NCBI RefSeq assembly: GCF_020531985.1
Contig: NZ_JAJAVQ010000004.1
Coordinates: forward strand, 1 to 64,000
Direction of reading: 5' to 3'
Origin: Rheinheimera aquimaris
GTDB lineage: Bacteria > Pseudomonadota > Gammaproteobacteria > Enterobacterales > Alteromonadaceae
DNA: 64,000 nt
The first letter of the stretch is position 1, and every line of letters begins with the position of its first letter. Below, in pieces: positions 1-64,000 of the stretch. Under the pieces are notes generated by a model that saw only the letters and a list, made by a program, of their open reading frames with translations, did no database searches and was not told the DNA's origin. The position numbers and the translations under genes were made by a program.

Positions 1-288
1 CAACCAGCCCAGTGCGGCCATCGTAAAAGGTTTAACCAACCAGTTCATCACCAGCGTAAGCATGATACCTTTTGGCTTTTTGCTTACGTCCTTAATTGCG
101 CCGAAGTCTATCTGTACCATCATGGGATAAATCATTAACCAAATCAGCAGTGCCACTACTAAGTTAATTTGCCCGTATTCAATCGCCGCTATCGCATGAA
201 ACACACCGGGCATTAGATTGCCAAGCACAACACCTGCGGTAATACATAACGCCACCCACACTGATAAATACCGCTCAAAAATCCCCAT
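1..288 (-). CDS. acr3: Arsenite efflux permease Acr3, N-terminal part
   Basis: The visible 96 residues start [11 protein letters not shown] and hold hydrophobic segments typical of the ACR3 (arsenical resistance-3) family: a first membrane helix, the stretch [14 protein letters not shown], then [18 protein letters not shown]. This family expels arsenite across the inner membrane using the proton motive force. The ATG at 288 is preceded at about ten bases by GGGGA. The gene is third in a leftward arsR-arsC-acr3 operon, 41 bases after arsC, and runs off the left edge of the window, so about three quarters of the protein is missing from view. The N-terminal match is clear; whether the gene is intact cannot be judged. 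Confidence 0.88.
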
Positions 289-329
289 ATTTCACTCATC
301 CCCTTTAGTACAAACCGTGTCCGAAGAAC

Positions 330-734
330 TTACAGCAATGCGCAGAGCGATAAGACATGCTGCCTAATCTCATCTCTGGCGATACGAAACCCCTGCAATA
401 GCTGCTCTGGTGTTTCCCGGCCTGCGGAAGGCTCATTTATCGGCCAGTGTAACCGCTGAACTTTGCCCAGAAATACCGGACACACTTCTTCTGCACACAA
501 AGTGATAACCGCATCCACGGCACTGCTGTCGATATCCTCAACCGCTTTTGAATAATGCGTGCTGATATCAATACCCAGCTCAGCCATTGCCTTAACCGCA
601 TAGGGGTTAAGTGCCGAAGGTTCAGAGCCAGCACTTTGCACGACGATATTCGCTGGCAGATAGTGTCTGGCTAATCCTTCGGCCATCTGACTACGGGCTG
701 AGTTTGCTACACACAGAAAGAGAATGTTCTTCAT
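330..734 (-). CDS. arsC: Arsenate reductase ArsC, thioredoxin-coupled LMW phosphatase type
   Basis: 134 residues with the low-molecular-weight phosphatase loop CVANSAR starting at Cys8, and a second cysteine pair at Cys80 and Cys85 (LCAEEVCP). These are the three redox cysteines of the thioredoxin-linked ArsC family, which reduces arsenate to arsenite in the cytoplasm by passing a disulfide from the active site to the surface. Length is normal for the family. It lies ten bases after arsR and ahead of acr3, so it feeds arsenite to the exporter. Glutaredoxin-type ArsC is excluded by the fold signature. A general LMW tyrosine phosphatase is unlikely given the extra cysteines and the operon. Confidence 0.93.
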
Positions 735-744
735 GATTGCACCG

Positions 745-1095
745 TCATTTACACATCAAAGTATCGTTTGCTGAGACACAGCACGTTTCATCATTGGTAA
801 CTTGACTGCTGGCAATCTGCTGTAACAAATCCAGTAACGGCAATAGCTGTTCAGGGTTAAGGCTGTAACACACCCGAGGGTGTTCTATTTCACCGGTAAC
901 GATTTCTGCCGTTTTTAATATGCGTAGGTGCTCTGACACGGTTGATTGAGCGAGGCCAACTTCGCTGGTGATTTCACCACCAATACAGGAAGGCTTGCTC
1001 AGCAGTAGACGGATAATTTGTATGCGGGCAGGATGTGCAATTGCTTTGGCGATAGCAGCCAGTTGATCATTGGAGACAGAATTGAGTTTGTTCAT
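745..1095 (-). CDS. arsR: Arsenic-responsive repressor ArsR
   Basis: 116 residues when started at the ATG at 1095 ([11 protein letters not shown]). A longer reading to 1161 would run through the operator and is not favoured. The winged helix covers about residues 10-85, with the recognition region [12 protein letters not shown] at 49-60. Cysteines at 105, 106 and 115 in the C-terminal tail resemble the C-terminal As(III) sites of some ArsR proteins rather than the classic CxC in the DNA-binding helix. Cys37 and Cys76 are also present. The protein should repress arsR-arsC-acr3 and release DNA when arsenite binds. A palindromic operator lies 15-35 bases upstream. Confidence 0.9.
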
Positions 1096-1110
1096 AGAAA
1101 TTCTTATCGT

Positions 1111-1130
1111 TATTCGACGATTGACGAATA
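1111..1130. promoter_or_regulatory. Probable ArsR operator
   Basis: TATTCG and CGAATA form a perfect inverted repeat with 8 bases between the arms. It sits 15 bases upstream of the arsR start, where a dimeric winged-helix repressor would block the promoter of the ars operon. The palindrome is seen directly; ArsR binding is inferred from position. Confidence 0.6.
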
Positions 1131-1256
1131 TAGGAAATGCTTGGACACTAGTCAAGTTCAAAACGACATGATCGATAGTTGAAGGGTAGGTTAAACGTGT
1201 GTGGGGTGAGGATATGGATTTTACTTATTGTGGAAATGGTCAATTAGGGTAGTGAT

Positions 1257-1286
1257 GCTTGCTTGATGGTCAAGCAAGCTTTTTCT
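1257..1286 (+). terminator. Hairpin with T tract between ars and the island core
   Basis: A perfect 10-bp stem (GCTTGCTTGA with TCAAGCAAGC) has a 3-base loop and is followed by TTTTTCT on the + strand. It sits just past the end of the leftward XRE gene. As written it ends + strand transcription, although no + strand gene lies to its left. It could still form a barrier between the core operon and the ars genes. Confidence 0.6.
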
Positions 1287-1299
1287 GAAAAGAATGAAA

Positions 1300-1563
1300 T
1301 TACAGTTTATTTACCTGGTTAATCGATGAGCGATAATCGATACCTAACCACTGACAGATCTCCAAAAACTCTAGGATATCCAATCCCCGAATACCCTGTT
1401 CAATTTTGCCAAAGTAGCTATGCGGCTTGCCGCTGATGGCTGATAGGTCACGCATTGTTAGCCCCTTAGCATTTCGCTGCTCCCGCAACCAATTACCCAG
1501 TGCAATTCGCTTTGGGCTGGCTTTTAGGTGGGCTTCACCCCGCTTTGGTTTGTATGCTTCCAT
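1300..1563 (-). CDS. XRE-family helix-turn-helix regulator
   Basis: 87 residues with a Cro/CI-type HTH over about residues 20-75: LGNWLREQRNAKGLTMRDLS, then SGKPHSYFGKIEQG as turn and recognition helix. There is no other domain. The ATG at 1563 shares a base with the stop of the DUF2787 gene (TAATG), and GGAGGTGA lies ten bases upstream, so the two genes are translationally coupled. It is the last gene of a leftward block that also holds DUF2787, RadC-like and DUF6641-like genes, a set often found together on gammaproteobacterial islands. It probably regulates the island; its target is unknown. Confidence 0.8.
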   Translation of the reverse strand: MEAYKPKRGEAHLKASPKRIALGNWLREQRNAKGLTMRDLSAISGKPHSYFGKIEQGIRGLDILEFLEICQWLGIDYRSSINQVNKL

Positions 1564-1970
1564 TAAATCACCTCCACCTCAAAAACTGCCATATCCAGCC
1601 AGTAGGTTAAAAAGTTGTCTTCCCATATCGGATAGATTTCTCTGGCGACTTCGATAGGGTAGTAGCCGGTCATGTCCTGAAAGGTGCCAGCGATAAACTC
1701 GAAGTCCAAAGACTTCACCAGCTCTGCACAATCACCAATACCGGCATAACAAAAGTCGGTGATGTAACAGATGTCATAACGGCCACTGGTGCCGGTAAGC
1801 AGTATTTCAACCGGGTGGTAGCCGCCATCTTCTGCACTGTATTTCGGGTCCCGAAAGTTTACGCAGACAAATTCTGCCAGTGGCTCTCGGTGTGGCTCGA
1901 TGGCTTTAATCAGTGCATCGATAAATCGCTTTGTTACAGGCAAAGCTAAGCCCTCGTACTGAATACGCAT
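1563..1970 (-). CDS. DUF2787 family protein
   Basis: 135 residues carrying the conserved pattern of DUF2787: VNFRDPKYSAEDGGYHPVEI (about 38-57), CYITDFCYAG (about 68-77) and a C-terminal FLTYWLDM segment. The family has no known biochemical role; members occur on islands and conjugative elements of Vibrio and Shewanella relatives. The start at 1970 has AGGAG spaced nine bases upstream. No signal peptide or membrane segment is seen, so it is probably cytoplasmic. It overlaps the downstream XRE gene by one base and follows the RadC-like gene by 28 bases. Confidence 0.8.
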   Translation of the reverse strand: MRIQYEGLALPVTKRFIDALIKAIEPHREPLAEFVCVNFRDPKYSAEDGGYHPVEILLTGTSGRYDICYITDFCYAGIGDCAELVKSLDFEFIAGTFQDMTGYYPIEVAREIYPIWEDNFLTYWLDMAVFEVEVI

Positions 1971-1998
1971 AATGTTTACTCCTGAATAAATAGGGTGT

Positions 1999-2445
1999 TT
2001 ACTTAAAAATATGAGCGTGGGTTTGTCGCATGCTAGTGTGTTGGTTAAGGCCGATAATCACATGGTCCAGCACGGTGATATTTAAGATGTTGCCAATCTC
2101 GATGACCCGCTCGGTAAAGCGCACATCGGCTTGGCTCGGCTCACTTAACCCCGATGGGTGATTGTGAATTAGGATAACCGCCTTTAAGTTTAAAATGACT
2201 GCCGTGCGTAGCAGCTCAACCGGCCTTGTGCTGATTGCATCGGCAGTGCCTTTTGCTACCACTTCAAAGCAATTCACTTCGTGCTGTGCGGTGAGGTTCA
2301 CCACGATAAACACTTCTTTGGTTTCATGCTTGAGGTAGTCAAAAAGCTTACCGATGACTTCAGGGCTGTTAGCTGTTTTACCGGTAATGTCACAGTCCAC
2401 CTCTTTAAAGCGGTAGGTCAGTTCTATTTCTCGCAGGGTTGCCAA
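1999..2445 (-). CDS. RadC-like JAB-domain protein
   Basis: 148 residues that cover only the JAB/MPN (RadC C-terminal) domain; the helix-hairpin-helix part of chromosomal RadC is absent. The metal-site motif is present as HNHPSG...SQAD (about residues 105-118), the HxH-x7-S-xx-D signature. The start is an unusual TTG at 2445 supported by GGAGGTG five to six bases upstream. Such short RadC proteins are frequent on genomic islands next to DUF2787 and integrase genes. Despite the name, a role in DNA repair is doubtful; a metal-dependent hydrolase or DNA-transaction role is possible. Confidence 0.85.
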   Translation of the reverse strand: MATLREIELTYRFKEVDCDITGKTANSPEVIGKLFDYLKHETKEVFIVVNLTAQHEVNCFEVVAKGTADAISTRPVELLRTAVILNLKAVILIHNHPSGLSEPSQADVRFTERVIEIGNILNITVLDHVIIGLNQHTSMRQTHAHIFK

Positions 2446-2523
2446 AATGCACCTCCAAAACCTGCTAAACGTTTTTTAACCTGACAGAATGAATTGGCCG
2501 GCACAGTGACCGGCCATATGGCA

Positions 2524-2982
2524 TCACTTTTTATCCGTGGTTTTGGCTTTAGGCGGTTTCGGAGGTTTTGCCGGTGACAGTTGTAAGATCTGCGCATCCA
2601 GCTCACCGCTCTCAACGGCCTTGATGATGGTGCTAATGACGGTCGGTAAGTCTTCTTTCTTACCGACATCGATTGCCGCTTTGCCTTTTTCCAGCTCCAG
2701 CGTTTTTAGCCCAACTTTGATTTCAAAGTAGTAGTGCTCGTTGTCATCAAAGTACCAGGGGCGAACCGCTTTGCGTGTGCGTACGGTTTTGCGCTCACCG
2801 GTTTCGGGGTCTTTCACCTTTTTATCTTTATAGGCTTCATAAGCCTGACCATCTAACATGGCCTGCGCCATTGCCTGCTGCTCATCCAGCTTTTCAATCA
2901 GTTTTAGGCGCTTGCCTAAGATGGGTGGTTTGGGCTCAATTTTTGGGCGAGCGATAACCTTGAGCGAACTCAATATAGACAT
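2524..2982 (-). CDS. DUF6641-like island protein
   Basis: 152 residues, highly charged, with a proline/lysine-rich tail (PAKPPKPPKAK). The sequence has an N-terminal SILSSLKVIARP segment, a central helix rich in Gln/Ala, a repeat of basic residues (KTVRTRKAVRPWYFDDNE) and a segment YYFEIKVGLKTLELEKGK. It resembles the DUF6641 family as I remember it, whose members sit beside RadC and DUF2787 genes on islands; no function is established. The start at 2982 has AAGGAAA upstream. No membrane segment is present. The family name should be verified by a profile search. Confidence 0.6.
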   Translation of the reverse strand: MSILSSLKVIARPKIEPKPPILGKRLKLIEKLDEQQAMAQAMLDGQAYEAYKDKKVKDPETGERKTVRTRKAVRPWYFDDNEHYYFEIKVGLKTLELEKGKAAIDVGKKEDLPTVISTIIKAVESGELDAQILQLSPAKPPKPPKAKTTDKK

Positions 2983-3014
2983 AGTGTGTTTTCCTTATAG
3001 TGTTGGCTTAGTGG

Positions 3015-5027
3015 CTATTTCACAAAGCCGATGGGGGTTTTAGGTTGCTTGCGGTTGTTTTCATCGGTCAGCACGGCAAGCGCTAACTGACGATGTTCGT
3101 GCGCTGCGCTAAAGCGCAAACGACGGGTTAAAAGTGCAAAATCGCCGGGTGTTAATCTGCTGAGCGAACTTAGCTGCGCAGTCTCTAACGTCGATAGCTG
3201 TGGAACGCTCACAGTGCGCTTGTACAGCGTTAAAACTTGCGGCGTGCTCAAGTAGTCACACTGCAACTTGAAATCAAAGCGGCGTAATATAGCGCTATCC
3301 AAAGCTGTTTCGAAATTAGTTGCAGCGAACAGCGGGTAGCTAAAGCACTCAAGCTGCGCCAGCAGTTCGTTAACCACTTGCCGCTCGTGGTGCATGTTTA
3401 GCCGCTCCCGGCTGGTCAGTAGGCTGTCTACTTCATCAAGCAGTAACATCTGGTTGTTGCGGTGTGCTTGCTGAAAGAGCCGTGCGATTTGTTTCTCAGA
3501 GCCGCCGACATATTTACTCAGCACATCCGAGCTTAATACCCGCTTCAGTTCACGCTTATGTTGCTCGGCCAAGTGATGCGCCAGCGCGGTTTTACCGGTG
3601 CCCGGCGGACCACTAATCAACACCCGAATTGGCGCATTAGTCGCAACAGCATGGTTTATCTGCTTGAGTACCGCACCGGACTGTTTGATGTTCAGTAGCG
3701 ACATATCAAACGCCAGCTCTGCCTGATAACGCATACTGTCATCCCACAAGTCGCAGGCGGTCAGGCTGTTTTCAATCACATCTTCAATAACGCCTTGTGC
3801 CAGATTACGCTTCACGCCCAGTGTTCTGGCAACATGGGAGGCATTAGCAAGTAGTGCCGGTGTCAGGTTAGGGGTTTTACTCAGCTGAACATGAAACTCA
3901 CTGCTTACCCCTAAACCTTTAAACTCAGTGCGGCTCATTTTCTCCAGCACTTCATCTTTGGGGGCATTAACCGGCATCACCAGCTTAAAGCGGCGAATGT
4001 AACTGTGCTCTAACTGGTCAACGTAGTTGGTTATCCAGATAGTCGGCACAGCATTTTGCTCTAACAGACGATGCACAGACTCTTTGGAGTAATGCGTATC
4101 CGCACTGTAAAACAAGCTTTCACATTCATCGACCAGCAACATCATGGCGCTGCCGCCCATTAAGCTTTGCAACATAGTGATGTACTGAATACGCTGGGTG
4201 TCTGAGCTTTTTGCACCAAACTCGTTTGACAAAAAGCCATCGTCCATACGCATATTGCGGGCTTCATATAGTGGAACGGATAAACTCTGCGCCAACACTT
4301 TAGCCAGTGCCGTTTTACCGCTACCGGCTTCGCCATACAAAAGAATGTTTACGCCACTAAGCTGCTGACTCACGGCCTCGGCCAGATAGCCTTGCAATAG
4401 CGCCACATCGACATACTCAAAATCCTTAGTCGATAACTGAGTAGGCTCACTGGCGCATAACACATGCTGCAGCAACTGCGATTTACTCTCTATCGTCTCG
4501 TTGGTCAGCACATAAAGCATACTGGCCGGAATCGTGATGTCTTGAAGCTCATTCAGATACCGGTCTACCAGTATTACGCCGTTTTGCTGCAACACCGATA
4601 AGCTATGTGAGACATCCGTCGCCGTTAAGCCCGACACATCACACATCAGCTTTTCCAGTGCTTTGTCTTCAAAGTAACCGCCCACAAAATCGACCAGCTG
4701 ATTAAGCCCTTGATTGACGTTCATCAACACCAGAAAGCCCAAAGCAGGACCAAACGTAGCTTCCACGCCAAACAAGGTGCATAGTGTGGCAAGGTTCTGC
4801 TCAACACGCTCAGTCAGCTCTGGCTTGGTATCAACAAAGGACAGGTGTTTAAGGGCGGTTTCACTTGTCAGCTCAGCATCTTCAAACGACTGGCCGGTAA
4901 TGCGTTTTAAAATGGTGCGGTTAACGTTTGTCATTGCGACATCAACGTCTATCAGGCTAATTACTTGTTTGGCATAAAAGGCTGCCAGGTAATGACAGGG
5001 AAGCGGTGTACGGGGTGGGGTAATCAT
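3015..5027 (-). CDS. Double AAA+ ATPase (two Cdc48-like ATPase domains)
   Basis: 670 residues. Domain 1 has Walker A GEAGSGKT (232-239), Walker B LLVDE (297-301) and RRF (345-347). Domain 2 has Walker A GPPGTGKT (473-480), Walker B LLLDE (528-532), a sensor Asn at 571 and RRF (582-584). Both ATPase sites look intact. The first 225 residues form a helical N-terminal domain with no clear match. The start at 5027 is favoured because GGGAGG lies six bases upstream, formed by the last codons of the integrase gene, which ends three bases before. An unfoldase or assembly/disassembly motor acting on the neighbouring recombinase or helicase is plausible but unproven. Confidence 0.85.
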   Translation of the reverse strand: MITPPRTPLPCHYLAAFYAKQVISLIDVDVAMTNVNRTILKRITGQSFEDAELTSETALKHLSFVDTKPELTERVEQNLATLCTLFGVEATFGPALGFLVLMNVNQGLNQLVDFVGGYFEDKALEKLMCDVSGLTATDVSHSLSVLQQNGVILVDRYLNELQDITIPASMLYVLTNETIESKSQLLQHVLCASEPTQLSTKDFEYVDVALLQGYLAEAVSQQLSGVNILLYGEAGSGKTALAKVLAQSLSVPLYEARNMRMDDGFLSNEFGAKSSDTQRIQYITMLQSLMGGSAMMLLVDECESLFYSADTHYSKESVHRLLEQNAVPTIWITNYVDQLEHSYIRRFKLVMPVNAPKDEVLEKMSRTEFKGLGVSSEFHVQLSKTPNLTPALLANASHVARTLGVKRNLAQGVIEDVIENSLTACDLWDDSMRYQAELAFDMSLLNIKQSGAVLKQINHAVATNAPIRVLISGPPGTGKTALAHHLAEQHKRELKRVLSSDVLSKYVGGSEKQIARLFQQAHRNNQMLLLDEVDSLLTSRERLNMHHERQVVNELLAQLECFSYPLFAATNFETALDSAILRRFDFKLQCDYLSTPQVLTLYKRTVSVPQLSTLETAQLSSLSRLTPGDFALLTRRLRFSAAHEHRQLALAVLTDENNRKQPKTPIGFVK

Positions 5028-5029
5028 CG

Positions 5030-5947
5030 TTACCTCCCGCTATTACCATTACTGCTGCCATAACTTAACGACCTCGCCGCCTGCTGCATAAACTGCATAT
5101 CCCGCTTATCGTAGATGGTGGTCGTGGTAATAGACGCATGACCGGCCATTTGCCGCACGGTATTTAAATCGACATTCTGCTCAAGTAAGCGGGTAATAAA
5201 GGTACGGCGTAAATCATGCGGTGAGGCATTTTCAACGCCGATTCGCTGCAACTTGGTTTTAACCAGCCTCAGTACCAGCCACACACTTAGTCCGGTAGTC
5301 AGTTTCACTTTGCCGCTGGCCTGCACCGGACAAAACAGATAACCGGGCTGCCTTGAGCGCAGTGTTAACCAGTTCTTTAAGTGGTTAAGGCTCCAATCAG
5401 GTAAGAACACCGTGCGGGATTTATTGCCTTTACCGTTACGCACCAACAGCGCCTGCTTATTCGCATCGAAGTCTTTAAGCTCAAGCGCCACCAGTTCACT
5501 GCGACGAAGACCGGTGCCAAGCAGTACCGCAAACATCGAAATGTTACGTATGCCTGTTTCGGTTCTTGAGCGTTCTAGTAGCGCAAATAGCGCCTGAACC
5601 TGCTTCTGTGTTAGCGCGGTGCCGGGATATTCAGCGTGTTTTAGCTGACTCAGACTACTTAGCTGACTTAACTGCTCGCTATCGGCCAGCTTCATCATCA
5701 CAGCGATTTTGACGATATTGCGAATAGCTACTTGTGCCCGGTTAATTGAGCGTGCAGCCCAACCAGCGTGTTGCAGCATGGCACGTATTTGCAGCATGTC
5801 TTGATAGTTAACTTGGTTGAAGCGGCTAACATCGTCAACCGGCCAATTCATGATTTTAGCGACACTTCGAAGCTGTGACGAAATAGACGTTCTGCTATTA
5901 GCCGACAGCCTGCTTAGGTAAAGCGAATACGGCGAAGCTGTACTCAT
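5030..5947 (-). CDS. XerD-like tyrosine recombinase
   Basis: 305 residues with a SAM-like core-binding domain (about 5-90) and a catalytic domain. Catalytic residues visible are Arg148 (TGLRRSEL), Lys173 or nearby (GKGNK), His244 and Arg247 (HDLRRTF), His270 (GHASITTT) and Tyr279 (TIYDKR). All six needed positions are present, so it should be active in strand exchange. It is the compact Xer/integron type rather than the long tRNA-integrase type found at 56-59 kb. Its stop codon lies against the start of the double AAA+ gene, so the two are coupled. It may act in resolution or mobility of the island; its target site is not identified. Confidence 0.9.
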   Translation of the reverse strand: MSTASPYSLYLSRLSANSRTSISSQLRSVAKIMNWPVDDVSRFNQVNYQDMLQIRAMLQHAGWAARSINRAQVAIRNIVKIAVMMKLADSEQLSQLSSLSQLKHAEYPGTALTQKQVQALFALLERSRTETGIRNISMFAVLLGTGLRRSELVALELKDFDANKQALLVRNGKGNKSRTVFLPDWSLNHLKNWLTLRSRQPGYLFCPVQASGKVKLTTGLSVWLVLRLVKTKLQRIGVENASPHDLRRTFITRLLEQNVDLNTVRQMAGHASITTTTIYDKRDMQFMQQAARSLSYGSSNGNSGR

Positions 5948-6010
5948 AGAGCACCTCGTTAGATAGTGATAATCAGATTGAAATAGGGTGAGAAGGGGAG
6001 CGCAAGAGAG

Positions 6011-6032
6011 AGCGCTACACTATGGTAGCGCT
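6011..6032 (-). terminator. Hairpin after the helicase gene
   Basis: AGCGCTAC (6011-6018) and GTAGCGCT (6025-6032) form an 8-bp perfect stem with a 6-base loop, 65 bases after the helicase stop. There is no T tract, so it is a weak terminator candidate or a simple repeat. The 13-mer CTATGGTAGCGCT inside it recurs at 44010-44022. Confidence 0.35.
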
Positions 6033-6096
6033 GGTGTTGGTGGAATTGCGAGCGGCATTTTTGACACGGTTACTTTACTAAAGATGGGATGGTCAA

Positions 6097-8853
6097 CTAC
6101 TTATAAAGTGAGTGGTGAATGTCATGCAGAATGTTGGTGGTACTTGCTTTTTTACTCTGACCTTTTGAAGTGTCGTAGTAAGGCAAACAGCTTGGGTTGT
6201 AGAAAACTTTTAGTCTGTCTTTGGCACGCGAACATGCCACATACAGATTGCACATTTCCTGCTTTCGGGCAGAGAGTTTGCCTTTGCCAAGTGACGTGTC
6301 AAAAACAAGCGTAATGTTAGCTTCTAACCCTTTACCTTTGTGAGTGTTGGTAAAAATAATGTCCATCCCCTCTATTATTTCTTTTGCGGCTTCCTTAAGT
6401 TCATCAATGAGTTTTTTATAATTTGATAAAACAAGAACGCTTTTCTTTGTGCTGAGCGCTTTAATCTTTTTCAGATCTTGAAGCAGCTCTGCCTTAGCTT
6501 GCGTAAAGTCAGAAACAGGTTTTAATACTGGCAGATACTGACTCTTATCTTGTGATATTGCTAACGACAACGTACCGCTAATACCTTGACGAATAGCATT
6601 ACAAAAATTAACGATGCCGTTATTGGATCGATAACACTTCCTCAGCGCGAACTTCTTTGCGTTGTGAAACATCATTGTGAATTTTTCTAATACCGCAACC
6701 TTTGCGCCACGAAAGCCAAATATCGACTGTGCCGGGTCTCCAACGCAGAAGATATTGGCTTTCTGTTGGCTCAATGCTTTTAGAATTTCCCACTGCACTT
6801 CACTTGAATCTTGCGCTTCATCCAGAAAAATATATTTCTGCTGTTGCGCGAGAGTTTTCGCAAACTCGACGTTTTCCAGATTCGTTTTCATAATAAGTAA
6901 AATGTCATTAAAGTCTTGCAGACGCATCCGCTTCTTGTGCTTGCTATAACGCAGGAACACTCGACATACCGATTCTTCATACTCAAGAAGTTCAGGCGCG
7001 AGCTTTTTAATAGATGTAGGAACGTGTGGTTTGGCAAAGTTAGTACTGTGATTGATTACACTTACCACCTTCTTACGCAGCGAAACACTGCCACAGATCT
7101 CCTGATTACCTACACTGTCTATAAAGCGATTAATCAATGTTTCTGCATCATTAGCGTTGAGTATTGTGAGATCACTAAACTTCTTCATTGTCTGATTACA
7201 CCAACGACTGAACGTGCTCACCGTCACACGAATAGCGCCAGGACACTTTTTTAGCAGTTGCTTTTTAAAGTGATTCGCTGCTTTATTAGTAAAGGCAAGC
7301 ACGCAGATTTGCTCTGGTGATACACCTTTTTGTTCTATAAGGTAACTGATACGCTTAATCATCGTCGTCGTTTTGCCAGAGCCAGGTGTACCCTCAACAT
7401 AAATATTCTGCACGTCCGATGTGATTATTTCGTCCTGATCTGAGCAGCGTTCATGCAGTATTTCCTGAAATGGCAGAAGTGAATCTCGCGCTTCATTAAC
7501 TGCCTGTGTGTAGTTGAAGTTCGATGTAAAACCAACTTTCTGAGGCGCCAATATGCTTGACTGCAGTTGAGTTAAATGCGGTAAAAATGCAGCCAGTACT
7601 TTCTCTTCATCAAACTTTAGGTAGGCGTCTTCCGCACTGAACAGCTCCCTTAGCTTTTTCATTTCGTCAACCGACTTGTCACGAACTAACTTTTTTAGTA
7701 TGCGAGGTGATACATGCTGTAGTGCTGATGGTTTAACAAATATCGTATTACCAAACTCAGGTTTTAGTTGCGCCAACTGGTCAAGGTGAAGTGTAACTTT
7801 TTTCCCAATACCCGACTTTTTATCCCCAGTTAAATAAAACTCATCTTCATGTTTAAACTCATAGCGTGCGACTGGAAGTAGTTTGCTATACGCTTTGTTA
7901 TACCCACCGATTTCTTCTAGTAAGTCGTTAATATTTTCTTGAAGTCCTACCACAATTTCTTCAAATTGTTTGGTCAGTTCTTTTGCCAATTTGTCATACA
8001 CAGATGCACGTGAATTATCTTCACTCCCAAGGTTTGTCGTCATGGTCAGGCAGTTTTGATCTTCGGGATAACAGGAGCCTGCGCTGACTTTTTTATTAAT
8101 GGTATCGATAAAGCAAAACAGCTGAGATACGCCAAACATGTTCATGCCTAAATCGACTCGAAGCACTCGTGAGTTGTTCATCAGCTGCGGGTAACGATTG
8201 GTTTTTAAGACAGACTTTAAGTGTGAAAACACTAGATCTATCATCCACGGTGCGAAACGTGAGGGAATAAACTCAATTTCTAAATTGTGAGGCAAGGTGC
8301 GGCCAGAATTTCTTGGATGTGATTTGTCTGCGAAATATATGTTCACATATTTATACGCATCACCATCAACTTTAAGTTCGAAGCACTTAGTGAAAAAGGG
8401 CTTGGTGTCAGCCTTTTTAAAACCCTTATTTTTATTTTTAGCGGCGAGACTGGTAACAGTCAGGTGGCTATTTCTGGTCTTAGTTTTTACTCTTAAGATC
8501 CCGTCTTCTTTAGATAGCAGTGAGCAGATATCCTTTTCTGTCAGATCCACTGCTAGAGTTAGATAGTCGATATCAACCAATTCAGCACTGATATTCTGAA
8601 CGTAGTTAGCTATAAGCTGTTCCTGTTCTGTTGCAATATCATGGTCGGTTATGACATCTATAACTTGTGCAGTGTTATTGACATGTTGGAACTGTGGCAC
8701 AGTAGTACATGCATTAATTTTGCGCTGATGCGCTGTTTTAATAGCATTCGTTAACTCATTCTTTTTAAAAAAATCATTCAAAAATTCATTGTGAAAAAGT
8801 GAGGTTCGCGCAAAAGCGCTATTTGGCTCATCTATGGGTGGTCTAATTCGCAT
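6097..8853 (-). CDS. UvrD/Rep-superfamily helicase with a long N-terminal domain
   Basis: 918 residues. The C-terminal half is a superfamily 1 helicase: Walker A GTPGSGKT (488-495), AFTNKAANHFKKQL (motif Ia), DEAQD (678-682, motif II), GDPAQSIFGFRGA (705-717, motif III), KCYRSN (motif IV), THKGKGLEA (motif V) and YVACSRAKDRL (motif VI). The first 430 residues do not belong to UvrD. They contain LRVDLGMNMFG (231-241), VYDKLAKEL (285-293) and VARYEFKH (328-335), an order that recalls filamentous-phage and plasmid replication initiators. This would make the protein a Rep-helicase fusion, which is inference only. GGAAG lies eight bases before the ATG. It probably serves replication or transfer of the element. 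Confidence 0.85.
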   Translation of the reverse strand: MRIRPPIDEPNSAFARTSLFHNEFLNDFFKKNELTNAIKTAHQRKINACTTVPQFQHVNNTAQVIDVITDHDIATEQEQLIANYVQNISAELVDIDYLTLAVDLTEKDICSLLSKEDGILRVKTKTRNSHLTVTSLAAKNKNKGFKKADTKPFFTKCFELKVDGDAYKYVNIYFADKSHPRNSGRTLPHNLEIEFIPSRFAPWMIDLVFSHLKSVLKTNRYPQLMNNSRVLRVDLGMNMFGVSQLFCFIDTINKKVSAGSCYPEDQNCLTMTTNLGSEDNSRASVYDKLAKELTKQFEEIVVGLQENINDLLEEIGGYNKAYSKLLPVARYEFKHEDEFYLTGDKKSGIGKKVTLHLDQLAQLKPEFGNTIFVKPSALQHVSPRILKKLVRDKSVDEMKKLRELFSAEDAYLKFDEEKVLAAFLPHLTQLQSSILAPQKVGFTSNFNYTQAVNEARDSLLPFQEILHERCSDQDEIITSDVQNIYVEGTPGSGKTTTMIKRISYLIEQKGVSPEQICVLAFTNKAANHFKKQLLKKCPGAIRVTVSTFSRWCNQTMKKFSDLTILNANDAETLINRFIDSVGNQEICGSVSLRKKVVSVINHSTNFAKPHVPTSIKKLAPELLEYEESVCRVFLRYSKHKKRMRLQDFNDILLIMKTNLENVEFAKTLAQQQKYIFLDEAQDSSEVQWEILKALSQQKANIFCVGDPAQSIFGFRGAKVAVLEKFTMMFHNAKKFALRKCYRSNNGIVNFCNAIRQGISGTLSLAISQDKSQYLPVLKPVSDFTQAKAELLQDLKKIKALSTKKSVLVLSNYKKLIDELKEAAKEIIEGMDIIFTNTHKGKGLEANITLVFDTSLGKGKLSARKQEMCNLYVACSRAKDRLKVFYNPSCLPYYDTSKGQSKKASTTNILHDIHHSLYK

Positions 8854-8931
8854 GGAATATCACTTCCTTAAAAACAGTAATTGGTCAAATTTGTACGACG
8901 TTTAAGAGAAATTAGTGATGGGAGTGGTTGT

Positions 8932-8962
8932 AGAGAAAAGCAGCCAGGGAGTACCGGCTGCT
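8932..8962 (-). terminator. Intrinsic terminator on the minus strand
   Basis: AGCAGCC (8939-8945) and GGCTGCT (8956-8962) form a 7-bp stem. Reading the minus strand, the stem is followed by TTTTCTCT. It lies about 125 bases after the stop of the 9087-9752 gene and separates that gene from the helicase. Confidence 0.7.
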
Positions 8963-9086
8963 CGATTGATTGCTCAATGTATTGGTTCGACAATTACTGA
9001 AAAGTAAGTAGAGTTCTTACTATTTCAAGATTGGTTTGAATACGTTGGAACATCTAACATTTTCAAACTGTGTCGATACACAAATA

Positions 9087-9752
9087 CTAACTGGCATCCT
9101 TTAAGGCTTTTATAAGCTTGCGGATAACGCTTTTCTTGAATTGGCTCTTCAGCGTCTCTGCAAGTGCTGCCAGAGAATTTTCAGAGGTGTTAAATTTAGA
9201 CAGAATTGCTTCAAGTTGCTGAACAGGCTCTTGCGCAATCGATGAAGGCTGTTTTTTAAGTTTCAAAGCTATCATTGCTTCAACAACCAAATTTTTAGTG
9301 ACTGATTTCTTGGTGTTCAGAGTTTTTGTTTTTTCCAGTATGTAATGAAGTACGTTTTCGCATTGTTCTTTAGTCAGCTTGTTCATTTGAAAAAGTGGAG
9401 CGTCGTTAAATTTACCGACCATCTTGAGACCACCAATCCGATTTTCCACTCGTGCAGCGACTAACCGCCGGTTGAGAGTTGAGTATTTAGCTCCTAAATT
9501 TGTTAAAAGAAAATTCTTCATTGACGAGCAACCAAATTGCCGCCAGCCCTCACGAAGTTCGATTGCAAGCAGAGTGAGTTTTTGAAGGATAGATGTATTT
9601 TCAATTGATTCAATCACCATAGCCTTATGGTACTTACTAAACTCAAAATGTTTATTTTGAAGCGCTTTCTCTATCAGCTCGTAGTGCTCTGAATTTACTT
9701 CCGGCATTTGAATTTTAAATTTAACTTTGCGTTTTTCAATTTTGCGGTTCAT
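9087..9752 (-). CDS. Hypothetical HTH-like protein of the island core
   Basis: 221 residues, basic and almost wholly helical. The region from about residue 60 to 130 reads LAIELREGWRQFGCSSMKNFL, followed by a Ser/Thr-Leu-Asn-Arg-Arg recognition-like helix (STLNRRLVAARVENRIGG) and NKLTKEQCENVL. This layout is common in plasmid and phage DNA-binding proteins that control replication or partition. No catalytic motif or membrane segment is seen. The ATG at 9752 has AGGAC eight bases upstream. It diverges from the RHH gene across a repeat-rich region and has its own terminator, so it is probably a regulator or replication accessory protein of the element. Function unassigned. Confidence 0.6.
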   Translation of the reverse strand: MNRKIEKRKVKFKIQMPEVNSEHYELIEKALQNKHFEFSKYHKAMVIESIENTSILQKLTLLAIELREGWRQFGCSSMKNFLLTNLGAKYSTLNRRLVAARVENRIGGLKMVGKFNDAPLFQMNKLTKEQCENVLHYILEKTKTLNTKKSVTKNLVVEAMIALKLKKQPSSIAQEPVQQLEAILSKFNTSENSLAALAETLKSQFKKSVIRKLIKALKDAS

Positions 9753-10157
9753 ATGAGTTGTCCTAATTCAAAGTTTATTCACCTGTCTCGGTAAGTGGTT
9801 ACCGATCAGTTTTTGATTTACAGATTTGATTTGGTATGCATGTTGACGAAAATGCGAACTACACACATTCATCAGATGCACATACCGAATGGCCTAGCGA
9901 TTACTGATTTACAGTTTTAAGAAATTAGGAATTGCAAAAAATAAATGAAGAATTTTCGGCGTTGAATTATCAGTTGAGAGCTCTCAGCTATCTGCATTTT
10001 AATGAAATTCAACTTACTTAAATCATCGCAGTTACGGCGATTTTTTGTTGAGATGAAGCTTTATTTATTCGTCGTTACTGCGATAAGATTTGCGATGAAC
10101 TTAGTTCGCAGTAACGGCGAATATGTCAATCATTGAGAGCTCTCAATTGGGGTGTTT
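9753..10157. promoter_or_regulatory. Divergent repeat-rich region, possible origin or shared operator
   Basis: This 405-base AT-rich stretch has no gene. It holds two copies of the palindrome TGAGAGCTCTCA, at 9975-9986 and 10132-10147, the second extended to 16 bases. Between them lie three copies of a 15-mer of the form TCGCAGTAACGGCGA: 10026-10040 and 10106-10120 on the + strand and 10069-10083 on the minus strand, each differing by one base. The second palindrome ends just before the GGGG ribosome site of the RHH gene, so binding there would block it. The arrangement fits either operators for the two divergent regulators or an iteron-type origin next to the Rep-like helicase. Confidence 0.6.
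10026..10120. repeat. Three 15-bp repeats, TCGCAGTAACGGCGA type
   Basis: Copies at 10026-10040 (TCGCAGTTACGGCGA), 10069-10083 (inverted, TCGCAGTAACGACGA) and 10106-10120 (TCGCAGTAACGGCGA). Centres are about 43 and 37 bases apart, close to four turns of DNA. Each copy is itself a partial palindrome, TCGC-N7-GCGA. Confidence 0.75.
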
Positions 10158-10529
10158 ATGAAGCAAAAATTGAGTTACGAAGAGTGGCGTGAAGATATTC
10201 GATTTTTGTTCAATGCGGTAAAAGTGCATGGTAGCAAGTCACATCTTTCAAGAGTGGAGGTTTTACTTAAACGGAAAAAGCGGACACCAGCTGAAATAAA
10301 GAAATTTGTAGCAGAAGCAGAGGCAATACTGGAAGAGCTTGACTACGAAGGCCGAGACATGTTTTTTAAGGTCTATCGTAACCGCAAACATATGGAAGAT
10401 AAGACACAAGTTAGAGTGTACATTAATACAAGGGAGCAGTTGCGGAAATTAATGGCGGATTATGACTGGAAAGATTATGACGAGGTTATAGCCGAATTAA
10501 TAGCTTTTTGGAGGCGGCAAGGTGGATAA
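10158..10529 (+). CDS. Small protein with a C-terminal ribbon-helix-helix-like segment
   Basis: 123 residues. The ATG at 10158 is chosen because GGGG lies five bases before it; a GTG six bases upstream is possible. The first 80 residues are highly charged helices. The end, TQVRVYINTREQLRKLMADY followed by a D/E-rich helix and IAELIAFW, has the strand-helix-helix pattern of RHH (CopG/Arc) DNA-binding domains. The protein would therefore be a regulator, probably binding the palindrome that overlaps its own ribosome-binding region. It diverges from the 9087-9752 gene. I do not recognise a named family; the RHH call is from pattern only. Confidence 0.6.
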   Translation: MKQKLSYEEWREDIRFLFNAVKVHGSKSHLSRVEVLLKRKKRTPAEIKKFVAEAEAILEELDYEGRDMFFKVYRNRKHMEDKTQVRVYINTREQLRKLMADYDWKDYDEVIAELIAFWRRQGG

Positions 10530-10633
10530 AACCTTAGAGCTTTTTACAAAAATAGCGCGAGCTCTAAAATCGTAAAGTTGCTTTACTCAAACTTATTAGT
10601 GCTGATAATTTACGGCCTTGAATCATAAACTAA

Positions 10634-11098
10634 ATGGACGATTTAATGGCACCTAAATTTTGGAAGCTTTCCCAAGGCACTGATTTTTTTAGTTATCAAG
10701 ATATGGCCGACACGATCGAAAATAAGTTGGTCTATGTTCATTCAGACACTCCGGCCAAAGGTAAGTCTCATGAAGCTCAAGGAGCAAACTTTATAGGAGC
10801 AGATATTGGTGATTACTTTTATCTTACGCATGGAAATAAAGGAATTTATTTACTAGGCCAACTTATTGGCCCGGCTAATATCTTCTCATTAAAAGGTGAT
10901 GGGTGGGTTGATAGGCCATTTCGACTAATTCGACTTGCTGCCCCTAATGGGGGATATCTAGGGCCACAGAAATGGTGGGCGCCAAATGACCGTTCAACTT
11001 TTACGGCAGTACCTGAAAAGGAGCTCACTGAGTTTGAAACCAATATATTAACGCCGTTTTTTGATATTACTTTTGATAAATTTGGCATTAATGTTTAA
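10634..11098 (+). CDS. Hypothetical protein, possibly PUA/EVE-like
   Basis: 154 residues; an alternative start at 10646 (MAPKFWKLSQG) has a slightly better GGA upstream. The opening KFWKLSQG, the central strand-rich stretch GDYFYLTHGNKGIYLLGQLI and the segment WVDRPFRLIRLA recall the small beta-barrel EVE/PUA domains that bind modified nucleotides in DNA or RNA and often accompany restriction-type defence. The similarity is only at the level of pattern. There is no signal peptide or membrane segment. It stands alone on its strand between the RHH gene and a decayed ORF. Function is not known. Confidence 0.5.
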   Translation: MDDLMAPKFWKLSQGTDFFSYQDMADTIENKLVYVHSDTPAKGKSHEAQGANFIGADIGDYFYLTHGNKGIYLLGQLIGPANIFSLKGDGWVDRPFRLIRLAAPNGGYLGPQKWWAPNDRSTFTAVPEKELTEFETNILTPFFDITFDKFGINV

Positions 11099-11729
11099 AT
11101 AAAATTCATTTCAAAAAGGCGTAAATCGTTGGTGGTTGTTTAAGTCTAGTAGCCGATGCCTACCTGGTGTACTACTCTATGTCATGATATGTGCAACAGC
11201 GTTTTGTAATGTAACATCTACTCCCTAGTGAAATTTGTATAATGCAAAGTACATAAATTTTATTGGGGAGTTTTTATATGCTTTCGGGGATGTTGTCGGT
11301 CCTGCGAACATCACCGTTCTATCTGGTAATACTGACCTGATTGGTAGCCCTGATAAACCTGCTGAATAGCTGGCGCTCTGGGAAAAGCCGGATCTGCAGC
11401 CCTTCACACAGTTCTCTAACGCCGGTATCGTCAATTACGTTAAGTCTACCGCACATAATCTGATTTCTAGTTGCTGTTACCTGTAACAGAATGGGCTAGA
11501 GAGGCATTGAAGCAAAGAAAATCGGTGGGACTGGTTCGTGTCAAAATCGAATGGAAAGTGCCTTGTGTATTCGCGGTTATTCATAAACAGTTTTCCCATA
11601 AAGTCACTAAAAGGTAATTGCAAAGTAAATTATAGATTATAAATGTGGTTAAAAAGGTTGACGGTACCTATTTTAGGACTTACCTTTTAAAGGTCCAATC
11701 GGACTTTGAACGTATATCAAGGAATAAAG
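11099..11729. other. Gene-poor stretch with a decayed ORF
   Basis: 631 bases with no intact gene. An amber-interrupted reading frame (11232-11486) is listed separately. The last 100 bases hold the promoter region of the secreted protein gene; no clear terminator or operator is seen. Confidence 0.6.
11232..11486 (+). pseudogene. Amber-interrupted coding remnant
   Basis: One frame reads like real protein across an in-frame TAG at 11367-11369. Before the stop it reads FIGEFLYAFGDVVGPANITV and then SGNTDLIGSPDKPAE. After it, LALWEKPDLQPFTQFSNAGI is followed by VNYVKSTAHNLI. No start codon or ribosome site precedes it. The tripeptide context VGPANI resembles LIGPANI in the 10634 gene, so it may be a relic of a related gene, but this is a weak hint. 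Family not recognised. Confidence 0.45.
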
Positions 11730-12170
11730 ATGAAATTTATCAGAATGTTATTTCCCTCGGCTTTATTTGCGCTTTTTTTCACTACAGCCGCTACAGCTGC
11801 CACAGGTTTTTGGGAAAAAAAGGAAACAAACTATACTATATACTTCGATGGAAGTTTTACTCAGAGCTTATTTTATGACCTGCAAACCCCACGTTTGGGT
11901 ACTCAGATCACTAATGTTGAATGGGAATGGTTTGACTTTGAGAATAATTTTGATACTCAAACAGTTGACCTATGTTATCGCAAGCCGAACACATCGAGCG
12001 ATTTCACTTGCTTAGATATTTCAAGCAATCCTGTCGGTTCAACTGGACACTTCAATGGGTTCGATGCCAGAGGTACCATGGTGTTACGGTATACTCTCAC
12101 AGGTGGCACATATTTTGCTCACTGGGACAATAATGTCTTGAACACCATAAGAGTCACCTACGACTATTAA
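11730..12170 (+). CDS. Secreted protein of unknown function
   Basis: 146 residues with a typical Sec signal peptide, MKFIRMLFPSALFALFFTTA followed by an Ala-rich cleavage region ending near residue 25. The mature part is rich in aromatic residues and strands (TNYTIYFDGSF, VEWEWFDFE, VLRYTLTGGTYFAHWDN), with two cysteines (LCYRK and FTCLD) that could form one disulfide. A small periplasmic or extracellular beta-sandwich is likely. The ATG at 11730 has AAGGA at six bases. It is followed 19 bases later by the 12190 gene, so they may be co-transcribed. No family recognised. Confidence 0.65.
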   Translation: MKFIRMLFPSALFALFFTTAATAATGFWEKKETNYTIYFDGSFTQSLFYDLQTPRLGTQITNVEWEWFDFENNFDTQTVDLCYRKPNTSSDFTCLDISSNPVGSTGHFNGFDARGTMVLRYTLTGGTYFAHWDNNVLNTIRVTYDY

Positions 12171-12189
12171 AGATCACTGAGGGGAAGGG

Positions 12190-12957
12190 ATGTTAGTTAA
12201 CAATGATAAGATGAATTTCGAGGCGGGAAAAACGAAAGCCCAAGATCCTCTGAGCAGATCTTCATCAAATAACAGCAAAATAGATGACTCCAAAATCTCT
12301 AATGTTGGGTTAAGTCAGCAGGGACAAAATCTGAATTATTTATACCAGCTGTCTCTAAGTACTGCTCAGCAAAATCCTTCCCCTGTTTATATTGGAGCCG
12401 AAAAGCGTATTGAAATACTTGGAAATTCAGTAAATGAAATTGCCAGACAATCAGGTTACGAGTATACCCCAGAGCAAATAAAAAGAGTGGTAGAAGACGT
12501 TGCTAAAGGCGTGAATATCACGGAAACACAACCGGGTGATGTGAACGCAAGCAGTGGCTCAGTATATTCGTTCCTCAACAGTGCTGATAAAGCAAAGTTA
12601 GCTGATGCTTATCAGCATGCTTTGGATAATAATACCAGTTTGGATGATGTGCGTTTTGCTGCATTCAGCCTGGCTAGATCAAGATTCATTGAGGCTAAAA
12701 TCAACTCAGGAACAACTTGGGCTGTATATGATCCGAACGAAAATGTGAGCAATATAAAATCTGAAGATGTTGAGGAACTTGAAACGGAAAAATTAACAAT
12801 TGAAACCGGTTCTGAATATGTCAAATCGTTACTAGAGCAATTCAAAGAAGGCAAACTATTTACGTCTAACCCTTATCTAAGGACTTCATTATTCCAAGAC
12901 GTATCGTCTTCACTGCTTATGCATAGGCTTCCATCATTTCTTCAAGAGAAGATATGA
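12190..12957 (+). CDS. Hypothetical cytoplasmic protein
   Basis: 255 residues. The first 60 are Ser/Asn/Gln-rich and look disordered. From about residue 65 the sequence is helical (EKRIEILGNSVNEIARQSGY, then EQIKRVVEDVAKGVNI), followed by a Ser-rich loop and DKAKLADAYQHALDNNTSL. There is no signal peptide, membrane segment or catalytic motif. A strong GGGGAAGGG sequence lies directly before the ATG, with a short spacing. It follows the secreted protein gene by 19 bases. The disordered N-terminus plus helical core resembles a secreted or regulatory effector, but I assign no function. Confidence 0.6.
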   Translation: MLVNNDKMNFEAGKTKAQDPLSRSSSNNSKIDDSKISNVGLSQQGQNLNYLYQLSLSTAQQNPSPVYIGAEKRIEILGNSVNEIARQSGYEYTPEQIKRVVEDVAKGVNITETQPGDVNASSGSVYSFLNSADKAKLADAYQHALDNNTSLDDVRFAAFSLARSRFIEAKINSGTTWAVYDPNENVSNIKSEDVEELETEKLTIETGSEYVKSLLEQFKEGKLFTSNPYLRTSLFQDVSSSLLMHRLPSFLQEKI

Positions 12958-13170
12958 TTTGTAGACTCTGGTTTGATTAATTAGTGTCCACCAATCTCTT
13001 TAAACTTAGAGTAAGCCTGAATTTATGGTTTAGGGGTAACTAGTAAACCTCTACTGCCGGTGCAGTGCTTAAAGGGAATGGTTAGGATTTAGGTATTAAT
13101 CGCGATTCAGAGAATCGTTAAATACAGTTCCCCAATTAGAAAACACAAATCAACTATCCAAGATTGTTGT

Positions 13171-13184
13171 GAGGACTATAATCC
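13171..13184. promoter_or_regulatory. Candidate operator upstream of the XRE gene
   Basis: GAGGACTATAATCC lies 56 bases before the XRE start. The same 14-mer with one change (GAGGATTATAATCC) forms the centre of the 48-bp palindrome at 13552-13599. The GGACT-ATA-type core resembles boxes bound by small controller (C) proteins. Autoregulation is inferred. Confidence 0.55.
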
Positions 13185-13239
13185 GTGGCGAATGAGTCCT
13201 TAAATTCTCATAGTGCACTTCTACTTATGAGGAAGTGTA

Positions 13240-13449
13240 ATGAGCACCATTTCGGTCAAATTCGGACTCAATCTGAGAAAGCAGCGTAAGGCAATTGGCT
13301 TGAGCCAGGACAATCTCGCTTTAACCGCTGAAGTTGACCGAAGCTATATCGGTAGAATAGAGCGGGGTGAAGCAAATGTCACTCTAGAAATGCTGTACAA
13401 GCTGGCTTCAGTTCTCAACTGTCATCCCAGAGATCTTCTACCCGAGTAA
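13240..13449 (+). CDS. Small XRE regulator (controller-protein-like)
   Basis: 69 residues, nearly all one Cro/CI HTH domain: LRKQRKAIGLSQDNLALTAE as the first helices, DRSYIGRIERGEANVT as the recognition region and a closing LLPE. The size and layout match controller proteins of restriction-modification systems, but no methylase or nuclease gene is nearby. GAGGAAG precedes the ATG. One operator-like box lies before this gene and a second, inside a 48-bp palindrome, lies between it and the glycosyltransferase gene, so it probably controls itself and that gene. A related XRE protein is encoded at 34605-34850. Confidence 0.8.
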   Translation: MSTISVKFGLNLRKQRKAIGLSQDNLALTAEVDRSYIGRIERGEANVTLEMLYKLASVLNCHPRDLLPE

Positions 13450-13551
13450 AAGAAATCCTTCTGCTATCACTGCATACTCTGTATGCCTATGAGTAACAAC
13501 GTTCTTCAAATAGTACCCATAACTTAAAAAATTGCCTTCCAACTATTAGCC

Positions 13552-13599
13552 AATTACACTCAAAATTGAGGATTATAATCCTCAATTTTGAGTGTAATT
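13552..13599. repeat. Perfect 48-bp palindrome
   Basis: Two 24-base arms are exactly complementary with no loop; the centre is GAGGATTATAATCCTC (13568-13583). It could act as a terminator for the XRE gene, as an operator, or as both. Perfection over 48 bases is far beyond chance and suggests selection or recent formation. It lies 35 bases before the start of the glycosyltransferase gene. Confidence 0.9.
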
Positions 13600-13633
13600 C
13601 TACGACATAATTGCTTGATAGGAACCATATGGC

Positions 13634-14731
13634 ATGTCCAAAAATGTATTATTGTTTTCCGGCAGTTTTCAGTATGGTGTAGTAGACGACTTCATAAACG
13701 GTATCAAACGGGCATTTGAGCTGATTGGATATCGGGTATATGAGGTTAGCTTAAAAGATAAAAGCTCTGATGACGAACTGCTCAGCCAGCTATCACTTAT
13801 TGATACAACTCAGTTAAAACTCGTACTGTCGGTCAACGCCTTGGCCGTTGAGCTGATAAACAAATTGCCGCAGCTCGCGACGATCCCTTTTTACACTTAC
13901 CTAGTTGACCATCCAATCCACTTGTTACCGCGATTTTATGGCACCAAAGCAAAGCTTCTCTGTGTAGACAAAGAGCATGTCACTTTCCTATCACAACTTG
14001 GTATTCAAGCTCAGTTCTGGCCGCATGCAGTGTGCGATACTGAACTATCAGCTGAATATGTCCCTTTTAGTCAGAAGAAAGGCATTCTTTTTCCAGCCTC
14101 ATTTACAGATGAAAGCGCACATTTTGCTGAAATCAATAAAGTCGCCCCGAATATCGCAGCGAAGTTAACCGACGCTAATGTTCGCAGCATTTCAGATGTG
14201 TTAAGAATGCTCGGATTTATGCAGTCTGGAATATCGCCAAGCGTTCAGCTTAATGAACAGATTGTAACTTTCCTTCGGCGGTGCGATTTATATTTACGAG
14301 GGCGTGATAGAAATACGCTGATAAAAGAATGTCATCAGGCAGGGCTTGCACTAACCATTGTCGGTAGTAACTGGGATAAGACGCATCAGTACGGCTCCCA
14401 TTGCTACTTGCCGGCAGTACCATTTACTGAGTTAAAAAACCTGATTTCAAACAGTCGGTTTGTTCTTCATCATTCACCCGGTTTTGAGCAAGGCCAGCAT
14501 GAGCGAGTTGTCTATCCATTAGCAAGAGGAACCTCTGTATTAAGCAGTGCTACACGTTACTTATTTGAGTCTTACGGAAGTGATAATGGCGTAGCGTTTT
14601 ACAATAGTATGGCTGAGCTGAAACAAATTTCAGTATCAGTGTCGGAAGGGCATTACAGCAGTTGGATAAATAATGCCAATAGCATCATAGAGCGCAATGA
14701 AACGTGGCGTTCCAGAATTGCTATGTTGTAG
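13634..14731 (+). CDS. CgeB-like glycosyltransferase
   Basis: 365 residues. The N-terminal half has a Rossmann-like start (NVLLFSGSFQYGVVDDFING) and YLVDHPIHLLPRFYG. The C-terminal half carries the CgeB/Glyco_trans_1 pattern: a helix RDRNTLIKECHQAGLALTIV, VPFTELKNLISNSRFVLH, then GFEQGQHERVVYPLARGTSV and a Leu/Ser strand. These segments are the nucleotide-sugar-binding half of GT-B enzymes. No signal peptide is present, so it is cytoplasmic. The donor sugar and acceptor are unknown. It stands alone apart from the upstream XRE gene and 48-bp palindrome. AGGAA lies about nine bases before the ATG. Related enzymes glycosylate flagellin or surface polymers. Confidence 0.7.
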   Translation: MSKNVLLFSGSFQYGVVDDFINGIKRAFELIGYRVYEVSLKDKSSDDELLSQLSLIDTTQLKLVLSVNALAVELINKLPQLATIPFYTYLVDHPIHLLPRFYGTKAKLLCVDKEHVTFLSQLGIQAQFWPHAVCDTELSAEYVPFSQKKGILFPASFTDESAHFAEINKVAPNIAAKLTDANVRSISDVLRMLGFMQSGISPSVQLNEQIVTFLRRCDLYLRGRDRNTLIKECHQAGLALTIVGSNWDKTHQYGSHCYLPAVPFTELKNLISNSRFVLHHSPGFEQGQHERVVYPLARGTSVLSSATRYLFESYGSDNGVAFYNSMAELKQISVSVSEGHYSSWINNANSIIERNETWRSRIAML

Positions 14732-15182
14732 TAACGCTTTACCTTGGAACCCGAACTCTGTCTATTAGGGTTCCTAAGCTTTTCAGTGCTTCGGTATAGC
14801 AAGAATGTGATTCGCCCACCTGATACCATTGATTACAGCGATACCCGGGTAACATCAAAACAATTCCCTTCTTGCTATTGTCAGCGAGAAGTTTTACAAG
14901 TGACAACAAATCCAGTCCAATACCATTCCTGCAGAATTTGCACTGCTTTCTGCCTAGTTACGGAATGATTATCCGCAGTCAATGTCTTTTTATGCGAAAT
15001 ATCTTCAGCGACAAGGTTGTAGTAATGCAAGAGGCTTATTGTTCACATACTTTCCTCAAAGCTCTTAGCTGGAACTACACATCTGCTATGGCAAAGTGCC
15101 TAGTAACCGTCAGAGCCAGTAATATTTAGACTGTATTATTGAATATTAAACGAAGTGTACGTGAATTACACCATGGGCAAAA
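14732..15182. other. Intergenic stretch without a supported gene
   Basis: 451 bases. It begins with a weak hairpin (14746-14774). Short open frames in it lack ribosome sites and recognisable protein. The stretch lies between the convergent glycosyltransferase and gntR genes. Nothing else is seen. Confidence 0.6.
14746..14774 (+). terminator. Weak hairpin after the glycosyltransferase gene
   Basis: GGAACCC and GGGTTCC pair with a 15-base loop, extended by CTT/AAG after a bulge, and are followed by a short T-containing tail. It is 15 bases after the stop codon. Confidence 0.45.
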
Positions 15183-15887
15183 TCAAGCATTGATATCCAG
15201 GTGGCTTGTGAGTTTAAACCGGTTGGCAGGGTGATACAGAACTGCATAACAGATCGGTTGGCCGTGAGAATGTGTAATCCGGGTGACTTTCAGGCACGGT
15301 ACTCCATCGTCCACTTGAAGGTTGTGCTTTAGTATTTTCGTAGGCATCACCGCTTCTACCGTTATTTCAGCTTCAGTGACTGGTGCTATTGAGTTTAGAT
15401 ACTCACTGGCAGTTATCTTGCTAAAATCCTGCTGCAAAAACAACGGCACCCGTTCAGCATTTACATAACGTTCTTCCAACTGAATAGGTTGCTCATTCTC
15501 TGAGTGCACGATGATAATTTTATAAACCGTTCTGCTATTAAGTGACAGCGTAAATGCGATGGCGTCGTTGGGGATTAGCGTCAGCTTGCTTAACACGGTC
15601 ATCTTATGCACATGACCACGGGAGCGAATTTCGTCTGCGATATTGCGGATTTCCAATAACGAACTTTGCGCGGCAGGTTCCTTTACAAATGTACCTACAC
15701 TGGCAACGCGCTCAAGTACGCCACTGTTGACCAGCTCTTCGACGGCTTTTCGCGCGGTCATCCTACTGGCCGAAAAGTGGTTGGCCAATTCGGTTTCCGA
15801 CGGGATCTGGCTGCCAGCTTTCCATAAACTGGCACTTATCTTCTTTTTAATCTCATTAGAAATGAGGCGGTACTTTGGCAGCTTCAT
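15183..15887 (-). CDS. GntR-family regulator, HutC/UTRA type
   Basis: 234 residues. The winged helix spans about 1-70 (PSETELANHFSASRMTARKA as the HTH, then GVLERVASVGTFV as the wing). The UTRA effector domain follows, with QLEERYVNAERVPLFLQQDF and a closing CYAVLYHPANRF. HutC-type regulators usually bind a small catabolite or sugar phosphate. The gene diverges from a TonB receptor gene, and the intergenic region carries several GTATATACC boxes and a palindromic sequence close to its own start. It therefore probably represses both itself and the receptor-PepSY genes. The ligand cannot be deduced. Confidence 0.88.
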   Translation of the reverse strand: MKLPKYRLISNEIKKKISASLWKAGSQIPSETELANHFSASRMTARKAVEELVNSGVLERVASVGTFVKEPAAQSSLLEIRNIADEIRSRGHVHKMTVLSKLTLIPNDAIAFTLSLNSRTVYKIIIVHSENEQPIQLEERYVNAERVPLFLQQDFSKITASEYLNSIAPVTEAEITVEAVMPTKILKHNLQVDDGVPCLKVTRITHSHGQPICYAVLYHPANRFKLTSHLDINA

Positions 15888-16256
15888 GCAATGTCCATAT
15901 TACCTATTAACAATAAGTTTGAAGTGGATATACAGCTATACCATTACACCTCAATGCGTGAACGGTAATTTTATACTGGGTTGCACTTCCGCCAACAGAT
16001 TTTCCACGTTTGATCGGTGCTAAATGGGCGTTTCGCACAAGTTACATGTCAGCAACACTGTGCCAGTATATACCACGCGGCTACGCTGTCAATTTTTAAT
16101 CAACTCAATCGGTATTCACCAAGGCAATCTTAGAAAATTAATTTCAAAACTGCTGTTGTATATACCGGTATGCTGTTGTATAACAATTGAGCAAGCAGCG
16201 ACTTTATAATAAATTCCGGCTTCAGCTGGTACAAATGCTACTCAGGAGAACATTCA
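15888..16256. promoter_or_regulatory. Divergent control region with GTATATACC boxes
   Basis: GTATATACC occurs at 16066-16074 and 16158-16166, and a third time inside the receptor gene at 16287-16295. TGCTGTTGTATA is repeated directly at 16151 and 16171, 20 bases apart, and ATACCGGTAT is a palindrome between them. Near the gntR start, GGATATA-CAG-CTATACC forms an imperfect inverted repeat (about 15924-15940). GntR/HutC proteins bind such TATA-rich palindromes. Binding is inferred. Confidence 0.55.
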
Positions 16257-18932
16257 ATGACAGCAATAAATATGACGCCTAGTCGTGTATATACCGCGAT
16301 GTTGATGGCCGGTGCGGTGGCGGTTTCCACGCAAGCGAAGGCGCAAGACAGTGAGCCAGTTGAACGTATTCAAATTACCGGCTCAAAAATTAAACGTACC
16401 GATATTGAAACAGCTAGTCCAGTATCGGTTATATCCTCAGCTGATATCAGTGCATCAGGTATTACTAATGTAGAAAACCTGCTGCAGGAAATGTCTTTTT
16501 CAGCTGGTGTGGCTGGTAACGCTACCAACGCTTACTGGACCAGTGGTGGTTATGGTACCGCGCAGGTCAATTTACGTGGCCTGGGTATAAAGCGTACTCT
16601 GGTATTGTTAAATGGCCGTCGCGTCGTCGGCGGAGGTACTGGTGCCAATAGTTCGGTCGATTTGAATATGATCCCGACATCAATGATTGAGCGAATTGAA
16701 GTTTTAAAAGACGGCGCATCGGCTGTATATGGTGCCGATGCGGTGGCCGGTGTGGTGAATATAATCACCAAAAAAGAGTTCAGCGGCGCTGAGCTAAACG
16801 TGAAGGCTGGTATGTCGGATAAGGGCGATGCTGAAAATCAGGATTTGAGCCTGACACTGGGCGGCGAATTTGACAAGGGTAATGTGGTTGTAAATTTGAG
16901 TTACAACAACACGTCTGCGGTGCGTCAATCTGATCGTATTGCATGCTCAAAGTACGGTACAGAAGATGGCACTTTTGAGTGTTTTGGCAGCACCACCAGC
17001 GAAGGTGGTCGTGCGTTATTGGCTGACGGAACTCAGGTTCAGTTTAACTTGGATCCAGATACCGCCACGAACGGTAACAACTATGGCCCTTATAACAGTG
17101 CAATACACAGTTTTAACTCCATTCCTTATCTCAATGCTGTCAGCCCAATGGAGCGGATAAATATATCCAGCTTTGCTAACTACAACATTAATGACTCGGT
17201 GCAGCTGTTTGTAGAAGCAAGTTACGCTAACCGGCAGGGGGAGCAAATCGTTACACCGAGGAATGGTTTCGCTGGTATCAAAGTCGATGCCGATTTTCAA
17301 TACAACCCTACCGGTCAGGATCTAGAGTTTTTACGTCGGCGTAATACCGAACTGGGCGCGCCTTATTTTTTCCAGGAAACTAATACTGTTCGGGTTGTAA
17401 CGGGGCTAACCGGTGTATTAAGCAATGGCTGGGAGTGGGACTTATCTTATAACTATGGCCGCAATACTGGTACTGATGGCTGGACCTTTGATATTGACCC
17501 AGACCGAGCTGCACAAACTTTAGATGATAGCATTTGCACCTATGACAACAGCAATGGTATTCCTTGTGGTGACTGGTTCGGGAAAAACGAGCTGACGCAA
17601 GACGTTATTGATTACGTAAAATACCGCCGTGAAGGAACCGGTGGCAATGAAATGCGTGTCTGGTCTGCAAATATGAATGGTTATTTATATGAGCTACCAG
17701 CAGGCGGTCTAGGTTTTGCTATCGGTGCTGAAAGTCGAACAGAAAAAGGATGGCGAGATCCCGATTCCACGGTACTGCGTAACGGATTAGAGGATCCCAT
17801 CAGCGGAAGTTATGATGTCAATGAAATTTTTGGTGAGTTATCCGTCCCTCTGCTGGCCAATGAGTTTTTGGTTAAACAGTTATCAGTTGAACTAGCTGCA
17901 CGATACTCCGATTACAACACAGCAGGCGCGGAAACGACTTACAAAATGGGTTTAACATGGAGTGTGAACGACAGCCTGATGCTGCGTGCTGTGCGTTCAA
18001 CAGCGTTTCGTGCACCAGTGATTACTGAGCTCTTCGGCGGTACCAATGGCGAAAACCTACGCACGATAGACCCTTGTGAAAATGCTACCGGCGCGATAGC
18101 TACAAACTGCCAGGCGGCAGGTGTACCCGCAGATTTTGTACAGGACGGCACGACAATTCTGACCAGTGTTGGCGGCAACCCCAAACTGGAACCGGAAACG
18201 GCTGACACTACCACAGTAGGTATCGTGTGGCAGCCTGAATTCCTTGAAGGTTTTTCTGCGACGATAGATTACTTCGATATTAGAATTGACGAAGCTATTA
18301 CATCTGTTAATGGTTCCGATATGCTGCGGTTATGCTATGAAGACCCTATCGGTAACGCGAAGTTCTGCGATACCTTTACCCGGCATCCGGTAACTCACCA
18401 GGTTAATGAGTTGAATCAGCGCCCGGTGAATGCTGCGGTAGAAACTGTCAGCGGTGTTGACCTTAACACGGTATACAAATTTAACCTTTTTGGTTTGAGC
18501 AGCCGAGCGACTTTAGACATCACCCGTTTGCTAAAACATGAAAGCACTCCATTCCAAGGCCAACCTACTATCGACAAAGTAGGTTTTATTACTGAGGACC
18601 AAGGAAGTTACACTGAATGGCGTAGTAATTTTAGCTACAGCGTGATGACAGATGACTGGTCAGCAAGCTATTCCTTGCGTTATATCGGCAGTGCAGATGA
18701 TGTCAATGGTACTGATTCCGACCCACTTGGTAAATCTGTCGGTTCAGTTACCTATTCCGATATATCAGCTTCATGGTACTACAGTGATGCGTTAACATTT
18801 AGCCTGGGTGTCGACAACATTTTCGACAAAAAAGCACCGTATCTGACGTCATGGAACGATGCCAACACTGACGTTATGACATATGATCTTTTAGGACGCC
18901 GCGGCTTCATCCGCGCCACCTACCAGTTCTAA
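16257..18932 (+). CDS. TonB-dependent outer-membrane receptor
   Basis: 891 residues. A signal peptide (about 1-29, ending AKA) is followed by the TonB box region VERIQITGSKIKR, which is typical of large Alteromonadales/Xanthomonadales receptors. The plug domain (about 50-170) holds VNLRGLGIKRTLVLLNGRRV and IPTSMIERIEVLKDGASAVY, then GADAVAGVVNIITKK. The rest is the beta barrel, ending in FIRATYQF with the terminal Phe needed for barrel assembly. CAGGAGA precedes the ATG. It is controlled by the divergent GntR regulator and precedes two PepSY membrane proteins, one carrying a flavin/ferredoxin reductase, so the substrate may be a metal chelate reduced after uptake. A catabolic substrate is equally possible. 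Confidence 0.92.
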   Translation: MTAINMTPSRVYTAMLMAGAVAVSTQAKAQDSEPVERIQITGSKIKRTDIETASPVSVISSADISASGITNVENLLQEMSFSAGVAGNATNAYWTSGGYGTAQVNLRGLGIKRTLVLLNGRRVVGGGTGANSSVDLNMIPTSMIERIEVLKDGASAVYGADAVAGVVNIITKKEFSGAELNVKAGMSDKGDAENQDLSLTLGGEFDKGNVVVNLSYNNTSAVRQSDRIACSKYGTEDGTFECFGSTTSEGGRALLADGTQVQFNLDPDTATNGNNYGPYNSAIHSFNSIPYLNAVSPMERINISSFANYNINDSVQLFVEASYANRQGEQIVTPRNGFAGIKVDADFQYNPTGQDLEFLRRRNTELGAPYFFQETNTVRVVTGLTGVLSNGWEWDLSYNYGRNTGTDGWTFDIDPDRAAQTLDDSICTYDNSNGIPCGDWFGKNELTQDVIDYVKYRREGTGGNEMRVWSANMNGYLYELPAGGLGFAIGAESRTEKGWRDPDSTVLRNGLEDPISGSYDVNEIFGELSVPLLANEFLVKQLSVELAARYSDYNTAGAETTYKMGLTWSVNDSLMLRAVRSTAFRAPVITELFGGTNGENLRTIDPCENATGAIATNCQAAGVPADFVQDGTTILTSVGGNPKLEPETADTTTVGIVWQPEFLEGFSATIDYFDIRIDEAITSVNGSDMLRLCYEDPIGNAKFCDTFTRHPVTHQVNELNQRPVNAAVETVSGVDLNTVYKFNLFGLSSRATLDITRLLKHESTPFQGQPTIDKVGFITEDQGSYTEWRSNFSYSVMTDDWSASYSLRYIGSADDVNGTDSDPLGKSVGSVTYSDISASWYYSDALTFSLGVDNIFDKKAPYLTSWNDANTDVMTYDLLGRRGFIRATYQF

Positions 18933-18948
18933 GTCATTGTTAACCGGT

Positions 18949-18998
18949 AGCACCTGAGTGGAATGCTTGTATACCATTCCACTCAGGTGCTTACTTTA
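18949..18998 (+). terminator. Strong terminator after the TonB receptor
   Basis: A perfect 17-bp stem (18949-18965 with 18975-18991) has a 9-base loop and is followed by TACTTTATT. It probably separates the receptor transcript from the PepSY genes, or limits read-through into them. Confidence 0.8.
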
Positions 18999-19092
18999 TT
19001 CAATAGTAAAAATCAATGAGTTGAACGGAACGAATGGTTTCATGTGCAGTTACTAAGCTGCTGTGTGAACCAGCCGCACTAGAGGGCTGATA

Positions 19093-19851
19093 ATGAATAA
19101 ATCAATGCGGCTGCTGAAAATCAGCAGAAAATACCATAAATGGCTGATGGCGTTTATTGGCCTGCAGTTTATGGTTTGGTCGGTAACCGGGGCCTATATG
19201 GTGTTTTTGGATATTGATTATATCCATGGCGATACTTTGGTTAATAATGAACAGGATAAAATCGATCCACAGCAGGTCACCTACTCACTGCAAAGTTTGT
19301 TACAACACTATCCGCAGGCAAAAGCCATTTCCTTGGGGCGTTATCTGGATAAGGTTGTATATCGTTTTACACTGGAAGAACAAAAGTTAGCCATTGATGC
19401 CAGTAGCGGCGCTGTAATGCCGCCGTTAGACCAGGCTCAGGCAGAAAAAGCTGCCCGCTTCTATTATAGCGGTGCAGGCACAGTCGAAAGTGCTGAGTTG
19501 ATAAGTGAAAACGCCCCGTTTGAGCTCAATCCTGCGGTCATGCCAGCTTGGAGGGTAAATTTCACGGACTTCGGCGCCCCGGCAATTTATGTGTCTGCTG
19601 AGACGGGATTATTGGTTGGTAAACGGCATAGTTTCTGGCGCCTGTTTGACTGGATGTTCCGCTTTCATGTGATGGATTATGACGATGGTGCAGATATTGA
19701 TAACAGCCTGTTGTTCTGGTTCACCATGTTAGGCATTTTAGCCTCGGTACTGGGACTAGTGCTGGCCTATTTCCGCGTGTTTCGCAAAGCAGATGAAGCA
19801 TTACTTGCTCCTGATAGCAATGACAGTCACGTAGCAGGAGTAGCACGATGA
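19093..19851 (+). CDS. PepSY-domain membrane protein
   Basis: 252 residues with an N-terminal membrane helix (MAFIGLQFMVWSVTGAYMVF, about 16-35), a periplasmic domain of PepSY character (about 40-200) and a second helix near 210-230 (FWFTMLGILASVLGLVLAYF). The opening RKYHKWLMAFIG, with its conserved His, is shared with the next gene product (RKIHKWASVIVG), so the two are paralogous halves of a membrane unit. Its stop overlaps the next start (ATGA), which indicates co-translation. PepSY membrane proteins of this kind accompany iron-chelate receptors and are thought to help reduce the metal. No catalytic cofactor site is present in this subunit. Confidence 0.82.
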   Translation: MNKSMRLLKISRKYHKWLMAFIGLQFMVWSVTGAYMVFLDIDYIHGDTLVNNEQDKIDPQQVTYSLQSLLQHYPQAKAISLGRYLDKVVYRFTLEEQKLAIDASSGAVMPPLDQAQAEKAARFYYSGAGTVESAELISENAPFELNPAVMPAWRVNFTDFGAPAIYVSAETGLLVGKRHSFWRLFDWMFRFHVMDYDDGADIDNSLLFWFTMLGILASVLGLVLAYFRVFRKADEALLAPDSNDSHVAGVAR

Positions 19852-21695
19852 ATTTGGTCAGAAAAATCCATAAATGGGCCTCCGTTATCGTCGGTGTTCA
19901 GTTTCTTATCTGGCTGGGTAGTGGCATGTACTTCAACTTTATGGATCATACCAAAGCGGCAGGACACACTTACAAAGTGCATCAGCATCCGTCGCTGGCC
20001 TGGAATACGCTGGCGTTGCAGGAGCCAGCCGACGTGCTACGGCAATATGCACCCAGCACCACGCTGTCGTTAATTGAGTTAGCGCAAAAACCCTATTATT
20101 TGCTTAACCATCAGCGCGGTTTGTACGCTAACTTTGTCAACAAACACAGTTTGGTCGATGCGCGGACAGGTTTGCCAGTGACGCTCGATGTTGATTTTGC
20201 CAGACAGTTGGCCAGTGCATCATATAACGGGCCGGGAGAAATTGTGTCTGCAACATTGCTGCAGCCACCGATTGCCGATTTGCTCAAACAAAAGAATCCA
20301 GTGTGGCAGGTTAACTTTGCCGATGAAATTAACACCAGCGTTTATGTTGAAGCCGACTCAGGCCGTATTGCCGGTCACAGTGATGATGATAAACGCCTGG
20401 CCGACTTTTTCCTGAAACTGCATTTTATGGATTATGCCAATGAAGGCAGTTTTAACAGCGCGCTAATGATGGTGTTTGCCTTTATTGCCCTATGGCTTAG
20501 CGGTACAGGTCTAGTCTGGACCATAGATCTGGCTCTACGCGGCCAGTATAAAATTAAGCTGTTTGCTCGCAAAACCACCGTTAAGTTATTTGACCGTAAC
20601 CAAAAAAGTCTGGGACAGGTGGCTTTTTCCAATCATAAAAATTTATTAGATGGTTTGGTTGAGCACAATATTATCTTGCCTTCAACATGTGGCGGTGGCG
20701 GTACCTGTGGTCGATGCCGCATTATGATAAATCAAAATGTTAAATCTACCGCCGCGGATCTTCAGCATTTTAGTGGCTTCGAACTAGAACAGGGTTACCG
20801 GTTGGCTTGTCAGCACTTCAGTGATGATGTTGAACATATGACATTAATGGACATAACTGATGCGAAGAAGTACCAGTTGGAATTAGTTAGCAGTAAATTT
20901 TTAAGCCCTTTTATTAAAGAGTTGCGCTTTACTACTCAATCGAAGATTCCTATGCGATATAAAGCTGGTGCATTTATGCGCTTCTTTATCCCTAAGGCAA
21001 GTGGCTGTTCGGTACCCTTGGATGTGCCTGAGTTGCTACAACAGGACTGGCAGCATATTGACCGATTAAACTATCAACACGGTGCCTGTAGCAGGAGCTA
21101 TTCCTTGGCTGGCATAGATGATACGACAAACGAGTTAGTGTTTGTCATTAAACTACAAAGTGCTAAGAACCCGTCCGTACTACCCGGTATCGGTTCGAAC
21201 TATCTGGGTAACTTACGCATTGGCGACCGGGTTGAGGCCTTGGGGCCTTTTGAAGAGTTTTACGCTAGCCCCGGTAGCGATAAGACAATGGTACTGGTTG
21301 GCGCAGGTTCAGGCATGGCGCCACTTAAAGCGCTGATCGAAGAACAGTTAGCACTGCATCGGAATAATAAAGGTGATAAGCCACCACGCCCGCTGCATTT
21401 CTTTTACGGCGCTCGCAACGAAAATGATGTGATTTACGTTGATTACTTTTATGAGTTGGCGAAGCAGTATCCGCATTTTCATTACTACCCGGTGTTGTCA
21501 CGACCGGACAAAGGCTGGCTGGGTGCGACTGGCTATGCTCAGCACGTGCTGGCGTTAAACTGGCAGAATGTGGTTGAGCAAGGTGAACCTGAGTTTTATT
21601 TGTGTGGGCCTAAAGGCTTAATGGATGACACTATTCGGTTGCTGCGCGACAAAGGTGTGCCAGAAAGTAATATTGCCTTTGATGAATTTAGCTAG
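19848..21695 (+). CDS. PepSY membrane protein fused to an NqrF-like flavin reductase
   Basis: 615 residues. Residues 1-235 are a PepSY unit with two membrane helices, like the preceding gene. Then comes a plant-type [2Fe-2S] domain with CGGGGTCGRC near 280-290 and the last cysteine in LACQ near 319. An FAD-binding barrel follows (RSYSLAG), and an NAD(P)-binding domain with GAGSGMAPLKALIEE, FFYGARNENDVIY and EFYLCGPKGLM. The order ferredoxin-FAD-NAD matches NqrF and related oxidoreductases. The enzyme would pass electrons from cytoplasmic NADH to a periplasmic or membrane acceptor, perhaps a ferric chelate imported by the upstream receptor. The acceptor is inferred. The start overlaps the preceding gene by four bases. 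Confidence 0.88.
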   Translation: MNLVRKIHKWASVIVGVQFLIWLGSGMYFNFMDHTKAAGHTYKVHQHPSLAWNTLALQEPADVLRQYAPSTTLSLIELAQKPYYLLNHQRGLYANFVNKHSLVDARTGLPVTLDVDFARQLASASYNGPGEIVSATLLQPPIADLLKQKNPVWQVNFADEINTSVYVEADSGRIAGHSDDDKRLADFFLKLHFMDYANEGSFNSALMMVFAFIALWLSGTGLVWTIDLALRGQYKIKLFARKTTVKLFDRNQKSLGQVAFSNHKNLLDGLVEHNIILPSTCGGGGTCGRCRIMINQNVKSTAADLQHFSGFELEQGYRLACQHFSDDVEHMTLMDITDAKKYQLELVSSKFLSPFIKELRFTTQSKIPMRYKAGAFMRFFIPKASGCSVPLDVPELLQQDWQHIDRLNYQHGACSRSYSLAGIDDTTNELVFVIKLQSAKNPSVLPGIGSNYLGNLRIGDRVEALGPFEEFYASPGSDKTMVLVGAGSGMAPLKALIEEQLALHRNNKGDKPPRPLHFFYGARNENDVIYVDYFYELAKQYPHFHYYPVLSRPDKGWLGATGYAQHVLALNWQNVVEQGEPEFYLCGPKGLMDDTIRLLRDKGVPESNIAFDEFS

Positions 21696-21704
21696 CTAAA
21701 ACGG

Positions 21705-21736
21705 AACTGCGTGGGACGATTCCGCGCAGTTTTTAC
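21705..21736 (+). terminator. Terminator after the PepSY-reductase gene
   Basis: AACTGCG and CGCAGTT pair (21705-21711 with 21725-21731), extended by partial GG/CC pairing, and are followed by TTTTACTTT. It is ten bases after the stop and lies between convergent genes. Confidence 0.7.
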
Positions 21737-21749
21737 TTTGAAGCTGTGA

Positions 21750-23156
21750 TCAGGCTGTTTTAAGACTGATCACAAAACGCGTGCTCTCCAGATCTGATTC
21801 GACATTAATTTGTCCTTCGTGTGCTTCCACAATGGCTTTGGTAATAGCCAACCCTAAACCGGCACCTTCACTATGCCGTTGCCTTGATTGATCTGCACGA
21901 TAAAAGCGCTCAAATAAATACGGTAAATGTTCCGGAGGAATAGGCGGTCCAGGATTTTCGACGCTGATAGTGATCGAGTCTGGTGATGCCAGTGCTGTTG
22001 TTACTGTAATGTTTTGGCTCTGAGCAGTGTATCTCAATGCGTTTGACAGCAGATTGGTTAAAGCATGTCGCAGTAAGGTGCGATCAGCCTGCACCAAAAT
22101 TACCGGACCGGAAAAATGCAAACTAACACCAGACTCTTCAGCAAGGGCTTCAAAAAAGTCAAAAATCGCCTGAATTTCGTCCGCCAGATTTAACGTTTGC
22201 TTTTGCAGTGTGAGTAAACCGTTCTGGCTTTTCGCTAACCACAACATATCGCTTATCATTTTATTCAGCCGCTCCAGCTCCTCCAGATTGGAGAACAGCA
22301 GATTCTGGTACTCGTCGGCGCTGCGCGCGCGCGATAAACTAACCTGGGTTTGCGTGATCATATTGGTCAGCGGTGTTCGTAGCTCATGCGCAATATCGGC
22401 ACTAAAGTGCGACAGCTTGGTAAACCCTTGCTCCAGCCGGTCTAACATCAGATTAAAAGACTGCACCATATGCCGCAGCTCGGCCGGGACCTCGCCCGGT
22501 GATAAGCGAATATCCAGTTTATTGGTTTGAATATCACGCATTTGCGCGCTTAAACCCCGAAGTGGGTTTAGCCCCTGGTGCACTGCAAGCCAGGCCGCCA
22601 GTAGAGTAAGCAGGGCGGAGCCAAGTAAAATCAGCCCCAGGCTACGCTGTAACTGCTGCAAGAAATGTTCATGAAAACTGATGTCGATAGCGGCAATCAC
22701 CTGATACTGCTGATCTGCCGTGGTGAAAAGGCTGAACACGCCGCGATAGGCTTTGCCGTCCAGCTGCCAATTGTGGATGGCTTTGGCATTATAGTCGGCA
22801 CTGGCCGGGGTATTGGCCGCTAGCAAGCTTAAATCAATGTCGGCGTTACGGTAGACTAAGCGGTTCTGGCTATCCATCACCTGATAGTAAACACCGTGAT
22901 GGCCCGATACCGCTTTGGAGAGCGTCTGCGCCGGCTGTTGCTGGCCGTTCTGCCCGGCAGTCATCGTGTGCTCAACCGCATGCAGGATCACAGCTAATTC
23001 GTCGACATCCTGCTCGATAAAGTGATGTTCGACTGAGCTCAGTAGCAATTGCTGCACGAAAAACAGGCAGATCGAAATAGTCAGCGCGACGAAAAGGACC
23101 ACGCGAACGGTGATCGACAGGGGGCGTGTGCCAGCGTTATGCATCAGATTGCTCAT
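21750..23156 (-). CDS. cusS: Heavy-metal sensor histidine kinase, CusS/CopS type
   Basis: 468 residues. Membrane helices are at about 16-36 and 172-192, with a periplasmic sensor between them. The HAMP region (about 193-245) is followed by the phosphoacceptor His257 in [13 protein letters not shown]. The ATPase has LLSNALRY (N box), [12 protein letters not shown] and GAGLGLAI (G box). The layout matches the CusS/IrlB copper/silver kinase group. The start overlaps the end of the response regulator gene by 20 bases, as usual for cusRS pairs. With the regulator it should sense periplasmic copper and turn on the divergent copABCD operon. Confidence 0.9.
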
Positions 23157-23823
23157 CGTCCAGTTTATAGCCCATACCGCGCACGGTATGGATCAGTTTT
23201 GCCGCAAAGCCGTCATCAATTTTGCCGCGCAAGCGGCGAATAGCAACGTCAATCACATTGGTGTCGCTGTCAAAATTCATATCCCATACCTGCGAGGCGA
23301 TTAACGAGCGCGGCAGAACTTCACCACGGCGGCGCATCAGCAGTTCAAGCAAGCTAAATTCCTGATTACTCAGCGCTATTTTGGCACCGCTACGACTAGC
23401 TTTACGCTTAGCAATATCCAGTTGTAAATCGGCAACCTGTAATAATTCTGACTGCGGTGCGGCCTGACCACGCCGTAGCAGGGTTCTGACCCGTGCCAGC
23501 ACCTCTGAGAAAGCAAAGGGTTTGATCAGGTAGTCGTCGGCGCCAAGCTCCAGGCCTTTCACCCTGTCGTCGACGCTGTCGCGGGCCGACAGAAATAGTA
23601 CCGGCGTATGGTTATGATTTTCTCTTAGCGCCTGAACAATACGTAAGCCGCTGACGTCCGGCAGCATCACATCCAGCATGATTAAATCGAAATCTTCTGT
23701 CATCGCCAGATGATGACCGTCCAGGCCATTTCTGACCAGTGACACCTGAAAACCGGCTTCGCTCAGGCCTTGCTTTAAATAGTCACCGGTTTTTTGTTCA
23801 TCTTCTACAATCAGCAAACGCAC
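23137..23823 (-). CDS. cusR: Copper response regulator, CusR/CopR type
   Basis: 228 residues when started at the GTG at 23823, which has GGGGAG six bases upstream; a longer ATG start at 23841 adds six residues. The receiver domain has the acidic pair Glu-Asp in LLIVEDEQ, phosphoacceptor Asp51 ([10 protein letters not shown]) and Lys in LIKPFAFSE. The C-terminal OmpR-type winged helix ends in [16 protein letters not shown] and [10 protein letters not shown]. It should bind the ATTACAA-CT-TTGTCAT box between this gene and copA. OmpR/PhoB family membership is certain; copper specificity comes from the neighbours. Confidence 0.9.
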
Positions 23824-23903
23824 CTTGTTCTCCCCAAACATGGATCTGGCATAGCTCTGGCAGTATTACGCCATAAACCGCCGCACAGCAACATGACGCT
23901 AAG

Positions 23904-23919
23904 ATTACAACTTTGTCAT
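23904..23919. promoter_or_regulatory. CusR/CopR box in the copA promoter region
   Basis: ATTACAA-CT-TTGTCAT is an inverted repeat with a 2-base spacer and one mismatch from the known CusR box (ATGACAA-NN-TTGTCAT). It lies between the divergent cusR and copA genes, 71 bases before the copA start. Confidence 0.75.
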
Positions 23920-23989
23920 GTTCAGGTCATGCTGCTGACAGTTTCGCACACTACACTGCTTAGCATACAAAATGTATTGGAGGTTCCAG

Positions 23990-25801
23990 ATGACAAAAGC
24001 CAAAACCATGATGCCGCTATCTGTGTCACGGCGCCGGTTTGTGCAGGGGCTGGCGGTGGGAGGCGTGTTGGCAGGCTTTCCGCATATTGTCCGGGCGGGG
24101 AGCACTTTTAAAGACAATGCTTTTACCGGCTATGCCACTGAGCTAAGCGGCAAGGTGATTGATTTAACCATCGGCGAAGCACTGGTGAATTTTACCGGCA
24201 TGGTTAGCAAAGCCACCACCATCAACGGCTCGATACCGGCACCAACATTACGGTTGCGAGAAGGCGATGACGTGACCATACGGGTAACCAATACCTTATC
24301 TGTGCCAAGCTCAATTCACTGGCACGGTATCATTCTGCCGTACCAGATGGACGGCGTACCCGGCATGAGCTTCAGAGGCATTATGCCCGGTGAAACCTTT
24401 GTCTATCGTTTTACGCTAAAGCAAAGCGGTACTTACTGGTATCACTCGCACAGTGGCTTTCAGGAAATGACCGGCATGTATGGCGCGCTGATCATTGAGC
24501 CAAAAGAGCAGGATATTATCCAAGCTGACCGCGAATATGTGGTGCAACTATCTGACTGGACCGATGAAGACCCGCACACAGTGTTTCGCAAATTAAAAGT
24601 ACAAAGTGATTTGTACAATTTTAATCAGCCAACAGTGCAGGACATGCTGCGCGATATCACTGACAGAGGGCTGGACGCGGCGCTGGCGAAACGGCAGATG
24701 TGGCAGCAAATGCGGATGAACCCCACCGATCTGGCGGATATCTCCGCGGCCACTTTTACGTATTTAATGAATGGCAGTTCGCCGCTGGCAAACTGGCGCG
24801 GCCTATTTAAGCGCGGTGAGCGTGTGCGGCTGCGTTTTATCAATGGCTCCAGCAACAGCTTTTTTGATGTGCGTATTCCCGAGCTGAAAATGACTGTGGT
24901 GCAGGCTGACGGCCAGAATGTACACCCGGTAACGGTAGATGAGTTCCGCTTTGGCCCGGGCGAAACCTATGATGTTGTCGTCTCGCCGCAAAATGATGCC
25001 TACACCATTTTTGCCCAGAGCATGGACCGCAGTGGCTATGCCCGCGGTACCCTGGCCGTGGCCGAGAGCTTAAATGCACCGGTGCCTGCGCTGGATCCGG
25101 TGGAATGGCTGACGATGGCTGACATGATGGGCAATATGAACCATGGCGCAAGCGACAGCCACAGCCACGGCCACAGCGCGATGGCGCACGGCAATGGCGC
25201 GGAAGATCATAGCCAGCATGGTGCTATGGCTATCGATCACAGTCAGCATGGCCCGGCGGTGCCTTATGCCAAAGCCAGTTCAACTGTGCGTCATGCCAGC
25301 ACCGAGTATGGCCCGTCGGTGGATATGCGGGTGGATATGCCAAGAACCAACCTGGACGATCCGGGCATTGGTTTGCGCAATACCGGGCGGCGCGCGCTGA
25401 CCCTGGCCGATTTACATTCGCTGGACGGTATTATTGAGCCGGGCGGCCCGGAGGCGGAAATTGAGCTGCATCTGACCGGCAATATGGAGCGCTACACCTG
25501 GTCATTCGATGGCTTAGAGTTTAGTAAAAGCACACCGGTGCATATGAAGCACAATCAGCGTATCCGGGTGATCTTGCAAAACGACACCATGATGACCCAC
25601 CCGATGCATTTACACGGTATGTGGAGTGATCTGGAAAGTGACAACGGTGCCGTACAGGTACGCCGCCATACCATTCCGGTGCAACCGGCGCAGCGCATCA
25701 GCTTTTTAACCACGCCGCATGATGTCGGACGCTGGGCCTGGCATTGTCATTTATTGTTCCATATGGATGCGGGTATGTTCAGAGAAGTGGTGGTGTCATG
25801 A
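23990..25801 (+). CDS. copA: Copper resistance multicopper oxidase CopA
   Basis: 603 residues from the ATG at 23990, which has TGGAGG at the right spacing. A Tat signal is present (VSRRRFVQGLAVGG), so the enzyme is exported folded to the periplasm. The four copper-ligand motifs of multicopper oxidases are visible: HWHG, WYHSHSGF, HPMHLHG and WHCHLLFHMDAGM. A His/Met-rich insert (about residues 385-430, HGNGAEDHSQHGAM) is typical of CopA/PcoA. It oxidises Cu(I) and binds excess copper. It heads the copABCD operon; its stop overlaps the copB start (ATGA). It is distinct from the CPx ATPase at 31981-34350, which is also called copA in other species. Confidence 0.95.
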   Translation: MTKAKTMMPLSVSRRRFVQGLAVGGVLAGFPHIVRAGSTFKDNAFTGYATELSGKVIDLTIGEALVNFTGMVSKATTINGSIPAPTLRLREGDDVTIRVTNTLSVPSSIHWHGIILPYQMDGVPGMSFRGIMPGETFVYRFTLKQSGTYWYHSHSGFQEMTGMYGALIIEPKEQDIIQADREYVVQLSDWTDEDPHTVFRKLKVQSDLYNFNQPTVQDMLRDITDRGLDAALAKRQMWQQMRMNPTDLADISAATFTYLMNGSSPLANWRGLFKRGERVRLRFINGSSNSFFDVRIPELKMTVVQADGQNVHPVTVDEFRFGPGETYDVVVSPQNDAYTIFAQSMDRSGYARGTLAVAESLNAPVPALDPVEWLTMADMMGNMNHGASDSHSHGHSAMAHGNGAEDHSQHGAMAIDHSQHGPAVPYAKASSTVRHASTEYGPSVDMRVDMPRTNLDDPGIGLRNTGRRALTLADLHSLDGIIEPGGPEAEIELHLTGNMERYTWSFDGLEFSKSTPVHMKHNQRIRVILQNDTMMTHPMHLHGMWSDLESDNGAVQVRRHTIPVQPAQRISFLTTPHDVGRWAWHCHLLFHMDAGMFREVVVS

Positions 25802-26973
25802 AAACAGCCAATTTAACGCTAACAAGATCGCTGCTGGCGCTGGCCTGTACTGTGGCACTCAGTTCTGGCGTGGCAGCGCAGACTGCCAGCGAAAAACCAC
25901 CGGTTCAGAAACACGGTGACATGGACCATAGCCAGATGGATCACAGCGATATGAACCATAGCAAAATGCACCACGCTGAGCAGGCGGTTGACCATAGCAT
26001 GATGAACCATAGTGACATGGACCACCGTCAGATGGATCACAGCGGCATGGATCACAGTAAAATGGGCCACACAGAGCCGACGGTTGACCATAGCCAGATG
26101 GACCATAGCAAGATGAACCATAGCGAAATGGATCATAGTCAGATGGATCATAGTGAGATGAACCACGCTGAGCAGACCGTGGATCACAGCAGTATGGATC
26201 ACAGCGCGATGAACCATGCCGATATGCAGATGCAAGGTGGTAAGGCGCCGGCTAATGCCCGCGATCCTCATGCTTACTCCAACGGCTACACCTTGACTGA
26301 CGGGCCCTATGGCATGGCCGATTCACGCCATTTAAAGCACGGCGTTGAACATCCACAGTGGTCGGTGCTGGGCGACCGGCTGGAATATGTCACTGACAGT
26401 GAAGCTGGCGAACTGGAGCTGCAAGCCTGGTATGGCACAACCTATGAGCGGCTGGTGCTGAAAACCGAAGCTGAAGTCAGTGACGGTAAGCTGGAGCAAA
26501 GCAGTACCGAGTTGCTTTGGAGCCATGCGATGGTGGCCTATTGGGACCGTCAGCTCGGGCTGCGGGTTGACCAGGTTGCCGATGGTACAAACCGGCAGTG
26601 GCTGGCATTGGGTGTACAGGGCCTGGCGCCGTATTGGTTTGAAGTGGACGTAACGGCTTATCTGGGCAGTGGTGGTCGCACCGCGCTAAGTGCGGAAGCC
26701 GAATACGAGCTGTTGTTAACGCAGCGCCTGATTTTACAGGCGCGGGCTGAACTGACGGCCTATGGCAAAGACGATGAGGTCAATCAGCTGGGTAAAGGCC
26801 TTTCATCACTGGGCGCCGGGCTTCGGCTGCGCTATGAATTTACCCGCCAGTTCGCCCCCTATGTCGGGGTAGCATGGCAGAACAAATATGGTAACACGGC
26901 AGATTTTGCCCGCCTGCATGATGCATCGACAGCAGAAACATCCTGGGTTGCTGGCATAAGATTTTGGTTTTAA
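25798..26973 (+). CDS. copB: Copper resistance outer-membrane protein CopB
   Basis: 391 residues from the ATG at 25798, which overlaps the copA stop. The signal peptide ends near residue 29 (SSGVAAQ). Residues 40-140 are an array of short MDHS/MNHS repeats with over 20 Met and His pairs, then a beta barrel (about 170-391) ending in GIRFWF, a terminal Phe as in outer-membrane proteins. The repeat zone should bind many copper ions in the periplasm. Internal codon repeats (ATGGACCATAGC-type units) make this stretch prone to gain or loss of units. Confidence 0.93.
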   Translation: MKTANLTLTRSLLALACTVALSSGVAAQTASEKPPVQKHGDMDHSQMDHSDMNHSKMHHAEQAVDHSMMNHSDMDHRQMDHSGMDHSKMGHTEPTVDHSQMDHSKMNHSEMDHSQMDHSEMNHAEQTVDHSSMDHSAMNHADMQMQGGKAPANARDPHAYSNGYTLTDGPYGMADSRHLKHGVEHPQWSVLGDRLEYVTDSEAGELELQAWYGTTYERLVLKTEAEVSDGKLEQSSTELLWSHAMVAYWDRQLGLRVDQVADGTNRQWLALGVQGLAPYWFEVDVTAYLGSGGRTALSAEAEYELLLTQRLILQARAELTAYGKDDEVNQLGKGLSSLGAGLRLRYEFTRQFAPYVGVAWQNKYGNTADFARLHDASTAETSWVAGIRFWF

Positions 26974-26990
26974 ACATGAAGGACATGATT

Positions 26991-27389
26991 ATGAAAAAAG
27001 TAATATCGTTGCTGGCTGTAATGGGGATAGCCGCAGCAGCCCCGGTGCTGGCACATGTTAAGCAAAGTAGCTCGGTACCGGCAGATAATGCCATGCTGAT
27101 GCAGACACCGGCCACACTCAGCATCAGTTTTAGCGGACCGGTTAAGTTGACCAAAGTCGAGCTATTGCAAAATGCTGCTACCACAATCGTATTCGGCTTC
27201 ACTCCGAGCCTTGAAGCTGCAACCCAATATAGCTGGCCGCTACCGCCGCTTGCAGCGGGCAATTATCAGGTGAACTGGGTCGGGTTGGGTAACGATGGCC
27301 ATAAAATGAAAGGCGATTTCAGTTTTATGCTGCACGCCGGTGCTGACGCCGGGGTGAAAGCTGATAGCGCGCACTCGCATCAGCACTAG
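26991..27389 (+). CDS. copC: Periplasmic copper-binding protein CopC
   Basis: 133 residues from the ATG at 26991, chosen because AAGGA lies eight bases upstream; a start 15 bases earlier is possible. The signal peptide is cut after VLA, leaving His as the first mature residue, which is one ligand of the Cu(II) site of the CopC family. The DGHKMKGDFSFML segment supplies the partner Asp/His. The fold is the YobA/CopC beta barrel. It probably hands copper to CopD, encoded next. Length is slightly above the family mean because of a short His-containing tail. Confidence 0.9.
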   Translation: MKKVISLLAVMGIAAAAPVLAHVKQSSSVPADNAMLMQTPATLSISFSGPVKLTKVELLQNAATTIVFGFTPSLEAATQYSWPLPPLAAGNYQVNWVGLGNDGHKMKGDFSFMLHAGADAGVKADSAHSHQH

Positions 27390-27406
27390 ATGGGTTGAGA
27401 TTGGCG

Positions 27407-28321
27407 ATGTTTAGCGATCCCTGGGTGTTGGCCTTATTTGCTTACAAGCTGGCTAGTTATCTGGCAGTTAGTGGCAGTATTGGTGCGGCGTTTTTGCTGC
27501 TGTTACCCGCGCTGGCTCAGCGGCAATCAAAGCCTCAAATACAACAACAGCCTGACAACCTCGCTTTTCGGCAGTGGTTAAAGCGTCTTGTACTGGGCTG
27601 GTCGGTCGTGGGTATGCTATTGGCGCTGCTGTATCTGCCGCTGCAGGCTGGCGCGCTAGCCGAGGCCGGTATAGCGGGCATGGCCGACAGGCTGATGCTG
27701 CAGATGGTTTGGCAATCGGCAATGCGAACCCAGCTGCTGTTACTGCTATGTGGTTTTGCCACGCTGTGGCTGTGGGCTTGGCGTGTTAAACATAGCAACA
27801 AAGTGGTTAGTATTACGCTAGTGAGTATCGCTGCGTTATTGCTGGCCGCCAGCTTCAGTCAAACCGGCCACGTTGCCAGTTTGACTGGCCTGTGGCAGCT
27901 GCTGCTAACGCTACATGTGCTTGCGATTGCGGCCTGGGTTGGGTCCTTGCTGCCGCTGTGGCAAAGCTGTTACCGCTTAGCCCCGGACAGGTTACTGGCA
28001 CTGATGCAGCAGTTTGGCCGCGTAGCGGTAATGGTGGTGTTAGTGCTTATCAGCTGTGGCGTGTTGATACTACTGCAGCTACTCGATTCGCCTGCAGCAC
28101 TGTTTGTAACCGACTATGGTCGTTTAATGCTGTTAAAGCTGATGTTGGTCGCGGCTATGTTACTACTGGCAGCCTGGCATAAATTTAACCTGGTGAAAGC
28201 GTTGGCGCAGCATCAGAACAGCCGGTTGCTGGCAAGATCTATTTTTATCGAAATGCTGTTGGCGTTATTGGTACTGGTAACCTGCAGCAGCTTTACCACT
28301 GTAGTTGGCTTAGCAAGATAA
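27407..28321 (+). CDS. copD: Copper resistance inner-membrane protein CopD
   Basis: 304 residues with eight or so hydrophobic helices and the CopD signature HVLAIAAWVGSLLPLW in the middle. The ATG at 27407 is preferred; a TTG 12 bases earlier is less likely. CopD takes copper from CopC across the inner membrane, possibly for cuproenzyme assembly. It follows copC by 17 bases and ends the classic copABCD block. Conserved His residues lie in the C-terminal half (AAWHKFNLVKAL). Confidence 0.88.
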   Translation: MFSDPWVLALFAYKLASYLAVSGSIGAAFLLLLPALAQRQSKPQIQQQPDNLAFRQWLKRLVLGWSVVGMLLALLYLPLQAGALAEAGIAGMADRLMLQMVWQSAMRTQLLLLLCGFATLWLWAWRVKHSNKVVSITLVSIAALLLAASFSQTGHVASLTGLWQLLLTLHVLAIAAWVGSLLPLWQSCYRLAPDRLLALMQQFGRVAVMVVLVLISCGVLILLQLLDSPAALFVTDYGRLMLLKLMLVAAMLLLAAWHKFNLVKALAQHQNSRLLARSIFIEMLLALLVLVTCSSFTTVVGLAR

Positions 28322-28356
28322 GTCAGCTTTATCCAAATAATGACAACAGGATACCT

Positions 28357-28845
28357 ATGATATTAAGCAAAAAAATCCAAACCTTAGCTGTTATCACCTT
28401 AGGCATGGCGTTGTTGTCATCCGCTGGTGCGCTGGCACATGGCAATGAAAAGCCTAACACCCCTGCCTTGTTTGTCGGCGAAAATACAGCGCCAGCGCAA
28501 GCGGTAAAAGCATTTCATCAGGCGTTACGATCTGGCGATGCCGCTGCTGCTCGCGCCATGCTGGCCGATGACGTGCTGATTGTCGAAGGCAACGGTGTTG
28601 AGCGCTCGGCTGATGAGTATGCCAGCCATCATATGCTGGCCGATATGAAGTTTATGGCGGCAGTGCAATCTGAAACGTTAGAGCATAAGACCAAGGTGCT
28701 GGGCAATGTGGCTTATTCGGTAAGCCGCACTCAGCTGACAGGCGACTATAAAGACAAGCCGGTTGACGTGGTCAGTAAAGAAACGCTGGTGCTGGTAGAT
28801 AAGGGCGACGGTTGGAAAATCGTGCATGTACACTGGTCACACTAA
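28357..28845 (+). CDS. Exported NTF2-like (SnoaL/DUF4440-type) protein
   Basis: 162 residues with a signal peptide ending near residue 27 (GALAHG). The mature part has the NTF2-like cone fold pattern: AVKAFHQALRSGDAAAARAM, ADDVLIVEGNG, the helix EYASHHMLADMKFM and the closing strand DGWKIVHVHWSH. Such proteins are common in copper operons between copD and a DUF411 protein; their role is not known. His residues at the N-terminus and in the last strand could bind metal. CAGGA precedes the ATG. It is probably co-transcribed with copABCD. Confidence 0.8.
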   Translation: MILSKKIQTLAVITLGMALLSSAGALAHGNEKPNTPALFVGENTAPAQAVKAFHQALRSGDAAAARAMLADDVLIVEGNGVERSADEYASHHMLADMKFMAAVQSETLEHKTKVLGNVAYSVSRTQLTGDYKDKPVDVVSKETLVLVDKGDGWKIVHVHWSH

Positions 28846-28868
28846 AGCGCCACTAGCAGGAGACGAAA

Positions 28869-29429
28869 ATGAAGTTAACTCTGGCAGCGATAGTGCTGGT
28901 AGCCGTCGCGCTACTGACAGGCTGTAAAGACACGGATCCGGTGATGCCGGATACGAGTGCATCATCCAGCAGCGAACATTCCAGTGGTACTGAGCATAGC
29001 AATACTATGCCCGGCAGCGCTGATAAAACGGCTGAATTAACACTTACCGTATATAAAACGCCGAGCTGCGGTTGCTGTAAAAAATGGGTGTCGCACCTTG
29101 AGCAGCAGGGTGTGGTTGCACAGACAAAAAACTATGATGATTTAAGCGGCATAAAAACCCGTTATGGCATTACGCCACAGTATTATTCCTGTCACACCGC
29201 AGTATCTGAGCAAGGCTATGTCTTTGAAGGTCATATACCGGCGAAATACATCCGGCAATTCCTCGCTGAGTCCCATCTGGACGCGATTGGCCTTAGCGTG
29301 CCGGCTATGCCGCTGGGCTCACCGGGTATGGAAGTGGAAGACCGCTTTATGCCGTACGACATTTTGCTGCTGCATAAAGATGGCAGCGCCAGAGTTTACG
29401 CTCACATCAGCAATGCGGCCATGCAGTAA
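28869..29429 (+). CDS. copG: CopG-like copper lipoprotein (DUF411)
   Basis: 186 residues with a lipobox LLTGC (Cys19), so it is a lipoprotein, followed by a Ser/His-rich linker. The DUF411 core has the metal motif CGCCKKW (Cys67, 69, 70), a further Cys108 in YSCHT and His in EGHIPAKYI. This thioredoxin-like family (CopG of Pseudomonas and Vibrio copper loci) binds copper through these cysteines and is thought to change its redox state in the periplasm. It is the last gene of the rightward cop operon and is followed by a hairpin. It differs from the plasmid regulator of the same name. Confidence 0.88.
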   Translation: MKLTLAAIVLVAVALLTGCKDTDPVMPDTSASSSSEHSSGTEHSNTMPGSADKTAELTLTVYKTPSCGCCKKWVSHLEQQGVVAQTKNYDDLSGIKTRYGITPQYYSCHTAVSEQGYVFEGHIPAKYIRQFLAESHLDAIGLSVPAMPLGSPGMEVEDRFMPYDILLLHKDGSARVYAHISNAAMQ

Positions 29430-29509
29430 GTAGGGTAGTTGCAATACTTGCCGCTACGTGGTGCTGCAATGGTAATTAAATCAACGTGTTAGATAAATAA
29501 GAGCGGTGA

Positions 29510-29543
29510 GCAGTGCGGTCAGGCGTGCAACCTGCCGCACTGC
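29510..29543. terminator. Hairpin between convergent cop and copZ genes
   Basis: GCAGTGCGG pairs with CCGCACTGC, with an inner CAGG/CCTG pairing. There is no T tract. It lies between the ends of copG (+) and copZ (-) and probably stops both. Confidence 0.55.
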
Positions 29544-29559
29544 GTATCACAGCGAAACG

Positions 29560-29808
29560 TTAGTCTGCCACTTTTGCTGACTTGCAGCTCATCTGCACAT
29601 TACAGCAAGACGCAACCGGTGTAGCCGGGTAGCCTATTTCATCCAGTGCCGCCAGAATGTCTTCCTGCGACTGTGAGCTGTTCACTGTCACGCTGTGACT
29701 GGCGATGTCGGCTTCGACAACCGCATTTTTGTCCAGCGCGCTAATGGCACGGTTAATTAAACTAACGCAGTGGTTACAGGTCATTTCGTCAATTTTTAAC
29801 TTCAACAT
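29560..29808 (-). CDS. copZ: Copper chaperone CopZ (HMA domain)
   Basis: 82 residues from the ATG at 29808, which has AAGGAG seven bases upstream. A single HMA domain carries MTCNHC (Cys11 and Cys14) and the usual AALDEIGYPA ending. The C-terminal tail has four more cysteines (ASCCN, MSCKSA), unusual for CopZ, which could form a second metal site. It carries Cu(I) in the cytoplasm, presumably to the CPx ATPase. Its own promoter has the CueR arrangement, so it should be induced with copA by cytoplasmic copper. Confidence 0.88.
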   Translation of the reverse strand: MLKLKIDEMTCNHCVSLINRAISALDKNAVVEADIASHSVTVNSSQSQEDILAALDEIGYPATPVASCCNVQMSCKSAKVAD

Positions 29809-29839
29809 TGCAAAGCTCCTTAAGTAATTGGGCCAAAGC

Positions 29840-29870
29840 AGTCTGCGGCTTACCATAGTGGTAAGGTCAA
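29840..29870 (-). promoter_or_regulatory. CueR-type promoter of copZ
   Basis: On the minus strand the -35 TTGACC (29865-29870) is followed by a 19-bp spacer holding the inverted repeat CTTACCA-CTA-TGGTAAG, then a weak -10 CAGACT (29840-29845). The long spacer and dyad are hallmarks of MerR-family activation, and the ACCTTACC/GGTAAG arms match CueR sites. Confidence 0.8.
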
Positions 29871-30132
29871 CACTTTTACACTGTTGATTTTTTTGGTGTT
29901 AGTCGCAGTTCATAATACTTGGCTACAAGCTACTTCTTTCTATATCGATGTACTGACGTTGTCAGTTGCCTGCATTATTGCTTCACCTGCTTTGCTAGCG
30001 CAAACAAAGGTACTGATGCTTCAATTTAATAATTTGGTATCAATATTGCGTGTTAACTGCCACATTCATTCGAATTGCTGAACAGCATGGCTTTTATTTG
30101 AATTTACCACTTTAAATTGTAAGGATTACACG

Positions 30133-30639
30133 ATGCAATATGTAAAATTTACGGTGATGATCATCACGTCCACTCTTCTTATGTTTCTCATGATGTACCT
30201 CAATACATATGCGATGCAGCATCTGTGGTTTAGTGAGACACGTGGCTATATGGCGCTGTACATGGGAGCCGGCATGGCAATCGCTATGCTAATCTTTATG
30301 TGGAGTATGTATAAAAGAAAGTTACTTAATATTTTAATACTAGCCATTTCGACCTTGGTCTTTTGCGTCTCTTTGTATCTTGTAAGGTCTCAGACCACTA
30401 TCGCAGATGATTCATGGATGAAGGCAATGATTCCACACCATTCAATTGCAATATTAACGAGTAGCCGCGCCGGTATTAAAGATGTACGTGTTAGATCTCT
30501 GGCAGCTGAGATAATTAAAGCTCAAGAACGTGAAATTAAGGAAATGACATGGTTGATTAATGATATTAAAAAAAATGGCATAGCTGAATCAGAGCAAGAA
30601 GCCGCATTAAGACCTGTTCCGGCTTTTAATCCGGAATAG
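30133..30639 (+). CDS. DUF305 membrane protein
   Basis: 168 residues with three N-terminal membrane helices (about 5-25, 35-58, 66-86), then a DUF305 domain: DSWMKAMIPHHSIAILTSSR and AAEIIKAQEREIKEMTWLI. The His-His pair and Met residues are typical of this ferritin-like family, often found beside copper genes and possibly binding metal. AAGGA precedes the ATG. It is followed 41 bases later by the glutaredoxin-MauE gene on the same strand. The domain should face the periplasm. Function in copper handling is inferred from context. Confidence 0.85.
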   Translation: MQYVKFTVMIITSTLLMFLMMYLNTYAMQHLWFSETRGYMALYMGAGMAIAMLIFMWSMYKRKLLNILILAISTLVFCVSLYLVRSQTTIADDSWMKAMIPHHSIAILTSSRAGIKDVRVRSLAAEIIKAQEREIKEMTWLINDIKKNGIAESEQEAALRPVPAFNPE

Positions 30640-30680
30640 TTCATCATTGTGTTTTGTTAACTTAGCGAACAATAATTCAT

Positions 30681-31445
30681 GTGAGTAAAGAAATGCGAAA
30701 ATCAGCAACCTTATATCGTATGCATACAAGTGAGCATATTTGTCCATACGGACTTCGTTCAAAAAACTTATTGGAAAAGCAAGGTTTTGTAGTGGAAGAT
30801 CACAAGTTGACTTCTCGTGAAGAAACTGACGAGTTTAAGAAAAAGTATAATGTAGAGACAACCCCACAAACCTTTATTGAAGGGCAACGAATAGGTGGTT
30901 ACGATGATTTAAGAAAGCACTTTAACATGAAGCCAGCGGGCCAAACGGGTACAACTTATACGCCTGTTTTAGCTATTTTTGCAGTGGCATTTTTAATGGC
31001 ATTAGCTGTTAGTTTTGCCTACACGGAAAGTCCAAGTTTAATTAAGATGAGTGAACTTTTTGTTGCATTTAGCATGACAATTTTGGCCATTCAGAAGCTC
31101 AGAGATTTGTATAGTTTTTCAAACTCTTTTATTACTTATGACTTGCTGGCAATGCGCTATCTGACCTATGCATATATCTATCCCTTTGCTGAAGCCTTCG
31201 CGGGGCTGGGGATGCTGGGAGCGCTACCATGGTATACAGTCGGTCCTGTTTCACTGTTCATTGGGAGTGTAGGAGCAGTATCTGTATTTAAAGCAGTATA
31301 TCTTGATAAGAGGGAATTAAAGTGCGCTTGTGTCGGCGGAGATAGCAATGTACCACTCGGATTTGTATCACTAACTGAAAATCTATTTATGATTGCAGCA
31401 GGTATTTGGATGTTGACAAAGCCACTTTGGCTAACTGTGCAATGA
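30681..31445 (+). CDS. Glutaredoxin domain fused to a MauE-like membrane domain
   Basis: 254 residues from the GTG at 30681; an ATG at 30693 is an equally good start. Residues 8-90 are a glutaredoxin fold with the single-cysteine site CPYG, TTPQTFIEGQRIGGYDDL as the glutathione-binding cis-Pro and GG elements. Residues 95-250 hold four or five membrane helices of MauE/DoxX character, with RYLTYAYIYPFAEAFAGLGM, and a CACVGG pair on a loop. MauE-type proteins act in disulfide or metal-redox handling. With DUF305 upstream and cueR-copA beyond, a role in thiol-metal redox balance at the membrane is plausible but not shown. Confidence 0.8.
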   Translation: MSKEMRKSATLYRMHTSEHICPYGLRSKNLLEKQGFVVEDHKLTSREETDEFKKKYNVETTPQTFIEGQRIGGYDDLRKHFNMKPAGQTGTTYTPVLAIFAVAFLMALAVSFAYTESPSLIKMSELFVAFSMTILAIQKLRDLYSFSNSFITYDLLAMRYLTYAYIYPFAEAFAGLGMLGALPWYTVGPVSLFIGSVGAVSVFKAVYLDKRELKCACVGGDSNVPLGFVSLTENLFMIAAGIWMLTKPLWLTVQ

Positions 31446-31567
31446 GGTCCTGGCAGACGAGTTTAATGAATTACATAGATCAACAGTACAAAATTGCTGC
31501 ATAGTGCGATATTGCGACATTTAAATCCTTTGCTTTTCCAACTTGCTGCTTACCTCGCTTAGACGAC

Positions 31568-31978
31568 TCAACTCGTATTACCTGCGGCTAACCCAGCTAA
31601 AATCGCGCACTGAGAATTATGATCATCGCTACAACAATCAGATAACTGCTGCAACACTTGCTGCATTTGCTGCAGCTGGCTTATTTTCTGGTTAATATCG
31701 GCCAGATGCTGCTCCGCCAGGCGCTTTACGGCCCGGCTTTCACGGGCCGGGTCACGCCACAGCTGCAGCAACGACAATATCTCGTTTAACGAAAACCCCA
31801 GCTTTCTGGCCCGGGCGATGAAGCCCAGCTGCTGGAGTTGCTGGTTATTGTACAGCCGGTAGCCAGCGTCGGTGCGTGGCGATTTAGCCAGCAAGCCACT
31901 TTGCTCGTAATGACGGATCATCTTCGCCGACAGCCCACTGGCTTTAGCCGCTTCGCCGATAGTTAACAGGGTGCGCAT
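31568..31978 (-). CDS. cueR: Copper-responsive MerR regulator CueR
   Basis: 136 residues. The MerR HTH spans 1-70 (IGEAAKASGLSAKMIRHYEQ). The dimerisation helix covers about 80-112. The metal loop has Cys116-x7-Cys124, the Cu(I) site spacing of CueR, plus an extra Cys115. It starts two bases after the stop of the copA ATPase gene, so it is the second gene of a copA-cueR operon. It should activate its own operon and copZ, both of which have matching 19-bp-spacer promoters. Confidence 0.92.
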   Translation of the reverse strand: MRTLLTIGEAAKASGLSAKMIRHYEQSGLLAKSPRTDAGYRLYNNQQLQQLGFIARARKLGFSLNEILSLLQLWRDPARESRAVKRLAEQHLADINQKISQLQQMQQVLQQLSDCCSDDHNSQCAILAGLAAGNTS

Positions 31979-31980
31979 GG

Positions 31981-34350
31981 CTACTCCTTAATTTTCCAGC
32001 GTTGTAATAACAAGGCATTGCTGACTACCAGCAAGCTGCTGCTCGCCATGGCCGCGCCGGCTATTACCGGGTTTAAATAGCCCAGCGCCGCCAGCGGTAT
32101 ACCGATGATGTTAAAAATAAACGCCCAGAACAGGTTTTGCTGAATTTTACGGTAGGTTTTACCGGCCAGTGTCAGGGCTGCGGCAACCAGTACCGGCTCA
32201 CCGCGCATTAGGGTAATAGCTGCCGCGCTGACGGCGACCTCGGTGCCCGTTGCCATGGCAATGCCTAAATCAGCCTGCGCCAATGCCGGCGCGTCGTTAA
32301 TGCCGTCGCCCACCATCGCCACCTGGTAACCTTCACGCTGGCACTGCTGAATAAAACTGGCTTTATCGGCAGGTAATACTTCTGCCTGATAGCTGTCCAG
32401 CTTCAACTCAGCGGCAACAACTTCGGCACTGGCTTTGCTGTCGCCGGTTAACATGGCAACCTTAACACCCTGCTGCTGTAACTGCGCTACCGCCGCTTTA
32501 GCATGCGGTTTTAGCATATCACTGAAACAAAATAGTCCCAGTAGTTCAATGTTTTGCTGCTGTTTTCTGGCCAGCCAGGAGATAGATGCACCTTTGGCTG
32601 TAATGCGGTCCAGCGGCAATTCCAGCCCTAGTTCACGCATCCAGTGGCTACTGCCAAGCATCAATTCAGCGCCTTCATGCTGTGCTTTTACGCCCTTGCC
32701 GGCTACGACGGCAAAATCAGTGATGGCAAGTGGGGCAATGTTTTCCTGCTCTGCTCTGGCCAGTATCGCTTTAGCCAGCGGGTGTTCACTGTGTTGTTGC
32801 AATGAGACCGCCAGTTGCAAAAGGTCGGTGTCTGTACCACTCAGGGCCGTTAACTGGTTTAGCTGCGGCTTGCCCTCGGTAAGGGTGCCGGTTTTATCAA
32901 ATACGACATAATCTATCCGGGTTGCCCGTTCCAGGGCTACGGCATCTTTGACCAGAATGCCATGACGTGCGGCTGTACCGGTGCCAGCCATAATGGCCGC
33001 CGGAGTCGCGAGACCCAATGCACAGGGACAGGCAATAACCAGCACCGCTACTGCGTTTAATATGCCCAGCGTCCAGTCGCCGCTGTTAAAGCCCCAACCG
33101 AGTAACGTAATCAGTGCGATCACCAGTACTACCGGTACAAATATGCTGCTGATCTTGTCGACTAATGCCTGTACCGGGGCTTTGGCGCCCTGAGCCTGTT
33201 CTACCAGACGGATAATTTTTGCCAGCGTTGATTCGGCGCCTACGCTGGTAGCACGTAGCTCCAGTACGCCGTCCAGATTCAGTGCGCCGCCAACGACCTT
33301 ATCACTACTGCTTTTATGCAAGGGTAAACTTTCGCCACTGATCAGCGCTTCATCAACATGGCTGTCACCACTGAGTACTTCGCCGTCTACTGCAATGCGT
33401 TCGCCCGGTTTAACCTGCACTGTTTCACCGCTTTGCACCGTTGCCGCAGCAACGAGCTGCCAGCTGCCATCCCGCTTAACTCTGGCCTCGCTCGGTTTAA
33501 GGTTCTCCAGCGCTCGCAGTGCATCGGTAGTGCGCCGCTTAGCGCGGTGCTCAAGAAATTTGCCCAGCAGCACCAGAGTTAACACGGCAGCGCTGCTTTC
33601 AAAATACAGGTGCGGCATACCGTGGTGGCCATCGAAGCTATACCACAAATACAGTGACAAGCCATAAGCCGCGCTGGTACCAATAGCCACCAGCAAATCC
33701 ATATTGCCGCTGCCGGCTTTTACCGCGCCCCAGCCGGCTTTATAAAACCGCGCGCCGAAATAGAACTGCACCGGCGTAGCCAGCAGCCACTGCCACAAAG
33801 CAGGTAGCATCCAATCTTCGCCAAATAGCATCCCCAGCATAGGTAACACCAGTGGCAATGTCAGTACGGCAGCACCCACCACCGGCCACCAGGCCTGACG
33901 GTAGAATGGCGTCGTGTCGCTGTCTGCGGCCGCGGTAGATAAAGGCTTTTCAGCCAGGGTATAACCCGAGCCGGCCAGTGCTTGTTGCAGCGTTGCCGCG
34001 TCAACCGACTCAAGCAGTGTCAGGTTAACCTGCTCTGTAGCAAGATTTACCTGAGCACTGAGTACACCGGGCACCTTCAGCAGGGCTTTTTCTACCCGGC
34101 CAGCACAGGACGAGCAGGTCATGCCGCTGACGTGATACTGCTGCTGGCGCTGTTTTATCTGATAGCCAGCATTATTGACGGCGGCGATTAGCGCAGCCGT
34201 ATCGGCATTGCCGGTAATACTGGCGGTTTCATTCGCCAGATTAACGCTGGCAGTGATTACGCCTGTAACCTGCTGCAGCGCTTTTTCTATACGGCCTACA
34301 CATGACGCACAGCTCATGCCTTCAATATGTAGTTGTGTGTTTTCGACCAT
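31981..34350 (-). CDS. copA: Copper-exporting P1B-type ATPase CopA
   Basis: 789 residues with two N-terminal HMA domains (GMSCASC, Cys14/17; GMTCSSC, Cys79/82). Eight membrane helices follow. The actuator has SGES (about 338), the transport motif is CPC (441-443), the phosphorylated Asp485 is in DKTGTLTEG, and GDGINDAPAL is near 680. These are the full P1B-1 Cu(I) exporter features, and length is normal. It pumps Cu(I) from cytoplasm to periplasm, where the multicopper oxidase acts. The promoter has the CueR layout. Silver is a possible second substrate. Confidence 0.95.
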   Translation of the reverse strand: MVENTQLHIEGMSCASCVGRIEKALQQVTGVITASVNLANETASITGNADTAALIAAVNNAGYQIKQRQQQYHVSGMTCSSCAGRVEKALLKVPGVLSAQVNLATEQVNLTLLESVDAATLQQALAGSGYTLAEKPLSTAAADSDTTPFYRQAWWPVVGAAVLTLPLVLPMLGMLFGEDWMLPALWQWLLATPVQFYFGARFYKAGWGAVKAGSGNMDLLVAIGTSAAYGLSLYLWYSFDGHHGMPHLYFESSAAVLTLVLLGKFLEHRAKRRTTDALRALENLKPSEARVKRDGSWQLVAAATVQSGETVQVKPGERIAVDGEVLSGDSHVDEALISGESLPLHKSSSDKVVGGALNLDGVLELRATSVGAESTLAKIIRLVEQAQGAKAPVQALVDKISSIFVPVVLVIALITLLGWGFNSGDWTLGILNAVAVLVIACPCALGLATPAAIMAGTGTAARHGILVKDAVALERATRIDYVVFDKTGTLTEGKPQLNQLTALSGTDTDLLQLAVSLQQHSEHPLAKAILARAEQENIAPLAITDFAVVAGKGVKAQHEGAELMLGSSHWMRELGLELPLDRITAKGASISWLARKQQQNIELLGLFCFSDMLKPHAKAAVAQLQQQGVKVAMLTGDSKASAEVVAAELKLDSYQAEVLPADKASFIQQCQREGYQVAMVGDGINDAPALAQADLGIAMATGTEVAVSAAAITLMRGEPVLVAAALTLAGKTYRKIQQNLFWAFIFNIIGIPLAALGYLNPVIAGAAMASSSLLVVSNALLLQRWKIKE

Positions 34351-34386
34351 AGTTTAACCCTCGTTCACCAATAGCAAGTTGATTCA

Positions 34387-34417
34387 AGGCTAAAGCTTGC
34401 CATTAGGGTAAAGTCAA
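34387..34417 (-). promoter_or_regulatory. CueR-type promoter of copA-cueR
   Basis: On the minus strand, -35 TTGACT (34412-34417), a 19-bp spacer with TTACCCTAATGGCAAGC, and -10 TAGCCT (34387-34392). The spacer length and partial dyad match promoters activated by CueR. It lies 37 bases before the copA ATPase start. Confidence 0.8.
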
Positions 34418-34604
34418 TAATAAATTACTGTCTGTTTTTTAGACATAGATACTAAGTTTGGGCTGCTGATATTAATGTCAGTTCTGCTAACACGAAGGTA
34501 GTTTTGAGTTTAATGCCTTTCTCTGGTTAACCAGACAGCATTATGCGCGGGATTTGTTACTTAACAATAAATAATATTTATACAAATTTATGAAGAGTTT
34601 TGTG

Positions 34605-34850
34605 TTACTTATCTTTGTCACCAGAATCAGCCACATCATTGTCAGGAAGTAAATCTCTGGCGTTACATTTAAGTGCATTGGAGACTTTAAGCAGCGCTTC
34701 AATACTCACATTGACCTGGCCACGTTCTATCCGGCTTACATAACTTAGATCGATACCGGCGGCATGACACAGCTCAAGCTGTGTTAGTTTCTGCTGTATG
34801 CGTCTGTTTTTTACATTTAGCCCTAGGGCGCTTAAAAACTGCTTACTCAT
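34605..34850 (-). CDS. Small XRE regulator
   Basis: 81 residues from the ATG at 34850 with GAGGC upstream. The HTH (about 12-65) includes LTQLELCHAAGIDLSYVSRI and ends LLPD. It is about half identical to the XRE protein at 13240-13449, sharing the SYxxRIERGxxNV core and RDLLP ending, so the two belong to one group of short controller-like regulators. It diverges from the 34933 gene; GACTAT (34873) and GGTCTATAGT (34897-34906) between them are candidate operator halves. The tail is acidic (DNDVADSGDKDK). Confidence 0.75.
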   Translation of the reverse strand: MSKQFLSALGLNVKNRRIQQKLTQLELCHAAGIDLSYVSRIERGQVNVSIEALLKVSNALKCNARDLLPDNDVADSGDKDK

Positions 34851-34932
34851 CAAAAGCCTCGTAAATTTAGGCGACTATGATGATTTGCCCTCTAGCGGTC
34901 TATAGTTTATATTCCTAGGCATATATTCCTAC

Positions 34933-35898
34933 ATGATGAGTGAGTGCATGGAGCGGTATAAGTTGATCTTTGATGGGCAAGTTAAAGAAGGGAAGGACAA
35001 GCAGCTTATTGGCACGTTTCTCTGCAAATTCTTAAAGATATCAGAAAGTAACAGAGATAAGTTGTTCTCAGGGCGCACGTATTCACTACGAAATAATCTA
35101 AACCAGCAACAAGCGAACGAGCTTCATGCAAAGCTGGAGCAGGCCGGAATATTAACAAAAGTCATTCGAGAAAAATCACTGCAAGAAGACGTAACGTATC
35201 AAGAGACCGTCGTTAATTCAGCATCTCACGTTAAGAGCGAGGCCGATGACTACCGGGTAACTGTCAGCAACAAAGTACTGTGTAAACACTGTGGCTCTTT
35301 GCTGCAAGATGGCGCTGTAAGCACTCAGTTTACTGACACTCACCCAGAGCCAGTGACGGCTTTACCAAAAATGCCTGAGCTCCAAAACAACGCAGCAGTT
35401 TCACCAGTGGAACTGGAAACTTTGGATCTGATCCCTTGGTGGAAGGAGCGATTTAAGCTCTTACAAGACAGCGGTGCAGCTGAGATGGGGTTCAAAGACT
35501 ACTTTGTGCATGGCATCACCAAGCTACCCAAATCGGATTCAAAAAAACTCACGTTTCAGTGGTTCTCGATGTTAATCGGTTTAGTAATTGGCCCTTTGTT
35601 GTATCTGTTCAAAGGCATGTTTAGGAAAGGGTTGTTCTTAACTCTATTGAGTACGGTTGTTTCAACTATTGTTGCCATTTGTATGACGCTAATGGGGTAT
35701 GAATTTAAACCCTTTATTAGCAGCTTGATTGCTATGGTGATCGTGGCACAGCTCTACATCTACGACTATTTCCGATACAAGATCATAAACGAAACCTTTT
35801 GGCCTGGGCTACCGAAATGGATGGGGAGTCCCGTAACAATCACGCTGGCATGGCTGGCATTCATCGGGTTCATTTATTGGATATCAGAGCTGATCTAA
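34933..35898 (+). CDS. Membrane protein with a DUF2628-like C-terminal domain
   Basis: 321 residues; starts at 34933, 34936 or 34948 (MERYKLIF) are possible. The N-terminal 80 residues look like a small alpha/beta domain ending in ANELHAKLEQAGILTKV. A linker carries a CKHCG pair, perhaps part of a zinc site. The C-terminal part has FQWFSMLIGLVIGPLLYLFK followed by further membrane helices, the pattern of DUF2628 inner-membrane proteins. It diverges from the small XRE gene and may be regulated by it. Function is unknown; the domain name is from pattern only. Confidence 0.6.
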   Translation: MMSECMERYKLIFDGQVKEGKDKQLIGTFLCKFLKISESNRDKLFSGRTYSLRNNLNQQQANELHAKLEQAGILTKVIREKSLQEDVTYQETVVNSASHVKSEADDYRVTVSNKVLCKHCGSLLQDGAVSTQFTDTHPEPVTALPKMPELQNNAAVSPVELETLDLIPWWKERFKLLQDSGAAEMGFKDYFVHGITKLPKSDSKKLTFQWFSMLIGLVIGPLLYLFKGMFRKGLFLTLLSTVVSTIVAICMTLMGYEFKPFISSLIAMVIVAQLYIYDYFRYKIINETFWPGLPKWMGSPVTITLAWLAFIGFIYWISELI

Positions 35899-35985
35899 GA
35901 ATATTTATCAGCAGAGCGGGCTGAAATCTAAATCGTGAATGCTAACTAGCTATCAAAATTAATTTTTTATTAACTGGAGTAATGT

Positions 35986-36396
35986 ATGGGAAAGCTAGCT
36001 TGTTTGTTGTTGTCAGTATCGCTTTTAACTGGATGTTTTGGTTCAGTGCCAAAATGCTCAAGCGGTGCATCAAAAGAAATATTATTAAATTTGCTGATTA
36101 GGGACATGCTTAATGCTAGCCATGAAGTACTAAGTGATAGAGATTTAAATAAGTACATACAAGTCATTAATGTTAGAACTACTGACTATGATAAGCAGCT
36201 CAAGCGATATACATGTGAAGCCATTGTTAGGTTCGGAGATCAATTAGACTACCCAATTTACTATGAATCGGTCATTGATGAAGAAAGCGGCGAACACATG
36301 GTGTACACAGACCGCCTCAATATAAAACAGGCATTCGGTTTAACTCATGTTGTGAATGGCATCATTCTGAAAGTAAATCAGGGAAAGAATAAATAA
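35986..36396 (+). CDS. Small lipoprotein of unknown function
   Basis: 136 residues with a lipoprotein signal, MGKLACLLLSVSLLTGC, modified at Cys17. The mature part has two further cysteines (PKCSS and YTCEA), which may form a disulfide, and a strand-rich core around RYTCEAIVRFGDQLDYPIYY. CTGGAG precedes the ATG. It lies alone between the DUF2628-like gene and a good terminator. No family recognised; membrane-anchored periplasmic location is the only firm statement. Confidence 0.7.
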   Translation: MGKLACLLLSVSLLTGCFGSVPKCSSGASKEILLNLLIRDMLNASHEVLSDRDLNKYIQVINVRTTDYDKQLKRYTCEAIVRFGDQLDYPIYYESVIDEESGEHMVYTDRLNIKQAFGLTHVVNGIILKVNQGKNK

Positions 36397-36536
36397 AAGA
36401 TGATACGTTTCGTATCAGCATAGTAACGTATCAACTTGAATTCAGACTACATCGACCGAGAAATCTGATACTCTACAAAGCAGAACTTTAAGCAGGAAGT
36501 TCTGCTTAGCCTATGGCAAGATAGGCTGGCAATTTT

Positions 36537-36569
36537 AGTCCTCAGTTATTTTCACTGGGGACTTTTTCT
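36537..36569 (+). terminator. Terminator after the lipoprotein gene
   Basis: AGTCCTCAG (36537-36545) pairs with CTGGGGACT (36555-36563) through nine base pairs including one G-T, followed by TTTTTCTC. A second hairpin just upstream (AAGCAGAACTT with AAGTTCTGCTT, 36478-36507) lacks a T tract. Confidence 0.8.
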
Positions 36570-36637
36570 CTCTGCGTATGAGAGTTTATGGCAGGAAGTA
36601 AGTTAGTACCCCCCTTAAAATTCCAGAGGACAATATA

Positions 36638-37168
36638 ATGTCGATTCTGTTAGACAAGCGCGAGTTAAAAAAAGCAGCAAAGGAATTGTCGCTTGTAAAA
36701 CTGCAGGAAGTAGTTTCAACGTTAAACGCAGTTATTGCTGAACGTGAAAAAGAATCTGAAGTAATAAGTCAGATAGAGCAGTTGGCTAAATCTCAGGGAT
36801 TCACGTTAGAGCAGTTAGGCTACAAAATCAGTAGTGAAGTCGCATCAGCCGCAAGTGATGACGGAGCATCATCAAATGCTAAGCGGCCGACGAAGCCAAA
36901 ATTCAAAACCATCAACAAAGATAAGCAGTACTTCTATGTAGAAGACGGTAAGTTACACCTACTTCGAACTCATACTATGAAGAAGGGGCTTCAGGACAAA
37001 GGTATCGACGTAATTTCCGTATCTAAGGTTGATAAGAAGCATGTTAAACAAGTCGATGCATTAGTTGCTGAAGCAACAGCGCAAGCACTTGAAAACTACA
37101 ACGCCAAAGTTGATGCCTGGAACGAATGGGCTGCTGCTAATGGTGAAGAGATCTTATCCAAGAAGTAA
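36638..37168 (+). CDS. Hypothetical protein with an H-NS-like coiled-coil N-terminus
   Basis: 176 residues. The first 60 form a coiled coil (ELSLVKLQEVVSTLNAVIAE then REKESEVISQIEQLAKSQGF) that resembles the oligomerisation part of H-NS family proteins. A flexible Ala/Ser linker follows, then a basic domain (KPKFKTINKDKQYFYVEDGK). The usual H-NS DNA-binding signature is missing, so DNA binding is not assured. AGAGGA precedes the ATG, and a good terminator follows. It may be a nucleoid-type silencer carried by the island or an unrelated coiled-coil protein. Confidence 0.5.
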   Translation: MSILLDKRELKKAAKELSLVKLQEVVSTLNAVIAEREKESEVISQIEQLAKSQGFTLEQLGYKISSEVASAASDDGASSNAKRPTKPKFKTINKDKQYFYVEDGKLHLLRTHTMKKGLQDKGIDVISVSKVDKKHVKQVDALVAEATAQALENYNAKVDAWNEWAAANGEEILSKK

Positions 37169-37175
37169 CTCTGTT

Positions 37176-37207
37176 CTGGTGCCTAGCTGAGCCGGGCACC
37201 AGCTTTC
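37176..37207 (+). terminator. Terminator after the H-NS-like gene
   Basis: CTGGTGCC (37176-37183) pairs with GGCACCAG (37195-37202), with an 11-base loop, and is followed by CTTTCC. It begins eight bases after the stop codon. Confidence 0.65.
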
Positions 37208-37406
37208 CTGCAATACCCCCAAATATCCATCCTTGTAATACGTTGCTATTTACATGAACTGGCTTTGTTCAGACTCAGCATAAAGAAGCGCACACAACTC
37301 AACAGTGTTGCATAAGTGTAAAATTTAGCTAATGTAGTGACAGATTATCAAGAATTCACTATGTTAGTGACAAGGCATGCACTTTGTCACTGTTCTAGTT
37401 AAAAAA

Positions 37407-37434
37407 CTGCACTTTAATGCACATTAAAGTGCAG
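37407..37434. repeat. Palindrome CTGCACTTTAATG / CATTAAAGTGCAG
   Basis: Two exact 13-base arms flank a 2-base centre (CA). The same core, GCACTTTAAT...ATTAAAGTGC, forms a 16-bp-arm hairpin at 60049-60084, 22.6 kb away. Confidence 0.75.
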
Positions 37435-37594
37435 AATAGAATCTATGTCTTATCATTATCTAATGTATGTAGTCTCTAAAGAGTACACTTAAGTTAAGCT
37501 TTAATTTAATAATCAGTGATATGCTTCGCGTCTCTTATTTAGCGATCGAGGATTGCTCTTTTCTTTCGCAGACTCATTATCTTAGTGATAGTAA

Positions 37595-38005
37595 ATGAAT
37601 AAAAAAATTAAACATGAGTACCAAATCAGTATGCGCTCAGCCATGGAGGCTGAACAAGTCAATGATTTAGACAATGCGTTTAAGTCTCTTGAAAGAGCGC
37701 ATATTTTAGGGCAGAGATATTTTATACCGCACATAGCGACGCACTGGCAGATGTTACGAATTGGGCTTAAACGCAATGATAATCGCGAGGTTATTGGTCA
37801 GATCGTCCGTTTGATAGCAACGGTTCCGGGTTTTATATTTGGTTGGGTTCCAAGGGGAAATCCTGGAGGCGCGAATATCTCTGCTTTAAAGCCAGTGCCC
37901 TTGCCAGCTGACTTGCAACCCTTGCTAGCTGACAGCCCCATTTGGCGGGACGTCTTAATACGCCTGACTATTTACGCGGTTATCGTTTTAATCGTATTAG
38001 CATAA
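37595..38005 (+). CDS. DUF3703 family membrane-associated protein
   Basis: 136 residues. The N-terminal part is helical with the family pattern AFKSLERAHILGQRYFIPHI and HWQMLRIGLKRND; the stretch GWVPRGNPGGANIS is the strongest DUF3703 mark. A single membrane helix closes the protein (LTIYAVIVLIVLA). DUF3703 genes are often beside czc and mer loci; the role is not known. No strong ribosome site is seen. It converges on the czc operon, with a perfect hairpin between them. Confidence 0.8.
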   Translation: MNKKIKHEYQISMRSAMEAEQVNDLDNAFKSLERAHILGQRYFIPHIATHWQMLRIGLKRNDNREVIGQIVRLIATVPGFIFGWVPRGNPGGANISALKPVPLPADLQPLLADSPIWRDVLIRLTIYAVIVLIVLA

Positions 38006-38030
38006 ACACCCATACTATTGCCAAAACGTT

Positions 38031-38059
38031 CTTCGCTGCAGCCCAATGCTGCAGCGAAG
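38031..38059. terminator. Bidirectional hairpin between DUF3703 and czcA
   Basis: CTTCGCTGCAGC (38031-38042) and GCTGCAGCGAAG (38048-38059) form a perfect 12-bp stem with a 5-base loop between convergent genes. Confidence 0.7.
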
Positions 38060-38070
38060 CAGGTTAATGA

Positions 38071-41202
<3,132 letters not shown>

Positions 41203-42249
41203 TTAATGATCATGCTCGGCTTCAGATTTTTCAATATCCGCTTTTAACAGATAGCTGTTTGTAGTGACATACAACTGGCCGGGCTTTAAACCGGCAATCA
41301 CTTCGACATAATCCATGTCGCTACGGCCAAGCTGCAATGGGGTAAAGACATATTCGCTATTATTTTTCACGAAGACACCGCTTTGATTGTCCAGTGTTTG
41401 AATGGCCGATTTTTTAACGGCAAGCTCAACGTTGAATTCACCGCTTATTACAGCACCCTCGATCAATTGCCCGGACGACAGTTTACCGTCACGGTTATCC
41501 AGCTTAACTCTGGCCAGCTGGTAGGGCTGGGTTAATGACGGGATGATATGCGCAATTACGCCGTTAATCTCAGTGTCAGCGGCCATAATGACCACGTTTT
41601 GCCCTGTCGCGACAGCATCTTGTTGTGACGGGTACAGCCGAAAATCTGCCCACAGGCTGCCAAAATCAGCAATGTTAAACAGCGTCTGCTGCTGTGCGAC
41701 TTCACCAACATTGGCGCTGCGCTGAATAACAACGCCGTCAATTGGCGCTTTAATGGCATAGGTATTTAAGCTCTCATTTGACTCGACAACGGCCAGCACA
41801 TCGCCTGCTTTTACGCTGTCACCCAGTGAGAATTTCACCGAGGTAAGAAGACCGGGAAAACGGGCATTAACATGGCTGATGCGGTTTGGATCAGCGCTAA
41901 GCTTGCCATAAACAACCTGATGTTGGCGTAATAACTGGCTGTCAGCACGATCAGTGACAATATTTACCGCCGTAGCCATATCATCACTAATGCGGCTGCT
42001 TAGGGTTTCATTGTGTTCATGCTCGTCGTTTTCGTCGTGCCCTTCATGCTCATTGTGTTCTTCATGTTCTTCATGTTCTTCGTTCTCGCCGTGTTTTTCG
42101 TGCTCTTCATTTTTCTTAGCGTCAGATTGCGGTTTTACCGCTTGCTCTTTGGCATGGACATGCGCATGTTCTTGCTCATTGGCAGCCATTACTTGCATCG
42201 GCATCAGCCAGGCTGCAATAAACATTGCCAGTGTTAGATGTGACTTCAT
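41203..42249 (-). CDS. czcB: Periplasmic adaptor CzcB with a His/Glu-rich N-terminus
   Basis: 348 residues from the ATG at 42249 (AGGAAG upstream). The signal peptide ends near AANEQ. Residues 25-105 are a striking His/Glu array (HAHVHAKEQ, EEHEKHGENEEHEEHEEHNE and so on) that could bind many divalent ions. The adaptor core follows, with the lipoyl-type half motifs LTSVKFSLGDSVKAGDVLAV and IKAPIDGVVIQRSANVGEVA, then the barrel and a His-containing end (EAEHDH). It links CzcA to CzcC. The low-complexity GAA/CAT codon array may vary in length. Confidence 0.9.
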   Translation of the reverse strand: MKSHLTLAMFIAAWLMPMQVMAANEQEHAHVHAKEQAVKPQSDAKKNEEHEKHGENEEHEEHEEHNEHEGHDENDEHEHNETLSSRISDDMATAVNIVTDRADSQLLRQHQVVYGKLSADPNRISHVNARFPGLLTSVKFSLGDSVKAGDVLAVVESNESLNTYAIKAPIDGVVIQRSANVGEVAQQQTLFNIADFGSLWADFRLYPSQQDAVATGQNVVIMAADTEINGVIAHIIPSLTQPYQLARVKLDNRDGKLSSGQLIEGAVISGEFNVELAVKKSAIQTLDNQSGVFVKNNSEYVFTPLQLGRSDMDYVEVIAGLKPGQLYVTTNSYLLKADIEKSEAEHDH

Positions 42250-42327
42250 AATGCTATCTTCCTGTATATTCTGTTTGCCACGTCGCACAGTTAATGAAGT
42301 GCGGCACCGGGGCAATAATCTTGTCAG

Positions 42328-43572
42328 TTACTGCGTTACCGGCTCGGCGGTAAGCTGTTCAATCGTCGCCTGGCTCAATAGCACCGCAGTGGCGGTTTCC
42401 AGTAAGTGTCTTTTTGCCTGCAACAATTCTTGCTGGGCATTAAGCCAATCTTGATAATTTGAGCGCCCGCGCTGGTATGCATCACGCGTAAGATCCAGCG
42501 CTTGTTCCAGGTTGGGGATCACGTACTGCGCCAACTGTTGGTGACTGGTAATAAATTGCTGTCGTTGCGAGTACGCATCAAACAAGCGTTCATGCAGGAT
42601 CAGTAAGCTATCCTGCTGTCGATACTCGACATTGTTTCGCTCTGCCAGCGCAGCTTCGATGGCTGCACTATTGCGACGTTCAGCAAATAACGGCACTGAG
42701 ATACCAAAGGTAAGGCCTGTATCATCACTGGCCTGATAGCGTCTTACCCCTACCTGCCAACTCAGATCGGCGCGATTCTGGCTTTGTGCCAGTCGCACTT
42801 CAGCGTCTTTTAACCGACGTTCAGAGGCAAAAATGGTTAACGCCGGCGATTGTTGCAGCCGCTGATACAGCTCGGCAAAAGGGCGGCTTTGACCAAAAGC
42901 AAACAAATTACCTGCCACAACGTTAAAGTTGGCGCTGGTATCACCCCAAAAACGTGCTATGGCTATTTTTTGCCGCTCAATGCGCTGCAACAGGGCGTCC
43001 CGCCCGATCTGAACCTGCGCCAGTTGCGCCTTTGCCCGCATGATTTCAGCATCTGACAAGGCACCGCTGGCGGCACGTTTTTCTGCGCTTTGCAGCAGGG
43101 CTTCTGAGAGCTCTACGGCCTCTTCTGTCAGTGTCAATTCCTGCTGGCTGGCCAATAGATTAATATAATTGCGGGTAAGTTCGGCCAGCACATCCAGGGT
43201 TTGCGCTTGTTGCTGCCAATCAAGAGTATTGAGCCTGGCGTCTACTACCGCAGCGCGCCACTGAGCTTTGTTATCCAGCTCTATCACGGAAGATAAGGCG
43301 ACTGTCAGCTCAGCACCGGCCAGCCCTCTGGCCTCTCCGGTGCCCGCAACATTCTCAAGCTCTACACCGAGTTGATAACCGGGTTTAAGGCTTTGCACAT
43401 CACGCTCTGCCAGCAGTCGCTGTTGGGTAAATTTAAACTGATGCAGCTGCGGGTTGTGTTGCAGTGTTTTATCTATTGCCTGTTGTAATGTCAGTGCTTG
43501 CGGCTCGGCACATAGCGGAAGCGCGCAAAATACCGCCGCCAGTATTGCTGGCAGCATTAGTGTCATACGCAT
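42328..43572 (-). CDS. czcC: Outer-membrane factor CzcC
   Basis: 414 residues with a signal peptide ending near CAEP and two TolC-type repeats, each with long helices (LTLQQAIDKTLQHNPQLHQF; LDLTRDAYQRGRSNYQDWLN). This is the channel of the CzcCBA pump. It is the first of the three pump genes and follows the CzcI-like gene by about 50 bases. No lipobox is seen. Length and motif layout match CzcC of other gammaproteobacteria. Confidence 0.9.
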   Translation of the reverse strand: MRMTLMLPAILAAVFCALPLCAEPQALTLQQAIDKTLQHNPQLHQFKFTQQRLLAERDVQSLKPGYQLGVELENVAGTGEARGLAGAELTVALSSVIELDNKAQWRAAVVDARLNTLDWQQQAQTLDVLAELTRNYINLLASQQELTLTEEAVELSEALLQSAEKRAASGALSDAEIMRAKAQLAQVQIGRDALLQRIERQKIAIARFWGDTSANFNVVAGNLFAFGQSRPFAELYQRLQQSPALTIFASERRLKDAEVRLAQSQNRADLSWQVGVRRYQASDDTGLTFGISVPLFAERRNSAAIEAALAERNNVEYRQQDSLLILHERLFDAYSQRQQFITSHQQLAQYVIPNLEQALDLTRDAYQRGRSNYQDWLNAQQELLQAKRHLLETATAVLLSQATIEQLTAEPVTQ

Positions 43573-43622
43573 GGGTATGCTCCTGAAAGTTAATCGTTAA
43601 TAAAAAGGATAAACAAGCAGGA

Positions 43623-43988
43623 TCAGATATTTGGCGGCGGCACCGGTGGGCGATAGCTAATGAGGTTTAACCCTGGTTGGGTAGCGGCTATAACGCTGTC
43701 ACGGAAGTTAAGCACCTCCATGCCCTGAAAAAAAGCGATATAGCAGGTGACATGAGCATGATTACTGTGTTCGTCGGTATCATGCTCAGAGTTATGTGCA
43801 ACGTTATGTGCAGTGACTTGCTCACTGCTTACGTCGAAAAGGGTATCTGAGTGGCAGTGTTCATGTTGCAGGTCAGTGTAGGTATGGGCATGATCGGGCA
43901 AATGCATAACTAACGCATCACAGGCCATCACGGCATGATTCAGCATAGTCAGCAACAGTAATAATAAGCCTGATGTACGACCTAACAT
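43623..43988 (-). CDS. Small His-rich exported protein, CzcI-like
   Basis: 121 residues with an N-terminal hydrophobic segment (GLLLLLLTMLNHAVMA) that may be a signal peptide. The middle is full of His and Asp (HLPDHAHTYTDLQHEHCHSD, then NSEHDTDEHSNHAH), and the end is Pro-rich. Position just ahead of czcC matches CzcI, a small protein of czc loci with a possible regulatory role. The protein probably binds divalent metal in the periplasm. The name is from position and composition, not from a clear motif. Confidence 0.6.
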   Translation of the reverse strand: MLGRTSGLLLLLLTMLNHAVMACDALVMHLPDHAHTYTDLQHEHCHSDTLFDVSSEQVTAHNVAHNSEHDTDEHSNHAHVTCYIAFFQGMEVLNFRDSVIAATQPGLNLISYRPPVPPPNI

Positions 43989-44041
43989 AAATCCCTCAGT
44001 AAGTTAGCGCTATGGTAGCGCTATTGCGACTTAACAACAAG

Positions 44042-44947
44042 CTACGCTTTTAGCTGTAAAATCCTGCGCGCACCATTGAGTACAACTAATCCAATGATGA
44101 ACCCTATTACCAGATCCGGATAGCGTGACCCGGTCCAGGTGACTAATAATCCGGCCAAAATCACCCCTGCATTTGCGATAACGTCATTTGCAGAAAAAAT
44201 CCAACTGGCTTTCATATGCGCGCCGCTTTCTTTTTGTTGATGAATTAACGAAAGACAGATCACATTAGCAACCAAAGCAATAGCGCCCATAATTAACATC
44301 AACGTCGACACTGGCTCGTTACCAAACAGGTAGCGCCGTATCACCTCACTGATCACCCCAAAAGCTAAAATTAATTGCAGCCAGCCGGCAAGCTGTGCGG
44401 CGTTTAATTGAACCTTGCTACTACGCCCGACTGCGTATAGCGCAACCCCGTATACCGCTGCATCGGCAAACATATCCAAAGAGTCGGCTATTAACCCGGT
44501 TGATTGAGCCAGCCAACCGGTCACAAACTCTACTGCAAACATCACCGCGTTAATGCCCAGCAACCATTTTAAAATTAACTCCTCACGCAGCGAACCTGAT
44601 GCTGTGGATTGTCTGGCCTGCGTTACCTCTTCGGGTTTCACCGGCCCGGTCTTTGTCAGCGATGCGCCCAGCCCTAAGCTGTGCATTTTTGTTGTAATTT
44701 CATTGGCATTCACCGTGTGAAAAACGCGAACCTGCCTTTGTCGGATATCAAACTGTAACAGAACACCGGGCTCAACTGTTTCCAGCGCCATACGGATCAA
44801 ACGCTCTTCGGCAGGGCAGTCCATTTTAGGCACCCTAAATTCACTAAGGTAGGCATATTTTGCATGCTTATCAGGTGCATCAACGGCGCTATTTTCACTG
44901 TTGCCCGTTTCGCTACACTTATCATTGGAACAGCATTTTGCATTCAT
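44042..44947 (-). CDS. CDF-type cation transporter with an N-terminal HMA-like domain
   Basis: 301 residues from the ATG at 44947; a longer frame to 45076 would cross the promoter. The N-terminus has two Cys clusters (CCSNDKC) and an HMA-like fold with VPKMDCPAEERLIRMALE. The CDF core has DSLDMFADA (first metal Asp pair) and SANDVIANAG (second), in about five helices. It is divergent from a cadR/pbrR gene and has a MerR-type promoter, so it should be induced by Cd, Pb or Zn. A close paralogue is at 51412-52308. Transcription may continue into the czc genes 54 bases downstream. Confidence 0.88.
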   Translation of the reverse strand: MNAKCCSNDKCSETGNSENSAVDAPDKHAKYAYLSEFRVPKMDCPAEERLIRMALETVEPGVLLQFDIRQRQVRVFHTVNANEITTKMHSLGLGASLTKTGPVKPEEVTQARQSTASGSLREELILKWLLGINAVMFAVEFVTGWLAQSTGLIADSLDMFADAAVYGVALYAVGRSSKVQLNAAQLAGWLQLILAFGVISEVIRRYLFGNEPVSTLMLIMGAIALVANVICLSLIHQQKESGAHMKASWIFSANDVIANAGVILAGLLVTWTGSRYPDLVIGFIIGLVVLNGARRILQLKA

Positions 44948-44978
44948 AACCGATAAACCTTGGGTTGATATGAAACCT

Positions 44979-45009
44979 AGTTTAAACTCTGTAGTTACTA
45001 TAGAGTCAA
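44979..45009 (-). promoter_or_regulatory. CadR/PbrR-type promoter of the CDF gene
   Basis: Minus strand: -35 TTGACT (45004-45009), 19-bp spacer with the dyad CTCTATAGTAACTACAGAG, and -10 TAAACT (44979-44984). This is a near-perfect MerR-family promoter between the CDF gene and the divergent regulator. Confidence 0.88.
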
Positions 45010-45023
45010 TAGGCAGTATCGAG

Positions 45024-45434
45024 ATGATCAAGATTGGAGAGCTGGCAAAAATCTCTGGCTGTTCTGTGCAAACCATCCGTCACTATGAAAAGGAGCAGCT
45101 TCTTGCGGCGAAATTACGTAGCGATGGTAATTTCCGCCTCTACGATCACGCTGATATCGAGCGGTTGCTATTTATTAAACACTGCCGGAGTTTAGATCTG
45201 AGTTTGGCAGAAATTCGTCAGTTACTGAGTTTGAATGACTCGCCAATGTCGCAGTGTGATGATGTTAATCAGATGATTGAACAGCATATCGAGCAGGTAG
45301 AACGTCGCATAGCGGATTTAACGCAGCTTAATAAACAACTAAAGGCTTTACGTCTTAGCTGCAACTCGAAGCGCACGGTAGAGCACTGTGGTATTTTAAA
45401 ACAATTGAATGAAGCCGTTAGTCAAACCAACTAA
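45024..45434 (+). CDS. cadR: Cd/Pb-responsive MerR-family regulator
   Basis: 136 residues from the ATG at 45024. The MerR HTH (IGELAKISGCSVQTIRHYEK) is followed by the dimer helix and cysteines at 78, 113 and 122, the same positions as the metal ligands of PbrR/CadR proteins. The C-terminal His-rich tail of some CadR proteins is missing. It should bind the dyad in the 45-kb promoter and activate the divergent CDF gene when Cd or Pb binds. It is followed 31 bases later by czcD. Confidence 0.88.
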   Translation: MIKIGELAKISGCSVQTIRHYEKEQLLAAKLRSDGNFRLYDHADIERLLFIKHCRSLDLSLAEIRQLLSLNDSPMSQCDDVNQMIEQHIEQVERRIADLTQLNKQLKALRLSCNSKRTVEHCGILKQLNEAVSQTN

Positions 45435-45465
45435 GTTGTTATCAGCAATAAATAGGTGAGTCTTA

Positions 45466-46374
45466 ATGCACCAGCACAACCATTCACATATCAAAGACGA
45501 CAGCGACAACCGGATCGCTATGGCTTTTTTTCTTAATGTGGGTTTTACCCTAATTGAGTTTATCGGCGGTTGGTTAACCAACAGCACAGCAATTATGGCA
45601 GATGCAGTGCATGACCTGGGTGATAGCTTATCTATTGGCAGTGCATGGCTGTTGAACCGGCTTGGCCGAAAGTCTGCAAACCGACAATTTACTTACGGCT
45701 ACCGCAGATTGTCATTGTTTGGCGCCTTAATTAACGGCTTGGTATTGATTGCCGGATCGGTTTGGGTACTGACTGAGGCAATACCGCGGCTGGCTAACCC
45801 GGTAATGCCAGTGACAGAGGGAATGCTGGCTTTAGCTGTGCTGGGTGTTGCAGTCAATGGCTTTGCCGCTTACCGCTTGAGCAAAGGAAATACACTGAAT
45901 GAAAAAGTGCTGAATTGGCATTTGCTTGAAGACGTTCTTGGGTGGGTTGCAGTTTTGGTTGTGGCTATTGTGCTGCAATTTGTGGATTGGCCTATCCTTG
46001 ACCCTTTGCTTTCTATTGGTTTCACCTTATTTATTTTGGTTAATGTTTTACGAAACCTCAGCACAACTGCGCGTTTATTTCTGCAAGCCGCGCCAGATAG
46101 CAAATTGCAAAATGAAATCCAAGATACTTTGCTGAAAATTGATGAGTTAGACAGCATTCATCACCTGCATCTCTGGTCGCTTGATGGTGAACATCATGTA
46201 CTCACCGCACATGTGGTAACCAATGCCAGCAAGGCATTTACTGCAAACCATTATGCCGATATTAAGCTGCGTATTGCTAACGCATTGGAGCAGTTTGATT
46301 TAGCACATACCACGATAGAACTGGAGTTAACACAAGAACATTGTCGGGATGAATTCCCGGATAAGGTGCAGTGA
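45466..46374 (+). CDS. czcD: Zinc/cobalt/cadmium CDF transporter CzcD
   Basis: 302 residues with a His-containing N-terminus ([15 protein letters not shown]), six membrane helices and the CDF metal motifs: [13 protein letters not shown] in helix 2 (His and Asp ligands), [16 protein letters not shown] in helix 5, and a cytoplasmic domain with [20 protein letters not shown]. It moves Zn, Co or Cd from the cytoplasm to the periplasm in exchange for protons, delivering metal to the Czc pump. It follows cadR on the same strand. Its stop codon lies beside the GTG start of the truncated ynfA. Confidence 0.92.
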
Positions 46375-46375
46375 A

Positions 46376-46564
46376 GTGACCGTCATTACAACGTTAGGTT
46401 TATTTATCATTACTGCAATAGCAGAAATTGTCGGTTGCTATTTGCCTTACTTGTGGCTGAAAAAAGGAGCTTCAGCCTGGGTGCTGTTACCTGCTGCAAT
46501 CAGTCTGGCATTATTTGCCTGGTTGTTAACGCTTCACCCAACGGCTGCTGGAAACGAAAAGTAA
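46376..46564 (+). pseudogene. ynfA: YnfA family protein, C-terminally truncated
   Basis: 62 residues from the GTG at 46376. The sequence [20 protein letters not shown] and [19 protein letters not shown], up to LTLHPTAAG, matches the first half of YnfA/UPF0060 membrane proteins, which are normally about 108 residues. After TAAG the frame runs into NEK and stops, exactly where sequence shared with the 3' end of lspA begins (from about 46543). The gene lost its last two helices in the rearrangement that placed the lspA fragment here. It is unlikely to be functional. Confidence 0.8.
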
Positions 46565-46969
46565 GGCACCGAGGACAATTGCAATATCAGCCAGGTTGAA
46601 GGCCGGCCAATGCCAGTCTCGCCAATAGAAATCAAAGGAATCCACAACATAGCCGCGAAAGACCCGGTCAATCAGGTTGCCCATGGCGCCACCGAGGATA
46701 AGACTGTAAGCGATGGCTTCTCCTTTATGACGATTTTCAAGGATCAGCTTGATCAGAAAAATCGAGACCACTACCGCGATTCCGATAAAAAAGTAGCGCT
46801 GCCAGCCTCCACCATTCGCAAAAAGACTGAATGCGGCACCGGTGTTCCATAGGTGCACCCAGTTAAAGAACGGGGTCACCGAAACATACTCGCCATAGGC
46901 CATTGATTGCTGCACCAGCCACTTTACAGCCTGATCAGACGCTGCCAGCAGGCCCGATATGGACAATAG
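46543..46969 (-). pseudogene. lspA: lspA fragment, broken at both ends
   Basis: The frame reads as the body of signal peptidase II, with [20 protein letters not shown] and [20 protein letters not shown]. The first 15 or so codons are removed by the transposon terminal repeat at 46970, and the true C-terminus is replaced by a junction with ynfA. It is a direct repeat of the intact lspA at 50896-51408: positions 46557-46843 are identical to 50960-51246, while 46844-46968 shows scattered differences. The pattern suggests recombination or gene conversion between copies. Confidence 0.88.
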
Positions 46970-47007
46970 GGGGTCGTCTCAGAATTCGGAAAATAAAGCA
47001 CGCTAAG
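46970..47007 (+). mobile_element. 38-bp terminal inverted repeat of a Tn21-type (Tn3 family) transposon
   Basis: The repeat starts GGGGTCGTCTCAGAA and ends AAAATAAAGCACGCTAAG, the typical end of Tn21-subgroup transposons. The merR stop codon (TAG, 47003-47005 on the minus strand) lies inside it, as in mercury transposons of this group. It marks the outer edge of the mer element; the opposite end and the transposition genes are missing. Confidence 0.9.
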
Positions 47008-47458
47008 GCGTAGTCACCCCGTGACTCCCCCGCGCCGATGCAGCGAGCTTCGTTCCGTCTTGCAGTGACGCAATCAGCGGGCAGGAAACGTTCCCTTTCC
47101 GCGCATGGCAGGCGCACACCAGTTCAGACAGCACGGCCTCCATGCGTGCCAAGTCGGCCATCTTCTCGCGCACATCCTTGAGCTTGTGCTCGGCCAGGCC
47201 GCTGGCTTCCTCGCAATGGGTGCCATCCTCCAGCCGCAGTAGCTCGGCGATTTCGTCCAGGCTAAAGCCCAGCCGCTGGGCCGATTTCACGAACCGCACT
47301 CGTGTTACATCCGCCTCGCCATAGCGGCGAATGCTGCCATAGGGCTTGTCTGGCTCCGGCAGCAGGCCCTTGCGCTGGTAGAACCGGATGGTCTCCACAT
47401 TGACCCCGGCCGCCTTGGCAAAAACGCCAATGGTCAGATTCTCAAAATTAATTTGCAT
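47003..47458 (-). CDS. merR: Mercury-responsive regulator MerR
   Basis: 151 residues. The HTH is at [20 protein letters not shown]. The Hg(II) ligands Cys82, Cys117 and Cys126 are at the positions known for Tn501 MerR, with an extra Cys115. The gene is divergent from merTPADE, and the mer operator lies between. The stop codon is inside the transposon terminal repeat. Base composition is clearly richer in GC than the flanking island, a sign of separate origin. Confidence 0.95.
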
Positions 47459-47463
47459 ATCGC

Positions 47464-47494
47464 TTGACTCCGTACATAACTACGGAAGTAAGCT
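47464..47494 (+). promoter_or_regulatory. mer operator/promoter
   Basis: -35 TTGACT (47464-47469), 19-bp spacer with the dyad CCGTA-CATAAC-TACGG (47470-47485), and -10 TAAGCT (47489-47494). This matches the well-studied Tn21/Tn501 mer promoter, where MerR untwists the long spacer when Hg(II) binds. Confidence 0.93.
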
Positions 47495-47529
47495 TAAGCT
47501 ATCCAAACCAAATTTGAAAGGACAAGCGT

Positions 47530-47910
47530 ATGTCTGAACCACAAAAGTCTGAACCACAAAAGTCTGAACCACAAAACGGGCGCGGCGCGCTCTTCGCCGG
47601 TGGGCTGGCCGCCATTCTTGCGTCGGCCTGCTGCCTGGGGCCGCTGGTTTTGATCGCCTTGGGATTCAGCGGCGCTTGGATGAGTAACTTGGCGGCATTG
47701 GAACCTTACCGCCCCATCTTTCTCGGTGCGGCATTGATAGCAATGTTCTTTGCCTACCGCCGCATCTTCCGGACTACGCAAGCATGCGAGCCTGGCGATG
47801 TATGCGCTGCCCCACAAGCCAAGACGTCGTACAAAGTCATCTTTTGGATTGTGGCTGCGCTAGTTGTCGTTGCACTAACGTTCCCGTATGTAATGCCCCT
47901 GTTCTACTAA
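47530..47910 (+). CDS. merT: Mercuric transport protein MerT with an expanded N-terminus
   Basis: 126 residues; classic MerT has 116. The extra ten come from a 15-base unit present three times at the start, giving SEPQK-SEPQK-SEPQN. Downstream the protein is standard: Cys34-Cys35 in the first membrane helix (SACCLG), the loop pair Cys86 and Cys92, and three helices. All four Hg-handling cysteines are kept, shifted by ten. It brings Hg(II) from MerP through the inner membrane to MerA. AAAGGA precedes the ATG. Confidence 0.94.
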   Translation: MSEPQKSEPQKSEPQNGRGALFAGGLAAILASACCLGPLVLIALGFSGAWMSNLAALEPYRPIFLGAALIAMFFAYRRIFRTTQACEPGDVCAAPQAKTSYKVIFWIVAALVVVALTFPYVMPLFY

Positions 47911-47923
47911 TTGAGGAAAAATC

Positions 47924-48202
47924 ATGAAAAAACTGCTTACCGCTCTTGCCCTTGCCGCTACCTTCGCTGTCCCTGCCTGGGCCGCCACGCAGACGGTCAC
48001 GTTGTCCGTTCCCGGAATGTCCTGCGCGACTTGCCCGATCACCGTCAAAATGGCGATTTCCAGGATTGAAGGCGTTGATAAAGTTGACGTTACCTTCGAA
48101 CCACGCGAAGCGGTTGTCACCTTCGATGATACCAAGACCAGTGTGCATGAGTTGATCAAGGCGACGACGGACGTGGGCTACCCTTCTGAACTGAAGAAAT
48201 AA
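47924..48202 (+). CDS. merP: Periplasmic mercury-binding protein MerP
   Basis: 92 residues with a signal peptide (MKKLLTALALAATFAVPAWA) and one HMA domain with GMSCATC (Cys34, Cys37). It collects Hg(II) in the periplasm and passes it to MerT. It follows merT by 13 bases. Length is normal. Confidence 0.94.
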   Translation: MKKLLTALALAATFAVPAWAATQTVTLSVPGMSCATCPITVKMAISRIEGVDKVDVTFEPREAVVTFDDTKTSVHELIKATTDVGYPSELKK

Positions 48203-50098
<1,896 letters not shown>

Positions 50099-50115
50099 GG
50101 AAAAGGAGGTGTTCA

Positions 50116-50481
50116 ATGAGCGCCTACACAGTGTCCCGGCTGGCCCTTGATGCCGGGGTGAGCGTGCATATCGTGCGCGACTACCTGCTGCGCGGATTGC
50201 TACGGCCGGTCGCGTGCACCACGGGCGGCTACGGCTTGTTCGATGACACCGCGTTGCAACGGCTGCGCTTTGTACGGGCTGCCTTCGAAGCGGGTATCGG
50301 CCTGGACGCACTGGCGCAGCTGTGCCGGGCGCTGGATGCTGCGGACGGTGACGGTGCGTCTGCGCAGCTTGCCGTGTTGCGGCAACTCGTCGAGCGTCGG
50401 CGCGAGGCCCTGGCCAGCCTCGAAATGCAACTGGCCGCCATGCCAACCGAACCGGCACAGCACGCGGAGAGTCTGCCATGA
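50116..50481 (+). CDS. merD: Mercury operon coregulator MerD
   Basis: 121 residues from the ATG at 50116, with AAGGAGG upstream. The MerR-like HTH is [20 protein letters not shown]; the Hg-binding cysteines of MerR are lacking, as expected for MerD. It competes with MerR at the operator to shut down induction. It follows merA by 17 bases and overlaps merE by four bases. Confidence 0.92.
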
Positions 50482-50714
50482 ACAGCCCAGAGCACTTGCC
50501 GTCTGAGACGCACAAACCGATCACCGGCTACTTGTGGGGCGCGCTGGCCGTGCTCACCTGTCCCTGCCATTTGCCGATTCTCGCCATTGTGCTAGCCGGC
50601 ACGACGGCCGGCGCGTTCATCGGGGAGCACTGGGGTATTGCAGCCCTCACGCTGACCGGCTTGTTTGTCCTGTCTGTGACGCGGCTGCTGCGGGCCTTCA
50701 AGGGAAGATCATGA
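50478..50714 (+). CDS. merE: Mercury transport protein MerE
   Basis: 78 residues with two membrane helices and the conserved [16 protein letters not shown] motif, whose Cys pair is needed for transport of Hg(II) and methylmercury. It overlaps merD (ATGA) and is the last intact gene of the mer operon. A 12-codon frame starting inside its stop (50711) is too short to call. Confidence 0.93.
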
Positions 50715-50779
50715 CCGCTTCCCAGCCAGCCGAGAGTGGGCAGCTTTGAGCTTCGCTACCAATCTGGAGGAGTACCACC

Positions 50780-50880
50780 ATGAACGCAAACGCCCCGAAC
50801 ACTGCCAGTTGCACCACCTGCTGCGTATGCTGCAAAGAAATTCCGCTCGATGCCGCCTTCACCCCGGAAGGCGCGGAATT
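50780..50880 (+). pseudogene. DUF3330 protein of mer transposons, truncated
   Basis: After GGAGGAG the frame reads [20 protein letters not shown] and [13 protein letters not shown], the Cys-rich start of the DUF3330 protein that follows merE in several Tn21-type elements. At about 50880 the sequence switches to the 3' flank of lspA, and the open frame continues only as antisense of lspA up to 51031. About half of the usual protein is lost. This is the right-hand break point of the mer element. Confidence 0.75.
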
Positions 50881-50895
50881 GTATAGGCGTAGGTG

Positions 50896-51408
50896 TCAGT
50901 CAGATCCATCCGACTCGGCATTGGTGTTTGCTTTTTTACCCAACAAGCTGCTGGAAACTAAAAGTAAGGCACCGAGGACAATTGCAATATCAGCCAGGTT
51001 GAAGGCCGGCCAATGCCAGTCTCGCCAATAGAAATCAAAGGAATCCACAACATAGCCGCGAAAGACCCGGTCAATCAGGTTGCCCATGGCGCCACCGAGG
51101 ATAAGACTGTAAGCGATGGCTTCTCCTTTATGACGATTTTCAAGGATCAGCTTGATCAGAAAAATCGAGACCACTACCGCGATTCCGATAAAAAAGTAGC
51201 GCTGCCAGCCTCCACCATTCGCAAAAAGACTGAATGCGGCACCGGTATTCCATACGTGTACCCAGTTAAAGAATGAGGTCACTGAAATAGACTCGCCATA
51301 TGCCATTGATTGTTGCACCAGCCATTTTACGGCCTGATCAGACGCTGCCAGCAGGCCGGAGATGGACAACAGAGCGTACGGTGACAGATGTTTGCCAAAA
51401 ATGGACAT
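50896..51408 (-). CDS. lspA: Lipoprotein signal peptidase (LspA), intact copy
   Basis: 170 residues with four membrane helices and the aspartic protease pair: Asp in GNLIDR and Asp in FNLADIAI. It cuts prolipoprotein signal peptides. It is the second gene of a CDF-lspA operon (three bases between them) under CadR control, an arrangement known from cadmium/lead loci, where an LspA-like protein accompanies the transporter. This is therefore an accessory copy, not the housekeeping gene. It is duplicated in part at 46543-46969. Confidence 0.92.
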
Positions 51409-51411
51409 TGC

Positions 51412-52308
51412 TTAATCCTTGAGCGCCAGAATGCGTCTAGCACCGTTAAGTACAATTACCCCCGCGATGGTGCCGATAATCAGATCCGGATAATTGGACC
51501 CGGTCCACGCGACCAGAGCGCCGGCGGTGATGACCCCCAGGTTGATCACCACGTCGTTGGCCGAGAATATCCAGCTTGCCTTCATGTGCGCCCCGCCCTC
51601 CCGATGTTTGGATATGAGCAGCAGACAACTGGTATTGGCAATCAATGCGACGAATGCGATAGCCATCATCACCAGCGATTCAGGCTCACTACCGAATACA
51701 AAGCGTCTCACCACCTCTATGAGTACGCCCACAGCCAAGATCAGTTGCAGTACACCAGCAAGATGCGCGGCACGTACCTGCATTTTCACGCTATGTCCAA
51801 CCGCATAAAGGGCAAGCCCGTACACCGCCGCATCGGCAAAATTGTCCAGGGATTCTCCAATCAGGCCGGTGGACCGGGCGATCAGACCGGCAGTCATTTC
51901 CACCACGAACAGAAGTGCATTGATGCCGAGCAACCAGCGCAGGGTCCCGGATTCTTGCTTAGCAGAAGCTGCCGAAAACTCGGCGGCCTTGATGGTCTCC
52001 GGATTTGCAGCGACGGTTTCCTGAAGCGAGGCGCCTAGCCCCAAGGTCTTCAGTTTCGAGGTGACGGGCTCGACCTCGCCGTCATGCACGACCTTCAGCC
52101 GGCGGTTCGACAAGTCGAAGGACAGCGCCCGAACCTCCTCAAAGCCGTTCAGGGCTAGGCGAATCATTCGCTCTTCTGATGGACAGTCCATCTTCGGCAC
52201 GGCATAAACACTGACCCATCTCCCTGGCGCCTCGGAGGAGGCCTGTATATCGGTATCCGCTGCGGACATTGCATCACCGCCACAGGCGCCACCACAGGAT
52301 TTGCTCAT
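51412..52308 (-). CDS. Second CDF-type cation transporter with HMA-like N-terminus
   Basis: 298 residues from the ATG at 52308. It parallels the protein at 44042-44947: Cys-rich start (SCGGACGG), HMA-like VPKMDCPSEERMIRLAL, then the CDF core with ESLDNFADAAVYG and FSANDVVINLG. In the first motif the second position reads Asn where the other copy has Met, but both acidic residues remain. The promoter is of the MerR type, and a cadR gene diverges from it. It should export Cd, Pb or Zn. Confidence 0.87.
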   Translation of the reverse strand: MSKSCGGACGGDAMSAADTDIQASSEAPGRWVSVYAVPKMDCPSEERMIRLALNGFEEVRALSFDLSNRRLKVVHDGEVEPVTSKLKTLGLGASLQETVAANPETIKAAEFSAASAKQESGTLRWLLGINALLFVVEMTAGLIARSTGLIGESLDNFADAAVYGLALYAVGHSVKMQVRAAHLAGVLQLILAVGVLIEVVRRFVFGSEPESLVMMAIAFVALIANTSCLLLISKHREGGAHMKASWIFSANDVVINLGVITAGALVAWTGSNYPDLIIGTIAGVIVLNGARRILALKD

Positions 52309-52341
52309 GATACGACTCCACTTGAACAATGTTGTGGTACC

Positions 52342-52372
52342 ATTTAAAACTATAAAGCTACTATAAGGTCAA
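52342..52372 (-). promoter_or_regulatory. CadR/PbrR-type promoter of the second CDF-lspA operon
   Basis: Minus strand: -35 TTGACC (52367-52372), 19-bp spacer with TTATAGTAGCTTTATAG, -10 TTAAAT (52342-52347). The dyad ACTATAA-AGC-TA-type arms lie in the spacer. The layout equals the promoter at 44979-45009. Confidence 0.82.
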
Positions 52373-52403
52373 TAGAGTAAAGAATCCGTTGGGGAGGAGG
52401 CTG

Positions 52404-52811
52404 ATGCGCATTGGTCAGTTGGCGCAGTTGGTAGGGGTCGAAACACAGACGATCCGCTTCTATGAACAGCAGGGCTTGTTGCCGCCGCCTGATCGGCAGG
52501 ACAACGGTTACCGTGTCTATACCGAGAAGCATGGTGAGGGGCTGGCCTTCATCCGTCGCTGCAGAATCCTGGGCCTGTCACTGGCTGAGATTCACGAACT
52601 ACAGAGCTATCAGGACGACCCTCATCAGCCTTGTACCGCCGTCAACGCCTTGCTCGATGATCACATCTCTCATGTGCGGTCGCAGATAACCGCTCTGCAA
52701 GCGCTTGAGAAACAACTCGTTTCACTGAGAGCGAGTTGCAACGATGACCGGGAAGTAGAGGCGTGTGGGGTTCTTGCTGGAATTAGCGAAGGAAACATGC
52801 ACCAGCAGTAG
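52404..52811 (+). CDS. cadR: Second Cd/Pb-responsive MerR-family regulator
   Basis: 135 residues from the ATG at 52404, with GGGGAGGAGG upstream. HTH: IGQLAQLVGVETQTIRFYEQ. Metal cysteines at 77, 112 and 121 match CadR/PbrR spacing. It lies divergent from the CDF-lspA operon. It is about 45 percent alike in sequence to the regulator at 45024, so the two modules were probably acquired separately rather than by recent duplication. Confidence 0.87.
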   Translation: MRIGQLAQLVGVETQTIRFYEQQGLLPPPDRQDNGYRVYTEKHGEGLAFIRRCRILGLSLAEIHELQSYQDDPHQPCTAVNALLDDHISHVRSQITALQALEKQLVSLRASCNDDREVEACGVLAGISEGNMHQQ

Positions 52812-52962
52812 GTGAAGCATCAACCAGATAATCCGATGAGATGCCGGTCTGTCTCACTCTCATGCAAAGGTAAGATCAACCATTTAATCCGCTTACCCCA
52901 CTTGTTTTTGTGCCGACTAGCGTACTATCAATAAATAGATGCAAGAATTTATTGAGGATGTT

Positions 52963-54327
52963 ATGCAATCAGAGTCACGTATTCAGCAATTACAACAGGA
53001 ATTCAAACGCACAGATTCAGTTACACCTGGCGTAGATCCTGCCCTGACCAAACATCAGAAAATGGCATTAAACCCCTTCCGCTTTTTACGCGGCAGTTCC
53101 GGGCTGTTTTATGCGGATATCAAAAATTCAGTACTGAAGTTGCCTGAGCTATTAACGAAGAAAATCCCGCTGACCACAGTAGTAGGGGATTGTCATTTAT
53201 CCAACTTCGGTTTTTTTACCGAAGAAGGCTCGTCCGGGGACAGAGTGATTTTTGCCCCCAACGATTTTGATGATGCCTGTGTTGGTCATGCGGTTTGGGA
53301 TTGGAGCCGTTATGCGGTGAGTATTTTATTAGCGGCTGAGTACTGCCAGGGTTTAAAGCAGCAACGTTATGCCAATGACAACAAGCTGGAGCTGGATACT
53401 CTGCAGGTGGTGTCTGCCAAAGATGCTGTGCAAGCAGTGTGCGCCTTTTTGCTGGCCTATACAGCTCAATGTCAGGCTATTTTGGAAGAGCCAGAATTAA
53501 GGTATTCAGTACTGGACGATTTTTCGAAAAATCATGTACTTAAACCTGTGTTAAAAAAAGCAATTAAACGCTCAGCCAAAGGTGAAGACTTTTTACGTAA
53601 AAGTACCTTAGCCAAAAGTGTTGACCTGTCGGCCCGGCCTCTTTGCTTTAAACAGGACTCTGCGAAATTCATCCGCTTACCATCCGAGCTCTACAACGAG
53701 GTGGAGTCTGGCTTCCGGCCTTATGTCAGCGACGATATTTTGGATATAGTGACCCGCCAGGGTGCTGGCACTGGCTCGTTGAATATGCAGCGCTATTATT
53801 TGTTGGTTGGGCCAAAACATATCCATTCAGAACAAGACTTAGCGCTGTGCCATGTGGTCGAGGCCAAACAACAACGTGACGCTGCACCTTTGTACTTCTT
53901 CCCTGATTTAAGTCCGGTCAACCGTTTAAATGCGGCCCATTTAACGGTGGATTGTCAGAGATTAATGCAACGCCGGCCAGATCTGGTGTTGGATGAACAT
54001 TACTGGAATGGTGCTCATTATTTGGTGCGTTCGCTGCATCACGCCAATGTGGATGTCGATCCGGAAGATGTCTGTTTTGCTGAAAAAGCGCCAGGCGAAG
54101 AACTGGCCGAGTATGCCGAGGCCTGTGGACGAACTTTGGCCTTAGCACACAGCAGAGGCGACAGACGCTCATTCCGCTTTGAACAAGCCGTAGTGAACTA
54201 TCTGCCTAAAGTGATGGATGAACTGGTACAGGCTTGTGTGGACTACGCAGAACAACAAAAAATGGATTGTGAGCTGCTGGGGCAATTGGTGGGTCAGAGC
54301 TCTGACCCACAGATCGAAACTGCCTAA
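52963..54327 (+). CDS. DUF2252 family protein
   Basis: 454 residues from the ATG at 52963, preferred because GAGG is six bases upstream; an ATG at 52939 adds eight residues. The DUF2252 pattern is clear: NPFRFLRGSSGLFYADI, VVGDCHLSNFGFF, FAPNDFDDACVGHAVWDWSR and CGRTLALAHSRGD. The GDCHLSNFG and DFDD motifs recall the catalytic loop of protein-kinase-like phosphotransferases, though no substrate is known. No signal peptide. It converges on the iron permease gene. A palindrome (54289-54310) lies in its last codons. Confidence 0.85.
   Translation: MQSESRIQQLQQEFKRTDSVTPGVDPALTKHQKMALNPFRFLRGSSGLFYADIKNSVLKLPELLTKKIPLTTVVGDCHLSNFGFFTEEGSSGDRVIFAPNDFDDACVGHAVWDWSRYAVSILLAAEYCQGLKQQRYANDNKLELDTLQVVSAKDAVQAVCAFLLAYTAQCQAILEEPELRYSVLDDFSKNHVLKPVLKKAIKRSAKGEDFLRKSTLAKSVDLSARPLCFKQDSAKFIRLPSELYNEVESGFRPYVSDDILDIVTRQGAGTGSLNMQRYYLLVGPKHIHSEQDLALCHVVEAKQQRDAAPLYFFPDLSPVNRLNAAHLTVDCQRLMQRRPDLVLDEHYWNGAHYLVRSLHHANVDVDPEDVCFAEKAPGEELAEYAEACGRTLALAHSRGDRRSFRFEQAVVNYLPKVMDELVQACVDYAEQQKMDCELLGQLVGQSSDPQIETA
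54289..54310. repeat. REP-like palindrome, GGGTCAGAG type (first copy)
   Basis: GTGGGTCAGAG and CTCTGACCCAC are exact 11-base arms with no loop, inside the 3' end of the DUF2252 gene. The GGGTCAGAG/CTCTGACCC core recurs in the next hairpin 32 bases downstream. Confidence 0.75.
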
Positions 54328-54341
54328 AGCTTTGGAAACTG

Positions 54342-54371
54342 CAGGGGTCAGAGTCAAGACTCTGACCCCTG
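54342..54371. repeat. REP-like hairpin and likely bidirectional terminator (second copy)
   Basis: CAGGGGTCAGAGTC and GACTCTGACCCCTG form a perfect 14-bp stem with a 2-base loop between the convergent DUF2252 and iron permease genes. GGGGTCAGAG hairpins of this kind occur as dispersed REP-type repeats in related bacteria. Confidence 0.75.
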
Positions 54372-54374
54372 AGT

Positions 54375-56222
54375 TTAGCCTTTGCGGCTGCGAACCAGAT
54401 AGACCAGAGCTATCAGCACTAAAACTGACTGTAAAATTACACCCTGAGTATTAGGGTAGAAACCTAACCAGCTAATAGTAGGCAGGTTCAACTGACTAAC
54501 TGATAAAGTACCAGCCTCCTGCAATGCAGCAATACCTTTGCCCGCCATGACGATGGCCAGAACCAGCATCAGCAAAGCAGTGCTGCCAAAGAAGGTTTTC
54601 AGTGGTAACTTCAGCGCGAACTTAAACACTGCCAGACCTAAAATAGCCAGCAGCACTAAAGCTGAAGCTATACCAGCGATAAAGCTTTGCTGTGCCTGTT
54701 CTCCGCCCTGCAACCACAAGGCCTGATAAAACAGAATAGTTTCAAAGGCTTCACGGTAAACCGCTAAAAATACCACCAAACCTAAACCAAAATAAGCACC
54801 GCCTGATACGGCATTTTGTACTTTATGCTGGATAAAGTTACTCCACTCTTTGGCGCTGGTTTTGCTGTGCATCCAGAATCCCATGTAGAACAAAATAGCA
54901 GCTGCGATCAGTGCGGTATAACCCTCGGTCAGTTCACGGGATGCACCTGAGATATCAATCACAAAGCTGGAAATAAACCAGGTCACAACACCTAATGCCA
55001 AAGCCCCCACCCAGCCAATATGCACAGTGTGGCGCAATGCGGGTTTATCGGTTTTTACCGCGACGCTGTAAATAGCAGCTACCACCAATAACGCTTCTAA
55101 ACCTTCACGTAATAAAATCAGCAGCGCAGCCAAAAATACACTCATGCCACTCAATTGTGTTTCTGATAACTCAGCCTGAGCTTGTTTTAACAGGCTTTGA
55201 ATTTCGGCAATACGAGGTGCCACAACATCTTTTTGCGCCGGGTCTTTCAGGAGTTGGCGCAGGCCCATCATGGCGTGTTCAATCTGGTCACGCAGCTCAA
55301 CATTGACTGTCCCCAATGGGTTTTCTACCAGTTCAAAACCATCCAGATAAGCAGACACCGCTTGATCATAAGCAGCTTGTGGATTTTGGCTGTATAAATC
55401 AGCAGAGAGTTGTAATTTCAGCTGTGCTATCACTAGCGGATCTTTACTTTGAGCCTGGAAAAAACGCTCTGGCTGGCTTCTGAACAGGCTCATCAGCTCT
55501 GCGCCAAAGTCAGGGTAGAGTTTGATCACATCCTTTGGAGTCGCGGTAAGTAAATCTTTTACTGCACCGCTTTCAATCATGGCCTCTGGTACTTTACTGG
55601 TATCTAAACCTTTTCCCGCGATATGACCGACATAAAACGCCAGATCCCAGCGGCTTTGTTCATCCAGATGAGCGAAGGATGCCATGCCGGTGTCCGCTAC
55701 ACCTAAAGTAATGGTATTAAACAAACCATAAGCACTGCGGGCCTGATAACGTTCTACTTCATGAAAGTTAGTCGGGGCAGGGTCCATCTGAGCGCCAGCT
55801 GCGCCATCACCCATAGCTGTTGCGCCATGACAAGCGGCACAGTTGGTGGCAAACAAGGCTTCACCGCGTTTTAAATCCGGGCTTTGTTTAGGCAAAGGAA
55901 TGGAGGGCATGGCAGCAATGACGCTTTGACGCATCAGGGCAGTTAAGGCCTGAATATCTTTTTCTGCTGCTTTATCAGCAATGAGTTGTTTTAACTGAGC
56001 AGATTGTTGCTGCAATGCTTGTGGGGCTGTGGCAACTTCTTCTGCTATTAAGGATGAGAACTCCTGCATTTCACCGTATTCAGCGGAGCTTACAATCTTG
56101 CCATCGACCACTGCCGCGCTGTAGTCAGCACCAATATATTCAATGTATTGGATCAGTTTGTCCGAAGCGAATGCTGGAAAAGCCAACAAGGCTATCCAGA
56201 CCAAAACTACACGAAATGCCAT
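54375..56222 (-). CDS. Cytochrome c-FTR1 iron permease fusion
   Basis: 615 residues. A signal peptide (about 1-19) is followed by a helical periplasmic part, a cytochrome c domain with CAACHG (Cys128, Cys131, His132; methionine ligand probably in GMASF), another helical stretch, and from about 350 a seven-helix FTR1 permease. Both iron motifs are present, REGLEALLVV and REAFETILF. FTR1/EfeU takes up iron; the attached heme suggests oxidation of Fe(II) at the permease. AGGTGA precedes the ATG, and a strong Fur box lies 24 bases before the start. It is the clearest iron-uptake gene of the window. Confidence 0.92.
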   Translation of the reverse strand: MAFRVVLVWIALLAFPAFASDKLIQYIEYIGADYSAAVVDGKIVSSAEYGEMQEFSSLIAEEVATAPQALQQQSAQLKQLIADKAAEKDIQALTALMRQSVIAAMPSIPLPKQSPDLKRGEALFATNCAACHGATAMGDGAAGAQMDPAPTNFHEVERYQARSAYGLFNTITLGVADTGMASFAHLDEQSRWDLAFYVGHIAGKGLDTSKVPEAMIESGAVKDLLTATPKDVIKLYPDFGAELMSLFRSQPERFFQAQSKDPLVIAQLKLQLSADLYSQNPQAAYDQAVSAYLDGFELVENPLGTVNVELRDQIEHAMMGLRQLLKDPAQKDVVAPRIAEIQSLLKQAQAELSETQLSGMSVFLAALLILLREGLEALLVVAAIYSVAVKTDKPALRHTVHIGWVGALALGVVTWFISSFVIDISGASRELTEGYTALIAAAILFYMGFWMHSKTSAKEWSNFIQHKVQNAVSGGAYFGLGLVVFLAVYREAFETILFYQALWLQGGEQAQQSFIAGIASALVLLAILGLAVFKFALKLPLKTFFGSTALLMLVLAIVMAGKGIAALQEAGTLSVSQLNLPTISWLGFYPNTQGVILQSVLVLIALVYLVRSRKG

Positions 56223-56245
56223 AATTCACCTATATTTATCGCTTT

Positions 56246-56264
56246 AACAAGAATTATTCTCATA
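56246..56264. promoter_or_regulatory. Fur box
   Basis: Minus-strand reading TATGAGAATAATTCTTGTT matches the 19-base consensus AATGAGAATAATTCTCATT at 16 positions by my count. It lies 24 bases before the iron permease start, so iron should repress the gene. Confidence 0.8.
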
Positions 56265-56330
56265 ATACGGAAGCTGAAGGATGAAACCTAGTATCTTCTG
56301 TTTTTTCTGTAAAACTTTGCGATAAATACC

Positions 56331-56362
56331 AAAAAAAGGGGCTCTGAGAAGACTCAGGCCCC
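56331..56362 (-). terminator. Minus-strand terminator of a lost receptor gene
   Basis: On the minus strand, GGGGCCTGAG-TCTT-CTCAGAGCCCC (one bulge) is followed by seven T. It lies 25 bases after the stop of the receptor remnant and would end that gene's transcript. Confidence 0.82.
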
Positions 56363-56386
56363 AACTTCATTCAGGTAGAAGAAAGC

Positions 56387-56451
56387 TTAGAATTTTACTG
56401 AATAACGTAAGGTCCAGTTGCGACCTAACCAGTTATCCCCCTGAAAATTCA
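56387..56451 (-). pseudogene. C-terminal remnant of an outer-membrane (TonB-type) receptor
   Basis: The minus strand reads VNFQGDNWLGRNWTLRYSVKF and then TAA at 56387. The GRNW-x-LRYSVKF ending with terminal Phe is that of TonB-dependent receptors. A proper terminator follows. The rest of the gene is gone: the integrase stop codon (56452-56454) touches the first readable codon. It marks a left-hand junction of the integrase module. Confidence 0.72.
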
Positions 56452-57726
56452 CTAAACAAACTTACGTTTCTCATAATTTTCAGCAAACCAAGCATAACTC
56501 CTAATATTTGACTCCTTGGCTTTCTTACTGATTTCACGGCGCTTCAACGAGTCAGGCTCTTTTTGCTCATACATCACGCCACTAAATTCCTGCCGGAACA
56601 TCGTCGGCAAAAGGTGGCTGTAAGTTCTGTCAATCATCTCTATACTCGTGCCGCACTGTTTAGCCAGTGCTGCGTAATCCGCTTTGCTTTTTAGGTTCCA
56701 AGTAATGTAAGAATGGCGAAGTGAGTACAGGGTACGCTCACCATATGGGCTTTGCCTTAGGTTCAGCTTTTCCAGAACATAGGTGAATTTCTTGCTGAGA
56801 CTTTTAGCACTAGAGCCGTCAGCAAGCACGAATACCAAGTCATCTGCTTTTCGGTCTGGAAAGCGTTCTACTAACTGCTCTAGGTTAGCCACAAAATCGC
56901 TTCGTACCACAACTTGCCGAGTACCGGTATATAAAGTAGTTTTGCCTTTACGAACGGCTACGGTGATTTCTGGTACACCATCTGCCAATCTAAAGCTGAT
57001 ATCGCGCCACTGTACGTGTTCAATCTCTGTGCCTGGCCTCATACCCGTTGCCAGCGCAAAGTCGATGTAGTCTTCCATCAGCTCAAGAAGCATTTTGCTT
57101 TTCTTGTTTTTAGTCCGTTGCATCTCGTCAGTAATAAAGTCAGAGATTTTGCGATACTCTTCCCATGTGAAAGCGGCACGACGTTCTTGCCGTTTGCCGT
57201 CAGTTTCAAAAGCTGGAATATGGTATTTGGTGATTTGGCCTTTTCTTAATGCCTTGTCGTAAATTTTACTGAGTGCAGCATTGTGGCTTTGTAAAGTAGA
57301 TTTTGATGGTTGCCGGCCAAACTTCACTTCGCGCCAACGATGGAAGTTGTCCATATCAGACTGCGTGATTTGGTCTATGCGCTGGTCTTTGAAAAATGGG
57401 ATATGGTAGTTCAGCAGAATGCCTTTGTAGATTGAGTTATTCTTCTTTGAAACGCCTTTATCAATCAACGCCTCAAGATCAGCAATGACCTCATTCGCAA
57501 GTGCGGTAAACGGTTGAGCACCAGCCGCAATACCAAGTTTTATCTCTGCTCGACGCTTGTACATTGCATCAATTGCTACAACTTTCGCTTTTTCTAACTC
57601 GGTCTCGCCGGTCGAAAAGGTAACGTGCTTTTTATCGACTTTAAAGCGGGCGTACCAGCGCTTTGAATTGGTCTGAGTATAAAGGTATAACCCCTCCATT
57701 ACTGCAACTCGTTCCTGATACGCCAA
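56452..57726 (-). CDS. Tyrosine integrase, second of a tandem pair
   Basis: 424 residues. The start is a TTG at 57726 backed by AGGAGG five bases upstream. The N-terminal arm-binding and SAM-like domains cover 1-180. The catalytic part shows Arg in TGMRPGTEIEHV, a Lys in VRKGKTTLYTGTR, His-Arg in YSLRHSYITW and the nucleophile Tyr in TSIEMIDRTYSHL. All key residues are present. It shares the same domain layout and about 40-45 percent of residues with the next gene, which ends 12 bases upstream, so the pair forms one operon. It probably acts with its partner in integration or excision at the tRNA-Leu site. Confidence 0.9.
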   Translation of the reverse strand: MAYQERVAVMEGLYLYTQTNSKRWYARFKVDKKHVTFSTGETELEKAKVVAIDAMYKRRAEIKLGIAAGAQPFTALANEVIADLEALIDKGVSKKNNSIYKGILLNYHIPFFKDQRIDQITQSDMDNFHRWREVKFGRQPSKSTLQSHNAALSKIYDKALRKGQITKYHIPAFETDGKRQERRAAFTWEEYRKISDFITDEMQRTKNKKSKMLLELMEDYIDFALATGMRPGTEIEHVQWRDISFRLADGVPEITVAVRKGKTTLYTGTRQVVVRSDFVANLEQLVERFPDRKADDLVFVLADGSSAKSLSKKFTYVLEKLNLRQSPYGERTLYSLRHSYITWNLKSKADYAALAKQCGTSIEMIDRTYSHLLPTMFRQEFSGVMYEQKEPDSLKRREISKKAKESNIRSYAWFAENYEKRKFV

Positions 57727-57738
57727 CGCTGCCTCCTG

Positions 57739-59016
57739 CTAGATATAGCCTCGATGCTTATAGTTGTATGCCCATTCGTCCATGCGTTGCCGTAACTGCT
57801 CATCGTAAGTTACGTCTTCAAACTGCCGAACGACTCTCTCTTTGGTTTCCAGCTCAATCCCGGACAATTGCCGACCGAACATTCTCGGGATGACGTGGCT
57901 ATAATGTTGCTCAATCATTTGAATGCCAGTGCCACACTGCCGCGCTAACACATCAATACTGACGTTTTGTGCTGCCAGTTCCCACGTAATGTAGCTGTGC
58001 CTTAGCGAATATAAACTTCTTTGCCCATATTGTGAATTCTTCAACTCAATCAATTCTAAAGCATTATCGAAATGTCTGTTCATTTCCTTAGAGGTTGAGC
58101 CATCAGAGAGACGGAACAGCTGCTCAGTACCAACTCGATCAGGGAAACGGTCTGATAGTCGGTTCAGCACTTTGACTATTGCTGCTTTACACACGATCTC
58201 GCGGGTGCCGGTATATTTTGTCGTCTTGCCCTTCCTCACAGTGACATAAAACCGTATCTGCGAGTCATCCCGTTCAGGGTGTAAATCAGCCCATGTTAGA
58301 TTATCCATTTCTGAGCCAGGCCGCATGCCAGTCAGAATAGCAAAATCCATGTAGTCTATAAGTAACTCGCGGAGTTGGCGGGTTTTCTCCCGTCTGCCTT
58401 CCTTGGCCATCTGTACTACTTGTTCTCTTACTCGCGCATATTCATCTACCGTGAATGCGGCACGCCTTGAACCACTAGCGCCTTTGTTTTCCAGAGTCGG
58501 TACTTGAGATATCAGCATGTACTTACGTTTGACCGCAAAATCGAATACCATTTGCATTGCTGAGTTGTGGTTTTGGATCGTGGATTTAGCCGGTATCCTG
58601 CCTAACTCTTTGACACGCCACACGTCAAAATCGTCAAGTTGATCTGCATCGATACGCGTAATGTGGGTGTCACCAAAGAAAGGGATATGGTATTTATTGA
58701 GTGCACCAATATAGTCATCATAGATGACTTTTCCGGTGCCTGTTGCCATTGCTACTCTCATTTGGTGGATGACTTTTTCGGCAATATACGAGAAGCGCTT
58801 AGATTCGATTACAAAATTATTCGTCTCAAAGCGGATCTCATATTCGATTAGGAGGCGGTGAGCTTTTGCGATTGCCTCTGGTAAGTCACGGGTTTTGGTA
58901 GAACGGGACAGGTAGACGTTTTTGATTTTTAACCGAGCAATCCAGTTGTAACAGTTAGATTGCTTGTGGATTTGAAGATTAGGTGTAAGCTGGTGTTTTT
59001 CAAGGATTTTTGCCAT
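57739..59016 (-). CDS. Tyrosine integrase, first of a tandem pair
   Basis: 425 residues from the ATG at 59016 with AGGAG upstream. Catalytic residues: Arg in TGMRPGSEMDNL, Lys in VRKGKTTKYTGTR, His-Arg in YSLRHSYITWEL, His in the CGTGIQM region lost as usual for this group, and Tyr in IEQHYSHVIPRM. It is the integrase nearest to the tRNA-Leu scar, about 110 bases from it, the normal place for the gene that carries out site-specific integration. The relic at 63040-63485 is most like this protein (shared HYSxVIPRMF). Confidence 0.92.
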   Translation of the reverse strand: MAKILEKHQLTPNLQIHKQSNCYNWIARLKIKNVYLSRSTKTRDLPEAIAKAHRLLIEYEIRFETNNFVIESKRFSYIAEKVIHQMRVAMATGTGKVIYDDYIGALNKYHIPFFGDTHITRIDADQLDDFDVWRVKELGRIPAKSTIQNHNSAMQMVFDFAVKRKYMLISQVPTLENKGASGSRRAAFTVDEYARVREQVVQMAKEGRREKTRQLRELLIDYMDFAILTGMRPGSEMDNLTWADLHPERDDSQIRFYVTVRKGKTTKYTGTREIVCKAAIVKVLNRLSDRFPDRVGTEQLFRLSDGSTSKEMNRHFDNALELIELKNSQYGQRSLYSLRHSYITWELAAQNVSIDVLARQCGTGIQMIEQHYSHVIPRMFGRQLSGIELETKERVVRQFEDVTYDEQLRQRMDEWAYNYKHRGYI

Positions 59017-59122
59017 AACTAGACTCCTGAAATCGAAACACCTTTTGTGAAGTTTTCATAAAGGTGGAGGATTTTCTCTGTTAAGCTATTGAATTAATAG
59101 CATCAAGAGTCTACAAGTGTTT

Positions 59123-59179
59123 CATTCAAAATCCGCCGGGGGAAACTCCGTGTCGGTTCGAGTCCGACCCTAGGCACCA
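59123..59179 (+). other. Attachment scar: 3' part of a tRNA-Leu gene
   Basis: The bases match a tRNA-Leu from the anticodon loop (TTCAAAA, anticodon CAA) through the variable arm (CGGGGGAAACTCCG), the T arm (GTCGG-TTCGAGT-CCGAC, 59152-59168) and the acceptor strand CCTAGGC plus ACCA (59169-59179). No D arm or 5' acceptor strand exists upstream, so it is not a functional tRNA. Such duplicated 3' ends are left by integrases that use tRNA genes as target. It is oriented so that the island lies to the left. Confidence 0.85.
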
Positions 59180-59712
59180 ATAAATATTTAAGTTTCAATA
59201 TCATAAATCACAGCTTTATAAAGTTGAGCTTTGGTCGCAGTGCATCTGATTTAGCAGGGTGATATTTTCTGAACTGTGCAATTTTTCCAGATAAGCTACG
59301 GCAAGATTTTTGATACTCATTAGTATTTAGTTTGGTTAATGCTCGTGTTGCTAGCTTATGTAAGCTAGCCCTAATGAGTGCATTCCACGCTCTTCGAAAG
59401 AAATATAGCCAGCAGTATATGTGCATGCCCTGAGTATTCGTTAGCGAGCGGTGGAGCACTTACTGGCTCGAAAGAAAAGCGGTGATCGTCGAATGATTCT
59501 CGCTCAATATTCGTAACCAGTAAGCGCATACCCTGAAACACAATTAAGTGTAATAAACAGGGTGTGAAAGACTATATTTCGCTCAAAGTTACGATTCAGT
59601 GGGAGTGAAATTAACTCTTGTTAGCCTAAAGAAATTGATTGGGCTAAAGTAATGTTGTTTGAGATAACTAATTGGTGCAGGATGCCGCCACCCTGTTACA
59701 GGGAGTTATTTA
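59180..59712. other. Intergenic stretch beyond the attachment site
   Basis: 533 bases without a supported gene. An 83-codon minus-strand frame lacks a ribosome site and resembles no protein. Imperfect inverted repeats are present (GCACTTACTGG with CCAGTAAGCGC, about 59456-59529; ACCCTG with CAGGGT around an ACAC/GTGT inner stem, about 59530-59566), so a structured RNA or decayed element is possible. Confidence 0.5.
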
Positions 59713-59946
59713 ATGCCAGACCACGATTCAGCTTTGCGAACATTACTCGAAGCCGGACACAAAGCCACTGTTGAATACATCCAGACACTGGAAGCGCATA
59801 ATCAGCTTCTGCAAGACGAGTTATAGCGCGTGCTTTCACTTTTAGCTGAGCAAACTACTGCTCAGCAGATTCAGCGCTCAATTGTTGCTGAGAGAGCTGA
59901 CGCTGTTCTTAAATATACCCGAGAGTATTTAAGTCATCAGCACTGA
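59713..59946 (+). pseudogene. Small ORF interrupted by an in-frame amber codon
   Basis: AGGGAG is followed at normal spacing by ATG and 37 codons (MPDHDSALRTLLEAGHKATV through LLQDEL), then TAG (59824-59826). The same frame continues for 39 more codons (RVLSLLAEQTTAQQIQRSIV, then AERADAVLKYTREYL) to TGA. Both halves are helical and read as one coiled-coil protein of 76 codons. It may be a recent pseudogene, two short proteins, or a read-through gene. Family not recognised. Confidence 0.6.
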
Positions 59947-60084
59947 ATAAAACGCATTTTAATGCAGATTTCTGAGCCTAAAACGCACTGTAATATCTGA
60001 AGTAGCTTAAACGCATGTTAATCAGTGATTTTGAGCTTAAAACAGCATAAAAAAGCACTTTAATATAGATTAAAGTGCTTTTTT
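59947..60084. repeat. Degenerate AAACGCA(C/T)TTTAAT repeats ending in a hairpin
   Basis: About every 30-50 bases the words AAAACGCATTTTAATGCAG, AAAACGCACTGTAATATCTG and AAACGCATGTTAATCAG recur, followed by AAGCACTTTAAT. The last forms a perfect hairpin with 16-base arms (60049-60064 and 60069-60084, loop ATAG), with A and T tracts at the ends as in a bidirectional terminator. Confidence 0.7.
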
Positions 60085-60458
60085 CACAAATACTGTGCTG
60101 ACTCTAAAATCTGTCAAGTAGATGACTCGAAACTTCTTAGCTGTTCATACTCTGCAAAGCTGTCAGCTATGGGCTAGCATACTTTGAGCTTCTATAGATG
60201 AATCCAATATACAAACCCTGTCAAAATAGCTCACATTTAAACTTTTACTGGCCTTTGGCAGCCTAAATCGCTAGAATTCCGCCCGAATTTTGAACAAAAG
60301 CAGAAGCAAGCCAAGAGGATTAGCCGGTGTAATTAGCAAACAACACAAAACAGATTTGCAAAATAAAGTTAGGTTTGAACCATGCGTGCAAACTTTAAAT
60401 GCAATACCTGTGGTGTTTTGCTGGTTCATATCGGATTTCTAAACTTAATGGATGTTTT
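60085..60458. other. Intergenic stretch before the SulP gene
   Basis: 374 bases, AT-rich, with no gene. It presumably holds the promoter of the SulP-Usp operon. No operator is recognised. Confidence 0.5.
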
Positions 60459-61943
60459 ATGCTTAAAACTATCAAACAGCACTGGCTCTCCAATATCAAA
60501 GGAGATGTCTTAGCTGCCATCGTTGTTGCCTTAGCCCTTATTCCTGAGGCTATTGCTTTTTCTATCATTGCAGGCGTTGACCCTAAAGTGGGTTTGTATG
60601 CCTCTTTCGCTATCTGCGTTCTTATCTCCTTTACCGGCGCTCGCCCTGGCATGATTTCAGCCGCAACCGGTGCTATGGCGCTGTTGATGATTGTTCTGGT
60701 CAAAGAGCACGGCCTGCAGTATTTGCTGGCTGCAACGCTGCTGACGGGGGTTATCCAAATCGTGCTTGGCTTCCTGAAGTTAGGTGATGTCATGCGGTTC
60801 GTATCTCGATCTGTTGTTACAGGCTTTGTGAATGCACTAGCCATCCTTATTTTCCTCGCTCAGTTACCGGAACTCTCCGGTGAATACGGCTCAGTCACCG
60901 TTTATGGCTTAACCGCTTTGGGTTTAGGCATTATCTATTTATTCCCGTACCTGACCAAAGCGGTGCCTTCTCCGTTGGTCTGCATTGTGGTAGTGACTCT
61001 GGTCGCGCTTTATTTCGGCTTAGATGTTCGTACCGTATCTGATATGGGTGAATTGCCGGATAGCCTGCCGATTTTCCTATGGCCTGAAGTGCCATTGAAC
61101 TTTGCAACCCTGATGATTATCTTTCCTACCTCTATGGCATTGGCCGTTGTGGGTATTCTTGAGTCACTGATGACCGCGACTATTGTTGACGATCTGACAG
61201 ACACCAAAAGTAACAAAAACAAAGAATGTGTGGGTCAGGGTATCGCCAATATTGGTTCAGGCTTAATTGGTGGTATGGCCGGATGTGCCATGATTGGTCA
61301 GTCAATTATCAACGTCAAATCAGGTGGCCGCACTCGTCTCTCTGCATTGCTCGCTGGCGTCCTCTTGTTAGTGATGGTGGTCTTTCTGGATGCTTGGGTT
61401 GGCATGATCCCGATGGCTGCTCTGGTCGCAGTCATGATCATGGTATCCATTGGCACGTTTAGTTGGAGTTCGGTGAGGGATTTGAAGAAGAATCCAATCA
61501 GTTCAAGCATCGTCATGGCTGCGACAGTGATCGTTGTTGTTGCCACTCACAACCTCGCTTGGGGTGTGTTGGTTGGCGTGATTTTAAGTGCTCTATTCTT
61601 TGCTAACAAAGTCGGACAAATCCTTTATGTGGGTTCAGAACTGAGCAGCAATGAAAAACACAGAACCTACAAAGTTGTGGGTCAGGTATTTTTCAGTTCA
61701 GCAGAACAATTTGTGGACTCCTTTGATTTCAAAGAAGCCATTGAATCTGTGCAAATTGATTTGAGTCGCGCTCATTTCTGGGACATTACCGCTATCAGTT
61801 CATTAGACAAAGTAGTGATTAAGTTCCGTCGCGAAGGTACAGACGTTGAGTTGCTTGGCCTCAATGAAGCCAGTGCCACTCTGGTAGACAAATTTGCAGT
61901 ACACAATCAGCCTGATGCTGTAGAACGGCTGATGGGACACTAA
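60459..61943 (+). CDS. SulP-family anion transporter
   Basis: 494 residues from the ATG at 60459. The membrane part has the SulP marks [32 protein letters not shown] and [20 protein letters not shown] domain closes the protein (about 400-494, with [20 protein letters not shown]). Members with this start are annotated as sulfate permeases, but several are sodium-dependent bicarbonate transporters (BicA-like), and the substrate cannot be fixed here. The next gene, a universal stress protein, follows by 14 bases, a common pairing. Confidence 0.88.
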
Positions 61944-61957
61944 CGGGAGTACATAAA

Positions 61958-62812
61958 ATGACTAAAAAAGTAATAGCCTGTATTGACTCATCCCCTTACG
62001 CAGAAGCCGTGTGTGACTATGCAACCTGGGCTGCCAAACGCCTGAATGTGACTATGTCAGTGCTGCATGTATTGAGCAAAGCACAACAACAGGATACAAG
62101 CGATTTAAGCGGTAGTATCGGGCTTGGTGCGCAGGAAGCTTTGATGAAAAAGCTGGCGCAACTGGATGCGGAGCGCGGTAAACTGGCGTTAGAGCGAGGT
62201 CGAATCATGCTCGACGCCGCTCGTGCCCGAGCAGCATCCGCAGGGTTTGAGCAGGTTGAAGAGCGCTTACGTCATGGCGACTTTGTAGAAACAGCGATAG
62301 AGTTGGAAGAAGAAACCCGTTTACTGGTGATGGGAAAACGCGGAGCAAGTAGCGCCGATGCTCATGGCCGACTTGGTTTACAGGTTGAGCCTTTGATCCG
62401 GAATGTTCATAAACCTATGCTCTTGACGCAACAGAAGTATAAGGAGCCTCAGCAAGTATTGCTGGCTTACGATGGCAGCGCGACAGCCCTAAAAGGCTTA
62501 GAAATGCTGGCCGGAAGTCCTTTAGTCAAAGGTTTGCCTGTGCATTTGGTGATGGCAGGCGCCGAAGTAGATGCAACCAGAATACAGATGGAACAAGCGG
62601 CCAATATTCTACGCAAGGCTGGCTTTAGCACAACAATTGCCATTGTCGCAGGTGAACCTGAAACGGTACTGCATCAGTATCAGCAACAACACGATATTGA
62701 TTTGATGGTGATGGGCGCTTACGGCCATTCCCGCATCCGGCAATTTATTGTTGGCAGTACGACAACGGTGATGTTAAGCCATGCCAAGTGTTCATTATTG
62801 ATCCTGCGTTAA
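61958..62812 (+). CDS. Tandem-domain universal stress protein
   Basis: 284 residues with two UspA folds (about 1-150 and 160-284). The second domain has the ATP-binding pattern MGAYGHSRIRQFIVGSTTTV; the first has MGKRGASSADAHG, a variant of the same loop. The start KKVIACIDSSPYAEAVCDYA and the middle QQVLLAYDGSATALKGLEML are the two domain openings. It is translated from the same message as the SulP gene and may regulate that transporter. Cytoplasmic. Confidence 0.88.
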   Translation: MTKKVIACIDSSPYAEAVCDYATWAAKRLNVTMSVLHVLSKAQQQDTSDLSGSIGLGAQEALMKKLAQLDAERGKLALERGRIMLDAARARAASAGFEQVEERLRHGDFVETAIELEEETRLLVMGKRGASSADAHGRLGLQVEPLIRNVHKPMLLTQQKYKEPQQVLLAYDGSATALKGLEMLAGSPLVKGLPVHLVMAGAEVDATRIQMEQAANILRKAGFSTTIAIVAGEPETVLHQYQQQHDIDLMVMGAYGHSRIRQFIVGSTTTVMLSHAKCSLLILR

Positions 62813-63039
62813 CACTCCAAGGGTCAGTTGTCTGGCCTTTTATCATCGCTCTCAATACTTAATCTCAAACTCGACTAAATGAGCGAGTGGATAAACAACA
62901 GATTACCTTTAAATACAGCCTTTACGTTTATATCGGTTTTCCCACTTCGTGTATCTTGGATGTCAAGGTGTGGATGATACATTGCGTGTTTCAGTAGCTA
63001 ACTCGTTTTTAGACTATAGCAATGTGTCCAAATTCAGTT

Positions 63040-63485
63040 AACCATTACAATCACCCTTTACACTGGAACGCGAGAGGTAGTATGCAAACGAACGCTGCAA
63101 AATATCATTTTGTGGATGACTGAGCGCCTCTCTAATCTGTAAACCAAGACCTGATTTTTTGCTTGCCTGGTGGCTCAACGACCAATTTCATTGGTCGTAC
63201 CTTTAATACTGATGATACGCCACACAGTAAAATAATATTCTACTCTTTACGCCACTCGTTGATAACATGGAACTTGTAGAACAAAAAGTGACTATTGATG
63301 TTCTGGCCCGTCATCTTGGCACCAGTATTGAAATGACAGAGCGCCATTACAGCTATGTAATCCCGCGGATGTTTAGCCAACAGCTATCTAGTGCAGTTTT
63401 ACCTGACAAGACAGAGATTGAGAAAAAGTGGGAGCATGATAGTGCTGTAGAAGGAGTGGTACACCAAGTGGGAAACCCGATATAG
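63040..63485 (+). pseudogene. Decayed tyrosine integrase (C-terminal relic)
   Basis: Three frames together spell the C-terminal half of an integrase. They read YTGTREVVCK (about 63058-63090), DLIFCLPGGST followed by FYSLRHSLITWNL (63148-63274, then TAG), and VEQKVTIDVLARHLGTSIEM followed by HYSYVIPRMFSQQL (from about 63273). Frame changes and stops break it, and the N-terminal half is gone. It is closest to the integrase at 57739-59016 but lies on the opposite strand, so it is the relic of a second island event at this locus. Confidence 0.8.
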
Positions 63486-63565
63486 AAAGCACGGATGCAT
63501 ATAAGGGATATCAGACTGCTCCACTCCTTAATTCTATTTTTCTTGACCAGCACAAATGATTGGTT

Positions 63566-64000
63566 TCATTGACTGTATGAGTCAGGCTCCACTGTTACCC
63601 TGACCCGCAGATACCGGGTCAGTGCAGGGCTGCCGCGGTCGGTAAGTTGCAAAATAAAATGCAGGGTTTCGGCTTTGTTCACTTGAGGCGCAATCAGATG
63701 CACCCTTGCCATATTTTCTGCGCTGTTGATGCTCAGCTGCGGTCGCGGTGCGCTGCCCGCTTCCGGGTAGTGAAACCAGAAATACTGCAGGCTGTCACCG
63801 TCCGGATCGGTTGAATCCCGAGCATCCAGATGAAATGAAGCGCCAGATTTCACCGTCAGTTCAGTAGCATGGCGAAGCTGTGGTCTGGGAGGATGGTTGG
63901 CACTGGCATAAGGCAATATTGCCCAGTCCATCCGCGCGGCAAAATCCTGTTGAATAGCATCACGCCAGCGCCACAGTGTTTCTCGAAAACCGCTGAAACT
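63566..64000 (-). CDS. DUF1593-type protein, C-terminal part
   Basis: The frame is open to the window edge, giving 144 visible residues before the stop. It contains FSGFRETLWRWRDAIQQDFA, ARMDWAILPYASANHPP, then a beta-sandwich (SFHLDARDSTDPDGDSLQYF; LHFILQLTDRGSPALTRYLR). This is the ending of DUF1593 proteins, nucleoside-hydrolase-like secreted proteins with a Ca-binding DPDGD sandwich at the C-terminus. The N-terminal catalytic part lies outside the window to the right. Confidence 0.8.
   Translation of the reverse strand, partial: SFSGFRETLWRWRDAIQQDFAARMDWAILPYASANHPPRPQLRHATELTVKSGASFHLDARDSTDPDGDSLQYFWFHYPEAGSAPRPQLSINSAENMARVHLIAPQVNKAETLHFILQLTDRGSPALTRYLRVRVTVEPDSYSQ

Follow-up and report, generated by a model that had tools for sequence, protein, structure and literature searches.

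The window analysed here is a stretch of 64,000 nucleotides that begins at a contig end; its host is a Rheinheimera-group bacterium, and the cargo of the mobile genomic island that it contains includes metal-resistance genes. The following genes lie in the region of interest, and the rep genes mentioned are those encoding homologues of the N-terminal half of the product of 6097..8853.

1563..1970, minus strand, island-core DUF2787 protein (27 of 40 rep loci have a homologue)
1999..2445, minus strand, RadC-like protein (11 of 40 rep loci have a homologue)
2524..2982, minus strand, island-core DUF6641 protein (34 of 40 rep loci have a homologue)
3015..5027, minus strand, double-AAA ATPase of the island core (PF00004, 4.3e-38, two stretches; homologue in 36 of 40 rep loci)
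5030..5947, minus strand, tyrosine recombinase of the island (PF00589, 1.4e-31; homologue in 30 of 40 rep loci)
6097..8853, minus strand, fused Rep-like initiator/UvrD helicase gene (918 aa, ATG start)
9087..9752, minus strand, upstream gene of 221 aa (weak kin near some other rep genes)

Fused and stand-alone rep genes share a recurrent island setting: at least two of the four core genes (integrase, double-AAA ATPase, DUF6641 and DUF2787) lie beside 37 of the 40 rep genes. A helicase neighbour for every stand-alone Rep was also considered and rejected; a DUF3987 gene was found beside 8 of the 26 stand-alone genes and none of the 14 fused ones, some of the contigs ending early.

An earlier, sequence-only reading of this DNA had described 6097..8853 as an open reading frame with an SF1 helicase in its C-terminal part and about 430 preceding residues that do not belong to UvrD, and this description was confirmed. 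The product can be divided as follows.

7819..8592, minus strand, Rep_trans-like catalytic core, residues 88–345 (motifs, profile and fold matches; putative limits)
7534..7818, minus strand, C-terminal part of the Rep half, residues 346–440 (possibly DNA binding)
6196..7440, minus strand, SF1A UvrD-type helicase, residues 472–886 (Walker A, DExxD and later motifs conserved)

The Pfam family UvrD-helicase (PF00580) covers residues 472–728 (E 2.5e-48; 165.6 bits versus a cut-off of 23), PHROG 1967 ‘DNA helicase’ covers residues 435–766, and the best PDB chain for this half is 1pjr (4.4e-26). GxPGSGKT, DExQD, GDPAQS and FRGA, together with R742, G842 and R876, are invariant in all five proteins of an alignment in which the four others share 86, 32, 32 and 31% identity with the window protein. 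With the PF00580 cut-off passed and the SF1 motifs present and intact, the C-terminal half is, by these sequence features, a UvrD-type SF1 helicase. No helicase family in the Pfam and PHROG lists reached residues 1–430. The SF1A motifs are common to this protein and the UvrD, PcrA and Rep helicases, but the window helicase comprises only ~450 aa and is placed behind a Rep-like domain.

Fourteen distinct fused proteins were collected from different genomes (one truncated by a contig end), and the fusion is therefore not an artefact of a single assembly. The fused forms group together in a tree, and dN/dS of the closest pair is low in both halves (0.148 for residues 1–440 and 0.175 for residues 465–918). 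In one genome, Rep and UvrD are encoded by adjacent separate genes that overlap by 4 bp (ATGA). At a coverage of at least 80% of the whole protein, no record was found in the plasmid or phage collections, and among the matches listed (40 of 993 plasmid and 30 of 164 phage records), the alignment starts only at residue 457 or later. Scanning of viral_contigs with the whole protein and with queries A2, A7 and A8 yielded no relative.

When residues 1–430 were searched alone, nothing credible was found in Pfam (best E 0.47) or PHROGs (best 0.3), and the PDB returned five low unrelated matches, the best of which (0.0081) is a viral fusion glycoprotein. A helicase accessory or nuclease domain, the identity that the earlier reading had set against its own proposal, was thus matched in none of these three collections. 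NCBIfam gave unrelated sub-threshold rows only, and the initiator families in Pfam were not matched at all by this half of the window protein. A profile built exclusively from stand-alone homologues (14 sequences, no fused member) matches window residues 28–436 with an E-value of 2.7e-29; by this profile comparison, the N-terminal half is homologous to a family of island-borne stand-alone proteins, including residues 346–440, which lie within the match and are common to the stand-alone homologues. When the stand-alone profile was compared with the whole PDB at E ≤ 10, only three matches were obtained, namely the Rep_trans initiators 4cwe (0.017), 4cwc (0.087) and 4cij (0.68). The mixed profile A3 had no PDB match at E ≤ 10.

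Five of the 14 stand-alone proteins weakly match Pfam families of rolling-circle replication initiators, all below cut-off: Rep_trans (PF02486) at 1.7e-4, RepD-like_N at 3.9e-4 and Phage_CRI (gene II; PF05144) at 6e-4. The highest score of any stand-alone homologue was 21.7 bits for Rep_trans (curated cut-off, 29.6) and 20.0 bits for Phage_CRI (curated cut-off, 21.7), and a curated Pfam initiator cut-off was passed by no single sequence scanned. PHROG 453 ‘replication initiation protein’ was matched by 2 of the 14 (best, 0.0017). No match to PF02486 was found in the window's own genome, none to stand-alone homologue L035 in the plasmid and phage collections, and none to L034 in the plasmid collection. 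In hhalign comparisons, the family matched Rep_trans with P 81% (33 proteins) or 89% (19 stand-alone proteins), as compared with 75% for Rep_trans versus Phage_CRI and at most 1.3% for all 20 controls. The match of the family to Phage_CRI was weaker (P 11–15%), and the fused set alone matched Rep_trans with P 3.1% only (score, 28.0; best control, 21.2). These comparisons support the view that the N-terminal half is related, though with very strong divergence, to the Rep_trans/gene-II rolling-circle initiators. The earlier proposal of a Rep-like initiator of the filamentous-phage or small-plasmid type gains support here, the families weakly matched by the stand-alone homologues being exactly those. 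Families of the RepA type, which it had also named, did not come up in the Pfam scans.

The N-terminal half also carries a conserved pattern of predicted active-site residues of the Rep_trans type. With the RepD site as set out in PMC4797284 as reference, and motifs as defined in PMC5714925, RepD active-site positions map onto residues kept in 37–40 of 40 homologues (14 fused and 26 stand-alone, to which all motif counts refer).

8566..8568, minus strand, Asp96 in motif N', putative metal ligand at the RepD D46 position (39 of the 39 homologues with a letter there)
8152..8154, minus strand, Asp234 in motif I (RxD), putative metal ligand at the RepD D142 position (37 of 40; 2 His and 1 Glu)
7996..7998, minus strand, Tyr286 in motif III, proposed nucleophile, aligned with RepD Y191 (40 of 40)
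7858..7860, minus strand, Glu332 in motif IV (RxE), putative metal ligand at the RepD E214 position (40 of 40)

The peptides LRVDLGMNMFG, VYDKLAKEL and VARYEFKH, quoted in the earlier reading as suggestive of initiators, were found at residues ~231–241, 285–293 and 328–335, and their conserved letters correspond to Rep_trans motifs I, III and IV. R232, D234, Y286, K288, R330 and E332 are invariant in the first five aligned sequences, and most of the 40 homologues keep them. Motif I reads R232-V-D234 in the window, with Arg in 34 of the 39 homologues that have a letter there; both His residues at the Asp234 position occur in fused proteins. Motif II (T/SxY/ExG) is altered to TTNLG, Asn274 taking the place of Tyr; the same Asn is present in the closest relative, whereas 12 of the 14 fused and 16 of the 26 stand-alone homologues keep the Tyr. 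Motif III (YxKxxE) takes the form YxKxxKE, the window and all 14 fused proteins having Lys at +5 and Glu at +6, and the Lys at +2 is found in 30 of the 40 homologues. In motif IV (W/LxRxE), the Arg is present in 35 homologues and replaced by Lys in 5, and the window has V at the leading W/L position. An Arg matching RepD R189 is not conserved. A lack of conserved catalytic Tyr/His residues was to count against the earlier proposal; the Tyr is invariant. A His-x-His motif of the HUH type was not found, since none of the columns of the N-terminal half that are invariant or nearly so contains His. The chemistry would, however, be of the Rep_trans type (Tyr with an Asp/Asp/Glu metal site) rather than HUH, and would not call for a catalytic His.

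A first AlphaFold model (residues 1–460, six sequences) had a pLDDT of 40 and was too poor for a fold search. A second, template-free model of the core (residues 60–350, fused sequences only) was better but still poor (pLDDT 56, TM ~0.26); Foldseek placed RepDE as its top two among 350,542 chains (E 0.011 and 0.040; prob 0.97 and 0.84). VIA-align gave Z 6.8, with many unrelated folds at similar Z, and among viral folds the best match (E 0.010, prob 0.63) is to a protein of an inovirus.

The DNA upstream of the gene contains several candidate sites.

8897..8906, minus strand, CTTAAAYGTC motif, lying 53 nt ahead of the start codon (putative promoter, operator or nicking site)
9974..9986, strandless, palindrome TTGAGAGCTCTCA, copy 1
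10026..10120, three 15-bp iteron-like repeats TCGCAGTWACGRCGA at 10026, 10069 and 10106, in alternating orientation
10133..10145, strandless, palindrome TTGAGAGCTCTCA, copy 2

In the rep loci (1,236,828 nt, both strands), five of the seven occurrences of CTTAAAYGTC lie at most 100 nt upstream of rep, a post hoc observation in three lineages only. With up to three mismatches, TCGCAGTWACGRCGA has 8 matches in the window versus 1.41 expected, corresponding to the three sites on both strands and two elsewhere; among 139 loci, the exact iteron pattern was found only in three copies of the window's locus, all in the window's own genome. Palindromes of the GCGARYTCGC type are denser in the 1.3 kb ending just inside the rep start (9 in 49,069 nt) than elsewhere in the 40 loci (12 in 569,345 nt), although two of the nine are side by side in one locus, two come from sister elements and one is 810 nt off, and several of the other 12 sit ~1 kb past the start of rep. 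Motif enumeration with one mismatch identified TGCGAGTTCGCA in 6 of 14 fused upstream regions, versus at most 4 in 10 mononucleotide shuffles, and no shorter word exceeded the shuffles in these regions. The GCGARYTCGC palindromes and TGCGAGTTCGCA may be operators rather than origins.

By profile and fold, the best PDB relatives are RepD/RepC of the pT181-family plasmids (4cwc, 4cwe and 4cij), which have in common with the window protein the motif order N', I (RxD), II (TxY/NxG), III (YxK) and IV (RxE) and the proposed Tyr and Asp/Asp/Glu metal site. In well-studied plasmids, the nicking enzyme is the plasmid's own and the unwinding helicase is borrowed from the host, as is the PcrA used by RepD. 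The window protein differs from RepD in that the helicase is in the same chain, the PF02486 cut-off is far off, the motif II Tyr and motif III Glu are altered and the gene is borne by an integrative island. Gene II of filamentous phages (Phage_CRI), to which stand-alone homologues gave sub-threshold matches of 6e-4 and 2.4e-3, is not known to carry a fused helicase. TraI-type relaxase-helicases, Helitron RepHel and the Rep of CRESS-DNA viruses do combine nickase and helicase on one chain, and the helicases of these and of Rep_2-helicase-type proteins are SF3, RecD-like or Pif1-like. All four are HUH nickases, unlike the proposed nickase of the window protein; the Rep_2-helicase proteins of streptococcal IMEs are likewise described, in PMC5704250, as nickase and helicase on one chain.

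The product of the fused gene is probably a bifunctional initiator through which the integrative island undergoes rolling-circle replication, with nicking and replication as its likely activities and the origin at a presumptive position. The adjoining tyrosine recombinase, judging from its family, would excise the island as a circle. The Rep_trans-like domain would then bind the island origin, and Tyr286 would attack one strand with the aid of a divalent ion held by Asp96, Asp234 and Glu332, an activity suggested by the conservation of these residues. From the nick, the covalently attached UvrD-type helicase, whose motifs are intact, would unwind the DNA; the circle would be copied by the host polymerase and the displaced strand re-closed by the Rep domain, as is established for the Rep_trans family. 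Because the helicase is covalently attached, the island would not need to recruit host PcrA/UvrD, unlike pT181-family plasmids. RepD recruits PcrA in trans, according to PMC4797284.

As is proposed for the window island, the integrative elements with MOBT relaxases (NicK of ICEBs1, Orf20 of Tn916 and RelSt3) pair a Rep_trans nickase with an SF1 helicase. In MOBT elements, this helicase is host PcrA, aided by HelP. Since MOBT relaxases and Rep_trans initiators form one superfamily (PMC6499999) that is able to do both jobs (PMC5704250 and PMC6499999), the protein might mainly be a MOBT-like mobilisation relaxase, its Rep domain nicking a transfer origin and its helicase unwinding the strand for conjugation via a helper element. 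We consider this unlikely: in contrast to MOBT elements, no T4SS coupling protein of PF02534 or PF12696, the two families to which the search was confined and which do not include FtsK-like TcpA (the MOBT type), was found in the window's genome, where controls were positive, or in the 28 proteins of the window to which Pfam was applied, although an outside helper would still be possible. Less likely again is an N-terminal half that has lost nicking but retains a Rep fold and DNA binding, loading the helicase at the island origin or at stalled forks. The Asn in motif II, the lost R189 position and the His in two fused relatives would fit such a role, but pure DNA binding would not need an invariant nucleophile, metal Glu and first Asp. 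It is very improbable that the gene encodes a Gabija-type defence helicase with a sensor or nuclease domain of another kind. The PADLOC models RTasHel and GajB do match the C-terminal half (4.2e-40, 3.7e-39 and weaker), and IetA, a model for defence ATPases, matches the adjacent double-AAA ATPase (3.8e-37). However, UvrD and AAA folds occur in many non-defence proteins, the helicase matches shown begin at residue 462 or later, and no GajA-like match was found among the 10 window proteins scanned, in which weak AbiEi (3.5e-5) and PDC-M43B (1.5e-8) matches involve a regulator of the GntR type and a kinase of the CusS type. The homologues of the N-terminal half, moreover, are stand-alone proteins that islands carry and that show Rep signatures.

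Beyond the assignment as a rolling-circle initiator, we narrowly favour a broader reading, in which a single-chain, non-HUH nickase-helicase combining Rep_trans chemistry with a UvrD motor would drive autonomous rolling-circle replication in integrative islands of Alteromonadaceae-type bacteria, as a family not described before. The forms of Rep in this family (by itself, next to a DUF3987 helicase-like gene, next to a UvrD gene with coupled translation, and fused to UvrD) would then record a passage from plasmid-type dependence on host PcrA to a self-contained engine. RepD–PcrA is a model for the hand-over of DNA from an initiator to an SF1 helicase, in which the partners are normally separate and must find each other; the natural fusion, with the split overlapping gene pair in a relative, would provide a one-chain system for studies of this hand-over. 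If the reading is true, metal-resistance genomic islands can carry their own rolling-circle engine, which bears on their persistence after excision and on their spread.

The fused gene is a single open frame:

6097–8853, minus strand, fused Rep-like/UvrD gene, 918 codons.

As the sequence-only reading had proposed, the C-terminal half of its product is an SF1 helicase: residues 472–728 match Pfam UvrD-helicase with 165.6 bits (cut-off, 23), and PcrA and UvrD are the nearest solved structures to this half in a PDB search. Residues 1 to ~430, searched alone against Pfam, PHROGs, and the PDB, gave no credible match. The fusion is genuine, and it is old. At least 5 of 98 related genomes, including the window's own, contain a match across both halves, and the remaining matches among those listed start at residue 415 or beyond. 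The four other carriers, all placed in the same genus as the window, are Rheinheimera sp. D18, Arsukibacterium indicum, Alishewanella jeotgali, and R. nanhaiensis; their proteins share 86, 34, 32, or 32% identity with the window protein. An additional relative was found in an Idiomarina MAG. The dN/dS values against the D18 relative, 0.148 (residues 1–440) and 0.175 (residues 465–918), mean that each half is constrained.

Profile A2, made from the first five N-terminal halves, had matches in 7 of 394 genomes within the order, and a 12-row profile (A3) in 36 of 395 genomes of the family and 1 of 369 genomes of the class, namely the window's own. Many of these matches lie in frames of ~320–480 codons without a helicase. 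Forty-two loci (41 fetched plus the window) were taken in, and the removal of L098 (no usable frame) and L103 (a repeat of L030) left 40 homologous proteins, 14 fused and 26 unfused. A4, a profile containing 14 stand-alone proteins and no fused one, matches residues 28–436 of the window protein at 2.7e-29; the stand-alone proteins are thus true relatives of its N-terminal half.

In Pfam, 5 of the 14 proteins in A4 showed weak matches to rolling-circle initiator families (Phage_CRI, E = 6e-4 and 2.4e-3; Rep_trans, 1.7e-4; RepD-like_N, 3.9e-4 and 0.079), none reaching its own curated cut-off. No initiator-family match was found in the other nine or in four further stand-alone proteins, and unrelated families turn up singly, from E = 0.005 upward, in scans of stand-alone proteins. 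Against 177,635 distinct PDB sequences, A4 gave three matches at E ≤ 10, all to Rep_trans initiators (0.017, 0.087, and 0.68), and the mixed profile A3 gave none. For profile–profile comparison, 33 of the 40 proteins were used (seven stand-alone proteins were left out, one of them truncated and the other six among the most divergent). The reference sets, drawn from the same order, held 8 proteins for Rep_trans and 12 for Phage_CRI, excluding near-copies and the weakest or truncated matches. The family matched Rep_trans with P = 81% (E = 1.2e-5), the 19 stand-alone proteins with P = 89%, and the 14 fused proteins with P = 3.1% (score 28.0; best control, 21.2). The yardstick pair, Rep_trans versus Phage_CRI, gave P = 75%, and none of 20 controls exceeded 1.3%; these were two reversed alignments, ten alignments with shuffled columns, and eight other genes of the island. 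According to Carr et al., cited in the available part of PMC5714925, Rep_trans and Phage_CRI may be closely related.

AlphaFold2 returned a pLDDT of 40 for residues 1–460, and a pLDDT of 56 and a pTM of 0.60 for residues 60–350, modelled from six fused sequences without templates. The top two of 350,542 PDB chains in Foldseek for the latter model were RepDE, a Rep_trans initiator of pT181-family plasmids (4cwc, E = 0.011, prob 0.97; 4cwe, E = 0.040, prob 0.84; TM ~0.26), and its top BFVD match was an inovirus protein (E = 0.010, prob 0.63). VIA-align also ranked 4cwe first (Z 6.8 over 156 residues), with an unrelated fold close behind (Z 6.6 over 94 residues). These predicted-fold matches, which come from the window's own sequence, support the Rep_trans relationship independently without proving it.

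In RepD-type proteins, Tyr191 is the nucleophile, and the metal is bound by Asp46, Asp142, and Glu214 (Carr et al. 2016, PMC4797284, available part). By motif order, the equivalents in the window protein are Tyr286, Asp96, Asp234, and Glu332. Tyr286 and Glu332 are kept in 40/40 homologues, Asp96 in 39/39 (one further protein is truncated), and Asp234 in 37/40 (otherwise two His and one Glu); Arg330 is present in 35/40, with Lys in the other five, and Lys288 in 30/40, including 14/14 fused proteins. Unlike in RepD, Tyr178 is replaced by Asn274 in the window protein and the D18 relative (the remaining 12 fused proteins have Tyr), Glu196 by Lys291, followed by Glu292, in the window protein, and Arg189 is unconserved in the homologues. 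In two fused proteins (L037 and L038), motif I is Glu-x-His instead of Arg-x-Asp, so that His would serve as a ligand in the proposed metal site or the site would be altered.

The rep gene sits in a recurring island. Within the stretches fetched, the 40 rep genes are accompanied by homologues of the window's tyrosine recombinase (30), double-AAA ATPase (36), DUF6641 (34), DUF2787 (27), and RadC (11) genes. Leaving RadC aside, 37/40 loci have two or more of these, and two loci, L088 and L093, both on short contigs, have none. The ATPase of the window's island core (3015–5027) also matches PHROG 10401. The window's cargo consists of genes that deal with metals:

copper resistance: multicopper oxidase, CopB, and CusS-type sensor kinase
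also: ArsR with LMW phosphatase, HMA-bearing P-type ATPase, and RND efflux
further metal genes: MerA-like HMA-type reductase, cation efflux, and FTR1.

A recombinase-like ORF at 56452–57726 (PF00589, 1.4e-6) adjoins a minus-strand ORF of similar size (57739–59016); the two may represent another mobile element or the island's far end.

A gene for DUF3987, labelled helicase-like in PHROGs, directly adjoins 8/26 unfused reps (L034, L035, L071, L073, L074, L078, L079, and L086) and 0/14 fused ones, which looks like an exchange of helicase partner inside one island family. One of these loci contains the fusion's natural split counterpart:

L073 (genome G548), 6334–8816, minus strand, Rep-like gene and 444-aa UvrD gene, separate genes with an ATGA overlap.

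In a rep tree of 39 rows, without the truncated L097, this pair lies near the base of the fused group on a long branch, and stand-alone L034 and L071 are placed within that group; the fused proteins require two label changes, and the data do not reject a single origin (p-AU 0.363). A history in which the genes were first adjacent and later fused is compatible with this, though not proven.

Candidate origins were found as follows:

10026–10120, three 15-bp repeats upstream of the gene neighbouring rep, between two TTGAGAGCTCTCA palindromes.

Palindromes related to TTGAGAGCTCTCA upstream of rep in several relatives are likewise candidates, as is CTTAAAYGTC, recognized post hoc: five fused genes, representing three lineages, have it 42–75 nt upstream (5/7 of its occurrences in the loci). 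A perfect 16+16 nt palindrome (L037:6422–6453) lies ~100 nt upstream of a fused rep and shares its core, TGCGAGCTCGCA, with a distant relative (L100:7841). In L038, an array of 12-nt-period repeats (5433–5804) encodes an acidic stretch within the gene lying upstream of that locus's fused rep.

Since the window's genome contains no coupling protein of the PF02534 or PF12696 families, replication is favoured over self-transfer; helper-driven mobilisation of the island may occur. A defence role was considered because the helicase half has a PADLOC match to GajB, and the double-AAA ATPase has one to the defence ATPase model IetA (3.8e-37).

Rep_2–helicase proteins are known in streptococcal IMEs (PMC5704250, a review, available part). 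The available parts of PMC5714925 and PMC6499999 do not mention a helicase fused to a Rep_trans enzyme, and neither a Rep_trans–UvrD fusion nor this island family appears among the titles and abstract openings of the matches listed in the open-access literature (few subscription journals), which does not prove absence.

In the best reading, replication of the island, its excision would come first, the Rep domain would then nick, the fused helicase would unwind, and rolling-circle copying would follow. pT181-type plasmids recruit PcrA for the same process (PMC4797284, available part), whereas in the window protein the helicase is fused to the Rep domain.
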